The notes under the pieces were generated by a model. The model had not been told where the DNA came from. It made no database searches and saw nothing but the letters and a program-made list of their open reading frames with translations. A stretch of 64,000 bases of DNA from Petasospora fabianii (taxonomy: Eukaryota; Ascomycota; Saccharomycetes; Phaffomycetales; Wickerhamomycetaceae): contig CP048715.1 in assembly GCA_022641835.1 (NCBI GenBank), positions 1,736,001 to 1,800,000 of the forward strand. The letters run 5' to 3'. The position numbers were made by a program, and so were the translations under genes. How positions within the stretch are numbered: position 1 is the stretch's first letter; each line of letters begins with the position of its first letter. Shown piece after piece: positions 1 to 64,000 of the stretch.

Positions 1-31
1 ACTATAAACATCAAACTAACACTATCAATAG

Positions 32-551
32 TGTAAAAGTCACCACTGTGCTCGGTCAGGAGTCTACAGGTTCCATATATGCATACACTACCACTCCTGG
101 TTCTCTTGTGCTACAGATCCCAACAACAACGGCATTGGGTAATACATACAACTACAAGTTCCTACGTACGTCTCAAGTAAAGCACTTGGAAATCGTCTCC
201 ACTACGACAGATGTCTCTACCATTGCCCAGATTGCACCAGTGGACACACAGTTGATCCCACAGATCATCAAGAAGAACACGGAAAACGTTGAATTGGGTC
301 GAAAGACGAGGAATGTTAAGGCAAGTAAAGAAGGACAAGCGGTGTTTAATGCAGTTTATAAAACTATGCCAAATGTCACTTGGAAGGGTAATAACATTAC
401 AGTATTGGATGAAGTTACAATCTTCCCACCTTATAGAGTGGATAATATTCAGAGTGATAAAGAGGATGATGGAGAGAGTGCTATGAGATTAGTTAAGAAG
501 ATTGTGGATGGTGTTTGGATTAAGATGGAGAGTGAAAGAAAGGGTGGGTGA
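32..551 (+). CDS. LSM12: LSM12-like protein, 3' part (5' end outside window)
   Basis: LSM12 is an RNA-associated protein with an N-terminal Lsm fold and a C-terminal anticodon-binding-like (AD) domain; in S. cerevisiae it associates with Pbp1/Pbp4 and ribosomes. The visible reading frame begins KVTTVLGQESTG and continues through a VKHLEIV segment, a GQAVFNAVYKTMPNVTW segment and FPPYRVDNI, and ends ERKGG; these line up with yeast Lsm12 as I recall it. No in-frame ATG precedes the conserved part. A branch-site-like AACTAAC at 14-20 is followed 11 nt later by an AG at 30-31, so position 32 is probably the first base of exon 2, with the start codon upstream of the window. The frame is also open back to base 3, but those residues (YKHQTNTINS) do not resemble the family. 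Stop TGA at 549-551. Confidence 0.85.
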
Positions 552-622
552 TATATATATAACTGCTCTAGAATAATATAAGAAGTATATGCATTAAGCT
601 TTACCTATCAATTATGTAAAGA

Positions 623-1813
623 TTATCTAGCATACTCCCATTCTAGTTCGAGTCTATCAAAAGGTTGTACACCCTTCTTAGGAAGACCCTTATAACCATC
701 CCATTCATCCCATGTGAATGATAGATGATGATGATTGTAGCTATTAGAGCTAACGCTTATTGTCTCCCAGAATAAGTTGAAGCAGATGAAGGCATATGTG
801 CAAGGTACTGGAACTTTTGAAGAGACAGTCACTTGAACCATGAGCTTCAAGTCAAGAGGTAACAACAATGTATCAGTAGGAATGAACTCAAGACCTTCAT
901 GCTCAGGGTTTATACCAGAATATTTGAATGTTTTGGAGTCTTCTATTTGTATAGCGAGTTGCGATGCAGTAAGGAAGATCTTCAATGGGTCAAAGTTTGA
1001 ACAACCAACAAGACGAATAGATTTGATCTTAACAAGTGGACACAAAGGCTCATACTTTGTTCTTAGAGAGAGCTCTATGTATCGTGCAAATCTTCTTTGT
1101 GACAATATAGAGACACCCTCACCGAAACCAGGTCTCATTCTCTTTGTAGTGAATAACTTATTGGCTTCATCAAACCCATACTTGAACTTCTTCATAAGCA
1201 CACCAATTGTCAAGAGACCAGAACGTCCCTTTCCATGTTTGCAATGGATAACAGCAATACCATTTGAACTATTGTCTAGATACTCACATATCTGATCAAT
1301 TGTCTCTTCAAGTTGACTAAAAGTTGGTGATTGATGATCTATCCAGGGGGTATACGTCACCTTGTGCCTAAGCAACGGATCATCAACATCATAAGCGTCA
1401 TTGAGCTCAGCACGGAGATTCCAGATATGCCATTGATCCATATGATGTATCTCTAGATAATGAACCAAGTCTGAAAGAGTGTTATGGAAGAATGATGATT
1501 TGAAAGATGTAGTTGGACACGAACATACGAGAATCGTATCTGTGATGTACGACATATCAAGGGGAATTCCATAAGGATTGGACGTTGGCACTGTATGAAA
1601 GGAGACAAGTTTCTTTATAAGGTGGTTCATAGTGTACTTCTTTATTGATTGTATATGATGTGGAGAAAGGAAGAGTTTGACACATCGACGCGTTTTCAGG
1701 GGTTTCTTTGGTTGTGAAGATCTCTTGGTCAACTGAGTCTTCGAATCAGTGTTATAAGCTAAGATACAAACATACAGGTCAGATGTAGATCGTAACGTCA
1801 TATAATCGCTCAT
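623..1813 (-). CDS. TEP1: PTEN-type phosphoinositide/protein phosphatase
   Basis: Homologue of the tumour-suppressor phosphatase PTEN; yeast Tep1 acts on phosphoinositides and is linked to sporulation. The P-loop HCKHGKGRSG (catalytic Cys191, Arg197) matches PTEN HCKAGKGRTG. A WNLRAE segment and the following SQRRFARYIEL block are also family-typical, and the C-terminal part (about 260-396) would be the C2-like region. The longest frame gives 396 aa from the ATG at 1811-1813. Met62 (1630) starts MNHLIKKLVSFHTV, which aligns with the PTEN N-terminus (MTAIIKEIVSRN) and would place the catalytic Cys at 130 (PTEN 124). The first 61 residues are therefore either a lineage-specific extension or not translated. 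Next to COX23 on the same strand. Confidence 0.92.
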   Translation of the reverse strand: MSDYMTLRSTSDLYVCILAYNTDSKTQLTKRSSQPKKPLKTRRCVKLFLSPHHIQSIKKYTMNHLIKKLVSFHTVPTSNPYGIPLDMSYITDTILVCSCPTTSFKSSFFHNTLSDLVHYLEIHHMDQWHIWNLRAELNDAYDVDDPLLRHKVTYTPWIDHQSPTFSQLEETIDQICEYLDNSSNGIAVIHCKHGKGRSGLLTIGVLMKKFKYGFDEANKLFTTKRMRPGFGEGVSILSQRRFARYIELSLRTKYEPLCPLVKIKSIRLVGCSNFDPLKIFLTASQLAIQIEDSKTFKYSGINPEHEGLEFIPTDTLLLPLDLKLMVQVTVSSKVPVPCTYAFICFNLFWETISVSSNSYNHHHLSFTWDEWDGYKGLPKKGVQPFDRLELEWEYAR

Positions 1814-1931
1814 AATCTAAACATTATCCAAGCGACGTTGAGGAGGAAGTGTCCATATGGTATGTACAAAGCTGGTCATCTTCCACTCCTCTTTCTTTCT
1901 TTGGTAAGACTTCCTTCCATCTTATAACACC

Positions 1932-2288
1932 TTACATAGACCATCCACCCTTACCCTCTCTGTTATCACTCCGTCTCTGTTGTAACCATTCCTTCTTACA
2001 TTCTCTGTATGCCTTGAAGTACTCATGACACATATCTCTATCAAAGTTATTACTCTCAAGACATCTAATACTCATATTAGCGGACTCTTGACATGGGTCA
2101 TAGTAACGAGAAGGTCCCTTAGCGGCAAACTTGGACTTATGGAATTGAGAAGTTGGATTATCTGGGTAGAACTTGAGGTTATCGATAGTCTTATCCTTGG
2201 TGAAGTCAACGTCTGCCTTCTTGTTGGCAACATCGGGAGCTGTCTCTTTATAAGACGCGTCCTTTGTTCTATCGTTTTCCATGGACAT
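1932..2288 (-). CDS. COX23: Mitochondrial intermembrane-space twin CX9C protein Cox23
   Basis: 118 aa. Cox23 is a small soluble protein of the mitochondrial intermembrane space needed for cytochrome c oxidase assembly, imported and oxidised by the Mia40 pathway. Four cysteines at 66, 76, 87 and 97 form two CX9C motifs, and the segment PCQESANMSIRC is almost identical to the S. cerevisiae protein. The charged N-terminus (about 60 residues) is poorly conserved and there is no classical presequence, as expected for a Mia40 substrate. The ATG at 2286-2288 is followed two codons later by a second ATG. Divergent from NCS2, with about 260 bp between the start codons. Confidence 0.95.
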   Translation of the reverse strand: MSMENDRTKDASYKETAPDVANKKADVDFTKDKTIDNLKFYPDNPTSQFHKSKFAAKGPSRYYDPCQESANMSIRCLESNNFDRDMCHEYFKAYRECKKEWLQQRRSDNREGKGGWSM

Positions 2289-2403
2289 TTTGTTAGTGTT
2301 TGACTGTGAAGAACACTGGGTGAGACAGAGACACCCGAATCTCTTTAATGAAGAGTTAATAGATGATACTAAGAGAAGAGACTTAGTTCCTCGGTCCTCG
2401 GAG

Positions 2404-2430
2404 AGTAAAAAAAAAAAGAAAAAAAAAAAG
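2404..2430. repeat. Poly(dA) tract between COX23 and NCS2
   Basis: Adenine-rich tract (A runs broken only by single G bases and a T) in the divergent COX23/NCS2 promoter. Poly(dA:dT) tracts are common nucleosome-depleting elements in yeast promoters. Confidence 0.7.
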
Positions 2431-2464
2431 TTGAAGCGCGGAGATGAGTGTTGTCTCTCTTAAC

Positions 2465-2501
2465 TCTACTTAGTACTACTTAGTACTACTTAGTACTACT
2501 T
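2465..2501. repeat. 10-bp tandem repeat in the NCS2 promoter
   Basis: Nearly four head-to-tail copies of a decamer (TACTACTTAG phase) lie about 50-85 bp upstream of the NCS2 start codon. Each junction contains the palindrome TAGTACTA. The 10-bp period equals about one DNA helical turn. Confidence 0.85.
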
Positions 2502-2550
2502 CATCATATAGTACTCCTACCTCTTATATCAGTTGTATATTGACAAAGTT

Positions 2551-3917
2551 ATGACTTCTGAGTCTACAAGAGTCTGCTCACGGTGCAAGACTGAGCCGGC
2601 TGTGATTCTATCCAGAAAGGAGTTGTTCTGCGGGTATGTTCATCTCATCTCATCTTGAGTTGTCTTGTCTTCATATTACTAACCTTTCTTCACAGATCAT
2701 GCTTCATTCGTTTCATAAGTGGTAAGCAGAGACGTCATATGGGTGGTGATAAGTTTAAAGTACGTTTTGGAACCAATATCATACGAGAGAACGTTGTGTT
2801 CCCCTGTTCATTTGGGAAATCATCACTTGTGTTACTCGATATCATCTTTCAACAGTTTAATGAACAACTTAAGAATCCTCGTGTTTGGATCGGATTCCAT
2901 CTCGATGTGGTGTTTGTGGATGATGGTGAAGTTTCTGGTTATAAGAATGATGTTAAGGAGATCATTGAAGATATAAAGAAGGAGTATGATACGGAACGGT
3001 TCCCCGTTAGCTTTACCATTATCCCTATTGATGCTTATTCTCAGGGTAAACAGATGAAAAGAATACTCGTTACACCAGAGTTTGAAACACTAATGAATCA
3101 GATGTTCCAAGGTGAAGCCAAGACAGTAACTGAAATGCTAAGAATTGCTCCTAATCGTGCATCGAGAGATGATCTTCAAAAAGTTGTTATACAAGAGCTC
3201 ATCATGTCCCATGTTATAGAACAAGGTGCCACTGCACTCATTTGGGGACACAACATGTCATCATTAGCTGGTCAAGTTCTTGCACTGACCGTTAAGGGAC
3301 GTGGCTCAGAGATTCATAGACATTTGACAGACTACAAGGATGAGATTGCAGGTAAGGAGATCGATGTGATCCATCCACTAAGGGATGTATCACAAGGTGA
3401 AGTTGAGAAGTTCATCAAGTTTAGAAAGCTAGAGAAACTTTTGCTTATAACCACTCAGGATTCAAGTAAGCTCATGAACAAGCAAAAGACAGTGGATGAG
3501 GTTGTATTGCAGTACTACGACACAGTGGACACCGCTGATGATAACATCGTGTCGACGGTTGTCCGAACTGGTGCTAAGCTTGCAGAACCAAAGAACTATG
3601 ATGGTGTTAAGTGTATTGTTTGTGGAGGCAAGATCTACAACGACCCGAAGGTATGGTTGCGTGATATCACATATCATGGACATAGAGGTCCTGAGACAGA
3701 GTTGGAAAAGGAGCTTTTAAAAGAATGGGAAGCAAATCAGAAGATCAATGGTGTGATAAGAGACTCAGATGATTTTGAGACACGTTCGATGTGTTATGGG
3801 TGCATTGTTACCGTTGGGGGACATGCTAAAAGCACAATTACATGGCCAGTGAGGACCGATATGGCTCAAAAGAAGGAAATCTTGGACGAGTTCGTAATTG
3901 ATGAAGAAGATGATTAG
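2551..3917 (+). CDS. NCS2: Cytoplasmic tRNA 2-thiolation protein 2 (two exons)
   Basis: Ncs2/Ctu2 works with Ncs6/Ctu1 to thiolate wobble uridine 34 of tRNA-Lys, -Gln and -Glu downstream of Urm1. Exon 1 is 2551-2633 (MTSESTRVCSRCKTEP, with a CxxC) and exon 2 is 2696-3917. The 62-nt intron starts GTATGT at 2634, has branch ACTAAC and ends CACAG at 2695. The junction restores FCGSCFIRFIS, matching the FCSKCFIKFIS segment of yeast Ncs2, so the start at 2551 is preferred over any start in the intron. Exon 2 holds the PP-loop-like PCSFGKSS and C-terminal zinc-binding cysteines (CIVCGG and CYGC). About 434 aa in total. Confidence 0.95.
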
Positions 3918-4085
3918 TTTGTAATAGTTAATGAGACAATGAATCCATTCTAATGATCCTTTGTAGCTCCCGACACCTCTAAGAAGAAGTCTCACGTGCG
4001 CGACCATAAACTACGTATCAATGAACATCAAACAATTACGTCTCTCCCATTCAAGTACACAATAGACACAGTCGTATCAGTAACA

Positions 4086-4680
4086 ATGTCTCGTTTCATT
4101 CCTGAGGGGAAGAGTGACCTCAAGGCTCTCCAAGCCAACGAGAATAAGGCCTCGAGCAAGTTCCATGAGGAGGAAGAGGAGAAAGAGGCACTCTCTCTAT
4201 ACGAACAGATGAAGCTCAATCATATGCAGAAGGAGCAAGAGTACCAGGAGAAAGTCAAGGCACGTAACCAACCACATAAGATTGACGAAAGGGAACATGC
4301 TTACTACGAGGGACTTCGTTTCAAAGAGCAAGAGAAGGAAAGTTTGAGAAAGAGAGAGCTTGAGCAGGGAGTTGAGGAGTTTGAGATGTGAGTATGAACT
4401 AGAGAGTCTTGTATGATGACGCATTACTAACAATGGAAACAGACTTAAAAGGACTAAAGCAGAGACTCCAGTAGAAAAAGAATCCATTGATATCACCGAG
4501 TTAGCTTTACCAAGTATTAAGATAACAAGGAAGAAGCTCACTAAGAAACCTATCATGGCTAAGCAGAGGGACAACTCATCATCACCAACCAACTCCGAGC
4601 CATCAAAGGATACACAAAAAGCGAAACCTGTCACCAATGCACTAATATCTGGATACTCATCAGAATCAGATTCAAATTAA
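4086..4680 (+). CDS. FYV6: Fyv6/PSME3IP1 (NIP30)-domain splicing factor (two exons)
   Basis: Fyv6 is a spliceosome component active at the second catalytic step that influences 3' splice-site choice. Exon 1 is 4086-4387 and exon 2 is 4443-4680; the 55-nt intron starts GTGAGT at 4388, has branch ACTAAC and ends ACAG at 4442. The joined protein is 179 aa. It starts MSRFIPEG, has the NIP30 core SLYEQMKLNHMQKEQEYQEK followed by a charged helix around residues 40-95, and ends in an SGYSSESDSN tail like that of metazoan PSME3IP1. Reading straight through the intron would stop one codon after EFEM, so splicing is required for the C-terminal half. Confidence 0.88.
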
Positions 4681-4885
4681 CTCTAAGCTCAGTGAGGACC
4701 CCCACCTCCCCACCCATTAAATCTCTACTTCATTACTAGTGTGTGTCCCCTAACACTTTTCTTTTCGCGTCGGCTTTTGATCAAATGTTGAGAAAATTCA
4801 TTAAACTACATCAGTTTGGTTCTTCTTAAGAGGTTCATTTCTTTCTATAAGATACTTAGTTTGACCCCTAGGAATACTGTTTCAT

Positions 4886-5176
4886 ATGATGTTTGGTCTC
4901 CTTGGTCTCCGCCGTCCGCTTCAAGCCTTCGCTAGCACAACAGTCTCGACGGCACTCACGACCCACAATTCAATCTTCACAAGAACGTTGATGAAATCAC
5001 ACAAGGGAGCTGCTAAGAGATGGAGAAAAGCTGCTAATGGATTCAAGAGGTCACAAGCAGCTAGAAATCACGGGAATGCCGGATGGAGCTCCTCAACGCT
5101 TAGAGGTGATGGTTCAAAGGCTATGAGTACTAAGCAACAGACAAAGAGATTGACAAAGCTACTTCCCTACCACTAA
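4886..5176 (+). CDS. MRP35: Mitochondrial large-subunit ribosomal protein bL35m
   Basis: 96 aa. A mitochondrial-type N-terminus (basic and hydroxylated, about 35 residues) precedes the bL35 signature MKSHKGAAKRWRKAANGFKR, and the protein ends KRLTKLLPYH, like bacterial L35 (RVRRLLPY). It is the counterpart of S. cerevisiae YNL122C. Two ATGs are adjacent at 4886 and 4889; the first is used here. Confidence 0.9.
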   Translation: MMFGLLGLRRPLQAFASTTVSTALTTHNSIFTRTLMKSHKGAAKRWRKAANGFKRSQAARNHGNAGWSSSTLRGDGSKAMSTKQQTKRLTKLLPYH

Positions 5177-5351
5177 ACTGCTTATCTTCAGATCAAGCCC
5201 AGCTCTTAGGTTGTACATATTAAAGGGTAAAGATCAGATAGAGTACATTGATGATTTACATAATGCATGAGTTTTTTATTTCACTATCTTTCAGTTAACA
5301 TCGACTGTGTCTAGTCTAAATGTAGTAATGCTCTATGCAACCAACTCTCTC

Positions 5352-8324
5352 TTAAATCTTTTTCACTGTGCTCTCCTCATTCTTTTCATTGTACTCAATA
5401 TCGAGCCATTTTCCTGTCTCAACTTCTCTCTTAACCTCTCCTGTTGGGAAATAGTGATAGTTAGTCTTGACAGAAATGGCAAATGGAACGTTATCAAACG
5501 ACACTAATCTTATCTTGCAATAAGTATCATCACCAATGGTTCTCGCAACTTTAACAAACTCTTCTAAAGTTGGAGTAGCCTTCCCGTTAACGTGGGTAAT
5601 GAAGTTAGTTGGGTTGATGTCAAATGCAGCAGCTGGAGAACCACGAGCTCTTCCAGTGACATAAACTTGTGATGGTAAGTTAACCATCGATTGACGAATG
5701 GCATGATGTGGAGCCTGTATGATAACACCACTCCAAATGACAATGTGATCAGTAGACTCAACATTCACCAATGGTACAACAACTTCTAATTCTTTCTTTC
5801 TTCTAACAATTCTCATAGTTAACGAATCACCTTCACAATGACGACGCAAGTCCATTGTATCATGTACAAGCTCATCATTGACAGTTAAGACAATATCACC
5901 AGCCTCTAGTTCAGGTTTGTGTTGATCAACGGGGACAGCGGCTCTTGAAACAGCCATAAATTGCATTCTGTCCCTTTCAGCATCTTCAACCTTGGTAACC
6001 CACTCATCGGAGACACCCATGATTCTAGCCTGGTCAATATGGATTGCAGAGAATTCAGCATCGACAATCTTTACATTCGGCACAACACCATTTTGTAGAC
6101 TCTTAATCACAGAGTTCACCTCAGTAACATCGATACCCATCTTGTAGAAAGTATCACCGTCATTATGCTGACCACCAAGGAAAGACATCCATAGGGCCCT
6201 GATAGTACCATCACTATCAGCAATGACACCAGATCCACAACTGTCACATAAGTTTGTCGCAATGTAAACAGCTTCCAAGTTTGTACCTCTGTAACGAGGA
6301 GCTGTTGGATTCTTTGGAACGTTGACAGTGGAAATATTGGAAACATGTGTATCAGTGGTGAGAAGTCTGAAATTGTAGTTGTATCCGATAAAAGTGCATT
6401 TATCACCTCTTTTCAATCTTGTATCACTGAACTTTGGGGTACGAACATCACCTTGGACCAAAGTTGGATCGTACTTGACCACAGCGTAGTTTTGAGTTGG
6501 ATGCAAAAATACAACTTCAGCTGGAATATAATGAGAATCAGCAACGGTGATCTGAATATCAATACAGTCATGTGGAACAATCATACGTGACACTAACACA
6601 TAACCTTTCTCAGCATCAATGACAACACCATATCCGTCTCTTCTGATGGCTGGATAAGAATCAGCAGGCATGTGTAAGTATGATTTCACGAGCACAAATG
6701 ATCTACTCAAGGCAGCACAGCCTGGGTATTCACTTGGTATGTCAACAAACTTAACAGCCTTGGAGACAGTGGGCACTGGTGGGAGGGCATCTGGAAGTTC
6801 GGTAAAGTCCCAAAGACCAGTTTCATCATTTCTGGTGGCAAGTCTAAATGTGGAGCACCAATGACGTTCAATATAGATAGTGGAAACATTCGGGGTATGG
6901 AGGTCAGAGATATGACGATACGTCACTGTGATTCTGGATCTATCTGGGATTGCCTTCATCACTTCGATAAATTCATCCAAGTTGCTCACATCAACGTCAT
7001 TGACTGTGTCAATGATCCAACCTAATGTGTGATCACCATTGAAATAGAAAGAACCAGATGCGTTGTTGACAAAGACACCTTTCACTGGGATGGCATACCC
7101 AATGGCCATTTGATAACTGAGGTCGTTGAAACTGGCACCGGCAACTTCAAGGTATCTATTTGGTGTGATATCATGCAAATTACCAACTTTACATTGAACA
7201 ACAATGTTTTCTCCACCTCTTTGTAACACGATCTCAATATCTTGACCAACAGAAGAGTCCAAGATATCATCAACTGTGATGAATGTCACGATACTCTTAC
7301 CATTGATGGAGATGAGTGTATCACCTTCCTCGATGAGACCATCAGCGGGTCCTTCTGGCAAGATCACTTCAGCAACGAGCAAACCAATACTCTTTGGGAA
7401 ATCTCCACGAGCCTTCTTCTCAGCTTCATCAGACAATCCAAGACGACGACATTCATCGTACGGTCTAAGGATCCATTGGACTTGGATACTACCTCTTGTA
7501 ACGGCCTCACCATTCTGAATACACTTGAGGGCTCTGGCAACACGATACAAGGGCAAGAAGAAGTCTGTTGAAGCCTCACTGGAACCACCAGCCTGGAGAG
7601 CAACGGCATATCCGTCAACGTTGACAACAGGGGAACCGGAAGAACCACCAGATGCACTTGCAGCAGCCTGGATGTACTCAGTGTTAAAGTCGTTATATGT
7701 CAACAATCCATAATCAGGGGCGTTACGATCCAATCTGGAGATGAAACCTGATAAGATGGACAACTTCTCACCGGCATCGTTACCAACAACACGGATTTCA
7801 CAACCGACAGTGGCGAGATCAGGTCTGAGTTCTAGCGCCTGGACTTGCATGTACTTGATCTTCTTTGGGTCAAACTTGAGGAAACCAAAATCGTGCACCG
7901 GATCTCTATAGACAGGCTTCACATCACATTCTTCATGGTTATCAAACACGGCAAAACCCCAGAATGGACCAGCACCGACAACGTGTCTGTTTGTGAGGAT
8001 GATACCTTGCTCGGCATCAACGACGAATCCGGTAGCTTCACTCACGAGAGCAGAGTCACAGTCAAAGTTTGCCGTTTGGGCGAAATGGATGGACACGACG
8101 GACTTGACAACATTTGCAATCGTGGTACTCCATTTACCGGATGTGACACTGTCAGATAGAAGTGGAATCGGAGCTTGGATCTCTTCTTCCTGCTCGATGA
8201 TCTCGACATCGCCATCGCTTAGATCCTCCATCGGGATGTCGTCAGTAAGCTCGAGCGCGGGACGTTTGGCATCGCCGTTGGAAAGCTCCACTTCAGCGAC
8301 GGGTAACGGCCTCTTGGTGCTCAT
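5352..8324 (-). CDS. NMA111: HtrA/Omi-like nuclear serine protease
   Basis: 990 aa, the size of S. cerevisiae Nma111 (997 aa), a nuclear serine protease that promotes apoptosis-like death by cleaving the inhibitor Bir1. A basic STKRPLP near the N-terminus can serve as nuclear localisation signal. The trypsin-like domain has His114 (TNRHVV), Asp145 (VHDFGF) and Ser229 (GGSSGSP), an intact triad. PDZ-like modules follow, and then a second, degenerate protease domain with its own PDZ repeats, the duplicated layout of this family. The ATG at 8324 is the first in frame. Confidence 0.97.
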   Translation of the reverse strand: MSTKRPLPVAEVELSNGDAKRPALELTDDIPMEDLSDGDVEIIEQEEEIQAPIPLLSDSVTSGKWSTTIANVVKSVVSIHFAQTANFDCDSALVSEATGFVVDAEQGIILTNRHVVGAGPFWGFAVFDNHEECDVKPVYRDPVHDFGFLKFDPKKIKYMQVQALELRPDLATVGCEIRVVGNDAGEKLSILSGFISRLDRNAPDYGLLTYNDFNTEYIQAAASASGGSSGSPVVNVDGYAVALQAGGSSEASTDFFLPLYRVARALKCIQNGEAVTRGSIQVQWILRPYDECRRLGLSDEAEKKARGDFPKSIGLLVAEVILPEGPADGLIEEGDTLISINGKSIVTFITVDDILDSSVGQDIEIVLQRGGENIVVQCKVGNLHDITPNRYLEVAGASFNDLSYQMAIGYAIPVKGVFVNNASGSFYFNGDHTLGWIIDTVNDVDVSNLDEFIEVMKAIPDRSRITVTYRHISDLHTPNVSTIYIERHWCSTFRLATRNDETGLWDFTELPDALPPVPTVSKAVKFVDIPSEYPGCAALSRSFVLVKSYLHMPADSYPAIRRDGYGVVIDAEKGYVLVSRMIVPHDCIDIQITVADSHYIPAEVVFLHPTQNYAVVKYDPTLVQGDVRTPKFSDTRLKRGDKCTFIGYNYNFRLLTTDTHVSNISTVNVPKNPTAPRYRGTNLEAVYIATNLCDSCGSGVIADSDGTIRALWMSFLGGQHNDGDTFYKMGIDVTEVNSVIKSLQNGVVPNVKIVDAEFSAIHIDQARIMGVSDEWVTKVEDAERDRMQFMAVSRAAVPVDQHKPELEAGDIVLTVNDELVHDTMDLRRHCEGDSLTMRIVRRKKELEVVVPLVNVESTDHIVIWSGVIIQAPHHAIRQSMVNLPSQVYVTGRARGSPAAAFDINPTNFITHVNGKATPTLEEFVKVARTIGDDTYCKIRLVSFDNVPFAISVKTNYHYFPTGEVKREVETGKWLDIEYNEKNEESTVKKI

Positions 8325-8540
8325 ATCTCTGTCTCTGTCTAACCTTCGCTATCAGAGCTATAGCTGTTGCCTTGTGGTAGCGTGGAGGAGGTCAAGGGCG
8401 TCAACATGAAGGTACTGTACCGACGCGATTTTTCACTGGGCGGTACGGCCACGTCTAGGGTTTCCGGCTGAGGGGGAAACTACAAAAACTTTGTATAATG
8501 CAACCTTGGAGGCTATGACGTTGTATTGTTATAGTTCGTG

Positions 8541-9629
8541 TCAGCGAATAGTGGTCTCTGAGCGAACGTAGTCGAGCCACTGTGCCTGCTGCTCTCTGGC
8601 CTCTGCGGAGTGGAAGCGGTAGGCGGGGCCAATCATGCTGTCTGATGTGAACGAGATAGATTCAGAAGCTGGATAATTGTACTTGACCCTCAGTTTTTTA
8701 AACCAGCGACTATATTCGATGATAGATCTGACAATCCCAACGCTCGAGTGGATATCGTTCAGCATGAGTCCACCGTTTTGAAGATTGAACATGATCTTGA
8801 ATACTGAAGTCTTTGCGCCAACTTGTGACTCAAGTGCACGATGATTCACAACAAAGTAGCAGTTAAGTACGAGTCCACAGATGAGAATCCACTCATTCGT
8901 CACCTTATTGAAGTACTGCTGGAATGTATCGATGATATGCTTGGTGATCTCGCTTTCAATCTCGAATTTGTTGCAAAGAGCAGTGATTTCTCTAGATGAG
9001 AGAAGTATAAACTGCTTTTCCGGGGAAGTAAGGGCTTCAAGGTCCAGCCCTGAGACCGTGGCTTCTAGCGGAGGGGCAAGATCCTTAGCGGCAAATGCCT
9101 CGATCTTCTTTTGAAGCTTCTTATTCGGTGATGATTTTTGGGGGGTTTTCTTGATGGGAGAATCTTCGGCAGCGGCTTCAAGCTTCTTTGTTAGTGGAGT
9201 CTTCCTACCAGATCCTGGTGGTCTACCTCTTTTCCTAGGAGATGGGGTAACTGGTGCAGTAGATTTATCCTTTAATGTTGAGTCCTTTTTCGGTGTTTGT
9301 GTAAGATTTTGATTCTTGATAGGAGATGATGCGTTCTGGTTCTTTGCATCGAGTCGTGAGGTGAATAGTTGAACGAGCTCTCTGCAGCTTTTAGCGGGCA
9401 GAGGAACACCGTTAAGTGTCGGGTTTGTGATATTTAGTTCAGAGAGGTTTCTATTGACGGCGACAATGGCACATATGTGATAACGGGCTGCTTCCTCATG
9501 TTGTTTTAGAGGTATCTTTTGACGCGAGGACGCGTATAGACGTTCTGTAAGCTGGCGTAACGTGTCTGGGATGGGCTCTGGAAGCGTTGGGGCAACGTCT
9601 CTGATCGCCGAGGTCACCGAGGAGTTCAT
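8541..9629 (-). CDS. ORC6: Origin recognition complex subunit 6
   Basis: Smallest subunit of the hexameric complex that marks replication origins and recruits Cdt1-Mcm2-7. 362 aa from the ATG at 9629; an upstream in-frame TTG is not a credible start. The N-terminal cyclin-box-like fold has HEEAARYHICAIVAVN (yeast: DEEVARCHICAYIA). A lysine/proline-rich linker follows, with an AT-hook-like RKRGRPPGSGRK and several SP/TP sites that could be CDK targets. The C-terminal fold (WILICGLVLNCYFVV, then WFKKLRVKYN) matches yeast Orc6. Shares a short divergent promoter with NUYM; a CGCGAAA element (SBF-like) lies at 9744-9750. Confidence 0.93.
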   Translation of the reverse strand: MNSSVTSAIRDVAPTLPEPIPDTLRQLTERLYASSRQKIPLKQHEEAARYHICAIVAVNRNLSELNITNPTLNGVPLPAKSCRELVQLFTSRLDAKNQNASSPIKNQNLTQTPKKDSTLKDKSTAPVTPSPRKRGRPPGSGRKTPLTKKLEAAAEDSPIKKTPQKSSPNKKLQKKIEAFAAKDLAPPLEATVSGLDLEALTSPEKQFILLSSREITALCNKFEIESEITKHIIDTFQQYFNKVTNEWILICGLVLNCYFVVNHRALESQVGAKTSVFKIMFNLQNGGLMLNDIHSSVGIVRSIIEYSRWFKKLRVKYNYPASESISFTSDSMIGPAYRFHSAEAREQQAQWLDYVRSETTIR

Positions 9630-9851
9630 GAATGGGAGCTCAAAGAGAGGTAAAGGTTTCAATTGGGCTTGAGATCAGAGAATGTAAGTCAAGAGATGGC
9701 GTAGTGAGATAAATCATCACCTAAATTACCGCATTGGGAAGTTCGCGAAAACGGAAATAACAGCTTTGGTCAAAGAATAGCACCACCACTTATTAACCCC
9801 TCTTAAGCAAAGATAACCCTCGCAAAGTAGACAGAACCTCATATTTCAGCG

Positions 9852-10470
9852 ATGCTTGGACTCACACTCAGACGTTCAATGAGACCGGGCACAGCATTTG
9901 CCGTCCAGGGTATGACATTCTCCACTATCAACAGTGTTGTCTTCAACGAGGCACCCCGCACCACCCCACACTCTTTCTCTGATGTTGTCAAGAAGCAGGA
10001 GTCACACAACGAGGTGCCTAAGGAGTCGATCAGTGGTGCTCCTACGGAGCTTGTTACTGACCGTGTTGTGAAAATCTTTAAGGAGTCCAAATCGGCCACC
10101 CAGTCCGGTGTTCACAACCGCAGCGTGTGGAGGCTAGAGTGGGATATCTTGGGAAAGGGTAACAGATGGGAGAACGACCTGATTGGATATCAGAGCTCGG
10201 GAGACTACATGTAAGTGATTGCCCTTTATTGATTGGGGGGAAGGGAAAAACAAACCGAATGATAAAGCTAGGAATGGAGATACTAACGTTTGATACAGGC
10301 AGAGCTGGCAGATGAAGTTCTGGTCCAAGGAGCAAGCCATTACTTTTGCCCAGGGCCAGGGATGGTCTTATTACGTTGAAGAGCCAAAGGAGCGTCGTTT
10401 CAAGAAGAAGGACTATTCTGCTAACTTTTATCACGTTCCAGGAAAGCTCAAACGTATCATCACAAAGTGA
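9852..10470 (+). CDS. NUYM: NADH:ubiquinone oxidoreductase (complex I) NDUFS4 subunit (two exons)
   Basis: The NDUFS4/18-kDa accessory subunit of mitochondrial complex I, which sits near the junction of the N and Q modules. Exon 1 is 9852-10210 and exon 2 is 10299-10470; the 88-nt intron starts GTAAGT at 10211, has TACTAAC at 10281-10287 and ends ATACAG at 10298. The joined 176-aa protein has an N-terminal targeting region, then [45 protein letters not shown] and [14 protein letters not shown], all NDUFS4 landmarks. S. cerevisiae lacks complex I, so the gene is a useful taxonomic marker. A CCAAT box (ATTGG on the + strand near 9733) in the shared promoter would fit Hap2/3/5 control, an inference. 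Confidence 0.95.
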
Positions 10471-10988
10471 AGTGGAAAGAAAGTGAAGACAAAGAGAGAC
10501 AGAGAGAAATGGGTCCTCTCGCTATTTATTTGACGGCAAAACCTACCGCACCTTATTTATTCTATTTATTTGACAGTATTGATACTTTGCCTTATCCATC
10601 CATAAGTAGCATTATGAAAAGAAGATACATTGGATCTAAACAAGCTAAAAGAAGACTCAAAAGAGATGTTAGTCGCCACGGCAACTCGCGATCTGCCATT
10701 TCGTTCGCGCTTTTTAGGAAAAGGACGAGCTTCTCCAAACGCGCTTTTGAGAGGAAAACATTGGCCTTTGTTACAATAACACTTCAACTTTACACTTAAA
10801 AAGGCTCTCTTGACAAGTAGATTTATTATCTATTGCTAAGCAGACTACACTATCAAACAGCGGATCATCGTTTTCTTTTGTACCGCCCGCCCGCTGTGTC
10901 TTGTACCTCGTCTAACGCGCGACTGATAACATCCGCTCCATCTCCATCTCTCTTCAGCAAGTCATCGGCCACTGGGAATCACACAGCC
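10471..10988. other. Intergenic region between NUYM and SET1
   Basis: 518 bp with no supported gene. It contains a 13-bp direct repeat CTATTTATTTGAC (10522-10534 and 10562-10574). The frame opening just after NUYM starts with GTG and has no family resemblance. The part near 10870-10988 is open in the SET1 frame but lacks an ATG and is probably the SET1 leader. Confidence 0.6.
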
Positions 10989-13900
10989 ATGGGTGCACCA
11001 AGAGGGGATAAGTACATACCGCCAGGAGCACGAGATCGTTCTTTTCGTGGATCGTACCCGGACACGAGGCCGCCCGTGTCCCACCATCGCAGGCCTATTC
11101 AAAGTGGACACTCACTATCCAGAGACAGCTACTTCTCTCAATCGAGACCACCACCAACCGCTAGAGTCAATGAAGACTACCTTGAGCAGCAACATCACAG
11201 ACGTCCTTCTTCAAGACCCTCACAGAATTACGACCGTTGGGTTCCTCAACAACGCAGAGATTCATATTCACATTTTAGACAAAACGGTACACCAAAGTCT
11301 GAGACGCCGACACGAGAGCCATCTGTTAGAGAACAATCAGCTCCATATACTAATGGCAACTACTCGGAGAAGCGAGCAGAGCTGCCGAATGGTTATACAG
11401 CAGATGATGAACTGTATGGGTTGAACAAGTTTGAATCACATGCATCAACAACTGTTCCAACACCTTACCAATCTCAACCACATGCAAAGCCTGCCCTTTC
11501 TTCCTCTCACGCATCTCCAGCTGTGGTCTCTACACCACCACACACAAAACCTTCATCACAGCTCCCAAGAGCACCATCATTGTCCTCTGCCTCCTCATCG
11601 CGGCTGACACCAACTAAATCAAGAGGTGCTGGTAATCCAAACAAGCGATGGACATACACCTACGACGAAGAGACCATCAAAGATTGTCATCACCGTCTCG
11701 ACTCAAACGGTAACTTTATCGTTGATCCATCAAAATCCCACTTGCATGACTTGCCATGGGTACGTGGCTCATCCAAGGAGATAATCGAATTCAAGGATGG
11801 GATCCCAAAGGGTGTCAAAGTGGACCCACGTCTTGAGTTCAAGCAAAGACATTTGAAGAAGGACGATATTAAAAACATGAAACGTGTCGCCTTCAGATCC
11901 GTACACGTGCCAAGATATCGTTATGATAACTTTTCTGTCGGACCAAGACCATTGACTTCCATTGTCATCTTTGGATTGGAGAGCAATTTTAATGAGAGCT
12001 ACCTCAGGGATAGCATTAATCACATTGGTAAGATTGCAGAATGGGAGGTTCAGATAGATAATCGTACAGGTGCCCGTCTTGGCGTTGTCAGAGTCAGATT
12101 TGACCATGATGTCGATGGATACGATGGAGCAAATGAATGTGCTAAGCTTACCATCAAAAAGCTTCACCAGACAAAGTTTGATGGTAATCTTATAAGTGTT
12201 GTGTTACTCACCGATAGATCACTATTAACAAGAATCTTGGTCAAGTCAAGGCCATTCCTCAAGAGAGATGAACCACCACCTCCATTATCCAAGAGGCCCG
12301 ATCAAAGACCTACACAGAATCATCAGGAATCAACAATTGCATCAAGAGGTCCAGCTCCACCGGCGGCGCCAATTGCTTTGGAAAAGACCAAGACATTATC
12401 TGATTTCACCACTAAGCCATATCTGCTCATTCGATCCACGATTCTACAAAACAAGTTGACTCTTAATGATATCCGTCAATATTTTGCTAAGCACAACTTG
12501 GCTGAGTCACATTTGCTCACGGATGGGATCATCATGGTCTTTCATGACCTTGAGTCCACAGAGAGATGTTTCAAAGAATTCCAGGCACAAAAGATTAATG
12601 GTACTCGCTTAATGCTGGAAAAACATACACCAGAAGCAGAACATGATAGCCGTGACGTGATCCAGGAGGCTAGTAAAGCTATCGTCAAGGAATTGGCAGA
12701 CCAATCTCATAAAAACATCATGAGTCTTGTTTTGAAAGCAGTGTACGAGCAAATTGATCCAGCCAACTTCCCAGATCTACAACCAAAGGTAAAGGAGGAT
12801 AAAATCATTCCAGTGCCACAGGTGCAACATCATGTCACTAAGACACAGCCTGTCATCCCGGTCTCTTCACTCAAGATGAAGCCCACAACATCAACAGATG
12901 ACATCCAATCTTCCCAAAGATCAAGCTTGTCAAAACTGCCATCGTTTAAAAAGAAGTCCTCTGCCCCAAGGGCCCCACGCAAACCACTTAAGCCATCTAA
13001 GAAAAAACTTGACACCCTCCCGTTGGCATACCAGATGTATAAAGAGGAACTCGATGATAATGGTGATAGCTCTGGTGTATCGACCCCAACTATTGCTAAA
13101 TCACCACAAGAAAAGTCACCAGATAGAGACATGGAGGATCAACCAGCACAGAAGAAGAGGAAGATGAATGTCCAGTTACCCGTTCTTTTCTCATCATCCG
13201 AGGATGAAGATGATGACGAGGAGGAAGAGGAAGAAGAGGAAGAAGAAGAAGGGGAGGAGATCAGGGAAAGTGTTCCAACCACACCCGAGGCTGCTGAGAC
13301 TGGCTCAAAGATGGATCTTGACTCGTCTGTGAAGAAGGAGACCGAGGATAAGGCATCTCAGGAGTCTGACGAGGATGACATCATGGAGGACGCTGTTATT
13401 GACTATACTGGATTCGATAAGAATCATCGCCCATGCTCCACTGATGTTCCAGTCCCAGTGTATCCTTCTGATGCCAAAGATCATATTTTGGACCTTGCTG
13501 GATTGGTTGACTTTGTCAAGGATGAGGAGGACTTTGAACTGCTAAAGGAGGTTCTTGCACCTGAAACCGACATCAAGCCAATCGTCTACGATATCGATTA
13601 CTGGGCTTGGAAGCAGAGAGGAATTTCCGAATTGAACTCTAACAGAAATGCCGAGATTATACTTCCGGCCAAATTGGAGTGTAAGAGTGGTTCTCACAGA
13701 AGTCAGGGCTACACAAAGATTGCCGATGAGTTGAAGGTTGAATACCTACCACACAGAAGAAGGGTCCATGATCCATTAACCACCATTAAGGACCACGACG
13801 AAGGTGAATCCTCCAAGGCCCTCAGTTCTAGGGTCAATCGTGCAAATAACAGAAGATTGGTGTATGAGGTTAGTAACTTCAACCCAGAGTCGAATGAGAC

Positions 13901-14363
13901 ATCCACTTTGAACCAGTTGAATATGAGAAGAAAGCCAGTTTCTTTTGCAAGATCCGCTATTCATAACTGGGGATTGTATGCCCTGGAGCCGATTGCCGAG
14001 AGGGAGATGATTATTGAGTACGTCGGTGAACGTATCAGACAGCAAGTTGCGGAGTTGCGTGAGAAGGATTACTTGAAGTCTGGTATTGGTTCGAGTTACT
14101 TGTTCAGAGTTGACGAGAACACCGTCATTGATGCTACGAAAAAAGGTGGAATCGCGAGATTCATTAACCATTGTTGTGTTCCGTCATGTACTGCCAAGAT
14201 TATCAAAGTGGAGGGACAGAAGCACATTGTCATCTATGCTCTTCGTGACATTGCTGCGAATGAGGAGTTGACGTACGACTACAAGTTTGAGAGGGAGACC
14301 GACGATAACGAGCGTGTGCGTTGTCTCTGTGGTGCACCAGGGTGCAAAGGATACTTGAACTGA
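10989..14363 (+). CDS. SET1: Histone H3 lysine-4 methyltransferase, COMPASS catalytic subunit
   Basis: 1124 aa from the ATG at 10989; the frame is open further upstream only through a TTG. The start reads MGAPRGDKYIPPGARDRS. Low-complexity N-terminal region, then an RRM-like fold near 320-395 (SIVIFGLESNFNESYLRD), a long disordered middle with SP sites, a Glu run near 740-757, an n-SET region containing IDYWAWKQRG, a catalytic SET domain around 990-1107 (NWGLYALE, FINHCCVPSCTAKI, ELTYDYKFE) and a CLCGAPGCKGYLN post-SET zinc motif at the very end. All catalytic landmarks are intact. Confidence 0.96.
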   Translation: MGAPRGDKYIPPGARDRSFRGSYPDTRPPVSHHRRPIQSGHSLSRDSYFSQSRPPPTARVNEDYLEQQHHRRPSSRPSQNYDRWVPQQRRDSYSHFRQNGTPKSETPTREPSVREQSAPYTNGNYSEKRAELPNGYTADDELYGLNKFESHASTTVPTPYQSQPHAKPALSSSHASPAVVSTPPHTKPSSQLPRAPSLSSASSSRLTPTKSRGAGNPNKRWTYTYDEETIKDCHHRLDSNGNFIVDPSKSHLHDLPWVRGSSKEIIEFKDGIPKGVKVDPRLEFKQRHLKKDDIKNMKRVAFRSVHVPRYRYDNFSVGPRPLTSIVIFGLESNFNESYLRDSINHIGKIAEWEVQIDNRTGARLGVVRVRFDHDVDGYDGANECAKLTIKKLHQTKFDGNLISVVLLTDRSLLTRILVKSRPFLKRDEPPPPLSKRPDQRPTQNHQESTIASRGPAPPAAPIALEKTKTLSDFTTKPYLLIRSTILQNKLTLNDIRQYFAKHNLAESHLLTDGIIMVFHDLESTERCFKEFQAQKINGTRLMLEKHTPEAEHDSRDVIQEASKAIVKELADQSHKNIMSLVLKAVYEQIDPANFPDLQPKVKEDKIIPVPQVQHHVTKTQPVIPVSSLKMKPTTSTDDIQSSQRSSLSKLPSFKKKSSAPRAPRKPLKPSKKKLDTLPLAYQMYKEELDDNGDSSGVSTPTIAKSPQEKSPDRDMEDQPAQKKRKMNVQLPVLFSSSEDEDDDEEEEEEEEEEEGEEIRESVPTTPEAAETGSKMDLDSSVKKETEDKASQESDEDDIMEDAVIDYTGFDKNHRPCSTDVPVPVYPSDAKDHILDLAGLVDFVKDEEDFELLKEVLAPETDIKPIVYDIDYWAWKQRGISELNSNRNAEIILPAKLECKSGSHRSQGYTKIADELKVEYLPHRRRVHDPLTTIKDHDEGESSKALSSRVNRANNRRLVYEVSNFNPESNETSTLNQLNMRRKPVSFARSAIHNWGLYALEPIAEREMIIEYVGERIRQQVAELREKDYLKSGIGSSYLFRVDENTVIDATKKGGIARFINHCCVPSCTAKIIKVEGQKHIVIYALRDIAANEELTYDYKFERETDDNERVRCLCGAPGCKGYLN

Positions 14364-14429
14364 TGATACATCAAAGTAATTTAATGACTATTTGAACAAA
14401 TATGAGTAGCGTATTAGTAGAGAGATGAG

Positions 14430-14486
14430 ACGCGTGTCGCATATTATGTCTCGCGATCTTTAAATGCACGTGATCTCCAAACGCGT
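14430..14486. promoter_or_regulatory. Two MCB (ACGCGT) elements upstream of MSH1
   Basis: ACGCGT hexamers at 14430-14435 and 14481-14486, about 80 and 30 bp before the MSH1 start codon. ACGCGT is the Mlu-box bound by MBF, which drives G1/S genes in yeast, including mismatch-repair genes. A CACGTGA also sits at 14468-14474. Function is inferred from the motif only. Confidence 0.5.
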
Positions 14487-14512
14487 ACTCTCGAGCATGA
14501 GCATCGGATCAG

Positions 14513-17380
14513 ATGCTCTCCATTGAGATCTTCCTACTTCTGAGAGCCAATATCATGTACGGTCTCAGGAGGCTAGCGATATTCAGGACCCTGCGGTGTC
14601 CGAACAGACTGGTACGGCAGCTGGCAACACAGCCCACGAGAGTCTCGCTCAAGATATCAGAGCTGCCCAAGGTCAACCCTCCACCAAAGCCAGAGATCGA
14701 AGATGCAGAGCCACAGAGCGACAGCGAGATGACCGTTGTTGGGGGAAGAGAGTACAGACTGACTCCGTTGATGAAGACGGTGCGTGAGCTCATGGACAAG
14801 CACAAGGACTACGTGGTGTTGACTCAAGTCGGATCCTTTTACGAGTTCTACTTCGAACAAGCCACTGAGTACTCGGAGAAGCTTAACATCAAGCTCGCAC
14901 AACGAGCAATCAAGGACTTCTCCATTCCAATGGCAGGATTCCCGGTGACTCAGCTCGAGAGGTATTTGCGTATACTGGTTCAGGATCTGCATCAGGGTGT
15001 CGCCATCGTCAATCAATACCCAAAAGAGTCCGAGATCGATAACGACGCCGGATCGTTCCCACGCAGAGTCTCACGATTGGTGACCCCAGGAACACTCATC
15101 GACGAGGCTTTCCTCAACGAGCAAGAGAACAACTTTCTGCTTGCAATCAAGTTCCCTTCGAAGACGTTCCAACGGCCACCTGATCCGACATCTAAGATCG
15201 GTTTAGCATGGGTCGACATCTCCGTAGGATCAGTCTTCACGCAGGAAGTGAAGCTCGAAGACTTGACTTCCACAGTTGCAAGAGTCAAACCATCTGAGAT
15301 ATTCGTTGCTGAAGAGGGGTTTGCGGAGGTGGTAGAGAGCCGGTTATGGTACGGTGAGTTCATCGAGTTTCAAAAGTACTTCATCAACCACGTCAAGCTT
15401 CCATCCCAGCACAAGCCAATTGAAAAGTTCTTTTATATGTTCACATACCCAGTGAATGAACTTCAGAGGACATTTGGCGAACTGACGACATGGGAAACTG
15501 CAGCACTTCGTACACTTTTGCACTATGTTGAAGAGCATCTTCCAGAGACACAAATCAACTTGCAACTCCCAAAGAAACAATATCCTGATGATCTCGTGTT
15601 CATTGATTCAAGGACCAGCGAAGCACTTGAACTCCACGTCTCTTTGAGAAATAGGTGGCTGAAAGGCTCGCTGTTTTCGGCGATCAAAAGAACAGTCTCC
15701 CCCGGTGGGTCCAGACTCTTGAGCATTTGGCTATCGGCCCCATCGCGTGATATCAAAGAATTGAAACAGAGACAGGCCATTGTTTCAGAGTTTGTCAAGA
15801 GTACCCAGCTCCGTACTTCGGTGATACAGAGACTCAAGAAAATGCATGATGTCAGTAGAATCCTCCAAAGGTTTGCGCTGGGTAAAGGATCACACTTCGA
15901 GATGGTTCAGCTGGCCCATTCCATACAGGAGACGGATAGTCTTGAACAACTCATCACTGAACATGCTGACACCAATGCAACTTCAAAGAGGATCTTGAAG
16001 CCACTGCTCCAAAAGTTCAACTCTCAAAGCAAACTTGCTGAGGAGATCTTGGAGGACTTGGATGAAGATGCTATCATCAGGGGTATCAAGATGGATGAAG
16101 AGGCTAGAGAGGAAGAAGTTGACCTGAGGGCTTTGGAGAGAAGAGTACCAGTGTCATCGGAATCAAACGAAGAAAATCGTCCCATCTTCATTGTTAAACC
16201 GTCTGCTTCGAAGAAACTGGCAAAACTACATAGGAAACTTGAGTCTCTATACACCACACGTTCCGCACTCAAGGAAAGGATTAACACCACACTGAAGACG
16301 GAAGGAGGATTCAGAGACGTTGCATTGAAGGTGACAATGTCTGGTGACTATCAGATATACGTGAAAGGTGGCAAAAAGGCCAAATTTGATCAGCTGGAGG
16401 AGATGGTCCCGGGCTCAAGACTTGTTTCCCAGAGCAAGTCAACAGCTTGGCTCGATGTGCCCGAATGGAAGACAGTTGGTCAGAGCATTGACAGCACAAT
16501 CTCAAAGATCAATGGTGAAGAACAGTCCGTACTGAAGTTATTGAGGTTGAAAGTGTTGGAAAGCAGTGTGCCATTGAGGGAAAGTGCTGGAAACACAGAG
16601 TACATTGATGTAATCACATCTTTTGCAGAGCTCGCTGTTGAAAAGGACCTTGTCTGTCCCGAACTCGAGGAATCGACCACGTTGGAAATCGTCAGGGGTC
16701 GTCATCTTGTGGCTGAGGAAGGCTTGAAACGTGATTTGAGAAATTTTGTACCTAATGACTGTCACCTCACAGAGACACAGAAGAAATGGGTCATTACAGG
16801 ACCAAATATGGGTGGTAAGTCCACGTTCCTCAGACAGAACGCTATAATAGTCATTCTTGCACAGATCGGCTGCTTCGTACCAGCTCAGAGCGCCAAAGTT
16901 GGAATTGTGGACAAGATCTTCAGCAGGGTTGGCTTCAACGACGATATGATCAACAGGATGAGTACATTTATGGTGGAGATGGCCGAGGTGACAGCTATTC
17001 TGAGGGGCTCCACAGAGAGATCCTTGGCCATTTTGGATGAAGTTGGAAGAGGAACAAGTGGAAGAGAAGGTGTTGCCATCGCATTCTCTGCCCTGTGGCA
17101 TTTAGACCAGGTGAATAACTGTCGTGTCCTGTTTGCCACTCACTTTGGTAAGGAGGTTGCTACATTGTTGAAGAAGGAAGGATTAGAGGAGTCATTTGCA
17201 TATAAGAAAACAGCATTGGAGGAGGTCAGTGAGAACTTGGTTGTGTCACACAAATTGGTGGATGGTATTACTGATCGTTCGTATGCTATCAACGTCGCAA
17301 AGGAGGCAGATTACCCAAATCTTGCCCTTGAAAAGGCGAAGAAAGCCTACGACTACCTTACTGAGAAAAGCATTCTCTGA
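14513..17380 (+). CDS. MSH1: Mitochondrial MutS homologue
   Basis: 955 aa (S. cerevisiae Msh1 959 aa). Mitochondrial DNA mismatch-repair ATPase. The mismatch-recognition motif VGSFYEFYFEQA lies near residue 105, consistent with the MutS FYE motif. Walker A GPNMGGKSTFLRQN lies near residue 763, and Walker B/signature LDEVGRGTSGREG about 80 residues later. The N-terminus is basic and lacks acids; Met15 (14555, MYGLRRLAIFRTLRCPNRL) gives the more classical presequence, so either ATG may be used. Promoter has two MCB boxes. Confidence 0.96.
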   Translation: MLSIEIFLLLRANIMYGLRRLAIFRTLRCPNRLVRQLATQPTRVSLKISELPKVNPPPKPEIEDAEPQSDSEMTVVGGREYRLTPLMKTVRELMDKHKDYVVLTQVGSFYEFYFEQATEYSEKLNIKLAQRAIKDFSIPMAGFPVTQLERYLRILVQDLHQGVAIVNQYPKESEIDNDAGSFPRRVSRLVTPGTLIDEAFLNEQENNFLLAIKFPSKTFQRPPDPTSKIGLAWVDISVGSVFTQEVKLEDLTSTVARVKPSEIFVAEEGFAEVVESRLWYGEFIEFQKYFINHVKLPSQHKPIEKFFYMFTYPVNELQRTFGELTTWETAALRTLLHYVEEHLPETQINLQLPKKQYPDDLVFIDSRTSEALELHVSLRNRWLKGSLFSAIKRTVSPGGSRLLSIWLSAPSRDIKELKQRQAIVSEFVKSTQLRTSVIQRLKKMHDVSRILQRFALGKGSHFEMVQLAHSIQETDSLEQLITEHADTNATSKRILKPLLQKFNSQSKLAEEILEDLDEDAIIRGIKMDEEAREEEVDLRALERRVPVSSESNEENRPIFIVKPSASKKLAKLHRKLESLYTTRSALKERINTTLKTEGGFRDVALKVTMSGDYQIYVKGGKKAKFDQLEEMVPGSRLVSQSKSTAWLDVPEWKTVGQSIDSTISKINGEEQSVLKLLRLKVLESSVPLRESAGNTEYIDVITSFAELAVEKDLVCPELEESTTLEIVRGRHLVAEEGLKRDLRNFVPNDCHLTETQKKWVITGPNMGGKSTFLRQNAIIVILAQIGCFVPAQSAKVGIVDKIFSRVGFNDDMINRMSTFMVEMAEVTAILRGSTERSLAILDEVGRGTSGREGVAIAFSALWHLDQVNNCRVLFATHFGKEVATLLKKEGLEESFAYKKTALEEVSENLVVSHKLVDGITDRSYAINVAKEADYPNLALEKAKKAYDYLTEKSIL

Positions 17381-17442
17381 GAAGGAAACAACAATACATA
17401 TAATAACATGCATTGGTAATTGACATCACTTCGTAACAATAT

Positions 17443-19002
17443 CTAATAATCGAACTCTGGCTCTTGCTTTTGTTCAGGCTTCTTCTCACGCTGAGATGGT
17501 GGTGCTGGAGGAGGGGGAGGTGGAGGTGCTGGAGCTGGGTGACCACCTTGGGCCATCTGCTGCATCATTATCATTTGCTGCATTTGGAAGAACTGTTGCA
17601 TCTGCATTGGGTTCATCTGTGGTTGTTGTCCCTGCATCTGCATCATTGGCATCTGCATACCAGGCATTTGAGGCATACCTGGCATTGGCATCATAATAGG
17701 GAAAGATGGCATTTGAGGCATCTGAGACATGCCTGGCATGCCATTACTTGGATACTGGTGGGCCTGTGGCTGAGAATATCTGGAGCCACGGCTGTGATCA
17801 CGTTCAGAACGAGATTGATATCCTCCTGCAGCAGGAATGGCATGATTAGATGCCTTGTATGGATTGGAACGTTGTGGTGGTTGTTGCTTCTTTGCAGTTG
17901 GACCTTCAGTAGACTCATCACCTTTACCTCTCTTGGCAGCATTTGCTTTCTTTTTGGACTTCTTACTCTTCTTAGCCTCCATTTCTTTCTCATCATCTGA
18001 AAACTCTTGCTCTTCTTCTGGAATTTCTTCATCATTAAAGTTACTGGCATCACTTCCCTTGATGGATTTGATTCTATCTGTAAACTCAAAGTCAGATTTC
18101 GGCACAACGTAAAACACTTTTTGCTTCTTCTTATCTTTGAACTTTTCCATATCTTCGACAGTGTTGAACTTCACGCGGTACATTGGGAAAGCAACAGGAC
18201 CAAAGATCTCAAAGAGATACCCGATTGGAGTTCTATCCTCCAGACATAGCACGGATCCCTCCTTCAGGAACCGAAGCTCACCGGATATCACACCTTTGAT
18301 GATGATACTCTTCTCCACAAATCCTATGATGTGACCAACGTGATGGATTGGTTCAGTCTCAGCGATGGAAAAATCAGCAGGAAGTTGATCAGCTGGCTCA
18401 TCAACAACTTCGTTCTTGGAAATGATTGGACCAGATGCATCTTGTTCATTGTCGGATGTCTCACCATCCATGGCCTTAACATCGTTCTCCTCTTCTTCTT
18501 CTTCTTCTTCTTCTTCATCGTCATCATCACTGCTTCCAGAGTCGGAATTCGAACTTGAGTCAGAGTCAGAATCGTCTGATGAATCATCACTATCACTGGT
18601 GCCATCATCATTTGCAGCAGGTGGTACTCTTTCATCAGCCTTCTTTAAAATGTCACCGAGGAAATCATCACCAGTAACATCAACAGTGGCAATCTCGGCA
18701 AGATCTTGGGGCACACCACCTTCCTCCTTCATAGAAACTTCCTCTGGTACGGTTTCAGGTTCATCATTCACCGTTTCAGACTGTTCGGGCCCGTTGACAG
18801 CGTTGATCTCTTGTGGAATGGCATCAACACCTTCTGTTGATGCCAATTGATCGTTAATGGTCATCTCATCTCCTTGCACAACTGGTGCTGTGTCGTCGAT
18901 GGCAATCTCATCTGCCACCACTTCTGAAACAGGGTTCTCAGCAGCTTCCACTAATGACTTTTCGCCTGTGATATCACTCATATTATCAGTTGTCCAGCTC
19001 AT
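17443..19002 (-). CDS. NAF1: H/ACA snoRNP assembly factor Naf1
   Basis: 519 aa. Naf1 holds the place of Gar1 on nascent H/ACA RNPs (snoRNAs and, in many eukaryotes, telomerase RNA) and binds the Pol II CTD region. The Gar1-like barrel is visible around 215-310 (HVGHIIGFVEKSIIIKG, GSVLCLEDRTPIGYLFEIFG, MYRVKF, VFYVVP). It is flanked by a very acidic N-terminal half with a Glu run encoded by a GAA/GAG tract, a KKSKKSKKK basic cluster, and a C-terminal Pro/Gln/Met-rich tail typical of fungal Naf1. Met8 (MSDITGEK, 18981) is an alternative start. A PAC box lies 79 bp upstream. Confidence 0.93.
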   Translation of the reverse strand: MSWTTDNMSDITGEKSLVEAAENPVSEVVADEIAIDDTAPVVQGDEMTINDQLASTEGVDAIPQEINAVNGPEQSETVNDEPETVPEEVSMKEEGGVPQDLAEIATVDVTGDDFLGDILKKADERVPPAANDDGTSDSDDSSDDSDSDSSSNSDSGSSDDDDEEEEEEEEEENDVKAMDGETSDNEQDASGPIISKNEVVDEPADQLPADFSIAETEPIHHVGHIIGFVEKSIIIKGVISGELRFLKEGSVLCLEDRTPIGYLFEIFGPVAFPMYRVKFNTVEDMEKFKDKKKQKVFYVVPKSDFEFTDRIKSIKGSDASNFNDEEIPEEEQEFSDDEKEMEAKKSKKSKKKANAAKRGKGDESTEGPTAKKQQPPQRSNPYKASNHAIPAAGGYQSRSERDHSRGSRYSQPQAHQYPSNGMPGMSQMPQMPSFPIMMPMPGMPQMPGMQMPMMQMQGQQPQMNPMQMQQFFQMQQMIMMQQMAQGGHPAPAPPPPPPPAPPSQREKKPEQKQEPEFDY

Positions 19003-19080
19003 AAACAGAGGTAAGTAGATAGTTAAAGAGTGTACCGAGTAGAAATATTTCTTTATGCGCGCCCGTGCAGAAATGGCAGA

Positions 19081-19088
19081 CTCATCGC
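19081..19088 (-). promoter_or_regulatory. PAC box upstream of NAF1
   Basis: GCGATGAG on the minus strand (within GGCGATGAGTC), 79 bp before the NAF1 start. PAC boxes bind Dot6/Tod6 in S. cerevisiae and mark ribosome-biogenesis genes. The same 11-mer occurs upstream of NCL1. Confidence 0.7.
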
Positions 19089-19170
19089 CTATGGCACTTT
19101 TGGTTTAACAAGAGATCATTTACGTGCGAATTGAATTATCATTAGTGTCAATAAAGTTTTCTATTTATGC

Positions 19171-20964
19171 TCAGAAACTGAAAGCCAGACTGAAACTTGG
19201 AAAGTCATCAATATCCTCAAAGTTCACTAGAGGGGAGGAGCAAGATGGCTTTACAGTTGTTGTCTGTGATACCATAGGCACCCGCTTCTTTTCATCATCA
19301 CGAGTCAGGTTCCCTACCCTAAATATTTCAAGCTCATCATGAATATCAATATCCATGTCCATATCCATGTCAATAGTCATGTCCATGTTGAAATCCAAGC
19401 CTTGCAGGAAAGACTTTGGTGACAGATCTTGATTTTCACCAACACTTCGCTCTTTCTTAAATGTGGGGTAAGAAGTTTCAGTCGTTACGAAAAGCCTTTG
19501 GATGTTAAAAGAGTTGTCAGCTGAATTGTTCAGGTTAAAACCAAAGTCAATATCTCCACCAACGTCATCAGTTGCCTGCACTACTTGTATTGTATTGGTA
19601 TCCTGTCCTTGAGAGACGTTCGATGTATGAGGCAGCTGCTGGTGAGAGAACTGAGTATCCCCATAGACAGCAAGCGGATACAGAAATGTGTTTTCCGTCA
19701 ACGTAGTAGGGAACAGAATAGATGGTACAGAAGTGAGGCTACCGCTACCGAGAAGAGAATCTGAGTTTTGATTAAGGGTTGGATCAATAGCCATCAAGAC
19801 CGGGTCCAACATATTCGGATTGGATGTTTCAATCTTCGACTTAGAACCGTTTGCCTTTGAAGTCTTTGGTTTCTTCGATTTCATTGGCTGACCAGTCTTT
19901 GGCTTTCTTGGTCCCCTCTTTTTCTTCAACGGAGGAGGCGCTGCAAAACTCGTACTCAATGACTCAGTGGCTTGCTTCAAGATTTCATAGGTCTCAAAGT
20001 CACCAAAGGAATCAGTTTGAGACAGGCCCAATGTGGACTCCATGTTTGAATCAACCATAGTGTACATGAGAGATCTCTCAGGTCCATCCTGCGAACCGCC
20101 ATAAGTAGATGGTGAGCGACCCCTAATTATCAAGGGTGGGGTCTGTGTGAAGGCAACCACAATACCATCTTCATGATCTGTATACGCAAGAAGTTGCACT
20201 TCCAATATAAATCTCTTGGTAGCCATGCTTGCCTTCTTGAAGTTGATTGAAGATGCGAACTGAACTCTTTCAAAACGTGCAACCTTAGACACCTTATCAC
20301 CCGGGTAGTTCTTCAAACCAGATATGTTGAAGTCTCTGTGATCATGTTTGGATTTATCAAAGAAGAAAATTGTATCTAATTTGGCAATCTTCCCATTATT
20401 TCTGACATTTGCAGACTCACGAATAATAGTATGTGAGGGCAAATCCGCTGGTACAACTATTTGGTCCTGAGGACAGAACTGTGGTCCCTTATCTCTCTTA
20501 GCAGTATGTTGAACCAACTTAACCTCTTCAAACGTCTCATCACATTTTGAGATCAATCTTAATGCGAAATATTTGATCCTATTCATGTTGTTGGAGTGAG
20601 GATCAACTAATGAAAACCTGCCCGAGGCGAATGAAGCGAAAGGAACACCAGCAAACTCAAAAGAGCTCACCAAAGTGAAGTAGTTTCTCTTGTACCCAAC
20701 CCATTCAGATTCGTCTAGTTCAAAGCCTCGGTCAATTCTGGGAACAATGACTGGCGATACAACATGGCCATTACCATCAAGGATAGTTCGAGTGCTCTCA
20801 GTGGGTGTGAACTGTGGACCAATCTTGAATTGCAAACTAGAACGTGGCGCCAACTTCGGTCTCGTGTCTTGAGTCATCGGTGAATGGGTCAGACTACGGG
20901 TAGAAGTGGTTCGATGTTCCCTTTTAAGGGTCTCAACTGCTGATCTTGGTGTATGATATTGCAT
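19171..20964 (-). CDS. NDT80: NDT80/PhoG-family transcription factor
   Basis: 597 aa. The N-terminal half is an Ndt80-type Ig-fold DNA-binding domain: EWVGYKRNYFTLVSSFEF near residue 90 and the signature TPPLIIRGRSPSTYGG near 281-296, with FERVQFASSINFKKA in between. The remainder is low-complexity and acidic, with a KKKRGPRKPK basic stretch and an MDMTIDMDMDMDIDI run, compatible with an activation domain. In S. cerevisiae Ndt80 switches on middle meiotic genes; in Candida relatives the family also controls drug response and biofilm formation. Several yeasts carry more than one paralogue, so direct orthology is not certain. Confidence 0.85.
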   Translation of the reverse strand: MQYHTPRSAVETLKREHRTTSTRSLTHSPMTQDTRPKLAPRSSLQFKIGPQFTPTESTRTILDGNGHVVSPVIVPRIDRGFELDESEWVGYKRNYFTLVSSFEFAGVPFASFASGRFSLVDPHSNNMNRIKYFALRLISKCDETFEEVKLVQHTAKRDKGPQFCPQDQIVVPADLPSHTIIRESANVRNNGKIAKLDTIFFFDKSKHDHRDFNISGLKNYPGDKVSKVARFERVQFASSINFKKASMATKRFILEVQLLAYTDHEDGIVVAFTQTPPLIIRGRSPSTYGGSQDGPERSLMYTMVDSNMESTLGLSQTDSFGDFETYEILKQATESLSTSFAAPPPLKKKRGPRKPKTGQPMKSKKPKTSKANGSKSKIETSNPNMLDPVLMAIDPTLNQNSDSLLGSGSLTSVPSILFPTTLTENTFLYPLAVYGDTQFSHQQLPHTSNVSQGQDTNTIQVVQATDDVGGDIDFGFNLNNSADNSFNIQRLFVTTETSYPTFKKERSVGENQDLSPKSFLQGLDFNMDMTIDMDMDMDIDIHDELEIFRVGNLTRDDEKKRVPMVSQTTTVKPSCSSPLVNFEDIDDFPSFSLAFSF

Positions 20965-21654
20965 CAGGACCCCTGATAAAGGAGATATTTGTTAGTCATG
21001 ATGGCATCTTTTGGAGCTGAAGTTGCTACCTTGATGGATGATAATTGGCGGCAATTAACACATGAAGATGGTTTTGAGACTGCCATTTTAACTCACTGTG
21101 CTCTGTAATGGATCTTCAAGAACTGATCTTAAGGGCTGGTGACGCTGTCTCTGTGGCCGCCAGTCTCTCTTCGACTTTGTGGCGCCTGGTGAGTGGTCCC
21201 TTAGAGATAGAAGGTAAGAAGCAACACCATCATGACTTTTGTGCCAGTTGATTGATCATAGCAACGCTGTTGTTGTTTAGTTCGTAGTCGAAATGACAAC
21301 AAACACTGGCGGTAAACGTAAACAAAGGGTTAATTACCCTCTTGTTTATACTCTTCTGTTCAGTTCATCCTAGTCAAGGTGGTAGAAACAACTTAAAATC
21401 ACTCCAGCGTTTATGTACAGAGATAACGCATCCATAGGTGATTACACTGAAGTAGGTGAATGATGGATCGGAAGTGGAAAGAAGAATAATAGAGAAAAGT
21501 GTGTTTTGATCTGTGGTGAGTATATCATAAATCCGAGGGTCGCGATGAGCTTCTACCCTCGGAACTGGATTTGGCACATCGGGAAAAATTTCTGGAGACG
21601 CATAGCTCTCTTATCCATCACTTTTGAGTTGAATTAAGCCACACGAGAAGCATT
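20965..21654. promoter_or_regulatory. Divergent promoter between the NDT80-like gene and KRE33
   Basis: 690 bp without a supported gene. On the NDT80 side it holds a mid-sporulation-element match, CACAAAA on the minus strand at 21237-21243, and tandem forkhead-like sites GTAAACG/GTAAACAAA at 21312-21326. On the KRE33 side it holds PAC and RRPE (listed separately). A 67-codon minus-strand frame at 21374-21577 overlaps these sites and is not credited. Confidence 0.5.
21542..21591 (+). promoter_or_regulatory. PAC plus RRPE elements of KRE33
   Basis: A perfect PAC box GCGATGAGCT (21542-21551) is followed 31 bp later by an RRPE-like GAAAAATTT (21583-21591), ending 63 bp before the KRE33 ATG. The flanks (CCTCGG between the elements and CATCGGGAAAAATTT) recur in the RPA135 promoter. 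Confidence 0.8.
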
Positions 21655-24600
21655 ATGGGTAAGAAGGCCATTGATTCCCGTATCCCGGCACTGATCCGTA
21701 ATGGTGTCCAGGAGAAGCAGCGTTCGTTCTTCGTCATCGTTGGTGACAAGGCGAAAAACCAGCTTCCAAATTTGCACTATCTGATGATGTCTGCCGATTT
21801 GAAGATGAACAAGTCTGTCCTTTGGGCTTACAAGAACAAACTTCTTGGTTTCACATCCCACAGACAGAAGAGAGAGGCTAAGATCAAGAAGGATATTAAG
21901 AGAGGTATCCGTGAGGCCAACGACCAAGATCCATTCGAGGCCTTCATCTCTAACCAGCAGATCAGATATGTCTACTACAAGGAGACAGAGAAGATCTTGG
22001 GTAACACTTACGGTATGTGTATACTTCAGGACTTTGAAGCTCTCACACCAAACCTTTTGGCTAGAACCATCGAAACAGTTGAAGGTGGTGGTATCGTGGT
22101 TTTGCTCCTGAAGTCCATGTCATCTCTTAAACAGCTTTACACAATGACCATGGATATCCACTCACGTTACCGTACTGAGGCTCACAACGATGTCGTTGCC
22201 CGTTTCAACGAAAGATTTATCCTCTCTCTGGGTGGCTGTGAGAACTGTCTTGTTGTTGATGACGAGCTTAATGTTCTGCCATTGTCTGGTGGTAAGAACG
22301 TCAAGGCACTCCCACCAAGGGACGACGATGAACTTACGCGGAAGGCTCAGGAGTTGAAAGAGCTCAAGGAGTCACTTGAAGATGTTCAACCAGCAGGATC
22401 CCTTGTCAGTCTCTCAAGAACTGTCAACCAGGCTCAAGCTATCTTGACTTTCATTGATGCCATTTCCGAGAAGTCTTTGAGATCCACCGTTGCATTGACC
22501 GCAGGAAGAGGTCGTGGTAAGTCCGCTGCCCTCGGTATCTCGATGGCTGCTGCTGTTTCACACGGTTACTCTAACATCTTTGTCACATCTCCATCTCCAG
22601 AGAACTTGAAGACGTTGTTCGAGTTCGTATTTAGAGGATTCGATGCCCTCGGATACCAAGAGCATGTTGACTACGACATCATCCAGTCCACAAACCCTGC
22701 ATTCAACAAGGCTATTGTCAGAGTCGACATCAAGAGAGATCATAGACAAACTATTCAGTACATCTCCCCAACTGATTCGCACGTTCTTGGCCAGGCCGAA
22801 CTCGTCGTTATTGATGAGGCTGCCGCCATCCCATTGCCGATTGTCAAGAAACTTCTCGGTCCATACTTGGTCTTTATGGCCTCCACCATCAACGGTTACG
22901 AAGGTACCGGTCGTTCTCTCTCACTGAAGCTCATCCAGCAGCTTCGTGACCAGTCCGCCAGTAACGGCAGAAACGATGACACTACCGTTGTGTCCCGTGA
23001 CAACAAGAGCTCCGGTGGTGAAGTTCTCGGTCGTACTCTTCGTGAAGTGACACTTGATGAGCCAATCAGATATGCTCCTGGTGACGCTGTTGAGAAGTGG
23101 ATGAACAAATTGCTCTGTCTTGATGTTCAGCTGTCCAAGAACAGATATGGATCCATGCCAAGTCCTTCCACATGTAACTTGTTTGTTGTGAACCGTGACA
23201 CTTTGTTTTCCTACCACCCTGTTTCTGAGAACTTCTTGTCCAAGATGATGGCTCTCTATGTCGCTTCTCATTACAAGAACTCTCCAAACGACTTGCAGCT
23301 TATGAGTGATGCCCCAGCTCACGAGTTGTTTGTGTTGTTACCAACTGTTGACCAGAAGGATGGAAGAATCCCAGAACCATTATGTGTTATTCAGATCGCC
23401 CTTGAAGGTGAGATTTCCCAGGACAGTGTCCGCAAGAGTTTGAGTCGTGGTCAAAGAGCTGGTGGTGATTTGATTCCATGGTTGGTCTCTCAACAGTTCC
23501 AGGATGAGGAGTTTGCAGGTCTCAGTGGTGCTCGTGTGGTAAGAATCGCTACGAATCCAAACTATGCCGGTATGGGTTACGGTTCCAGAGCTATGGAATT
23601 GCTTAGAGACTACTACGAAGGTAAGTTCACCGATGTCTCTGAGGCTTCCAAGCCAAAGAATTTCTCCGTCACTAGAGTCACTGATTCTGAGATTGAGAAC
23701 ACATCCTTGCGGAAGGATGATATCAAGTTGAGAGATGCTAAGACTTTGCCACCATTGCTCTTGAAGCTCTCTGAGAAACCACCACATTATTTGCATTACT
23801 TGGGTGTGTCCTATGGTCTCACTGAGTCCTTGCATAAGTTCTGGAAGAGAAACCACTTCACACCGGTGTACTTGCGTCAGACTGCTAATGACTTGACCGG
23901 TGAACACACATGTGTCATGATCAGTACACTTGAAGGAAGAGAGAAGAAGTGGCTCGAAGAGTTTGCCAAGGACTTTAAGAAGAGATTCCTCCAGCTCTTG
24001 TCTTATGACTTCAAGAAGTTCAGGGCTTCACAAGCTCTTGGTATTATGGAGAGTGCCAGATCCTCGGATGATGCTTCTGATATTGAACAATTGACAAAGT
24101 CTCAACTTGATGCCTTGTTCTCTCCATTTGATTTGAAGAGACTTGAGTCCTACTCAAAGAACTTGTTGGACTACCATGTCATTGTTGATTTGATTCCTCC
24201 AATCTCTTTGATCTACTTCAGTGGTAGAATCAAGGATGTTAAACTCACAGCTATTCAGCAAGCCATTCTTCTTGCGATTGGTTTGCAGCACAAGAGTATC
24301 GATGAGATTCACAAGGAGCTTGATATTGCTTCCAACCAAGCGATTGCCATGTTTGGTAAGATTGTGAAGAAGATCTCCAACCACTTTAGAGACCTTTTGA
24401 GTAAGTCCATCGAAGACACGCTCCCACAGGCTGTTGATAGCACAGTTGCCGAGATGGATGGTCAGGAGACTGGACCATCTTTCTCTGTCGTGCAGGAACA
24501 GCTTGAGGAGGAGCTTAACGAAGGTGGTGATGCCACTGTTAGAGAAATGAACGAGAGACACAGACAGTTGATTGATGCAATCATCTCTAAGGATGATGCT

Positions 24601-24777
24601 ATCAATGAGGATGATATTGAGCTTGATAAAGAAGCTATGGCTAAGGCTTTGAAAACTGGTCAGGTTGCTTTGAAGAGTAAGAAGAATAAGAGAAAGCAGG
24701 AAAGTGCATCTGCTGTGTATGAAGAGGAGATGAAGGCATTGAAGAAGGCCAAGAAGAACAAGTCTAAGAAGAACTGA
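21655..24777 (+). CDS. KRE33: RNA cytidine acetyltransferase (NAT10 family)
   Basis: 1040 aa. Kre33 makes N4-acetylcytidine in 18S rRNA and, with Tan1, in tRNA-Leu/Ser, and is needed for 40S biogenesis in the nucleolus. The start MGKKAIDSRIPALIRNGVQ is family-typical. The helicase-like ATPase module has Walker A AGRGRGKSAALG near 283-292 and a DEAAAIPLP motif. A GNAT acetyltransferase core follows near 630-650 (RIATNPNYAGMGYGSRAMELL). The C-terminus is a lysine-rich tail (KKAKKNKSKKN) as in other nucleolar proteins. Codon use is strongly biased, as for highly expressed yeast genes. Confidence 0.97.
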   Translation: MGKKAIDSRIPALIRNGVQEKQRSFFVIVGDKAKNQLPNLHYLMMSADLKMNKSVLWAYKNKLLGFTSHRQKREAKIKKDIKRGIREANDQDPFEAFISNQQIRYVYYKETEKILGNTYGMCILQDFEALTPNLLARTIETVEGGGIVVLLLKSMSSLKQLYTMTMDIHSRYRTEAHNDVVARFNERFILSLGGCENCLVVDDELNVLPLSGGKNVKALPPRDDDELTRKAQELKELKESLEDVQPAGSLVSLSRTVNQAQAILTFIDAISEKSLRSTVALTAGRGRGKSAALGISMAAAVSHGYSNIFVTSPSPENLKTLFEFVFRGFDALGYQEHVDYDIIQSTNPAFNKAIVRVDIKRDHRQTIQYISPTDSHVLGQAELVVIDEAAAIPLPIVKKLLGPYLVFMASTINGYEGTGRSLSLKLIQQLRDQSASNGRNDDTTVVSRDNKSSGGEVLGRTLREVTLDEPIRYAPGDAVEKWMNKLLCLDVQLSKNRYGSMPSPSTCNLFVVNRDTLFSYHPVSENFLSKMMALYVASHYKNSPNDLQLMSDAPAHELFVLLPTVDQKDGRIPEPLCVIQIALEGEISQDSVRKSLSRGQRAGGDLIPWLVSQQFQDEEFAGLSGARVVRIATNPNYAGMGYGSRAMELLRDYYEGKFTDVSEASKPKNFSVTRVTDSEIENTSLRKDDIKLRDAKTLPPLLLKLSEKPPHYLHYLGVSYGLTESLHKFWKRNHFTPVYLRQTANDLTGEHTCVMISTLEGREKKWLEEFAKDFKKRFLQLLSYDFKKFRASQALGIMESARSSDDASDIEQLTKSQLDALFSPFDLKRLESYSKNLLDYHVIVDLIPPISLIYFSGRIKDVKLTAIQQAILLAIGLQHKSIDEIHKELDIASNQAIAMFGKIVKKISNHFRDLLSKSIEDTLPQAVDSTVAEMDGQETGPSFSVVQEQLEEELNEGGDATVREMNERHRQLIDAIISKDDAINEDDIELDKEAMAKALKTGQVALKSKKNKRKQESASAVYEEEMKALKKAKKNKSKKN

Positions 24778-24854
24778 TAACTTGACAGAGATGTAAAGAA
24801 AAATATAAACCCACTGTTGCATATAAATCTAAATTCATTATTGTAGTTGATTAC

Positions 24855-25649
24855 TCAATCGAGCTTTGAAAGTCTTGATTCCAACTCTTTGGATACGGAC
24901 AATACGGTATCAGCAATTGGAGTACCATTGTTGTTTGTGATAACAGCGATATCGTACTTGTCCTTGATGTCTTGTCGCACCGATTTTTCCACATCATCAT
25001 CATTGAAGAGGATCTTATGTGATTCAGCATATGCTGGATAGACAATCTTATCATAATAACCTGGTGGATCAACCCAGAAAGTTTGTTGTGTCTGATATCC
25101 GAAACGAGATTCCCTTCTCTGTTTGAGAGTGTCGTGTGATGCCTTAATGAAGATTCTGATATCAAAGAGTTCAATGATGCTCAAGTCGTGAAACATCATA
25201 AATCCATCCACAATAATTAGCTTTCTCCCCATGAGGTGAGGCAAGATCATCTCTTTCACTTGCTTTAGAACCTCGGGAGCCACCGAGTTTAAATCCTGGT
25301 CTTTAGTGTCACTCACATAGCGGATGTTTTTGAGTGTTTCATCAGCTAGACCTGTCTCTTTAAGATGCTTAACCTCCTGAACAAATGCGTCAAAGTTTAG
25401 AGCTTCTGGACAATCCCAACTTTGAAGACCTGTAGCCTCATCAATTGGAATGTCATTATCATCTTTAAAGAAGTCATCCTGTTGGAAAAGATATGAACCT
25501 TCAGCAACTGAATGGATCAATTTGGCAACTGTCTAGAAGATAGTGAACCTGTTAGTAGTCGAGTCATATCGATTGTGTAATGAGCCACTCACGCTCTTGC
25601 CACTTGATGAGGCACCACCAATGGCAACCAAAACTGGTCGTAGAGTCAT
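24855..25649 (-). CDS. NRK1: Nicotinamide riboside kinase (two exons)
   Basis: Phosphorylates nicotinamide riboside to NMN in NAD salvage. Exon 1 is 25593-25649 (MTLRPVLVAIGGASSSGKS, with the P-loop) and exon 2 is 24855-25532. The 60-nt intron starts GTGAGT, has branch TACTAAC and ends TTCTAG. The joined 244-aa protein reads SSSGKSTVAKL across the junction and continues QQDDFFKDDNDIP, WDCPEALNF, IIVDGFMMFHD and FWVDPPGYYDKIVYPAY, all closely matching S. cerevisiae Nrk1 (240 aa). The intron interrupts the P-loop itself, so exon 2 alone would be inactive. Confidence 0.94.
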
Positions 25650-25881
25650 TTTAACATGAAATATCCGTCTCTAATCTTGAAGAGAGTAGTATCTCTTCCT
25701 TTATCTTAACCTCCCGTACACTATATCTCTGGATGTAACAAACACCCGGACACCACCTTGGCTTTCCCGCGATTTAGCCAACGCCGAAAAAGAGACGAAG
25801 AGACAAGGGGAAAGCGTGTATTGAGATGGGCACTAAGTGAAGCTTCTTCGATAGTACTATCCATCTCAAAAAAGACTACTA

Positions 25882-26380
25882 ATGCTTTTCCTCTCTTTCT
25901 TTAAGACGCTTGTGGACCGTGAGGTATGTTTGGTTGCTGTTGGCTGTTCTGGCTCCTTCGACGAAAAGGTTACTAACATTCATGATGATAGATTGTTGTT
26001 GAAGTAAGCACACATTTATAAAGATATACACCAGGGGCTATGTGAAAAGATTTACTAACCCAAACCACAGCTCAAGAATGGAGTTGAGATCAAAGGTACG
26101 CTAAAGACAGCAGACCAGTTCTTTAACCTAAAGCTCGATAATGTTAGTGTTGCCAATGAGTCCAAGTTCCCACATCTTAGCTCGGTCAAGAGCATATTTA
26201 TCAGAGGCTCCACGGTGAGATATGTTCAGATTAGCAAAAATGATGTCGATACAAACTTGCTTCAGGATGCTGCCAGAAGAGGTGAGTAGATATTTTTGGA
26301 GAAAAGCCTTTTATGATGATACTAACTATAGTTAAACAGAGGCCATGGCCACATCAGGTAAGCCAATTGCCGGTCGTTGA
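25882..26380 (+). CDS. LSM2: U6 snRNA-associated Sm-like protein LSM2 (four exons incl. 12-nt microexon)
   Basis: Lsm2 is a subunit of the Lsm1-7 (mRNA decay) and Lsm2-8 (U6 snRNA) rings. Exons: 25882-25923, 25992-26003, 26071-26281, 26340-26380. Introns of 68, 67 and 58 nt begin GTATGT, GTAAGC and GTGAGT, each with ACTAAC 11-14 nt before its 3' AG. The 101-aa product reads MLFLSFFKTLVDRE, IVVE, LKNGVEIKG..., FIRGSTVRYV, NLLQDAARREAM; yeast Lsm2 is MLFFSFFKTLVDQEVVVELKND..., so the 12-nt exon supplies four conserved strand residues. All phases agree (0, 0, 1). No frame longer than about 70 codons exists here, so a simple frame scan misses the gene. Confidence 0.93.
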
Positions 26381-26502
26381 TCGAGATTCCGGCTTGTATG
26401 TATAGTAATGGGCATGACGTAATGGTTTTAGAGTGTCTTGATTGTAGTGTGTATGTTTGATTAGTTATTTAGTAAAGTTGCAATATGCTAAAAGAATATT
26501 GA

Positions 26503-26528
26503 CACGTGACCATGATCATGATCACGTG
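26503..26528. promoter_or_regulatory. Paired CACGTGAC sites upstream of SCR1
   Basis: Two CACGTGAC octamers (cores 26503-26508 and 26523-26528, exactly 20 bp apart) flank a CATGATCATG palindrome, about 50-70 bp before the SRP RNA gene. CACGTGAC is the Cbf1-type E-box. Two helical turns of spacing put both sites on the same DNA face. Confidence 0.6.
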
Positions 26529-26574
26529 ACTTTGTTGGTCGTCACCACTCACTCAGCGCAAAAACAACTTCAAA

Positions 26575-26846
26575 TTGCTGTAATGGCATTCTAGTGGAAT
26601 CGTTTGCGTGTCTTTCGTTTGCAGAGTTTCCGTTTCGTTGAGGTGAGTGTCCTGGTTCGACTCCCGCGGAGGGAAAGTTCCACTGCGAGAAATCCAGTGA
26701 TTTTGAACTTACCCGGCAATGGCAGCCCCACCGCCTCAGGGGAGAAATCCAGCAGGGCAAAGCTGCCCGTGGGAGGGCGATCAGGATGGCACATCCCTCT
26801 TATTGTTATGGGACTTGCAGATAGTCTGCGAAACCATTTTTTTTTT
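26575..26846 (+). ncRNA. SCR1: Signal recognition particle RNA (7SL, SCR1)
   Basis: RNA scaffold of SRP. The 5' end GCTGTAATGGCATTCTAGTGG matches the start of S. cerevisiae SCR1 and contains the Alu-domain UGUAAU motif. Near the 3' end, GGGGAGAAATCCAGCAGG followed by GCAAAG and CCCGTGGGAGGGCGATCAGG mirrors SRP helix 8 (GNRA loop GGA-GAAA-TCC, AGCAGG, then CAAA). Pol III signals are internal: an A-box-like TGGCATTCTAGTGG at 26584-26597 and a perfect B box GGTTCGACTCC at 26654-26664, with a ten-T terminator at the end. About 270 nt, the usual fungal size and half that of S. cerevisiae SCR1. The 5' end is approximate. Confidence 0.92.
26837..26846 (+). terminator. Pol III terminator of SCR1
   Basis: Uninterrupted run of ten T residues at the 3' end of the SRP RNA gene. 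Confidence 0.88.
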
Positions 26847-26950
26847 CATTCTTTGTTTCGTTTGCTTCAAGAGGATTCATTTGATGTTTATTTACCGGAA
26901 ACTCATAGCTTTACTTCCCCAGTGGAGTTGTGGTGAGTGTGTAGTACTAT

Positions 26951-26960
26951 AGCTCATCGC
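26951..26960 (-). promoter_or_regulatory. PAC box upstream of RRN10
   Basis: AGCTCATCGC on the + strand, i.e. a perfect GCGATGAGCT PAC box on the minus strand, 132 bp before the RRN10 ATG and downstream of the SCR1 terminator. Confidence 0.75.
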
Positions 26961-27092
26961 CTTCTATGTGCGCGAATGTGTTCCCTGGCCTAAGATTTTC
27001 TAGGCTAAGGTAACCATCATCAACCCTCTCTGTTTATCAAGTATCTGAATAAGAACACCAGCCCCAACTCTATTTCAGCTCTAGAAACTGCC

Positions 27093-27482
27093 ATGGCACC
27101 TTCTAACAACATATACACCCTTACGGAAAACTCACGGAATGAACCGCCCGATGAGTTCCTCGCAAATCTCGCAAACGCCCCTTCTCTCGTGCCTGTGCGT
27201 CCCAGAGACAACACTTTTAACCCTCCAGATGCCGATCTCCTACGAGCGCTTCATTACTATATTGCACAGAGGTATCCACAGACTGAAGAGCTTTATAATG
27301 AATCTGCTCTGCTTGCACTGGGATATCTTGTTGAGCATTGGATCGATGAGGCACTTGGACCAGACGGTGCCCTAGTGTATGGTGATGGTTTAGACAAGGA
27401 AGATGAAGATACAGTGAAACCAAAGGAACGTCAAAGCTGGAAGATTAACTCTGAGAAGACACTATCGAAGAAGGAGAAATAA
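27093..27482 (+). CDS. RRN10: RRN10-like subunit of the Pol I upstream activation factor
   Basis: 129 aa. Rrn10 is a small subunit of UAF, which binds the rDNA upstream element and commits it to RNA polymerase I. The core PPDADLLRALHYYIAQRYPQ, then LYNESALLALGYLVEHWIDEAL, aligns with IPDIDLRVVHYYATQ, then FDETSLITLGLLIEKWVKDYL of S. cerevisiae Rrn10 as I recall it. N- and C-terminal parts are charged and divergent. The PAC box upstream supports a ribosome-synthesis role. The family is short and fast evolving, so the assignment rests on about 45 residues. Confidence 0.78.
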   Translation: MAPSNNIYTLTENSRNEPPDEFLANLANAPSLVPVRPRDNTFNPPDADLLRALHYYIAQRYPQTEELYNESALLALGYLVEHWIDEALGPDGALVYGDGLDKEDEDTVKPKERQSWKINSEKTLSKKEK

Positions 27483-27509
27483 TAAAATTGAAAGTATACA
27501 TATATACAC

Positions 27510-28286
27510 TCAGAAGTCAATTTCTTCACCGGTATGGGATATAAACTTTCCAGAATCCTCCTTGGTTAACCCATTAATGATATCGAGTTCCTTCTTAACA
27601 CCATCCTCGATACTGAGGGCTTCCCGAGATACGATTTTGATGAAATTAACATCTGGCTTAAAGTCCGGCTTTGCACTGATATCGTCATTTGTCTCCTTTG
27701 CCTTGGTGTTGATCATCCCTGGATGATAACTAACCACAACGAACCCATCTTTGGCCAACTCATAACTCAATAACTTGGTTATCATGTTCAAGCTTGCCTT
27801 AGAAACAGAATAAGGCGCACATGGATACGCCTGGGCCAACACATCTGGGAATCCATTAATTGATCCCAAGATACTTGATTTAAAGATAACTTTTCTGGTG
27901 TCGGACTTCATCATGAATGGCTTAAGTACTTTAAGCGTCTCAATTGGTCCAATGGTGTTGACTTTGAAAAATTGTTGATATTCCTCTGGTGAAGAATCAA
28001 GAACTCCATGCTTTGCAGTGTTTAATGCAGCATTGGCGATGAAAACATCAATTGCCCATTGAAGTCTTTCCAACTCTGTAGCGAGATTGATGAGTGTGTT
28101 TGTATCAGAATAGTCTAGTCTCAAAATAACTAGATTTGGATTCTTGGTGACTTGAAGTTCTGGAATGGCATCAGTACGACGACATGTGGCTATGACCCTA
28201 TTCTCTGGGTTGGTGAGTAGCTGCTTAACAAGCTCCTTACCTATGCCTCTGTTAGCACCTGTGATGAAATAAGTTTTGGTTGGCAT
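27510..28286 (-). CDS. Short-chain dehydrogenase/reductase, IRC24/YIR035C-like
   Basis: 258 aa classical SDR. Cofactor-binding TGANRGIG is at residues 9-16, then the IANAAL motif (in place of NNAG), and catalytic YSVSKAS with Ser in the preceding SSILGS segment. The length and the YHPGMINT segment after the active site fit the fungal sepiapterin-reductase/C-factor-like group that includes S. cerevisiae Irc24 and YIR035C. Substrate unknown. Arg in TGANRG and CRR after the second strand suggest NADP preference, an inference. Confidence 0.88.
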   Translation of the reverse strand: MPTKTYFITGANRGIGKELVKQLLTNPENRVIATCRRTDAIPELQVTKNPNLVILRLDYSDTNTLINLATELERLQWAIDVFIANAALNTAKHGVLDSSPEEYQQFFKVNTIGPIETLKVLKPFMMKSDTRKVIFKSSILGSINGFPDVLAQAYPCAPYSVSKASLNMITKLLSYELAKDGFVVVSYHPGMINTKAKETNDDISAKPDFKPDVNFIKIVSREALSIEDGVKKELDIINGLTKEDSGKFISHTGEEIDF

Positions 28287-28751
28287 TGCAATTGTTTTCC
28301 CGATGGCCCAAGGAGTACGGCTGGCTAGTTGTTAGGTATGTGTATGTGTGTGTGGTTTTCTTACCTGTCTCTTACACGTTCTAGAAAGGAGGCAAAGCCG
28401 GGGTAAATAAGATTGCTCTTGCCGGTTCAGCGCCCGCGCCAACCGTTAACTGTCGGATGACGTATAATCGGATCATTCACCCGAAACATGTGTCAGATTT
28501 ATGAATTTGACAGTAATGGTGTTTCAAAGAAGAGATAATGCAGAATTACAACACGTCAGTTAATACCTCTTTAGCCCCCTTTTCTGATGTATCACCATGT
28601 CAACCCACCGCTGGTGGCTCGGGCGATGAGTCGTGGCCCTGCCCAAAAGGTATCTTCTATCGAAAATTTTTCTGTATCAAGCAGATGAGCTTCTCCACAT
28701 TACTCTGCTTATCTTTACTTTTCCACGTTGTTCCGTCGATATATTTCCATC
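28287..28751. promoter_or_regulatory. Divergent SDR/NCL1 promoter with PAC and RRPE
   Basis: 465 bp with no supported gene. PAC core GCGATGAG at 28623-28630 (in GGCGATGAGTC, identical to the NAF1 copy) and RRPE-like GAAAATTTTT at 28662-28671, followed by a second weaker GATGAGCT near 28684. The NCL1 ATG is at 28752. Confidence 0.7.
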
Positions 28752-30779
28752 ATGGGTAAGAGAAACTTTAGAGGAAGAGGCCAAAAGGGCAAAAGAGACG
28801 ATCGTAACGGTGAGAACAAGGGTAACTGGACAGAAGTCAGCAAGGAGAATGAAAAATGGGAAAAATACTATAGAGATCAAAACATTATTCCAGAATCTGA
28901 GTTTGAAGAGTTTAAGAAGGCATGTCAATCTCCATTACCACTCACTTTCAGAATCACTGGTTCTAGAAAGCACGCCTCGGAGATCTTGGAGATGTTTAAA
29001 GAGAGACATTTGAAATACTTGTCTGATCTCAAATTTGAAGGCGAGTTGATCCCAACTCCAAAGGCATTAGAATTTTATCCAAATGAGATGGCATGGCAAA
29101 TCGAAGTCGCTAAGGGTGTCATGAGAAAAGATGAATCTTTCGCCAAGACACAGAGATTCCTCGTTATTGAAACTGAAGTTGGTAACATCTCAAGACAGGA
29201 AGCCGTCTCTATGATCCCACCACTCGTGCTTGACGTTCAATCCCATCATAAGGTTCTTGACATGTGTGCCGCTCCTGGTTCCAAGACTGCTCAATTGATT
29301 GAGGCACTCCATGCTGATACCGATTCACCATCTGGTTTTGTCGTTGCTAACGATTCCGATTACAAGAGAGCTCATATGCTTGTGCATCAAGTCAAGAGAC
29401 TCAACTCTCCAAATATGATTGTCGTTAACCATGATGCCCAGTTGTTCCCAAAGACTAGACTCGGTGGTGATTTTGTCAAGTTTGATAGAATCTTGGCTGA
29501 TGTTCCATGTTCAGGTGATGGTACCATGAGAAAGAACGTTCAGATCTGGAATAAATGGCAGCTTGGTGATGGTCTTGGTCTCAACCCACTTCAGTACAAG
29601 ATCTTGCAAAGAGGTATTGATTTGCTTGCTGAAGGTGGTAAATTGGTTTATTCGACTTGTTCTTTGAACCCAATTGAGAATGAGGCTGTTGTTGCTCACG
29701 CTTTGAGAAAAAACAAGAACATTAGAGTCGTCAAGACTGAATTGCCTGGATTGAAGTCCCGCCCAGGTATGAAGTCATGGACTGTGATTGGTAAGGATGG
29801 TCAGGAGAAGAAGAGAGGTGAAGATGAGGCTTATTATGATGGATACTTCCCACCTTCTGGTGAGGAGGAGATGAACTTGGAAGACTGTATCAGAGTTTAC
29901 CCACACTTGCAAAACACTGGTGGGTTCTTCATCACTGTTATTGAAAAATTGGAGTCCTCTGCTACTCCAGAGCAGCCAAAGAAGAAGGCTAAGACTGAGT
30001 CTACTACTACTACCACCACCACGACTAACTCTGCACCAAAGAAGGAGAAGCTTTCAAGCAGTGCTAACGATGGTAATGAGCCATTTGTCTTCCTTGAAAG
30101 TGATCACGAGGAGCTTGCTAAGTGTTGGAAGTTTTATGGAATTGACACCACCGACAAGTCCGTCACTGATTCATGCTTTGTTAGAAATGCCACTGGTGAA
30201 CCAGCAAGAATCATTTACTTGTCTAACCCTACAGTGAAGGAATTTTTGATGCTTAATGAAGAAAAGCTCAAGATTGCCCATTCTGGTGTTAAGTTCTTCC
30301 ATTCTCAAAGAACAGATTTGGAATGTAAGTGGAGAATTCAGAGTGAATGTTTGCCAATGGTGAAGCACAAGCTTAGTGATGAGAGAGTGTTGAAATGCTC
30401 TATGGAGTTGTTTGAAAAATTGTTAAAGGAGGCATTCCCAAGATATGAAGAGTTGGAAGCTATTGAACCAGAATTTGCTGCTAAGATTGGTCAAATGGTT
30501 CCAGGTTGTGCTTTTATCAAGATTAAGAGAGATGAGGATAAGGAGGAACTCATGTATCCAATTTGGGTTGGTTCTAAGTGTATCAACCTCATGTTGAGTA
30601 AGAAGGAGACATTTGAAGTACTTTACAGAGTCTTCAACATCATCACCAGTTCTACAGCTGAGTACAAGCAGGGTCCAACTCTGGACACTTCTAATGCCAA
30701 GATCGGTGAAGATGCTGATGATGAGACTCCAGTTCCAGAAGAGGATAAGGAGGAGGCTGTTGTTGAGGAGACAAAGTGA
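28752..30779 (+). CDS. NCL1: tRNA (cytosine-5) methyltransferase NSUN2 family
   Basis: 675 aa from the ATG at 28752 (the upstream in-frame TTG is rejected). Ncl1/Trm4 methylates C34, C40, C48 and C49 in many tRNAs in the nucleus. Seen: basic N-terminus MGKRNFRGRGQKGKR, NWTEVSKENEKWEKYY, FRITGSRKHASEIL, SAM motif LDMCAAPGSKTAQLIEA, the first catalytic-loop Cys in DVPCSGDGTMRKN near residue 253, and the second Cys in STCSLNPIENEAVV. A threonine run and an acidic tail are lineage-specific. Confidence 0.97.
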   Translation: MGKRNFRGRGQKGKRDDRNGENKGNWTEVSKENEKWEKYYRDQNIIPESEFEEFKKACQSPLPLTFRITGSRKHASEILEMFKERHLKYLSDLKFEGELIPTPKALEFYPNEMAWQIEVAKGVMRKDESFAKTQRFLVIETEVGNISRQEAVSMIPPLVLDVQSHHKVLDMCAAPGSKTAQLIEALHADTDSPSGFVVANDSDYKRAHMLVHQVKRLNSPNMIVVNHDAQLFPKTRLGGDFVKFDRILADVPCSGDGTMRKNVQIWNKWQLGDGLGLNPLQYKILQRGIDLLAEGGKLVYSTCSLNPIENEAVVAHALRKNKNIRVVKTELPGLKSRPGMKSWTVIGKDGQEKKRGEDEAYYDGYFPPSGEEEMNLEDCIRVYPHLQNTGGFFITVIEKLESSATPEQPKKKAKTESTTTTTTTTNSAPKKEKLSSSANDGNEPFVFLESDHEELAKCWKFYGIDTTDKSVTDSCFVRNATGEPARIIYLSNPTVKEFLMLNEEKLKIAHSGVKFFHSQRTDLECKWRIQSECLPMVKHKLSDERVLKCSMELFEKLLKEAFPRYEELEAIEPEFAAKIGQMVPGCAFIKIKRDEDKEELMYPIWVGSKCINLMLSKKETFEVLYRVFNIITSSTAEYKQGPTLDTSNAKIGEDADDETPVPEEDKEEAVVEETK

Positions 30780-31012
30780 TGAGATTTTGCATGAGATTAA
30801 TGATGAGCTTACAAGCACATTGCATAGGAGAATGTTAAAAAACCTAACTTTAATGTTGAATTAAAAGCTGTAAAATCATTTCTAAATGCAAAACAATGTT
30901 GTAAAACCAAACGAAAGTACGAGAACCTCGAAATCGATCCAAACCAGTGGATATATACTCGACGTATAAAAGCAATGCAAAGCAAAACCAAACACAACTA
31001 CTCTATGACCAA

Positions 31013-31588
31013 CTAACCCAAAAGACTTCTAGCCTTGATATCCGAAACCAAGTCACTAGACTTGCGTTCATTCTTCTCCAGGATCAAACCTTTTAAACAG
31101 GCATTTTCCATTTCCAATTGGTTGATTCTATCATTGTAAGCATTAACTTTTTCACCTAAGAGTCTGACTTGATGCTCCATATCCATCTCTTTTTGCTTCT
31201 TCTTGATTCTAAATCTTGCAGAAGCTGCTGTGTTTCTTTTCTTCTTGTGATCCTCTGGGTTCTTAGATGTTGTGGAGTTGGATTTCTCAATCTTGCTCAG
31301 TGTAATGGTATCTTTAAGTAGCACGTTGCTGTTGTCGATTTGTGTCTCGGACTTGATCACAGGAGTGTTCTTGCCGTCGGTTGGAAGGAGTTGATCCAAC
31401 GAAGGTGGCAATGAGAGCACTGTGGCACTTGGATCAACGTCGAGTGGGTTATCTGATTGGAACTGAGTGAAATCAAAGAAAGTTGAGTCTTGGAATGAAG
31501 CCAGATCTTGGAGTGAGTCAGAGGTCGACGAAGACCCCGTAACCGGGTTGACCAGCTGCTCAAGGTTGAGCTGTGAAAGGTAATCCAT
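31013..31588 (-). CDS. bZIP transcription factor, MetR/Cys-3 (Met28-like) type
   Basis: 191 aa. The basic region KKKRNTAASARFRIKKKQKE (about 115-134) carries the NTAASARFR signature of fungal sulfur regulators such as Neurospora CYS-3 and Aspergillus MetR, and is followed by a leucine zipper to about residue 172. The N-terminal 100 residues are rich in Ser/Thr/Asp/Phe, compatible with activation. This differs from Gcn4 (NTEAARRSR). A sulfur-assimilation role is inferred from the DNA-binding signature only; the exact S. cerevisiae counterpart is unclear. Confidence 0.85.
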   Translation of the reverse strand: MDYLSQLNLEQLVNPVTGSSSTSDSLQDLASFQDSTFFDFTQFQSDNPLDVDPSATVLSLPPSLDQLLPTDGKNTPVIKSETQIDNSNVLLKDTITLSKIEKSNSTTSKNPEDHKKKRNTAASARFRIKKKQKEMDMEHQVRLLGEKVNAYNDRINQLEMENACLKGLILEKNERKSSDLVSDIKARSLLG

Positions 31589-31907
31589 AGTGTCTTCTCT
31601 GTGTCCTTTCTAATGACTGACTCAGTATTACTAAGAAGTGAAAAACAGAAGGCAAAAGCACCACCAACACTTCTTATGGAGATTATACTTCTGACAAATT
31701 CCCCAGCAAAAACTATTGCTGACTCCGAAACCGGAGTTGTCCACTGATTAGATAATCTATTTAATAGTTGCCATGACAACGATCAGGCAAATAAAGATGT
31801 TTGGGTTTTTTGGTTTCGCGTTGTGATAGTTTACTTATACTACTGTCTTTGATATAGATCCTTTGATCTATAATTTAGTCTATTTAAGAAGGTCCATTGC
31901 TTTCAAC
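31589..31907. other. Divergent intergenic region, bZIP/UBR7-like
   Basis: About 320 bp shared by two divergent genes. A TGACTGACTCAGTATTA stretch near 31614-31630 holds TGACTCA-like AP-1/Gcn4 half-site sequence close to the bZIP start. The overlapping 140-codon minus-strand frame reading through the bZIP gene is in another frame and has no support. Confidence 0.4.
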
Positions 31908-33125
31908 ATGTCCTCGAAGGAATCACTGGGATCTGTGACGGCTGCGGAGTATCTTTCCTCACAGCTTAATCTTGAGCGTGAGGCCCGGGAGCTCATGCCA
32001 TGGGATCCAAAGAAGTGCACGTACACAATGGGTCCGACTAGACAACAGATTTATGCGTGTATGGACTGTTATCAGCGTACAAAGGAGCTTGCTGGACTGT
32101 GCTATTCATGTTCGATCCAATGTCATGCAGAGCATAACCTTGTGGAGCTTTTCACTAAGAGAAACTTCACTTGCGATTGTGGTACCACAAGGATCAAGTA
32201 TCCATGTCGATTAAGAAACATGGTTGACGATGATATCCCAGCTTCTGATAACATTTACAATGAGAACTATAGGGGGAAGTTCTGTCATTGCAATAGAGAC
32301 TACAATCCAACTGAGGAGACGGGTAATATGCTTCAATGTATCCTGGGAGACACATGTGGTGAAGATTGGTTCCATGACTATTGTATTATGGGGCTACCAA
32401 AGTTTGATCCACCAAAGAGGGAAGGACAAGGTGAAAATATGCTTGATAAACTCGGTGAGCCGGGTCTTGATGCTGAGACTACTATTTCTGAGATCAAACA
32501 GGAGCAAGAACAAGAAGAAGAAGAAGAGGAAGAAGAAGAATCAGCCATTGATGGGTTCCCACGATTTGATGACTTTGACACTTTTATCTGTTGGAAGTGT
32601 GTATCAAGGCACAAATCTTTCTTCGATAAGATTAAAGATGATGATAAGATAGTCTCGGATTCTCTACAAAGAATCGAAGCACCAACCATTGAGGAGAGGA
32701 ATATCAAGCTAAAAGACCAAGAAGGAGGTTTCCTAAATGTTATGAAGAAGCGTAAGATTGAATATGAATACTCCCTTTTCCTTCGACCAAACCATGAAGA
32801 ATATTTCACAAAACTCTTTGATGAATCTAAAGACGACTCAACAATCATTAATTTTCTTAAAGAGTTCTCCTTCTTAATGAAAGACGATCGCATTTATGAA
32901 CCACCACCAGATGAAGACGATGAGACTTCATCCATCTATGATTTAGGATCAAGAGTCATCAACAATCTACCACGTGAACAGGCGATTGCAGGTGTCCAGG
33001 CATATGAAGATATTAAGCATAAGTTAAAGGATTATCTAAAACCTTTTGCAGAAGGTGGTAAAATTGTCAGTGAAGATGATATCACGTCTTTCTTCAAGGC
33101 ACTCACAGATAAGAATAAGAAATGA
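31908..33125 (+). CDS. UBR7/Mlo2-type UBR-box and PHD protein
   Basis: 405 aa from the ATG at 31908 (an upstream TTG is rejected). A UBR box with the expected Cys/His series lies at about 37-105 (CTYTMG, YACMDCYQR, GLCYSCSIQCHAEHNLVELF, FTCDCGTTR), followed by a PHD-like zinc finger at about 125-180 (FCHCNRDY, MLQCILGDTCGEDWFHDYCIMG) and WKC. This is the layout of human UBR7 and S. pombe Mlo2, putative E3 ubiquitin ligases tied to histone H2B and chromatin. A Glu/Gln run sits between the fingers and WKC. S. cerevisiae has no obvious orthologue that I recall. Confidence 0.88.
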   Translation: MSSKESLGSVTAAEYLSSQLNLEREARELMPWDPKKCTYTMGPTRQQIYACMDCYQRTKELAGLCYSCSIQCHAEHNLVELFTKRNFTCDCGTTRIKYPCRLRNMVDDDIPASDNIYNENYRGKFCHCNRDYNPTEETGNMLQCILGDTCGEDWFHDYCIMGLPKFDPPKREGQGENMLDKLGEPGLDAETTISEIKQEQEQEEEEEEEEESAIDGFPRFDDFDTFICWKCVSRHKSFFDKIKDDDKIVSDSLQRIEAPTIEERNIKLKDQEGGFLNVMKKRKIEYEYSLFLRPNHEEYFTKLFDESKDDSTIINFLKEFSFLMKDDRIYEPPPDEDDETSSIYDLGSRVINNLPREQAIAGVQAYEDIKHKLKDYLKPFAEGGKIVSEDDITSFFKALTDKNKK

Positions 33126-33198
33126 CCTATTTAGTTTAAGCTACGCTGGCATAAACAACATGTCATTAGCTCATTTATTCCATAGGCAAGTAGCCTTC

Positions 33199-33909
33199 CT
33201 AACTATAGTCTGCAAATAACTCATCAATCTGCTTGTAAACGTCGATATGCAAGATTTCATCCTTGAATATCAAAGAACCTTTCTTGAATATCTCTGGTTC
33301 ATTGTTATAATTGATACCAAACTCTTTGAACAAGATCTCATTCTTATCAGCACTTAGTGTCCCTGCCAGTTTCTGTTCAGCTTCCCTTGTTGTCATACCA
33401 CCTTTTAGTACTAAAGTCCAAAACACCGTGTTGTACAAATTGTTAATGTGCGTATCAACATATCTCCAACATACATAGTCCTTTACCGTTTGTAGATTTG
33501 GATACACAACTGCTCTTCCATCGAATGTAGGTAGATGTTTGAGATCTAATGGGAGATCTGGGAAGAATTTAGGCCATAATTGGACGTAATTAGCTGTATA
33601 AGTCGAAACAAATGTGGAAACAAGTTTAGACTCTCGTCTATTGAAGAGATCCGTGTCTGGTCTCAAGACAAATGAATACTCATCTGACTCACCGTATGCC
33701 AAAATCACATCTTTGAACTGTCTTTTGATGTTCATAGCAGCGGCATTAGCGAGCTTTAATGCACGAATATCATTTGGCTTGTTGAACTTGTAATGCTCTG
33801 TGAAACGATGGAATCCACGACCATCAAGACGAATGACTATGAAAGTCTGTGGTAGAAGCTCAACATCACGCTCAAACTGCTTAACGTACTCAAAACGAGA
33901 CTTGGCCAT
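33199..33909 (-). CDS. THG1: tRNA-His guanylyltransferase
   Basis: 236 aa, full length for the family. Adds G-1 to the 5' end of tRNA-His by 3'-5' polymerase chemistry, providing the identity element for HisRS. Metal-binding carboxylates are visible as Asp29 in IRLDGRGFHRF and Asp76/Glu77 in YGESDEYSF. The start MAKSRFEYVKQFE is the family consensus. Divergent from RPA135, with a 291-bp promoter that carries PAC and RRPE. Confidence 0.97.
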   Translation of the reverse strand: MAKSRFEYVKQFERDVELLPQTFIVIRLDGRGFHRFTEHYKFNKPNDIRALKLANAAAMNIKRQFKDVILAYGESDEYSFVLRPDTDLFNRRESKLVSTFVSTYTANYVQLWPKFFPDLPLDLKHLPTFDGRAVVYPNLQTVKDYVCWRYVDTHINNLYNTVFWTLVLKGGMTTREAEQKLAGTLSADKNEILFKEFGINYNNEPEIFKKGSLIFKDEILHIDVYKQIDELFADYS

Positions 33910-34025
33910 TGCTATACTCTGATATTCAAAGCTTTGATTAAACTAAAAGAGTATATGTATGTATATATATATAAGTTAATACTCGCGGAGGTTTTCAAAT
34001 TGTGGAAAGGGGTTGTGCCCGCTAC

Positions 34026-34074
34026 CGATGAGCCCTCGGTTTTGGTCGGAATTCGGCATCTGGGAAAAATTTTT
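34026..34074 (+). promoter_or_regulatory. PAC plus RRPE elements of RPA135 (shared with THG1)
   Basis: PAC-like CGATGAGC at 34026-34033 and RRPE GAAAAATTTTT at 34064-34074, about 130 bp before the RPA135 ATG. Same order, similar spacing and similar flanks (CCTCGG, CATCTGGGAAAAATTT) as in the KRE33 promoter. Confidence 0.75.
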
Positions 34075-34200
34075 GTACGGGGGATCAAGAGACATATCTA
34101 TACTTCCTCTCTCTTAGTCTAGAAGAGAGTAGTGTCCAATCGACTAGCCACTGTCGTTTCTGAGCTACCCAAAGCACATATCCTACTCAATAGAGAAACC

Positions 34201-37200
34201 ATGGGTGCTCAACACAGAACCGCCGAGTTCCATACACTCGAGCGTGAGGACCGTTTCAAGAACCCACCTAAGGATAAGTCCGCATACCCACTTCTTGAAG
34301 AAGCTGTGAGACCACATGTTGGCTCTTTCAACGCCCTTACAGAAGGTCCAGGTGGTGGTCTCTTGAACCTTGGTGTCAAGGATATCGGTACTAAGACCAT
34401 CTTTGATTCGAATGAACCGGGAAGACTCGGAAACAAGCTTAACATCAGAGTTGATTCCGTGCAGCTCGCTAGACCTGCTGTTCCACAGAATGATAAACTC
34501 AGTGTTGATAGAAAGACATGGCCACACGAGGCTAGAGAAAGAATGGTCAGTTACAGAGGTAAGCTTCTGCTCAAAGTTGCATGGTCTGTCAATGACGGCG
34601 AAGAAGTGAGTGAAATCAGAGAAGCTGGTCAAGTTCCAATCATGCTTAAGACAAACAGATGTCATTTGGAGAAGCTTTCTCCAGATCAACTCGTGGAGCA
34701 TAAGGAGGAATCAGATGAATTGGGTGGTTACTTCATTGTTAACGGTATCGAGAAACTTATTCGTATGCTTATCGTTCAGCGTCGTAATCATCCAATGGCT
34801 ATTATCCGTCCATCTTTTGCCAACAGAGGTGCCTCATATTCCGCTTTTGGTATTCAAATCAGAAGTGTCAGACCAGATCAAACTTCTCAGACTAACGTTC
34901 TTCACTATTTGAATGATGGTAACGTTACATTCAGATTCTCTTGGAGAAAAAACGAATACCTTGTACCAGTGATGATGATCCTTAAGGCATTGATTGAGAC
35001 TAATGATCGTGAAATCTTTGATGGTATCGTTGGTGCTGATACAGAAAACTCCTTCTTGACAGATCGTCTCGAGTTGTTACTCAGATCATACAAGTCCTAT
35101 AGACTTAAATCCAATCAGGAGACATTGGCTTACTTGGGTGATAAGTTTAGAGTTGTCTTTGGTGCCACTCCAGATGTTTCTGATGTTGATGTCGGTAAGG
35201 AAGTTCTCAAGAGAATTGTCCTTGTTCACTTGGAGGACAACAGAGACAAGTTCAGAATGCTTTTGTTCATGATTAGAAAGCTCTACACACTTGTCGCTGG
35301 TGATTGTTCCCCTGATAACCCAGATGCTACACAGCATCAGGAAGTTCTTCTCGGTGGTTTCCTTTATGGTATGATTATTAAGGAGAAGATTGAAGAGTAT
35401 TTGCAAAACATCAGACTTCAGATCCAGTCTGACTTGAACCGTGGTATTGCGGTCAATTTCAACGATAGAAAGTACATGACAAGGGTCTTCTCAAGAATCA
35501 ATGAAAACATTGGTCAAAAGCTTCAATACTTCTTGTCCACTGGTAACTTGGTTTCTCAATCTGGTCTCGATTTGCAACAAGTTTCGGGTTACACCGTTGT
35601 TGCTGAAAAGATTAACTTTTACCGTTTCATCTCCCATTTCAGAATGGTTCATAGAGGTTCCTTCTTTGCTCAATTGAAGACCACTACAGTGAGAAAATTG
35701 CTTCCTGAATCATGGGGATTCCTCTGTCCCGTGCATACGCCCGATGGTTCCCCATGTGGTTTGCTTAACCATTTTGCTCACAAGTGTGCCATCTCCACTG
35801 AAGAGAGTGATGTGTCTCAAGTCGCATCATGTCTCAGTTCACTTGGTGTTTCTCCAGCTCACACATTCGCTGCTGGTCCTAACGTGTGCTGTGTTCAGCT
35901 CGATGGTAAGATTGTTGGTTGGACTACACATGACCAGGCCAAGGTTGTTGCTGACACTTTAAGATTCTGGAAAGTTGAAGGAGATCATGGTTTACCATTG
36001 GACTTGGAGATTGGTTACGTTCCACCATCTACCAAGGGTCAATACCCGGGTCTTTTCATCTTTGGTGGTCGTTCTAGAATGATGCGTCCAGTTCGTTACT
36101 TACCATTGGACAAACAGGATATCCTTGGTCCATTCGAACAAGTGTACATGAACGTTGCCGTTACCCCAGAGGAGATTGAGAACAATGTTCATACACACGT
36201 TGAATTCACCCCAACAAACATCTTGTCTATCCTTGCTAACTTGACTCCATTCTCTGACTTTAACCAATCCCCAAGAAACATGTACCAATGCCAGATGGGT
36301 AAGCAAACTATGGGTACACCAGGTGTTGCCCTTGTGCACAGATCAGATAACAAGTTGTATAGATTGCAGTCTGGTCAGACTCCAATTGTCAAGGCCAATT
36401 TGTACGATGATTATGGTATGGATAACTTCCCTAACGGTACCAATGCAGTTGTTGCTGTTATTTCCTACACTGGTTACGATATGGATGATGCAATGATTAT
36501 CAACAAGTCTGCCGATGAGAGAGGATTCGGTTATGGTACCGTTTACAAGGTTGAAAAAGTGGATTTATCACAGTCTAGACGTCGTGGTGATCCTGTGACA
36601 CAACATATTGGATTTGGTCCTGATGATTGGCCAAAGGAGTGGAGAAACATCTTGGATACTGATGGTTTGCCAATGATTGGTGCTAGAGTCGAAGAAGGTG
36701 ATCCAATTTGTGCCTATTATGATGAAGTGGTTGGTAAGACCAAAGTGAAAACTTATCACTCTTCTGAAGGTGCATACATTGAGGAGGTGAAATTGCTTGG
36801 TGATGATAATGGTGATAGTGAATTCCAGAATTTGACTATCAAGTACAGAATCACTCGTGCTCCATTGATTGGTGACAAGTTTTCATCTAGACACGGACAG
36901 AAGGGTGTTTGTTCTAGAAAATGGCCACAAGTTGATATGCCATTCTCAGAGACTGGTATTCAACCAGATGTTATTATCAACCCTCACGCTTTCCCATCTC
37001 GTATGACGATTGGTATGTTTGTTGAATCGCTTGCTGGTAAGTCTGGTGCCCTCCACGGTATTGCACATGATTCTACCCCATGGAAGTTTAGTGAGACTGA
37101 TACACCAGCTGATTACTTTGGTGAACAGTTGAGAAAAGCTGGATACAACTACCATGGTAATGAGCCAATGTACTCTGGTGCCACTGGTGAAGAGTTAAGA

Positions 37201-37710
37201 TGTGACATTTACATTGGTGTTGTTTACTATCAGAGATTGAGACATATGGTTAACGATAAGTTCCAAGTTCGTTCTACTGGTCCAGTTAACTCATTGACTA
37301 TGCAGCCTGTTAAGGGTCGTAAGAGATCTGGTGGTATCCGTGTTGGTGAGATGGAACGTGATGCTCTTATTGGACACGGTTCTGCCTTCTTATTACAGGA
37401 TCGTCTTCTCAATTCATCTGACTACGCACAGACCTCAATCTGTCGTGGATGTGGATCTTTGTTATCTACACAGACTTCTGTTCCAAGAATTGGTTCTGCT
37501 TCTACGATCCGTTGTCGTAACTGTTCCACCAAGTTTGAGCACTCAACCTCATATGTTGATGAGTCTGATATCTGGGAAGATGGACTCGGTAACAAGTTTG
37601 TTGGTGGTAACGATACCACCACCGTGGCCATTCCATTTGTTCTCAAGTACCTCGATTCCGAGCTAGCTGCTATGGGTATCCGCATGCGTTACAATGTGGA
37701 ACCAAAATGA
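34201..37710 (+). CDS. RPA135: RNA polymerase I second-largest subunit A135
   Basis: 1169 aa from the ATG at 34201; the frame extends upstream only to a GTG. Near-identical over long blocks to S. cerevisiae Rpa135: RTAEFHTLERE at the start, GGYFIVNGIEKLIRMLIVQRR, WGFLCPVHTPDGSPCGLLNH, YTGYDMDDAMIINKSADERG (catalytic metal B region), GDKFSSRHGQKG, and a C-terminal zinc ribbon (CRGCGS, CRNCS). Ends RMRYNVEPK as in yeast. A CTG codon at the conserved Leu of RGKLLLK supports standard decoding. Confidence 0.98.
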   Translation: MGAQHRTAEFHTLEREDRFKNPPKDKSAYPLLEEAVRPHVGSFNALTEGPGGGLLNLGVKDIGTKTIFDSNEPGRLGNKLNIRVDSVQLARPAVPQNDKLSVDRKTWPHEARERMVSYRGKLLLKVAWSVNDGEEVSEIREAGQVPIMLKTNRCHLEKLSPDQLVEHKEESDELGGYFIVNGIEKLIRMLIVQRRNHPMAIIRPSFANRGASYSAFGIQIRSVRPDQTSQTNVLHYLNDGNVTFRFSWRKNEYLVPVMMILKALIETNDREIFDGIVGADTENSFLTDRLELLLRSYKSYRLKSNQETLAYLGDKFRVVFGATPDVSDVDVGKEVLKRIVLVHLEDNRDKFRMLLFMIRKLYTLVAGDCSPDNPDATQHQEVLLGGFLYGMIIKEKIEEYLQNIRLQIQSDLNRGIAVNFNDRKYMTRVFSRINENIGQKLQYFLSTGNLVSQSGLDLQQVSGYTVVAEKINFYRFISHFRMVHRGSFFAQLKTTTVRKLLPESWGFLCPVHTPDGSPCGLLNHFAHKCAISTEESDVSQVASCLSSLGVSPAHTFAAGPNVCCVQLDGKIVGWTTHDQAKVVADTLRFWKVEGDHGLPLDLEIGYVPPSTKGQYPGLFIFGGRSRMMRPVRYLPLDKQDILGPFEQVYMNVAVTPEEIENNVHTHVEFTPTNILSILANLTPFSDFNQSPRNMYQCQMGKQTMGTPGVALVHRSDNKLYRLQSGQTPIVKANLYDDYGMDNFPNGTNAVVAVISYTGYDMDDAMIINKSADERGFGYGTVYKVEKVDLSQSRRRGDPVTQHIGFGPDDWPKEWRNILDTDGLPMIGARVEEGDPICAYYDEVVGKTKVKTYHSSEGAYIEEVKLLGDDNGDSEFQNLTIKYRITRAPLIGDKFSSRHGQKGVCSRKWPQVDMPFSETGIQPDVIINPHAFPSRMTIGMFVESLAGKSGALHGIAHDSTPWKFSETDTPADYFGEQLRKAGYNYHGNEPMYSGATGEELRCDIYIGVVYYQRLRHMVNDKFQVRSTGPVNSLTMQPVKGRKRSGGIRVGEMERDALIGHGSAFLLQDRLLNSSDYAQTSICRGCGSLLSTQTSVPRIGSASTIRCRNCSTKFEHSTSYVDESDIWEDGLGNKFVGGNDTTTVAIPFVLKYLDSELAAMGIRMRYNVEPK

Positions 37711-38443
37711 GTATAGTATCTCCTTTTGATTGTTATGTCCCCTTTGTTCATGTCCTGAGTTTGTTGTCTTTAATACGTTCATGGTTGTCCGATCCGGTCC
37801 TTAAAAACCCGGACAACCCATCTAAAATGCATCTAATATAGTTATACCTGTTGTAGATGGGTACATAAACCTTAAAGATAACATAAAGAGAGACAAATAA
37901 GGAATAAATGAGACTTATCGGTGTTATGCCCGCGGTTTGCCGCGGTTGCCAACGGCTTGGGAAAATTTACGCGCCGACCCAAGAAAAAATCCGAGGTCTC
38001 AAAAGGACAACAAGAACTATTCAATATACAATAAACAACGGCGGTAACTGATAGACAGTTCATCTTAAAGGTTGTTATTTGGGCTAAGCTATCCATTAGA
38101 AGCCCACATATACACATATCCATACACTCAGTTGTTCAAATTGTTGTTCTCTGCCCTTGGCCCATTAGATTCACAGACGCCACGCAGATCAACACACTTG
38201 GCGGCTACTAACGCGTGTCAGCAAGAACTGATACAAGTCTCCACTGGCGCTATCTCATACAGATATACAGACACATTCACACACACATACAGACTTAGTT
38301 CGGAATACACTCTTCTGTGGGATTATCCTTAAACTGGCTCATCAATAGCATTTAACTACATTACTCCGGTCTGGTTTGTATCCAATCACCACTTCTTTAT
38401 CTTCATCTTCATCTTCATCTTCATCTCCTTCTACAACATTATA
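37711..38443. other. Intergenic region RPA135 to PMR1
   Basis: 733 bp without a gene. A 9-bp perfect inverted repeat (GGTTGTCCG 37783-37791, CGGACAACC 37810-37818) sits about 75 bp after the RPA135 stop. A GC-rich patch with two CCGCGGTT copies lies near 37930-37950, just before GGGAAAATTT at 37969-37978. CTTCAT hexamer repeats (about 38399-38428) form the leader in front of the PMR1 ATG. Confidence 0.6.
38399..38428 (+). repeat. CTTCAT hexanucleotide repeat in the PMR1 leader
   Basis: Five or so head-to-tail TCTTCA units, pyrimidine-rich, ending about 15 bp before the PMR1 start codon; probably in the 5' leader. Confidence 0.75.
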
Positions 38444-41218
38444 ATGGCCTCCAAGCTTACGGAAAACCCATTCGATGTTGAGCTACAGGATCAGAAGAAT
38501 GTCCCTCCAAGGTCCAATTCGCCGTCTGATGATAGTGCTCCATCGTATAAGTACTGTCTCATGTCAATCGACAACGTTGTTTCACAACTGCGCACAGATC
38601 TCAAGACAGGTCTCACAACTCCTCAGGACATTACACAGAGAAGAGGTTTACATGGTTTGAACGAACTCTCAAGTGAAGAAGAAGAGAGTATGGTGTGGAA
38701 ATTCCTCGAGACTTTTTATCAGGATCCTTTAATCTTGTTATTGATCGGTTCGGCAGTCGTTTCTTTTCTAATGGGAAACATTGATGACTCTATTAGTATC
38801 ACACTTGCCATTTTCATTGTCGTCACTGTCGGTTTCGTCCAGGAGTACAGATCAGAGCAATCCCTTCAGGCATTGAACAAACTCGTCCCAGCTGAGGCCC
38901 ACCTTATCAGAAACGGTTCAACACAGGACGTACTCGCCGCACAACTCGTCCCAGGTGATCTCGTTCATTTTGGTGTTGGTGATAGAATCCCTGCTGATAT
39001 CAGATTGACCGAAGCTGTTCATTTGACCGTTGACGAAAGTAACTTGACCGGTGAGACAGAACCCGTTCATAAAGTTACAGATGTCGTTGTCCCATCAGGT
39101 CCAGCAATCCCACTTAACGAACGTACATGTATCGCATACATGGGTACATTGGTTCGTGATGGTCATGGTTCCGGTATCGTCATCGGTACAGGTCACAGTA
39201 CCGCTTTTGGTGCCGTTTTTGAAATGATGAAAGACATTGAAAAGCCAAAGACACCGTTGCAAAAATCCATGGATAAATTAGGAAAGGACCTTTCCATAGT
39301 TTCATTCGCTGTTATTGGTATCATTTGTCTCATTGGTATCGTTCAGGGCCGTTCATGGCTTGAAATGTTCCAGGTTTCAGTCTCACTTGCCGTTGCCGCT
39401 ATCCCAGAAGGTCTCCCTATCATTGTCACTGTTACATTGGCATTAGGTGTCTTGAGAATGGCTCGTCATAAGGCAATCGTCAGAAGACTTCCATCTGTGG
39501 AGACTTTGGGATCCGTTAATGTCATTTGCAGTGATAAAACTGGTACTTTGACTCAAAATCATATGACAGTCAAGCAACTTTGGACAGTTGATATGAACAA
39601 TGAAACTCTTGACATTGAAAAACATTCTAAATTGCAACAATACTTGACACCAGATGTGAAACAGACATTAGAGACTTCAAACGTCTGTAACAACTCAAAA
39701 TATTCACAAGAGTCTGCTAAGTATGTCGGTAATCCAACTGATATTGCCCTTCTTGAAGTGTTGTCCCAGTTCTCTTTGGAAGATGCTAGAGACACTAGAT
39801 CTAGATCCAAGGAACTTCCATTCTCCTCTTTGAGAAAATACATGGCTGTCACTGCTCACCAGGGTGATAAGTCCAAGAGTGTCACTTATGTTAAAGGTGC
39901 CGCTGAGAAAGTGATTGATAGATGTTCATCATATCTTAAGAAGGATGGAAAGATTGAAAGCTTTAATGATACATTGGCGGAGAAGATCCATGAGAATGCC
40001 AGAAAGTTGGCCTCTCAGGGTTTAAGAGTCCTTGCATTCGCTCACAACTCAAATGAATTCACTGATGAACCAGAGTCACTTGTGTTTGATGGTCTCATTG
40101 GTATGAAAGATCCTCCAAGACCAACTGTGAAAGGTGCTCTGACGAGACTCTATAAGGGTGGTGTCCATGTTATCATGATCACTGGTGATTCTGAAACCAC
40201 TGCCGTTGAAATCGCCAAGGAGATTGGTATGATTATCACCGATCCAGAGAGAAATGTTATAAATGGTGAAAAACTTGATAAGATGTCCGAAGAGGAACTG
40301 GCCCAGGCAATCTCTTCAGTCTCTGTCTTTGCTAGAACAACCCCAGAGCACAAGGTTCAGATCGTTCGTGCCCTTCAGAGACGTGGTGACGTTGTCGCTA
40401 TGACTGGTGATGGTGTTAATGATGCCCCAGCTTTGAAACTTGCTGACATTGGTATTGCCATGGGTAAGATGGGTACTGATGTTGCCAAGGAGGCTGCTGA
40501 TATGGTGTTGACCGATGATGATTTCTCCACTATTTTGCACGCTATTGAAGAAGGTAAAGGTATCTTTAACAACATTCAAAACTTTTTGACCTTCCAATTG
40601 TCCACCAGTGTTGCTGCCTTGTCTTTGATTGCCTTCTCCACATTCTTTTCTCTTCCAAACCCATTGAATGCCATGCAGATTTTATGGATCAACATTCTGA
40701 TGGATGGTCCACCCGCTCAATCTTTGGGTGTTGAGCCAGTTGATAACGAAGTGATGAACAAACCACCAAGAACTAGAGGTGCTCCAATCTTGACTCAAGC
40801 CGTGATCAAAAGACTCTTGATGAACTCTGTGTTTGTTATCATGGGTACTATCTACGTATATGTTAGGGAGATGAAGGACAATCAAATCACTGCTAGAGAT
40901 ACCACTATGACTTTCACATGTTTTGTTTTGTTTGACATGTTTAACGCTTTGAGTTGTCGTCATGCTACCAAGTCAAACTTTGAGCTTGGATTCCAAAATC
41001 AGATGTTCAACTATGCGGTTCTTGGTTCATTAATTGGTCAATTTTGTGCTGTTTATGTTCCATTCTTCCAGGCTATCTTCCAAACTGAGGCCTTGAGTTT
41101 CTCTGATTTGGTGTTCCTTACTGTTATTGCCAGTTCTGTCTTCTGGTTTGATGAGGGAAGAAAGTACATGTTGAGACAACAGGCTAATAACGGTGTTGGT
41201 CAGTACTCTATGGTGTGA
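38444..41218 (+). CDS. PMR1: Golgi Ca2+/Mn2+-transporting P-type ATPase
   Basis: 924 aa SPCA-type pump supplying Ca and Mn to the secretory pathway. Phosphorylation motif [13 protein letters not shown] with Asp near residue 364, TGE in [23 protein letters not shown] hinge and [12 protein letters not shown] in M4. The M6 segment [17 protein letters not shown] has Asn and Asp of the single Ca/Mn site. Ten membrane segments expected. N-terminal cytosolic region of about 85 residues; no EF-hand obvious. A CTG codon encodes the conserved Leu of NILMDGPP. Very close to S. cerevisiae Pmr1 (950 aa). Confidence 0.97.
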
Positions 41219-41417
41219 ACATACTGTTTTTTTTTTTTCTCTTCTCTTTGAGAATGCAGTGAATGCAGATGTATAAATGTAAAATGTTACATGAGATAAA
41301 GATGTTGTCTATATGTATTGTCAGTGCTACTGAGTCCTGGGGTTCTCAATTAACGATTAAATGTTAAACAATTTCATGATGCAGAGACATTGAAAGTCAT
41401 TAAGGTTGTAAAGCGGA

Positions 41418-42578
41418 TTAGATGGTGACACTAGCAGCTTTTGTCAATCTATTCATAATTGCAAGACCTTCATCAGTTTCATCAACGGATTCGACAAAGA
41501 TGACATCAACGTTTTGTTCATCAAGGGCTCTAAGCCATTTGAAAAGTCCTCTAGAGACTTGTTCCTTTGTTGTTCCTAGTGATTCAACGATTCCGGGGAA
41601 CGAATCACCTTTGAAATGCTCAGTGGTTAATAATGCCAATTTTTGATCTTTCAATTCATTCTCTTTAATAAATTGTTCAATACTGTCTTCTTTCTCAACC
41701 AAGACAACTTTTGCAGTCGGTGAATAATGTTTATACTTCATACCGGGAGTCTTTACCGGTTCATTCTCATCAGCAACTTTCTTTGCTACCCTAACATCCT
41801 TCCAAGCGTCACCACCAACTAGTTTAATCTGTTCTAAACTAACACCACCTGGACGCAAAAGCATTGGAGGATTACTAAGACCATCAACAACTGTGGATTC
41901 AACACCAACATCTGAGTAATCACCATCCAAGATTAAGGGGATCTTCCCCTTTAGATCATGATATACATGTGATGCTAACGTTGGCGAGGGACGAGTAGAT
42001 GCATTTGCAGAAGGTGCTGCAATGGGGACATCAGCTAGATGAATCAATGCTCTAGCGACTGGGTGTGATGGTAATCTAACGGCAAAGGTTGATTGACCTG
42101 CTGTTGTGTATCTTGATAGTTTTGTATCGTTATCGATTGGGAGTAGGATTGTAAGTGGACCTGGCCAAAAGGCATCAATGAGTCGGGTATAGATTTCAGG
42201 GATTTGGATGTTAAAGAACCGTGGGATTTGTGATTTTGATGAGATATGTGAGATTAATGGATTATCAGCTGGTCTATTCTTTGCCCTGTATATGTTTTTA
42301 ACTGACTCATCATTGAAAGAGGATCCACCGAGTCCATAAACGGTTTCAGTTGGGAAGGCAACAACTTGGTCAGAAGTTGAAATGATCTTGGCAGCTTGTT
42401 CTAAGTTTGTCTTTGTCTTTTGGTCTGATATGGTGAGTGTATCATTTGAGTCAAAAGAGATGGTAGTTGGGTCCACTGGTAGGACTTGGGTCTCAAATTT
42501 CTGAGTGTTTGATGACATTTTACGGACTGATGATCTTATGATATGGTTGGATCTTGTGAAGGGGACTCTAGGTGTCAT
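41418..42578 (-). CDS. SUA5: Threonylcarbamoyl-AMP synthase
   Basis: 386 aa. Sua5 makes threonylcarbamoyl-AMP from threonine, bicarbonate and ATP, the first step of t6A37 in ANN-decoding tRNAs. The YrdC domain (about 55-245) shows AFPTETVYGLGG, YRAKNRPADNPLI, FWPGPLTILLP and AAPSANASTRPSPT; the C-terminal Sua5 domain follows (TPGMKYKHYSP). Met1 begins an acid-free basic stretch MTPRVPFTRSNHIIRSSVRK, and Met21 (MSSNTQKFE) starts a typical cytosolic N-terminus, suggesting two translation products. A 21-nt poly(dA:dT) tract lies about 75 bp upstream. Confidence 0.95.
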   Translation of the reverse strand: MTPRVPFTRSNHIIRSSVRKMSSNTQKFETQVLPVDPTTISFDSNDTLTISDQKTKTNLEQAAKIISTSDQVVAFPTETVYGLGGSSFNDESVKNIYRAKNRPADNPLISHISSKSQIPRFFNIQIPEIYTRLIDAFWPGPLTILLPIDNDTKLSRYTTAGQSTFAVRLPSHPVARALIHLADVPIAAPSANASTRPSPTLASHVYHDLKGKIPLILDGDYSDVGVESTVVDGLSNPPMLLRPGGVSLEQIKLVGGDAWKDVRVAKKVADENEPVKTPGMKYKHYSPTAKVVLVEKEDSIEQFIKENELKDQKLALLTTEHFKGDSFPGIVESLGTTKEQVSRGLFKWLRALDEQNVDVIFVESVDETDEGLAIMNRLTKAASVTI

Positions 42579-44962
42579 AAACCGGAGATATGGGCCCCAA
42601 ATATGGTATGTATTGTGTCAAAGAGTAGTTCAAGGTTATGCGATGACTTACCTTTTTTTTTTTTTTTTTTTTTGGGAAGACTGACCAGGGCACATAACCA
42701 TTATAACTTATATTGTTTAAATAGCATATTATAGTAGTATCTTGTTATAAATATTGATCAAATGGTTTATAGAGGTGTATTGTATGCTGATAATGAGTAA
42801 TATAGTATATACTGCAGTGTAAATAGCGCATTCCGGAGCGTGCTACTTTGGTTGCATATAAAACTCATTATGATTGAGGTCTCTTAGAACTAGACCATTT
42901 GCCACCTGGACTTCACATGATATACATAACTTAGTATTACATTAAATACATTAGTACTCCTTTAGATATACTTGAGTCTTTGGTATAAGTCTATAGACAT
43001 GAGGAGGTAATGGTATCATCTCGGATCTCGTATCGAATGAGTATGCATTGCGGCACGACGGCAAAACATAAGCCTCTCCGTAAGGGACCGACACTTAGGG
43101 ACAGGGACCCTTACGCTTAAGGATCTAATACTCCGATCACTATTGTATAGAGATAACTGGTTACCTATTATGGTACTACTGTAGCTGTATGACTTCCCAT
43201 CCATAAACGGAAACGAGTTTAGCAATACTGAGCAATGTTTATGGAAGTGGGGGAGAAGGATGTGTGACTGTTATACAGAATGGATGACGGACACACATCA
43301 AAAGCAGAAAGAGACATAAGGAAAGCTAGATTTTATGAGGTTGATGCTGAAGATGATGGACAGCCGTGCACAGGAAAGGGATTTACCAAAAAGAATGCTA
43401 AGACTTTGAGATGCATTGGGTCGTGTGGTACGATGTCATAGGTTCTAAGTTGTGAGCTAAGTGTAATCTGTGATGGAGATCATGTGAGCACCGAGTTTGT
43501 GTCTCTGTCCCAGTGCTTTGTCCAAGAGGTAACAGTGGCATGAAGCAGCCATAAGAGGGGAACGGGACAAATCATGAGTCTTGTACTTGCCTTATGCTTA
43601 GTACTTCAGAAGGGAAAGACCAGCCATGGCAGTCACGCGGTCTTTTGGTTGGCTATATGCGGAGCGGACATGACAAGAGTAAGGTTATTTCAAAGTCCTC
43701 CTCCCCTCATCTGTAGAGGGCATGTGCCATGTAGCCCTTTACTAGTCTGTTGTGTTGTGCTTGTACTGGTTTGGAGAGTATAATCCCGGATTAACCTATG
43801 CTATGAAGCAACCCCATGGACATACTAACACAAGCACAGAGACACAGTAACACAGTAACCAGCTTCAATACCCCTCACAACCACCAACAAATAGTAAAAA
43901 GAGACAAATGACATAGCAACGGGGGATTACCAAATAGGGTAATGAAAGGGTCTCGGCAATGTACTGCAACTGTCCGGGGCCCCCGGAAAAACATGCGGGT
44001 CAACACATTAAAGCCGTCAGGCCAATCATATAATAGTATCTAACACACACCACAAGCTTTGTAGAATAAATGGATGAGTAGAAATAGATATCATACCATT
44101 GATGTTTCTTTGCAATCTTGGCTTTTGATCAGCGAGTGGGTCTGCGTTGGTGTGTGGTGCCTCTTCGGAGCCCCACAACAGGATACAAGACATTTACATC
44201 AAAACAAGGATTCATTAAGAATTTTGTTGTTTCCTGCCGCAATGTTGCTCGCAAACGGAGTATCTAAGTGCATTATTATTAACTGTAGGATGGACAAGAT
44301 TACATTTCATAAGCATACAACATACCAATCCGATCGGACATTCCAGCTCCAGTATCTCAAAGAAGCCGCATACGACAAAAGCACAACAATAACAATAAAA
44401 TAAACAATTTTATAGCCGTTCCTTTGGATTGTACATCTTTGCATACATCTGTGCAGCCAAGTCCGATGAGTGAGGTAAATAGTGGTGTCAGATGAAACCT
44501 TTCGAGTCCCCTTAGTACCGGTAACTATCATGACAACCACTAACCCCAACAACACGGGAGAGAGACAAACATCGCTTCTTGGGTCTATATCTACAACCTG
44601 AAGAAAGCAACTAATTGGACATGTCCTAAAGGATGTATTACAGCTTGTAAGTGTGTCTCTAGTGCACCCCGCTCGGAAAATTCATGCACATTACCAAGAC
44701 TGGGCCCTGCGGGGAGACGGACTGGAAAAACATTAGGACAAACCCACTCACAAGGTTTATTGCCGTACGCCAAATGTTTCTCCATAGGTCAGTTAGGGGA
44801 CAATTAATTAACACTATTAAATGTCAGGTGTCCATTTTTGGTGTGGGGACAGAAACAGATATGTATATAAATCCCCAGTAATCCCATGTCCGGCCCCCCA
44901 CGCCATAGACATAACATAGAGCTACTCCTTGTACACACACAAATCGTTTCCTTATCTTAATC
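42579..44962. other. Long non-coding gap upstream of the hexose transporter
   Basis: 2.4 kb, by far the largest gap in the window. No frame has an ATG, length and composition that convince; the longest (109 codons at 44074) has no recognisable family. Contents: a 21-T tract at 42653-42673, an inverted repeat CGTAAGGG/CCCTTACG (43079-43086, 43108-43115), a 15-bp odd palindrome TCCGGGGCCCCCGGA (43973-43987), and GGGG/CCCC motifs (for example TGCGGGG near 44707, TGTGGGG near 44842, CCCCCC near 44897) before the transporter TATA box. Best read as the extended glucose-responsive promoter plus the SUA5 promoter; an unseen RNA gene or origin cannot be excluded. Confidence 0.6.
44864..44871 (+). promoter_or_regulatory. 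TATA box of the hexose transporter gene
   Basis: TATATAAA, 92 bp before the start codon, flanked on both sides by GGGG/CCCC-containing motifs resembling Mig1 sites. Confidence 0.65.
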
Positions 44963-46570
44963 ATGGGTCTCGAGAATAACGCCCTTATTAAGAGATACAT
45001 CAATCTCGATGAAAAATCTGAAGGTTCCACTACAGTGGGTATCCTTGTTGGTATCTTTGCCGCTTTTGGTGGTGTCCTCTTTGGTTATGATACGGGTACC
45101 ATTAGTGGTATCTTGGCTATGAAATATGTTCTTAAGACTTTCCCTGAAGATGAACCAGGTGTTAATGGTGAACCAGGTGTCTTTACCTCTTCTGAACACT
45201 CATTGATTGTCTCTATCTTGTCTGCAGGTACTTTCTTTGGTGCCCTTGGTGCTCCACTCATCAATGATACACTCGGTCGTCGTTGGACTCTTATCATCGC
45301 TACTGCTGTTGTCTTCAACTTTGGTATTGTCTTGCAAACAGCTACCACTGGTATCCCTCTCCTTGTTGCTGGTCGTGCCTTTGCAGGTCTCGGTGTTGGT
45401 CTCGTTTCTGCTGTTATCCCAATGTATCAAGCTGAATGTGTCCCACGTTGGATTAGAGGTGCTGTCACTTCTCTTTACCAATTTGCCATTACCATTGGTC
45501 TCTTGCTTGCTGCTTGTTTCAACCAGGCTACTCAGGGTATTGATGGTCCTGCTTCTTACAGAATCCCAATCGCTATTCAGTTTATCTGGTCTATCATCAT
45601 TACCGTTGGTATGCTTATCCTTCCAGAGACTCCACGTTTCTACATCTTGAAAGGTAGAGAGCAGGATGCTGCAAAGTCCCTTTCGAGATTGAGAAGATTA
45701 CCAACTGATCACCCTGCTATCCTTGAAGAACTCGCTGAGGTTAAGGCCAACTTTGAATTTGAGTCCGCTCGTGGTGGTGGTGGTTGGTTGGACTGTTTTA
45801 GAAGTCAGAATCATCAGAGAAAGAGAGTCATAACTGGTATCTGGCTTCAAGCTTTCCAACAATTAACTGGTATTAACTTTGTCTTTTATTACGGTACTAC
45901 TTTCTTTAAGAACTCTGGTATTAAGAATGAGTTTTTAATCACTATTGCCACTAACGTTGTTAACGTCTTCATGACTTTGCCAGGTGTTGTTGGTATCGAA
46001 GTTCTTGGTCGTCGTCCATTGCTTCTCATTGGCGCAGCTGGTATGTGTATCTCTGAGTTTTTGATTGCCATCATTGGTACCGCTGCAGACTCAACGTCTT
46101 CGAATAAGGCCACTGTCGCTTTCACATGTATCTTTATTGCCTTCTTTGCCTCTACTTGGGGTCCAATTGCCTGGGTCATCATTGCAGAGACTATGCCATT
46201 GGCAATTCGTTCCAAAGGTGTTGCTCTTTCTACAGCTTCTAATTGGTTGTGGAACTTTGCTATTGCATATGCTACACCATATCTTGTTGATGATGCACCA
46301 GGTTCCGCAAGACTCAAATCTAAGGTGTTCTTCATCTGGGGTGGTTGTAACTTCCTCTGTTTCTTCTTTGCATGGGCATTTATTTACGAAACTAAAGGTT
46401 TGACTTTGGAACAAGTTGATGAACTTTATGATGTTGTTCCACATGCTTGGAAGTCCAGAGGATTTGTACCAACTTATCACAAGTTCACTAGAGCCGTTGA
46501 AGAAGAACCAGTTCATAGTGATGCTGAGAAGCAAGCCATTGAGCATATCAACACTGAGAATTCTGTTTAA
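44963..46570 (+). CDS. MFS hexose transporter (HXT/HGT family)
   Basis: 535 aa, 12 predicted membrane segments. Sugar-porter signatures: FGYDTGTISGI in TM1, NDTLGRRWT, GRAFAGLGVG, PETPRFYILKGREQ between TM6 and TM7, the hexose-binding AFQQLTGINFVFYYG in TM7, EVLGRRPLL, WGPIAWVIIAE in TM10 and FIYETKGLTLEQVDELY after TM12. Closest in style to high-affinity glucose carriers of the Kluyveromyces HGT1/Candida HGT group; affinity and substrate are inferred. Codon use is very biased (highly expressed). Its upstream gap is unusually long and rich in GC motifs. Confidence 0.92.
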   Translation: MGLENNALIKRYINLDEKSEGSTTVGILVGIFAAFGGVLFGYDTGTISGILAMKYVLKTFPEDEPGVNGEPGVFTSSEHSLIVSILSAGTFFGALGAPLINDTLGRRWTLIIATAVVFNFGIVLQTATTGIPLLVAGRAFAGLGVGLVSAVIPMYQAECVPRWIRGAVTSLYQFAITIGLLLAACFNQATQGIDGPASYRIPIAIQFIWSIIITVGMLILPETPRFYILKGREQDAAKSLSRLRRLPTDHPAILEELAEVKANFEFESARGGGGWLDCFRSQNHQRKRVITGIWLQAFQQLTGINFVFYYGTTFFKNSGIKNEFLITIATNVVNVFMTLPGVVGIEVLGRRPLLLIGAAGMCISEFLIAIIGTAADSTSSNKATVAFTCIFIAFFASTWGPIAWVIIAETMPLAIRSKGVALSTASNWLWNFAIAYATPYLVDDAPGSARLKSKVFFIWGGCNFLCFFFAWAFIYETKGLTLEQVDELYDVVPHAWKSRGFVPTYHKFTRAVEEEPVHSDAEKQAIEHINTENSV

Positions 46571-47018
46571 ATGGTTGGTTGAATCTTTGCTAATTATGAT
46601 CATTATGATGTGTATATAGCATATAGCATATACTAGTAATTGCTTTGTTTGACTGATACTTGATACGATGTAGATCAAACTTGAAACTGAGTATGTCGAT
46701 GTGACACTTGGTTTTAAGTTAAGATTCAGATGAAGTTCACTTCATCTGTTAGCTAATTGGATGATTACAAGTTTAGCAAATGCACATCGTCTATACAACA
46801 ATGTTACCATGTAGCAACTAGAAGTGAAACGCAGATCATAACTGTGGTTCGTATGAATAGACGTCTTACGTAGGATGTTCGAACAACATGAAACTTACGA
46901 ACCTAGTTAGCTGATCACTACACTCAAGAATCAATACAATTGAAAAGTTTTACATTAAATCACATCTTAATCGTGTTCTCATAGTCAATAGGGGAAACAC
47001 ACCATGTTGATAAAACAT
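46571..47018. other. Convergent intergenic region with palindromes
   Basis: 448 bp between the 3' ends of the hexose transporter and HSP12, with no gene. It carries a perfect 9-bp hairpin (46727-46748) and a symmetric block at 46846-46903 (see findings). Confidence 0.6.
46727..46748. repeat. Perfect 9-bp inverted repeat with 4-nt loop
   Basis: CAGATGAAG (46727-46735), loop TTCA, CTTCATCTG (46740-46748). Confidence 0.85.
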
Positions 47019-47381
47019 TTACTTGGTGGAGGAGTTAGCACCGCTCTTAGCACCTTCAGAGGCACCGCCAAGAGCACCAGAAACGTACTCAGCAGCATCG
47101 TTCAAAGTCTTCTTAGCAGACTCCACGTACTCACCGGCAGTCTCCGAAAGGGATTGACCAGTACCCTTAGCCTCAGCCTTACCTTGGTCATGACCAGAAG
47201 AGATAGAATCACCAAGCTGTTGGAAACCAGACTTGGACTCATCTGGCTGCAAATCACGTTGAGCCTTGTCCAAAGTATCAGTAACACCCTCCTTAGCCTT
47301 CTGACCAAAGGACTTTTGAGATTCTGGAGTCAAGCTCTCCTGGACCTTGTCGGAAAAGTTCTTTCTAGTAGCGTCTGACAT
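47019..47381 (-). CDS. HSP12: HSP12/WH11-family membrane-stabilising stress protein
   Basis: 120 aa, hydrophilic and cysteine-free. Hsp12 is intrinsically disordered and folds into amphipathic helices on membranes under heat, osmotic or stationary-phase stress. Family landmarks: MSDATRKNFSDKVQESLTPE at the N-terminus, SQKSFGQKAKEGVTDTLDKA, QSLSETAGEYVESAKKTLND and AAEYVSGALGG. Slightly longer than the S. cerevisiae protein (109 aa). The leader is CAA/CAT-repeat rich, as in strongly expressed yeast genes, and the promoter has a TATA box, STRE and HSE. Confidence 0.95.
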   Translation of the reverse strand: MSDATRKNFSDKVQESLTPESQKSFGQKAKEGVTDTLDKAQRDLQPDESKSGFQQLGDSISSGHDQGKAEAKGTGQSLSETAGEYVESAKKTLNDAAEYVSGALGGASEGAKSGANSSTK

Positions 47382-48346
47382 TGTAGTTGTTGTTGTTTTT
47401 TGTAGTTGTTGATGATGATGATGATGAGATCAATTGATCAAGTCTAACTGAAATGTGGGGGGGCACGGCCCAGTATTTATACACGGGTGTAATACACAAT
47501 TTGAGGGGCTTCCTGGGTGGCGAGAATAAGCGTCATAGAACCTTGCTACCAATCACTTGCATGGAACATTCTTGAAATTACGTCTTGATGTAATAGCCCT
47601 CGTGCATCATTGCTACCTTTACCGATCCCGTCTAGCTACTTTGGTAGTTTATCCCTGTTGGAACGCCACACGCGGGGCAAAGTGCTGGTAGGACCACACA
47701 ATGACAATAGCAAGTCGCATTAACATCGAACTACATCGTATCAATTGATCACTTTAGATGTCATTAAGACACCTCTTAAACACAGATCAACCAACCTCTG
47801 GGGCTGAAGGTGATCCCTTTGTTATCCAAGACAGCAATCATCGTGCATGCAAAGACGTACGTCACAGCAAGCTAACCTAACCGCACGGGAAGGGGCAAAT
47901 TGTACCGCCTTCGACATTAGAAACCGAATCCGGCAGTATCATAAAAGCACTGCCCCACCTCAATTATCAAATTGCCGCTTATGTTAAAGGCATTTGAGGT
48001 GGGGGTTGAAGAATGCCGATGTACCGAAAGACCGTTTATCGGGTTGTCGGGGCAACGCATCGCCCCCTCCCTCATCCCCCACACCCCCACACACACAGAG
48101 TGGACCGAAAGTTTCCTAATGAGGTAGTTTCCTTATTTGGTTATTTTACCTTTAAATAACGTGCATATCAAACCGTGTAGATTAACCTATAGTGTTACTT
48201 ATAGTATAGTTGTAGCTTATTGCTTGAGAATACAGGGTAAGTGCAGTGAGAGTAACATATACTTAAACACATACAGTGTGTGTGTGAGAGAAAGAGAGAA
48301 AGAGATATCATCTACTCCAGAATATAACAGACAACCCTAACCATTA
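47382..48346. other. Divergent intergenic region HSP12/unknown 519-aa gene
   Basis: 965 bp with no supported gene. Besides the HSP12 promoter it holds an 11-bp perfect inverted repeat CCCCACCTCAA (47953-47963) / TTGAGGTGGGG (47994-48004) and C-rich runs near 48061-48096 (CCCCCTCCCTCATCCCCCAC and repeats). A CACACA/GTGTGTG and GA-rich stretch at about 48275-48305 precedes the downstream gene. Confidence 0.6.
47474..47576 (-). promoter_or_regulatory. HSP12 promoter: TATA, STRE and three-unit HSE
   Basis: TATAAATA on the minus strand (47474-47481, 93 bp before the ATG), an STRE AGGGG at 47504-47508, and a heat-shock element GAAcaTTCttGAA at 47564-47576 with three alternating nGAAn units. These would bind TBP, Msn2/4-type factors and Hsf1. 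Another AGGGG lies at 47891-47895. Confidence 0.75.
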
Positions 48347-49906
48347 ATGTCCTCAGGGGTGCGTCTCTCACGCCACAGGCGGAACCAACGGTTAAGACGT
48401 GAAGGTGGGGAGAGCGACGTACATCAACAAGAGGAACCGAGCTCCGAGTTCTCCTTTGATGAAGATGAAGATGAAGGTGCAAATTTCAGATCCGTTGAAG
48501 CTCTTCATAGGGACACTAGAGCAAATAATGCTAATGCTAATGAACTGGTTGACCGGCAATCAGATGTTCTTCCACCATATTCTCCACCAATAGCCAGTAA
48601 CCAACATCCCCGTGTGGCACCACATCAGTATCAGTATCAAACACAATTGCCACTTCGGTTCCCAGCATCCCTATACATGAACAATAACGTTGATATCAAC
48701 TCCAACTCTAACGACGAAACAAGGCCCATAACAGACTTGCGATTCTTTGGACCACCAAGGTATCAATTACCAGTACAAGGTGATCATGATGCTAATTCAG
48801 AAGGTCCACATGGAATAGATACAAATTTGATTCGTTCAATCAACACACGCTCCACAGAAGATCTAATACTTCAAAGATTATCAATGCAAGCATTACGTCC
48901 CAGAATACAACAATCCACAACTATGATCCCACAAGACTTTGTTTCACCTTCTTCCAGTACGATATCCAGTCCACACAAACCCATATTTACACATGATCAT
49001 AAGAGAACTAGAAGAGACTTGTCTATGAGTGTTTCTCGTCAACTAACAACTTTTCTCTTTGAAAGACGTGGTACAGGTGTACAATACGATAAGAGCATAA
49101 GCAACAGGGGTAAATCAATAACGAGACGTAAACGTACATTCAGAGAAGTTATTGGTGATAAAGAGATGGATCCATTTGAAGATCATCATTTTGCAGAGGT
49201 ACGACCACAACCATCAATGTTTTTTGAACCAGGTGCCTCGTTCTCATTAGATTATATCGTTAAACTAAATGTCTTATCATCAGATTTCCCACATTTGAAC
49301 ATTTCTGGATTTTTCGAATTTGATGATTCATCTGCATTACTTCGATGGTTAAGGATGCATACAAATCATAAACATGATGAATGGAAGAATACAGATAGTG
49401 ATACTATCCCATTCACCGCTGAGATTGTTGATTTTGAGAATAATGATCTACGTTACGCAACAGATTTCTCTAATGGGTTTGGTCCAGATAAAGTTGTTGA
49501 TTATGAACATTTAATTGAGACATCAATGTTTGGTGAATCAAATAGTACACTATTAACTTGCTTTATCTGGTGGCAATTGAGTAAATGGTCAAGATTACCT
49601 CCATTTCAAGGCGTTGAAGTCAATAACATTCAGCATATTACAACATGTGTTCAATGTTTGAGAGAGTTACAAACAAAATATGTTCTTTTCAAATTGAAAA
49701 TGGGTAATTCAAAGTATCCAACGATGCTTGGTTCTGTTGATAGAGTCACTGGTGAGATGTCATTAGTATCTACTGATGACCGATTTAGGTCTATAAGTCT
49801 TGGAATAAGTGCAGGTTATAACCCAACAAGTGATCCAGAGATGCCATTGGCAAAGTTGAATGGTCAAAAGGAGATTTATACACTCGAAACGGTAAAGTTT
49901 AACTAA
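48347..49906 (+). CDS. Unrecognised 519-aa protein, possibly distant Vid24/Gid4-like
   Basis: I do not recognise this protein with confidence. Residues 1-270 are low-complexity (Arg-rich start RLSRHRRNQRLRRE, acidic EFSFDEDEDEG, Asn/Gln/Pro-rich, many SP sites). The C-terminal part (about 285-519) looks folded: MFFEPGASFSLDYIVKLNV, PHLNISGFFEF, YVLFKLKMG, then LGSVDRVTGEMSLVS. The order F-x-PG-x-x-F, a hydrophobic barrel-like stretch, Y-x-x-x-K-x-K, then a VTG turn loosely recalls Gid4/Gid10 substrate receptors of the GID ubiquitin ligase, but key Gid4 motifs are not clear. ATG at 48347. Follows a stress/glucose-type promoter region next to HSP12 and a hexose transporter. Confidence 0.82.
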   Translation: MSSGVRLSRHRRNQRLRREGGESDVHQQEEPSSEFSFDEDEDEGANFRSVEALHRDTRANNANANELVDRQSDVLPPYSPPIASNQHPRVAPHQYQYQTQLPLRFPASLYMNNNVDINSNSNDETRPITDLRFFGPPRYQLPVQGDHDANSEGPHGIDTNLIRSINTRSTEDLILQRLSMQALRPRIQQSTTMIPQDFVSPSSSTISSPHKPIFTHDHKRTRRDLSMSVSRQLTTFLFERRGTGVQYDKSISNRGKSITRRKRTFREVIGDKEMDPFEDHHFAEVRPQPSMFFEPGASFSLDYIVKLNVLSSDFPHLNISGFFEFDDSSALLRWLRMHTNHKHDEWKNTDSDTIPFTAEIVDFENNDLRYATDFSNGFGPDKVVDYEHLIETSMFGESNSTLLTCFIWWQLSKWSRLPPFQGVEVNNIQHITTCVQCLRELQTKYVLFKLKMGNSKYPTMLGSVDRVTGEMSLVSTDDRFRSISLGISAGYNPTSDPEMPLAKLNGQKEIYTLETVKFN

Positions 49907-50253
49907 TATGGGCCTTATATATATATATATATAAAATGTGGGGTTGATGCATTGGTACTATGGTGTTGAGGGCTGGCAAGCCCTCGATTGGGTTTAGGTT
50001 ATTAGGTTATTAGGTTACTTGATTGATTAAAGAATGACTCTAGTCCTTCAATACTCTAGTATTGTATAAGTAGAAGAGATATATAAAACTTGTAATTGAA
50101 ACCTATAGATTACTACCAAAAGCGGTAATATTCGCGAACCCCATTCGCGAATTTTTTTCCGAGATCCGTCGACGTGAAGTTTGAAGGCGAACACCTGTGG
50201 AGAGACTCTTTTCTAAGTTTAAACTACAAAAAGGTCAGATACATATCGATACA
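49907..50253. other. Intergenic region with TA repeat and TTAGGTTA repeats
   Basis: 347 bp. TA dinucleotide run at 49917-49934, an 8-bp tandem repeat ATTAGGTT (about 49993-50017), and two TTCGCGAA palindromes (50129-50136 and 50143-50150) just before a T run. TOM22 starts at 50254. Confidence 0.6.
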
Positions 50254-50730
50254 ATGGTCAAGCTTACACAGATTGAAGACGAGCAGGAGGCTGCTTTCCA
50301 GGAACAGCAGGCCAAGACACAGGCCGATGCCCCAGTTGTTGACGATGAAGATGATTACGAGACCGATTCTGACTCTGATGATGAGTTTGACGAGAATGAA
50401 ACTTTGTACGATAGAGTCATTGCCCTTAAGGACATTGTTCCACCAAAGCAGAGAACTCAGATCTCTGACATCGTCTCTCGTGTCTACAACACCATTTACT
50501 CTGGTGTCTCCAAGACGGGTAACATCACTTGGATCGTTACTACTTCTGCCTTGCTCTTGGGTGTTCCATTGTCCCTCTCTATCCTTGCCGAGCAACAGTT
50601 GATGGAGTTGGAGAAGGAGTTCAAGTTGCAGCAGGGTGACAATGATATCCTTGCTCCAGCTACTGATGCTGGTGCTGCTGGTTCTGCCGGTGCTGTTGCT
50701 GCTGCTGCTCCAGCTCCAGCTACCGCTTAA
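50254..50730 (+). CDS. TOM22: Mitochondrial import receptor subunit Tom22
   Basis: 158 aa from the ATG at 50254 (an upstream in-frame GTG is not used; MVKLTQIED aligns with yeast MVELTEIKD). Central presequence receptor and organiser of the TOM complex. Acidic cytosolic domain (VVDDEDDYETDSDSDDEFDE, about 28-47), conserved NETLYDRVIALKDIVPP, one tail-proximal membrane segment (about 91-111) running into PLSLSILAEQQLMELEK, and a short intermembrane-space tail, here extended by an Ala/Pro/Gly-rich stretch. Confidence 0.96.
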   Translation: MVKLTQIEDEQEAAFQEQQAKTQADAPVVDDEDDYETDSDSDDEFDENETLYDRVIALKDIVPPKQRTQISDIVSRVYNTIYSGVSKTGNITWIVTTSALLLGVPLSLSILAEQQLMELEKEFKLQQGDNDILAPATDAGAAGSAGAVAAAAPAPATA

Positions 50731-51020
50731 GCTTCAAAGATTGACGTTTTAATGATTCCAAAAACACACCTTTACACCACTTGATACGAACTATCCATTC
50801 TATCCATCCACTCATCTATTACATTACATTCATGGTTTGACTATGGACTACAAGCTTACACAGTTGAACGGGTCCCGAAGCTAACCATCGTGGCTCAAAC
50901 CACATGTACATATCCATTTCTTTCACCATTCCTTTACTTAATTATATCAAGTTTCTGAATGATCACTTTGCAAATTTCACATGATGTTTTCTTCTTTATA
51001 AGTTGTAGTCTATATATATA

Positions 51021-52384
51021 TCAATCAAGCTTTGGATGCTTGATTGTCAATGCCCAAATGTCCAAGTATGTAGTGATTTCAAAAATGATCTCTGTGATGA
51101 ACATGGCATGAAGACCCAAGCTTAGACCAAACCCGGCCCAAACCAATTCACCAGTGATAACATCAGAACTATAACCCAATTTGGTGAATAACATGAACAA
51201 AAGGAACTCTGCAACTGGGATGAATGAAGATGGAGTTGTATATGGGAATGATTGCTTTGTCAAATGACCAATGATGATTCTACCAACGGCAAAGGCAATA
51301 GTGAGACCAACAGTGAGGATGAATGGAAGGAGATGCTTCTCAATGATCAAAGGGTTAAACCATAACCAGGCAAAAACTGTGGCATAATAGACAAAGAATG
51401 GAAGGATTCCCTTATAAGCATCAATGATCTTTGAAGTTTGATTAGTCGACTTGTAATAGTCAGACACGTTTCTTCTTGCAGATTCAATATTGAAGTAGAG
51501 ACCAAGGGAGCCAAACACAATGAAAATTGTCACTGGAGTAACTATAAAGTTTGGATCAAGTTTAATGAAGGAAAGGTCCAATGTTAACAATTCCTTCTTC
51601 CAAATCTCAGGACCAGTTATACCAGTTAAGATAAACATACCAACGACACCTAGAATACCTTCAACAGGACCAGAGAACTCGGAGAGAAAAAGTTTATGAG
51701 TATGGTATTCTTCCCATGTACTCAAGTAAAAGTTTGCCAATGTTCCAAACTGTGAAATGACGAGGATCCAAGAGTATCCAAAGCCAGTGACGGATGCAAA
51801 GATAATCGTAGAGAGTGTAGTGTTGATGGCATCAACACAGTGATCAAAGAGCTCACCAAGTGGACCACTTTGTCCGGTACGACGACTTATTCAGTGTTAG
51901 TGATCTATATGAGAGGTATGATTGGAAGGAGACTTACGCATGGATACCATCACACGCATCAAATGTTTGGTAAAGGAATAGACCAATGGCGTATGTGAAA
52001 TAAGTCCATCTTGGAGAGTCAGAAACAAGGTAAGGATCATAATAGAAAACCGTGATGAGGTTGGCAATAATGAAGAAGAATCCAAGAAGTGTAACAACGT
52101 TTGGCCTGGAAGCACGTGTTAGTAGATTCAAGCTGATATTGAAGCCGATGTTTTAATACTTACGCCATCCACATTGGGAAGATCTTCTCGAATTGAACCC
52201 AGAAAGGTTTGAGAATGTACTTAGTGACGAGTGATCTGTCCTCACTTTGGTACCTTTAGTGTTGTGTTAGTTGCTGGTTGTGATGAGATGAAACCCGAGT
52301 GCTGAAGCACTCTCGTATGAAAAAAACCACCTACTTGTACTCTTTCAAGTGAGGAAGTGACTCATATGGTAGAAAGAACCCCAT
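51021..52384 (-). CDS. EPT1: Choline/ethanolamine phosphotransferase (four exons)
   Basis: Last step of the Kennedy pathway: CDP-choline or CDP-ethanolamine plus diacylglycerol gives PC or PE. Exons: 52335-52384, 52164-52253, 51938-52105, 51021-51885; introns of 81, 58 and 52 nt start GTAGGT, GTAAGT and GTAAGT, each with ACTAAC 10-12 nt before the acceptor (AAG, CAG, AAG). The 390-aa product (yeast Cpt1 393 aa) begins MGFFLPYESLPHLKEYKYQS, has WTYFTYAIGLFLYQTFDACDG, the CDP-alcohol transferase motif DGx2ARx8Gx3Dx3D split by the last intron after Ala, and NFYLSTWEEYHTHKL. Cpt1 and Ept1 arose by duplication in the Saccharomyces line, so this probably serves both substrates. Confidence 0.95.
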
Positions 52385-52570
52385 TATATCTCTGTATCGA
52401 AAGACTCTTAATGATTGAATCCTCTAACCCCTACTATATAACACATCTCTAACTTCTTCAACCTTCCTTCTTTATCCATAACGGGTTCGCGATACGGCCG
52501 AAGAGAATTTCTATCGGCCGAGAGTATAATCTATTTCCTCTACAACCTATAATCTTGTCATAACTTTCAT

Positions 52571-53179
52571 TCATTTACATGTGGCAAGCATCTTAGCAAT
52601 AACAGCTAACAACTGATCGTTTTCACAAGCAGCAGCGACTCTTTCCTTATCGTTCAGTTGCTTATTCACTTGGTTCTCACTCTGGTGGGAACCCTCCTTA
52701 AGTAGAATAGTGATACGGAAACGCACTGGTAAACATCTATCGAGACGTACACGGATACCAAGTCCAATAAGTGTCGCTAGGGAACAGTGTGTGATCGTCG
52801 GTGTGATCTTAATGATCACTTCTGCCATCTCGTTCTTATTCCGGCTATCGATAACCTTAATGTCCTCGAGGTTCACCACACTTAGTTGACCAAGTGTCAC
52901 TGGATGTTCCGGATCTGTGATGTGTGCAATCAAATCAAAGATCTCCTGTGCATCGATCGGATCCTCCTCCTCATCAACATCAGTGTCTTCATCAGATCCA
53001 TGATCTGACATGAGCCCAGGACTTCCAGGCGCAGGTGATTGGCTTTTATAGTTGATCGATAGTGAGAGAAGTTGCTCAAGCTGTGAGTTGAGTGTTTGGT
53101 CTGTAGACTTGTCATCTCCACGTGTTGGAAGCGCACGTTCATCAAGAACAGTTGGGTTGGCGTTGATCGGTTCGTCCAT
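52571..53179 (-). CDS. CIA2: Cytosolic iron-sulfur assembly targeting factor (MIP18 family)
   Basis: 202 aa. Cia2 with Cia1 and Mms19 delivers 4Fe-4S clusters to cytosolic and nuclear apoproteins. An acidic, disordered N-terminus (about 70 residues, DEDTDVDEEED) precedes the MIP18 domain: DAQEIFDLIAHITDPEHPVTLGQL, VNLEDIKV, and THCSLATLIGLGIRVRL with the conserved reactive Cys132. The KERVAAACENDQL C-terminal segment is family-typical. Confidence 0.96.
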   Translation of the reverse strand: MDEPINANPTVLDERALPTRGDDKSTDQTLNSQLEQLLSLSINYKSQSPAPGSPGLMSDHGSDEDTDVDEEEDPIDAQEIFDLIAHITDPEHPVTLGQLSVVNLEDIKVIDSRNKNEMAEVIIKITPTITHCSLATLIGLGIRVRLDRCLPVRFRITILLKEGSHQSENQVNKQLNDKERVAAACENDQLLAVIAKMLATCK

Positions 53180-53392
53180 TTTAGACCTTCTTAAAGTATT
53201 GTGATGGATAGGAGATAGTGATTACTGGTTGAATGATGATTAATCTTCTTCGGAAGAAGATAACGAACAATTTGAATACTGGTGTGGTGTCCGGGTGTTA
53301 ATCCATCGCGTCATCTACTTAAGGAATGTTATTATGTTTATACTTCTTATATACCTTGGCAATAGTGAGTTTTCTTATGCTTATAAGTTTCC

Positions 53393-54475
53393 ATGTCTCT
53401 TCCTTCAATCCCATACAACAGTGACTTACGGTTCTATCTCCAGCCACATGGTGCACCGGTTGTTTCTACCAAGTTCTCTACAAGGCAACAATGTCGTACA
53501 TACTACCATCGCGTCAAGGTCCATGTTCAACTTTCCCATGATGGAACCTGGCAGGGATGTCAGTCTCTTCTCCAAGGATTCATATATCACAGTCATCAAA
53601 ATTACTTCAATGATGTCATAAACCATTATGCACATCCACATAAGCAAAAGTATTGTCCTGGGTGTTTCTATTGTTCCCCAGATGAGTTCTGGACAAGCTA
53701 TGAGAATGCATCAAGGAGGGCATCTAATCGATATATGAGCCTCGAACAGGATCTTAGTCCAGAAAAGATGCTTGAGAAGCATTTGAAGAGACTCAGGGAC
53801 CTTGAGAGATCACAAGATACACCGAAACTCTTTGAAGATCTGTTAACAAGAGTACAAACTACCCTACGTCAATGGCCATCGAGAAACACATTGACACGCG
53901 TCTTGAGAACGTTATCGAGAGAGCTCCCCGGTGTTCAAAGGATGCTTGTGATACAACTCGGTAGCAAGAGAGTACGAACTGGGAAAGATGGTGAACTTTA
54001 TGTTCCATATGGTGCTTGTGTCCCCGATGTAATACGCCATGTGATGGAGGTTATGGTTGACAATGCAGAGAAGATACGTGAGGTGAAGATGTATCAAATC
54101 TATGGAATGGTTGATCAATTCAAGTTGCAATGCAAAGATATCAGAAACGATTCGCTCGATACTCTAGTTGATGAAGATGAAGATGACAACTATATGGATG
54201 TGAGTACAAGCACAGTGTTGACTAAGACTGCAGATCTCACATTATCAGAGATACAAGAGGAACAACACAATACAGTCATCTGTCTCTTTTGTGGATCTTG
54301 TAATGGTCACAATCATGAAGATTGTCCTCTTCTTGAAAGTTTAGCAGAATCACACATTCTTAGACTTGGATTCGATGGATTGATTACTGATTATACCGGT
54401 AAAAGACTAAACTTTGACTCTGTCCCCTGGTGTTCAAGCCAGGTAATGTTCACATGTCTTTCTAATAGACCGTAA
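53393..54475 (+). CDS. Unrecognised 360-aa protein with Cys/His clusters
   Basis: I do not recognise a family. The frame is uninterrupted from the ATG at 53393 and its codon use resembles moderately expressed neighbours. Seen: an N-terminal part with YYHRVKVHVQLSHDGTWQGC; a first Cys cluster KQKYCPGCFYCSPDEFW (about 86-102); a charged, probably helical middle (EKMLEKHLKRLRDLERSQ); a region LGSKRVRTGKDGELYVPYG; an acidic run DEDEDD; and a second cluster CLFCGSCNGHNHEDCPLL (about 295-312) that resembles, without exactly matching, a CCHC zinc knuckle. RNA or DNA binding is possible but unproven. Divergent from CIA2. Confidence 0.82.
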   Translation: MSLPSIPYNSDLRFYLQPHGAPVVSTKFSTRQQCRTYYHRVKVHVQLSHDGTWQGCQSLLQGFIYHSHQNYFNDVINHYAHPHKQKYCPGCFYCSPDEFWTSYENASRRASNRYMSLEQDLSPEKMLEKHLKRLRDLERSQDTPKLFEDLLTRVQTTLRQWPSRNTLTRVLRTLSRELPGVQRMLVIQLGSKRVRTGKDGELYVPYGACVPDVIRHVMEVMVDNAEKIREVKMYQIYGMVDQFKLQCKDIRNDSLDTLVDEDEDDNYMDVSTSTVLTKTADLTLSEIQEEQHNTVICLFCGSCNGHNHEDCPLLESLAESHILRLGFDGLITDYTGKRLNFDSVPWCSSQVMFTCLSNRP

Positions 54476-54645
54476 AGTCTACAAATAATGATTATAGATC
54501 GTTATCCCGTTAATATTCGTTAAATAAGTAATACTCCATATGTCTAATGTAATATATGCATGGTATGAAAAGAAGATGTATGGAAACCTCTGTGATATGT
54601 ACAACGTGTTTTATGAGGGATTCCATTATGATAAAACATCTAGGC

Positions 54646-56184
54646 TCACTTGGCAAGCTTACTCACCTCAGAGAGAATCTTTGAACCTTCCTTAGCCTTC
54701 TTCAACTGTTGAGCATACAATCCACTAGTCAATACTCTAATAGCGGCTCTTGGCTTTCTCAATCTAGAAGCAAAGACAAGAGATGATGTGAGTAGGGCAA
54801 GTGCACCAGCTTGATGAGCAGAAGCCAATGGGATTGGAACCAAATAGAGTAATGTGGTGATACCTAGGGCAACTTGAAGAGTGACAAAACCCATCATTCC
54901 ATGCATTGCCTTATTGGCAGTTCTTGGAATGACATGTTTCATCTTGATTGCATACATATGTGCGGCAAGGACAGAGAAGAATGTAGTAGTGGCAAGGATT
55001 CTGTGGACCAATTGAACCGTTGTTGGGTTCTCAAGCAAATTTCTCCACACTTTATCAGATTTGTCCTCTTTTCTAGCAAAGTTATCATCAAATAACTCTC
55101 TCTTTGATGGAACAATGTTATCACCCATGTGTGGGAATGTGTTATAGATCAAGCCTGCATCGAGACCAGCAACCATACCACCAGACATTGCAGTGAGGAA
55201 AGTGAGTCCAAGTAAAGCAATTGAGATTCTTCTTAATGGTCTTAAAGCTGGGTTATCCAATTGTTGGAAAAGTTCAAGAGACTTCTTTGGATCTTTAATC
55301 CATCTATTCTCTCTCAAGATTTCAAGACCAGTCCAAACCATACCGAGATACAAGACAAAAGCAGCAGCTAAATGAGTTGTCAATCTATACTGTGAGACAG
55401 TTGGCTTAGATCTTCTCTCTTCCAACTGCTCTTCATCAAGACCTGATTTGACCATCCACCAACCAATAGCACCTTGAAGACCGAGCAACATTGTAAGGAT
55501 GACAAGACGATTGTTGATTCTAGCCGAGGTCTTTCTAGTAGCTGCAAAGTAAATAGCAGGTATTAAGAGCACAGCACCAATGGTTCTACCGACAAGTCTA
55601 TGAGCCCATTCCATAAAGAAGATAAACTTGAACTCCTCAAGTGTGATATGAGCATTGATCTGCTTAAACTCTGGAGACTCCTTGTACTTGTTAAACTCTT
55701 CGATCCATTCAGCTTCATTAAGTGGAGGGATGGCACCTGTGACAGGTTTCCATTCTGTGATTGATAGACCAGACTCAGTGAGACGAGTGAGACCACCGAG
55801 AACAACGATACCAAACACAAGACCAGAAGTTCCTATAAGCCAATATCCAACACTGCTAGATGAGTTGATGAGTGGTCTCTTACGACTCTTAGTCTTTGGC
55901 TCGGTGTTTGATTCAGTTGTAGTTGATGTGGAGTCTAAGGAGATGGTGTTCTTGTTGATGGCTGATGTAGTGATAGAGCGTCTTGCACGAGAAGCAAAGG
56001 ACTTGAAGTTGGACTGAAAGAGACCCTTTGTGTTAGCTGAGGACAAGATAGATGATTTCCCCGTCATAGATAATGGTGTAGAAGAAGCGAGTGTGAAGTT
56101 CTTAAGGGATGATGCCTTCACCGTGTTTAACACGGACGCATTACGCATAAAGAAGAACCGAGATCTCGAGAGTGTCGATGCCAT
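54646..56184 (-). CDS. COX15: Heme A synthase, mitochondrial inner membrane
   Basis: 512 aa. Cox15 oxidises heme O to heme A for cytochrome c oxidase, with ferredoxin/ferredoxin reductase. An N-terminal presequence (about 75 residues, Ser/Arg-rich) is followed by eight expected membrane spans. Family motifs: GLTRLTESGLSITEWKPVTG, FMEWAHRLVGRTIG with a heme-ligand His, LGLQGAIGWWMVKSGL, RLTTHLAAAF, and LVHRILATTTFF and SAHQAGALAL with the second-half His ligands. All expected histidines are present. Confidence 0.97.
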   Translation of the reverse strand: MASTLSRSRFFFMRNASVLNTVKASSLKNFTLASSTPLSMTGKSSILSSANTKGLFQSNFKSFASRARRSITTSAINKNTISLDSTSTTTESNTEPKTKSRKRPLINSSSSVGYWLIGTSGLVFGIVVLGGLTRLTESGLSITEWKPVTGAIPPLNEAEWIEEFNKYKESPEFKQINAHITLEEFKFIFFMEWAHRLVGRTIGAVLLIPAIYFAATRKTSARINNRLVILTMLLGLQGAIGWWMVKSGLDEEQLEERRSKPTVSQYRLTTHLAAAFVLYLGMVWTGLEILRENRWIKDPKKSLELFQQLDNPALRPLRRISIALLGLTFLTAMSGGMVAGLDAGLIYNTFPHMGDNIVPSKRELFDDNFARKEDKSDKVWRNLLENPTTVQLVHRILATTTFFSVLAAHMYAIKMKHVIPRTANKAMHGMMGFVTLQVALGITTLLYLVPIPLASAHQAGALALLTSSLVFASRLRKPRAAIRVLTSGLYAQQLKKAKEGSKILSEVSKLAK

Positions 56185-56810
56185 GAGGAGTGACAGTACT
56201 AAGAGACAAGGTATCTAATAGATAGTGATCTAGTGTGTGTTACTAAAGTATAATAGACTAGGATAATGGGTTGTCAATCCCAAAATTTTCATTCGTCCTT
56301 TCGAGTTTTCGCGTGTCTTGGGAAATGACACCACTTCTATTGTTATGGGTTGTAGTTAATATCTAAGCTAATGGACTTTGTATGGGGTTATTGTTTGCTT
56401 TGGTAAGTATTCATTGGAGATATCATCTGATAAAACTGATTGTTCGGTGGTGGATCTGTGCGGGTCCCCTTCTACATTAGATAAAGAGTTAATCAGCTAA
56501 CTTATCACAGTGATGTCTATGGCTTTGAACCCCATAGTAATTGAAAGGGCCCTAATGTGACACATATAATCTAAGCTAGAAGCTGGACTCACTTGAACTG
56601 ACGATCCATTACAACATAATACCACCATACCACCATACAACCACAATAACACTAATAGATCTCTATAGATCTCTACCTCTATCCGACACCCTTTGTCTTA
56701 AGTACTGCGCGAAACCTTCAACCTCTTCAGTTAGATAACAATATGGTTCGCACCCGTTTCCTTACTTCTACTCATTTCTCTCTGTATTACACCATTTATC
56801 AGACTATATC
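56185..56810. other. Divergent intergenic region COX15/ornithine-cyclodeaminase-like gene
   Basis: 626 bp without a gene. Contains ACCACCATACCACCATACA repeats near 56621-56645 and a short tandem repeat of TAGATCTCTA near 56656-56676. Nothing else notable. Confidence 0.55.
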
Positions 56811-57803
56811 ATGAGAATCATCTCTGATTCTGCCATTCAGAGAATTCTCTCATCGCTTTCCTCCGAGGGTATCCAGCGTTACCAACGCGTCCTCTACAAA
56901 GCCCTCGAGAAGTACCATGCTGATCCAACTTTGATCCCAGAGCGAGTCGTTGTCAGTAGACCAGAACTTGAATGTATTCATCTATTCATGCCAACATTTG
57001 CCGATCGTGTTGGTGTTAAGACCCTCGGTGGATCTAAGGAAGGTTTCAAAGGTGCTGTTATGATCATGAATGAACAAAATGGTGATTTGGAAGGTGTACT
57101 CAATGCAATGACTCTTACTGCATTTAGAACTGCATTGGCCTCATCAATCCCATTAATGAAGTATTTCAAGAAAGAGAAGCCAAATCAAGTGATTACTGCT
57201 TATGGTAATGGTCTTCAATCATACTGGCATATTAAGCTTACTCTTAATCTGTTCCCTAAAAGCTTCTCTCGTGTTCAAATTGTGGTTCGTTCTATCAATG
57301 ATAAGTCCAATGAGCTTCAGAAACAGTTATCTGCAGAGTTTACTAATATCAAGTTTGATCTTGTTGAGTCTTCAACCAATGTTGATCTCTCTACATCGGA
57401 CATTATCTATGGATGTATCCCATCTACTGAGCCTGGTATCCACTACGAGAGTTTGAATAAGGATGAACAAACATACATCTCCATCATTGGTTCATATAAG
57501 CCATTCATGTTTGAAGTCGATGATGCTATTGTGCAAAAGGCCCTCTCAAATGGTAAAGTCATCGTTGACTCATACGAACATACTTTAGCCGAGGCTGGTG
57601 AACTCATTAAGAACAACGTTAAACCGGGAAACTGTGTTGAGATTGGAGAGTTAGATAACCTCACAACTAAACAGATCAATAACGATGCTAAGCTGGTCCT
57701 AGTTAAGATTGTTGGTCTCGCTATAATGGATATCTCCGTCGGTACAGAGATCTTGGAACAGTGTCAGAGGGAAAATATCGGTGTTGACGTTGCCGAGTTT
57801 TAA
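56811..57803 (+). CDS. Ornithine cyclodeaminase/mu-crystallin family protein
   Basis: 330 aa. The fold is an NAD(P)-binding OCD/mu-crystallin type: substrate half with MPTFADRVGVKTLGG and GVLNAMTLTAFRTALAS, then the dinucleotide-binding part around AYGNGLQSYWHIKL (in place of GxGxQA) and VDSYEHTLAEAGEL, and a C-terminal VKIVGLAIMDISVGTEI (canonical SxGxAxxDxA). Fungal members such as S. cerevisiae YGL159W have no proven activity. The glycine pattern and several catalytic positions are changed compared with true ornithine cyclodeaminases, so a ketimine reductase or non-catalytic role is possible. Confidence 0.87.
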   Translation: MRIISDSAIQRILSSLSSEGIQRYQRVLYKALEKYHADPTLIPERVVVSRPELECIHLFMPTFADRVGVKTLGGSKEGFKGAVMIMNEQNGDLEGVLNAMTLTAFRTALASSIPLMKYFKKEKPNQVITAYGNGLQSYWHIKLTLNLFPKSFSRVQIVVRSINDKSNELQKQLSAEFTNIKFDLVESSTNVDLSTSDIIYGCIPSTEPGIHYESLNKDEQTYISIIGSYKPFMFEVDDAIVQKALSNGKVIVDSYEHTLAEAGELIKNNVKPGNCVEIGELDNLTTKQINNDAKLVLVKIVGLAIMDISVGTEILEQCQRENIGVDVAEF

Positions 57804-58009
57804 ATTCATAAAAGTGATAGACTGATTAATATTGTAGCTATATAATAGAGTCGTTTACGTAGAGAATGGCGATAAATCAAGGTAATATCAGTTTATAGTG
57901 TAAGGCTCCGGAGTAGCGCGACCAAACAAACAAAATAACCAACTACACGTCATTAAACCTTTAAATCCCATACTACCCCACAATTGAATAACAACAGACT
58001 TATTTTCAA

Positions 58010-58675
58010 ATGGTACGAACTTACAGATGAAACATACAATCGATCAATTAAACTAACACTCAAAAAAGTCAACTAATCTCTATTCATTCTCTGAGGAAAC
58101 AGCCTCAAGATTGCGCAAATTCCGCTTTGCAAGTGCCAGAAGTGATAAGGTACAAGCTGTGATCTGTGAGTAGTGTGGCATCTTGATTGATATCATGAGA
58201 CCTTAAGAGATTTGCCTTATGAGTTGGATACCTTGGCTGGGTGAATACCCACCTGATCCATCCAGAAACAAGATCAGTACTAACACCCCCAGATGAGATT
58301 GACAGAGTCTCTTATGAGATCCGTGAGGATCCAAATGTCGAAGACTCACCAGTGACATCAATCGAGGAACTTGTGGAAGAGCTTCCAGATAACAGTCCTC
58401 GCTATGTTGTACTATCATACCCATTGACACTTAAGGATGGTCGTAAATCATCTCCATTAGTTATGCTTTATTGGCTACCACCAACTAGTCAACAATCATT
58501 GCGCATGCTTTACGCTGCTGCTGTTGAACTTTTTAGAGAAAAAGCTGGTGTTTCCAAGTATGTTTCCCCCTATCTACTCTTTTATGACTTGACAATATAA
58601 TACTAACCGGATAACAGGCTTATTGAAGTGACGGAAGAGGAAGATTTTGAAGACATTGAGGACAAGGTTCTATAA
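58010..58675 (+). CDS. AIM7: GMF/ADF-H family Arp2/3 debranching factor (four exons)
   Basis: Aim7/Gmf1 binds Arp2/3 and dissolves actin branches. Exons: 58010-58012 (the ATG alone), 58069-58165, 58293-58557, 58618-58675; introns of 56, 127 and 60 nt start GTACGA, GTGAGT and GTATGT, each with ACTAAC 8-11 nt before its 3' AG. The joined frame is exactly 141 codons. The 140-aa product begins MSTNLYSFSEETASRLRKFRF (yeast MSNLYKIGTETRNKIKKFR), continues IEELVEELPDNSPRYVVLSYP, RMLYAAAVELFREKAGVSK and ends KLIEVTEEEDFEDIEDKVL, matching Aim7 throughout. The single-codon first exon rests on the homology of the residues that follow. Confidence 0.9.
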
Positions 58676-59059
58676 TTGGTGGCTTTCTGTACTGAAACAT
58701 TTCTCAATGACCAATCACGTTTGACCTATAGTTACACCATCTGTAGAGTCTCTCATCGATTTCACTACACAGATTATCTGTTTATTCCTTATCCACCTGC
58801 ATAAAATTCGCCTCATGTTAACTTTATCAGATGTGGGAAGTGAGTGAAGCCCTATTTAAATCACGTGACTTCACCACGCTGCCCTAAGAGTATTCAGGGA
58901 TAAGTCTTATGTGGCGCGAACAGCAGATACACCCGGACACCCTGCTCAATCCAGACCCCCTCGCACCTCGAACCTTTGAAAGTGAAAAATGTTCAACAGC
59001 GATTCATCAACACTACACGATTTATAGCTTAGCTTCATCACCAACAAGACTAATCAAAA
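58676..59059. other. RPS13 promoter region
   Basis: 384 bp between AIM7 and RPS13 with no gene; holds the TCACGTGAC and GCCCTAAG sites listed separately and T-rich stretches. Confidence 0.6.
58861..58888 (+). promoter_or_regulatory. Cbf1-like and Tbf1-like sites of RPS13
   Basis: TCACGTGAC (58861-58869, a 9-bp odd palindrome) and GCCCTAAG (58881-58888), 172-199 bp before the ATG. In Candida-type yeasts Cbf1 and Tbf1, not Rap1, are the main ribosomal-protein gene regulators, with RTCACGTG and RCCCTAA-like sites. Confidence 0.6.
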
Positions 59060-60198
59060 ATGGGTAGACTTCATTCTAAGGTACGTCTTTCCATTAGAAG
59101 CAACTATTGAGGTGCTTTGGGAAGAATCCATTCATGAATTCGGATCCTTTCGGTTTGGTTCTCTATGTCTTTAAAGGTTATCTCTCTTCTTCTTTCTTCT
59201 ATGAAGAGAAGGCTCACCACGTCTATGTTTCAACATGGGAAGTTTCTGAGATGGTCTCCTCCAAATGCCTTTGACCCTCATCAACAGTTGTGTGTCTCTG
59301 TGACTAGATTGACTATCAACATTTTGCTGATGTGGCACTCTTACGCATTTTATGAGGATTGAGCGTCTTGGGCTTGCTCATTTTGACTGACATTGGTAAA
59401 TGAGTTTGAGGGAGATGACTGACAATGAAGCCTTGCTGGGGGATACCAGTTTATCTTTTGATTTTCACAACCCTCTGCAGATACTGCCCCATTTGTCCAG
59501 TGGTTTGTTTATAACTGCTTGGTTTAACGAATGGTTTGGATTGGTATCTGCGCAGCCACGTGAATTCGAGTTGAGATTGTTCTCTGCTCTGCTTGTCTCT
59601 GCCATCATTTCTGTCCTTCACCCTCTGCCTAGCAATGGGGAAGTTGTACGGGGTTGGCTAGATTGTACAAGAGAGAAATTTTGAGGCACTTAACTTGTGG
59701 CTGTTCTTTTTGCTGTTCACTCTTTACTTGATTGTGTAACGGTATACTAACAAATCTTAACAGGGTAAGGGTATCTCCTCTTCCGCTCTTCCATACTCCA
59801 GAAACGCTCCAGCTTGGTTCAAGCTCTCTTCTGACGCTGTTGTTGAGCAGATCTTCAAGTACGCTAAGAAGGGTTTGACCCCATCCCAGATTGGTGTCTT
59901 GCTCAGAGATGCTCACGGTGTTTCTCAGGCTAAGGTTGTCACTGGTAACAAGATTCTCAGAATCTTGAAGTCTAACGGTCTTGCCCCAGAGATCCCAGAG
60001 GACCTTTACTTCTTGATTAAGAAGGCTGTTTCCGTTAGAAAGCACTTGGAGAGAAACAGAAAGGACAAGGACTCTAAGTTCAGACTCATTTTGATTGAGT
60101 CTAGAATCCACAGATTGGCTAGATACTACAGAACCGTTGCTGTCCTCCCACCAAACTGGAAGTACGAGTCTGCTACTGCCTCTGCTCTCGTCAACTAA
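59060..60198 (+). CDS. RPS13: 40S ribosomal protein S13 (uS15), two exons
   Basis: 151 aa. Exon 1 is 59060-59080 (MGRLHSK) and exon 2 is 59764-60198 ([18 protein letters not shown]...). The 683-nt intron starts GTACGT at 59081, has TACTAAC 12 nt before the acceptor and ends TTAACAG at 59763. The product is nearly identical to eukaryotic uS15, including [36 protein letters not shown] and [17 protein letters not shown]. Codon bias is extreme (TCT, AAG, GGT, AGA), as for ribosomal proteins. The intron is about ten times longer than any other in the window; frames inside it (59165-59362, 59400-59684) are not credited. Confidence 0.97.
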
Positions 60199-60403
60199 GC
60201 GGGTCTCTTTTGATCATATATTAGTTGTATATTGTAATCTTTTGGCATGTTTCAGTTCACTTTTGGGTTTTCCTTTGTATGTAAGAATGGGTTAATGGTT
60301 TCTTTATTTTGTTAATCTCGGGGAGAAATCCAAGTGTAAGCTTGAGTTTACAATATAAGATTGTGGCTTTCTACTATTTGTCGTAGTTTCATTGTTTATT
60401 AGT

Positions 60404-60925
60404 TTACTCATCGTCAATAGTAGTTGGTTCAACAACGTCAAACTTTTCATCCTCAAGTCTAAAGGCAATGATGGCAAAGCTCTTTGTATCTGTGACCTTG
60501 TCCTGCTCCACTGACACGTCTTTAAAGCCTACACCGTAGATATCACTCATGTCTTTTGGAACACCAAGAACAATCTCACCAATCTTGGGGATAATCTTAC
60601 CCTTTACCGGTTCATCTGTCTTTTGAATCTTATCATCATCATCGGATTCATCCGAATCAAGTCCATACGTCGGTGTTGGAATTGGAATATCTCCATCTTC
60701 ATCATGTTCTGGAACATGATTTGGATCATTGATACCTCCTACTTCTTGTATAATGGCAAATAGTTCCTTCTTAACATCTGAGTAACGCGGTGTTAGTGTA
60801 TTGACCGTTACGATGAAAGTCTGTTGTCTGCGCTTAAGTTGGAAACTGAGAGTCTTTGGTGCCTTTGACTTGGTATGGTGTTAGAACGTTATCTTATCTG
60901 AGTCAATAGACTGTTTACTTACCAT
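60404..60925 (-). CDS. Unrecognised 155-aa acidic protein (two exons, ATG-only first exon)
   Basis: Exon 1 is the ATG alone (60923-60925) and exon 2 is 60404-60868. The 54-nt intron starts GTAAGT directly after the ATG, has branch TTCTAAC and ends ACCAAG. The joined frame is 156 codons including the stop. The protein reads MSKAPKTLSFQLKRRQQTFI, VTVNTLTPRYSDVKKELFAI, an acidic YGLDSDESDDDDK stretch, then KIGEIVLGVPKDMSDIYGVG and SFAIIAFRLEDEKFDVVEP. The N-terminal KRRQQTFIVTV resembles a beta-hairpin of ubiquitin-like folds, a guess only. No family recognised. Exon 2 has no early ATG, so length-based scans miss the gene. Convergent with RPS13, divergent from the RRG1-like gene. Confidence 0.75.
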
Positions 60926-61093
60926 TATATCACGATTATCTCTACTTAATTCAACTATTTGAGCGGTGGCAAGAGACAGAATGGGGGTTCGAAATGCTTA
61001 TAGTTTTGTCCCAAGGCGCGGAAATTGGTCTTCATCTCTTTGGTACACACAACACATTGCCTCTTCTCACTGGGTTAACAGTAGGATAGAAGG

Positions 61094-62116
61094 ATGGTTA
61101 CACATTTCAGGAACTTGGCTGCTCATAGGAATGGTGTTCTGTCGGTGTATCGTGCGCTGTTGCGACACACGTCCAATTTGAAGCAGCTTGAAGACGTAAC
61201 AGAGGCTCAAAGTGTGCTTATGACCAAGACTGTCAAGAGGCACTTCAAGCATCAGAAGCCAATGATGTCCACGGCGAAGGTACGAACGCTGCTTATGAAG
61301 GCTAATGATATTGAACAAAGACTAAGGATGCTTTATACGAAGTTTGACCCCACTGTCTTTGAGAAACTCTTGAAAGAGTGTGATGATGCTAAGAAGAATT
61401 CGAACCAGACACATAAGCTAAAGAACAGATTTGGTCAGCCGATGAAGAGGGACTTGGACAATCAACAGGACCTAGAGACTCAACAGATCACTAATTATGT
61501 CAATCACTATGTTCGCATAAAGCAGAGATTAGGACAATTGCCCGGCACAATTGAACCTATCATGCTTGAAGAGATCATCAAACCAGAAGCTTTACATAAT
61601 AGAGCCATGATGGATATCAAACGTCATCAAGAACGAATTGCACGCGGGCCATATAAAGTCCATGTGGCCTCGAGTAATGGTGTTAGTTTTGTCAGGGGAC
61701 CATGGAGACAGGCCAAGAGGGTTTCACCGATGATTCTATACCATGTTAAGAAAGAACAAGAGTTCTTTGACTACAATTCACACTATGATAATATGAAATG
61801 GTTATACAGATCTGAGAATCAATGGGAAAATCTTACCAATACAAGTGATGGGACACAGTGGGGGAAGAGTGTCACAGATGACTTAAAGATGCTATCAAGA
61901 AATATTGATCAACGTAAAAAGTTCTTCAAGTCATATGCTCGCAATGTTCTACCAGATCAAATCAAGACGAGCCAGGCAAAGAGTGATTTCATCCATGAGA
62001 ATATCAAGAGAAGGTTCAATTCTCTAATGAATGAAGCAAAGAACTCAACGGCTTTTGATTCTCTATTGGGGAAGCAGACCTTACGAGAATTAGTTAAGAA
62101 ACACAAGTTCACATAG
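61094..62116 (+). CDS. RRG1: LYR-motif mitochondrial protein, RRG1-like
   Basis: 340 aa. It starts MVTHFRNLAAHRNGVLSVYR, with an LYR-type motif (VLSVYRALLR) near residue 15. Two later blocks, IKQRLGQLPGTIEPIMLEE with KPEALHNRAMMDIKRHQERI, and SFVRGPWRQAKRVSPMILYH, resemble the corresponding parts of S. cerevisiae Rrg1, a protein required for respiratory growth, as I recall that sequence. Rich in Lys/Arg, as are mitochondrial ribosome or RNA-associated proteins. The match is from memory and should be treated as tentative. Confidence 0.72.
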   Translation: MVTHFRNLAAHRNGVLSVYRALLRHTSNLKQLEDVTEAQSVLMTKTVKRHFKHQKPMMSTAKVRTLLMKANDIEQRLRMLYTKFDPTVFEKLLKECDDAKKNSNQTHKLKNRFGQPMKRDLDNQQDLETQQITNYVNHYVRIKQRLGQLPGTIEPIMLEEIIKPEALHNRAMMDIKRHQERIARGPYKVHVASSNGVSFVRGPWRQAKRVSPMILYHVKKEQEFFDYNSHYDNMKWLYRSENQWENLTNTSDGTQWGKSVTDDLKMLSRNIDQRKKFFKSYARNVLPDQIKTSQAKSDFIHENIKRRFNSLMNEAKNSTAFDSLLGKQTLRELVKKHKFT

Positions 62117-62155
62117 TGGTATAGTACCTTTACCTTGTCATATCATATATTGCAT

Positions 62156-62926
62156 TCACATCTTCAATACATATCCATCAATTGCCTTACTCTGATCTTG
62201 TAGATACTCGTACTTATAATCATCCGGTATGTCTCTATCGTCATCATAGTCCTGAGTCATTATTGGAGCTGTGGGTTCCTCTTGTGGATCATTCTCCACA
62301 ATCTTAATATCCTCCAACATCTTACCCATGTTCTCCATCACCTCTTCATTGGATTGTTGTGCCTTATGTTTCCCATTAAGAGACAACGAATCGAGACTGC
62401 GCACAATGTCCATGACTGATGTTTGTGAACCGTCTGTAACCCTCTTGTCATACTCATCGAGCACTTCTTCGAGTAATGTAGTATCAAGCTCATAACTCTT
62501 CATCCTTTGGCTCCCATAGGGTTCGACAGTGACATCCTTACGGGCAAACACAGCTTCATCACTCAGCTGTGTACGATAGAACTCTGAACACTGATAGTGG
62601 CGTTTGGAACAGTAGGCACTAAGATAGGCATAGGGCAGAAGATGTGCGTTCCGGGCCCTTGATGTGCTGTTGATACGGGCCTGATGCTGTTGACACAGTG
62701 GGTACCCACAGTACCTGTTGATATTACGCTCCTCGACGATCTCAGCGTATTGAGCCTTGGTTAGGAACCGAGAGGCGAATTTGAGAAAGAACTTGTCGCA
62801 GACATTGTCAGAGAGCTCTTCAACGAGGGCAAGATTGAGTCTATTCGCCTCTGCTGGGGTCAGGTTACCCGGGTGTGAAAAGGGAAGCAATGATTCTTTG
62901 AAACCGTCAATCGTAGTGGTCTTCAT
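62156..62926 (-). CDS. RTR1: RNA polymerase II CTD phosphatase Rtr1/RPAP2
   Basis: 256 aa. Rtr1 dephosphorylates Ser5/Tyr1 of the Pol II CTD and helps Pol II import. The Rtr1-type zinc finger is intact: Cys73 and Cys78 in NRYCGYPLC, Cys106 and His110 in AYCSKRHYQCSEFY, preceded by LTKAQYAEIVEERNI and followed by LSDEAVFAR. The C-terminal half is acidic and divergent. The ATG at 62926 gives the expected N-terminal helix. Overall length is similar to S. cerevisiae Rtr1 (226 aa). Confidence 0.94.
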   Translation of the reverse strand: MKTTTIDGFKESLLPFSHPGNLTPAEANRLNLALVEELSDNVCDKFFLKFASRFLTKAQYAEIVEERNINRYCGYPLCQQHQARINSTSRARNAHLLPYAYLSAYCSKRHYQCSEFYRTQLSDEAVFARKDVTVEPYGSQRMKSYELDTTLLEEVLDEYDKRVTDGSQTSVMDIVRSLDSLSLNGKHKAQQSNEEVMENMGKMLEDIKIVENDPQEEPTAPIMTQDYDDDRDIPDDYKYEYLQDQSKAIDGYVLKM

Positions 62927-63096
62927 GGTGTTTGGTGAGGGTAACTGTGCTGGTTATGTGTGTTATGGGTGATGTGGGTGATGTGATGATAGTTTGTTTT
63001 CTCTTGAGAATTCGCTTCTCCACAACGCCAACTCTCTTAGAACCCAACAACAACTATAAGCAAAGCACAGAGAAAGAGAGAGAGAGAGATTACACA

Positions 63097-64000
63097 ATGT
63101 CCCAGAGGGTACGCTCACGAGGTCTCTCAGTGGTTCAGTCGAATGGCAACTCCACTTCCTATAATCTGTTCCGGCTGCTGCTCAAGGAACTCGCCCTGGA
63201 ACACGACAAGCATTCACCACATCCACAGAGACAGCCATTGATCTCCTCAGCGGAGTCATGGGAACAGATCCGTAACATGGCTCGTCTGCCCTATCACCTC
63301 GAAACCTTCATGGCCTTTGGCCTCTTCTCCTGTCTTAACTCATTCCTCAAGCTCGTTGTTGTCTTGCCCCTTAAGCTGGCTCTCGACTGCGCACTTCTTC
63401 TATGGGCTCTCAGAGATACACTTGTCAACAGAAATGCCGGGCTGGCCCGATGTCTTCGTATCGTTAACTTTAAGAACCTGGTGTTCGCCTCCCTTATCAT
63501 CTTGTCCATCGTGTTTGCCAACGTTGACACGTCGAGAATCTACCATACAATTAGGGCACAGTCATCCATCAAGCTCTACGTCATGTTTGGTGTACTTGAA
63601 GTATCTGATAAACTCTTGTCCACGGTAGGGCAGGACCTTTTGAACTACATCTTCTCCCAGGACCCGTTGGTGTTAATGCGTGGTCGTGATCCACGTCTTA
63701 TTGCTCGGTATACAGTGTTTTACCTTCTCAGTCTACTATATCTCACTGCCCATACAACAACGCTCGTGTATCAAACCATTGCTTTGAACGTTGCTGCAAA
63801 CTCGTACTCCAACTCACTAGTGACACTGCTCCTTTCAAACCAGTTTGCCGAGATCAAGGGATCTGTGTTCAAGAAGCTTGATCGTGAAGGTCTCTTCCAA
63901 ATGAGTTGTGCTGACGTTGTTGAGAGATTCCAACTCTTCATCATGCTAAGTATAATCTCCCTTCGTAACATGGTTCAGATCGGTGCTGACCCAAACTCTG
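63097..64000 (+). CDS. EMP65: EMP65/TAPT1-family ER membrane protein, 5' part (runs off the window)
   Basis: Open frame from the ATG at 63097 to the window end, 301 codons with no stop. Multi-span membrane protein of the TAPT1 family; yeast Emp65 with Slp1 protects soluble ER proteins from degradation. Landmarks: RLPYHLETFMAFGLFSCL, DTSRIYHTIRAQSSIKLYVM, FGVLEVSDKLLSTVGQDLLN, TIALNVAANSYSNSLVTLLL, SNQFAEIKGSVFKKLDREGL and FQMSCADVVERFQL, all conserved in human TAPT1. The GA-rich run at 63069-63089 lies just upstream in the leader. Confidence 0.93.
   Translation, partial: MSQRVRSRGLSVVQSNGNSTSYNLFRLLLKELALEHDKHSPHPQRQPLISSAESWEQIRNMARLPYHLETFMAFGLFSCLNSFLKLVVVLPLKLALDCALLLWALRDTLVNRNAGLARCLRIVNFKNLVFASLIILSIVFANVDTSRIYHTIRAQSSIKLYVMFGVLEVSDKLLSTVGQDLLNYIFSQDPLVLMRGRDPRLIARYTVFYLLSLLYLTAHTTTLVYQTIALNVAANSYSNSLVTLLLSNQFAEIKGSVFKKLDREGLFQMSCADVVERFQLFIMLSIISLRNMVQIGADPNS

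Follow-up and report, generated by a model that had tools for sequence, protein, structure and literature searches.

The LSM2 gene of Petasospora fabianii contains an internal coding exon of only 12 nt, which, judged from the sequence, is very probably spliced constitutively. It lies between two short introns, and it encodes four residues that fall within the first β-strand of the Sm fold. We found nothing in the sequence that would suggest a role of this microexon as a regulatory switch. If it is constitutive, this 12-nt exon of an intron-poor budding yeast offers a natural case for studying how a spliceosome working by intron definition copes with introns that nearly touch. It also carries a warning for genome annotation: if the exon is missed, Lsm2 appears without four residues of its first β-strand, or LSM2 is absent altogether.

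Results

Structure of the LSM2 gene and identity of its product

The DNA analyzed here is a stretch of 64,000 nt (referred to as the window), in which LSM2 occupies positions 25882–26380 of the plus strand. The gene consists of four exons of 42, 12, 211, and 41 nt and three introns of 68, 67, and 58 nt. According to its translation, coding exon 1 (25882–25923, +; 42 nt; MLFLSFFKTLVDRE) provides the N-terminal helix and the start of strand β1, and its product is the counterpart of residues 1–14 of Lsm2 from S. cerevisiae and human. The phase 0 intron 1 (25924–25991, +; 68 nt) reads GTATGT...GATAG and carries the branch sequence TTACTAAC, with an ATAG acceptor 15 nt past the branch adenosine. 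Exon 2, the microexon (25992–26003, +; 12 nt), has the sequence ATTGTTGTTGAA and encodes IVVE, which in the well-established Sm fold corresponds to the middle of strand β1. Intron 2 (26004–26070, +; phase 0, 67 nt; GTAAGC...CACAG) likewise contains the branch sequence TTACTAAC, followed by an ACAG acceptor 12 nt past the branch adenosine. Exon 3 (26071–26281, +; 211 nt) encodes the bulk of the LSM domain. It is followed by the phase 1 intron 3 (26282–26339, +; 58 nt; donor GTGAGT, branch ATACTAAC, acceptor ACAG) and by exon 4 including the stop codon (26340–26380, +; 41 nt), and the spliced reading RREAMA resembles RREVMT of S. cerevisiae. The original prediction of a 12-nt microexon between two complete introns proved exact to the base, and both introns possess a donor, a branch site, and an acceptor; intron 3 and exon 4 had been left unmentioned, even though they lie within the predicted span. 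Just downstream of LSM2, a fungal SRP RNA gene was detected at positions 26575–26841 (+; Rfam RF01502, 126.7 bits).

The spliced coding sequence comprises 306 nt including the stop codon, corresponding to a protein of 101 amino acids. A phmmer search aligned this protein with S. cerevisiae Lsm2 without any gap across residues 1–92 (E = 3.1e-41). The identity amounts to 71% with S. cerevisiae Lsm2 and to 57% with human LSm2, the latter alignment also being gapless. LSm2 of S. pombe was matched as well, ahead of every other Sm/LSm protein. Among the PDB matches obtained with phmmer, the top seven were all LSm2 (E = 3e-41 to 9e-32), with SmD1 coming next at 8e-8, and the Pfam LSM domain was recognized with 65 bits. 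The full-length match to Lsm2, preferred over other LSm and Sm proteins, supports the assignment of the gene as LSM2, as had been proposed. IVVE aligns with VVVE of both S. cerevisiae and human Lsm2, and V16, V17, and E18 are invariant among the three proteins. The earlier view that IVVE supplies exactly the residues required by the Lsm2 core is thus borne out. LSM2 has no CTG codon, so that a reassignment of CUG would be irrelevant for this gene. Elsewhere in the window, CTG and CTA are nearly absent from the RPA135 gene (34201–37710, +), where each accounts for 1 of 100 leucines, and the sole CTG codon stands at a position where S. cerevisiae has leucine, too. The RPA135 protein matched its S. 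cerevisiae counterpart with 2198 bits and that of S. pombe with 1803 bits, which places the host in Saccharomycotina.

Alternative splice models

All 329 one- and two-intron paths with GT/GC–AG boundaries and an open reading frame were enumerated and scored against S. cerevisiae Lsm2. The model with the 12-nt exon ranked first with a score of 173, the runner-up reached 159, and plain skipping of the microexon 139. A gapless Lsm2 alignment was obtained only when the 12-nt exon was included. The runner-up, which is also the top single-intron model, would dispense with the microexon entirely: exon 1 would continue across GTATG, adding VCLV, and one GC-donor intron of 135 nt (25936–26070) would lead to LKNG. 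Although this path keeps the protein length (VDREVCLV-LKNG), its GC|TGTT donor is unlike any consensus donor in the window, the invariant Glu18 is lost, and the strong GTATGT donor, the TACTAAC box of intron 1, and the GTAAGC donor are left without explanation. We therefore consider this model practically negligible and retain the 12-nt exon.

The signature TACTAAC-N(5–25)-AG-12 nt-GTRWGY occurs once in the window; the average over 60 dinucleotide-shuffled versions was 0.017. The microexon is more than a chance arrangement. As a predicted internal coding exon between spliceosomal introns, it falls below the upper size limit of about 27–36 nt for microexons. Two further arrangements were rejected. 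A 5′-UTR intron ending at the AG at position 25905 within exon 1 would have a poor donor and would eliminate the conserved start. The other is a stwintron, in which one splice signal of an external intron is split by an internal one and the two are not separated by a coding exon; here, each intron is complete by itself, and conserved coding sequence of 12 nt lies between them.

Splice signals in comparison with other introns of the window

As a reference, we used the 13 introns modeled in the window, three of which belong to LSM2 and ten to seven other split genes. The latter are an NCS2-like gene (a name based on our own recognition), a Fyv6-like gene, NDUFS4, an NRK1-like gene, an EPT1-like CDP-alcohol transferase gene, a GMF1-like gene, and RPS13, and six of these seven are backed by Pfam. 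The donors in the set are mostly GTAAGT, GTGAGT, GTATGT, and GTACGT, the ACTAAC core is invariant (13 of 13), and the branch adenosine is located 9–19 nt ahead of the acceptor. Apart from that of a ribosomal protein gene, the introns are 52–127 nt long, a range that includes both introns flanking the microexon. All three LSM2 introns have a consensus donor, a full TACTAAC box, and an ordinary acceptor, just as the other ten. Leave-one-out scoring against the window introns yielded 9.4 bits for the donor and 12.2 bits for the branch site of intron 1. For intron 2, the branch site reached the same 12.2 bits, which is the top value in the set, and the GTAAGC donor scored 5.0 bits, making it the weakest of the three LSM2 donors. 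The weak donor of intron 2 could favor some retention of this intron or some skipping of the microexon.

Several of the other split genes showed features of their own. In the GMF1-like gene (58010–58068, +), the coding sequence of the first exon apparently consists of the ATG alone, which is followed by a 56-nt intron (58013–58068; branch AAACTAAC) and then by STNLYSF; the donor GTACGA is the weakest of the 13. Exon 1 of the RPS13-like gene (59060–59763, +) encodes MGRLHSK and precedes an intron of 683 nt, by far the longest in the window. The Fyv6/FAM192A-like gene (4086–4680, +; Pfam PF10187), which has a 55-nt intron, is the second splicing gene in the window, Fyv6 being a spliceosome-associated factor. 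The presence of NDUFS4 indicates that complex I, which is missing in Saccharomycetaceae, is encoded. Together with the RPA135 scores and the fungal SRP RNA, this makes a budding yeast from outside Saccharomycetaceae the most likely host.

RNA folding predicted a 9-bp stem (25956–26004) in which intron 1 (approximately 25956–25964) pairs with the microexon and the first base of the following donor. The loop would hold the branch box and the acceptor of intron 1, which makes the structure attractive as a device that sets the order of splicing. Since this fold was not significantly better than those of shuffled sequences (z = −1.08), we do not claim such a device. For the whole region, the comparison with shuffles resulted in a z value of +0.92, and folding thus revealed no cis signal for regulation.

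Consequences of exon skipping and intron retention

The 12 nt can be removed without a change of frame, as originally predicted. The resulting form would, however, not be "silent": conserved β1 residues are lost, and the score of the Pfam LSM domain drops by 13.5 bits, from 65 to 51.5. Skipping would therefore not be neutral. As a control, we scored 87 four-residue deletions over the conserved part of the protein with phmmer, among which the loss of IVVE ranked 45th against the yeast and 29th against the human protein. By this measure, the loss of IVVE is close to the average of four-residue deletions in this protein, so that the scores neither single out IVVE nor prove tolerance or loss of function.

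The original prediction further envisaged a possible autoregulatory loop, in which regulated skipping generates an in-frame Lsm2 without IVVE that modulates the U6 snRNP. Apart from the preserved frame, it may be said for this loop that the strong donor of intron 1 would meet a perfect branch site and acceptor across 147 nt, an intron size tolerated by the genome, and that low-level skipping of internal exons is known for S. cerevisiae TAD3 and DYN2 (PMC5793784). Yet skipping is rare in budding yeast and tied to splicing errors, being elevated for TAD3 when the polymerase is fast and for DYN2 when the first branch point is weakened (PMC5793784). Together with the loss of conserved β1 residues, the 13.5-bit decrease, and the lack of a significant RNA structure upon folding, this makes the loop very improbable.

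Retention of any single LSM2 intron leads to a premature stop or a changed C-terminus. Intron 3 is located near the stop codon, and its retention would yield a protein ending with RRGE-stop in place of RREAMATSGKPIAGR; this change is possibly near-neutral.

Discussion

The two introns of 67–68 nt with their full branch boxes suit intron definition, so that the 12-nt exon need not be regulated. Yeast introns are recognized by intron definition, in which Prp40 links U1 at the donor to the branch-point protein, and exon definition across microexons is sterically infeasible (PMC8378409). Shortening of a flanking intron in C. elegans frees a microexon from its need for PRP-40 (PMC8378409), and under intron definition splicing efficiency follows the length of the intron, not that of the exon (PMC8624252). 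In the case of LSM2, two short introns with strong signals, only 12 nt apart, would each be bound by U1 at the donor and by the branch-point binding protein and U2 at TACTAAC. As each intron would be recognized across itself, the exon need never be recognized as a unit. The two introns are probably removed in succession, because U1 on the second donor, just 28 nt from the branch adenosine of intron 1, would collide with the complex on the intron 1 branch site and acceptor. Intron 1 would be transcribed first and, according to the scores, has the better donor of the two. For short yeast introns that are presumably intron-defined, constitutive inclusion of the exon is most likely, a view that is also suggested by the protein produced.

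If splicing of LSM2 is regulated at all, a frame-breaking failure around intron 2 seems likelier than skipping. In such a scheme, a limiting supply of U6 snRNP or Lsm2 would cause intron 2 (or intron 1) to be retained or mis-spliced, and an early stop followed by mRNA decay would let LSM2 output track the splicing capacity. Retention of intron 2, the one with the weakest LSM2 donor, indeed reads IVVEVSTHL-stop, and retention of intron 1 is also frame-breaking. Furthermore, in S. cerevisiae LSM2 an alternative 3′ splice site at a distance of 47 nt from the canonical site breaks the frame; it is covered by 81 reads and was verified by PCR (PMC4607428). In Yarrowia, intron retention predominates (PMC2911113). 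A simple loop of this kind suffers, however, from the sign of the feedback: low Lsm2 would result in less splicing and hence in still less LSM2 mRNA, which is positive feedback instead of homeostasis. Moreover, S. cerevisiae treated with splicing inhibitors shows no compensating transcriptional response of its splicing genes (PMC10592967). We consider this scheme unlikely. Even less credence is given to LSM2 as a sensor of splicing capacity, whereby non-simultaneous splicing across 12 nt would confer unusual sensitivity to the U6 snRNP, and failure would produce decayed or IVVE-less mRNA. Constitutive inclusion remains the preferred reading.

The 12-nt exon probably owes its existence to a second intron located 12 nt upstream of an older one. 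We take the start codon of S. cerevisiae LSM2 to be at chrII 170623, which places its intron after codon 18, that is, at the site of intron 2. On this basis, intron 2 is probably the older intron and common to S. cerevisiae LSM2. The S. cerevisiae gene has a single intron of 128 nt (chrII 170677–170804, worked out from PMC4607428). Intron 1 may be a gain of this lineage, or other lineages may have lost it. An origin of intron 1 as a copy of intron 2 or 3 was rejected, as no match longer than 6 nt was found between the intron bodies (p ≥ 0.16). Homologues of LSM2 were not found in viral and prokaryotic contig collections, as expected for such collections.

The closest known system is the S. cerevisiae ortholog LSM2 (YBL026W), whose intron, with the start codon as given above, occupies the intron 2 position (phase 0 after VVVE). 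Unlike the gene described here, it contains no microexon, and the variant known from it uses another 3′ site and does not arise by exon skipping. In the S. cerevisiae two-intron genes DYN2, SUS1, and TAD3, an internal exon is also flanked by yeast introns on both sides and can occasionally be skipped (PMC5793784), but these are different genes, and their skipping represents error or has been studied in mutants. Plant microexons of 15 nt or shorter and the mammalian 4-nt MPC1 microexon are similarly tiny, can be constitutive, and are often missed by annotation (PMC8831610, PMC9929638); they belong, however, to other kingdoms, and animals rely largely on exon definition. Another fungal microexon is present in Trichoderma virens Xlr2 (PMC11121469). 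In this filamentous fungus, the microexon is regulated by glucose and controls a DNA-binding domain, whereas that of LSM2 is read as constitutive. Microexons, including fungal ones, are therefore already known (PMC11121469), and the LSM2 exon is an unusually small one in a splicing gene.
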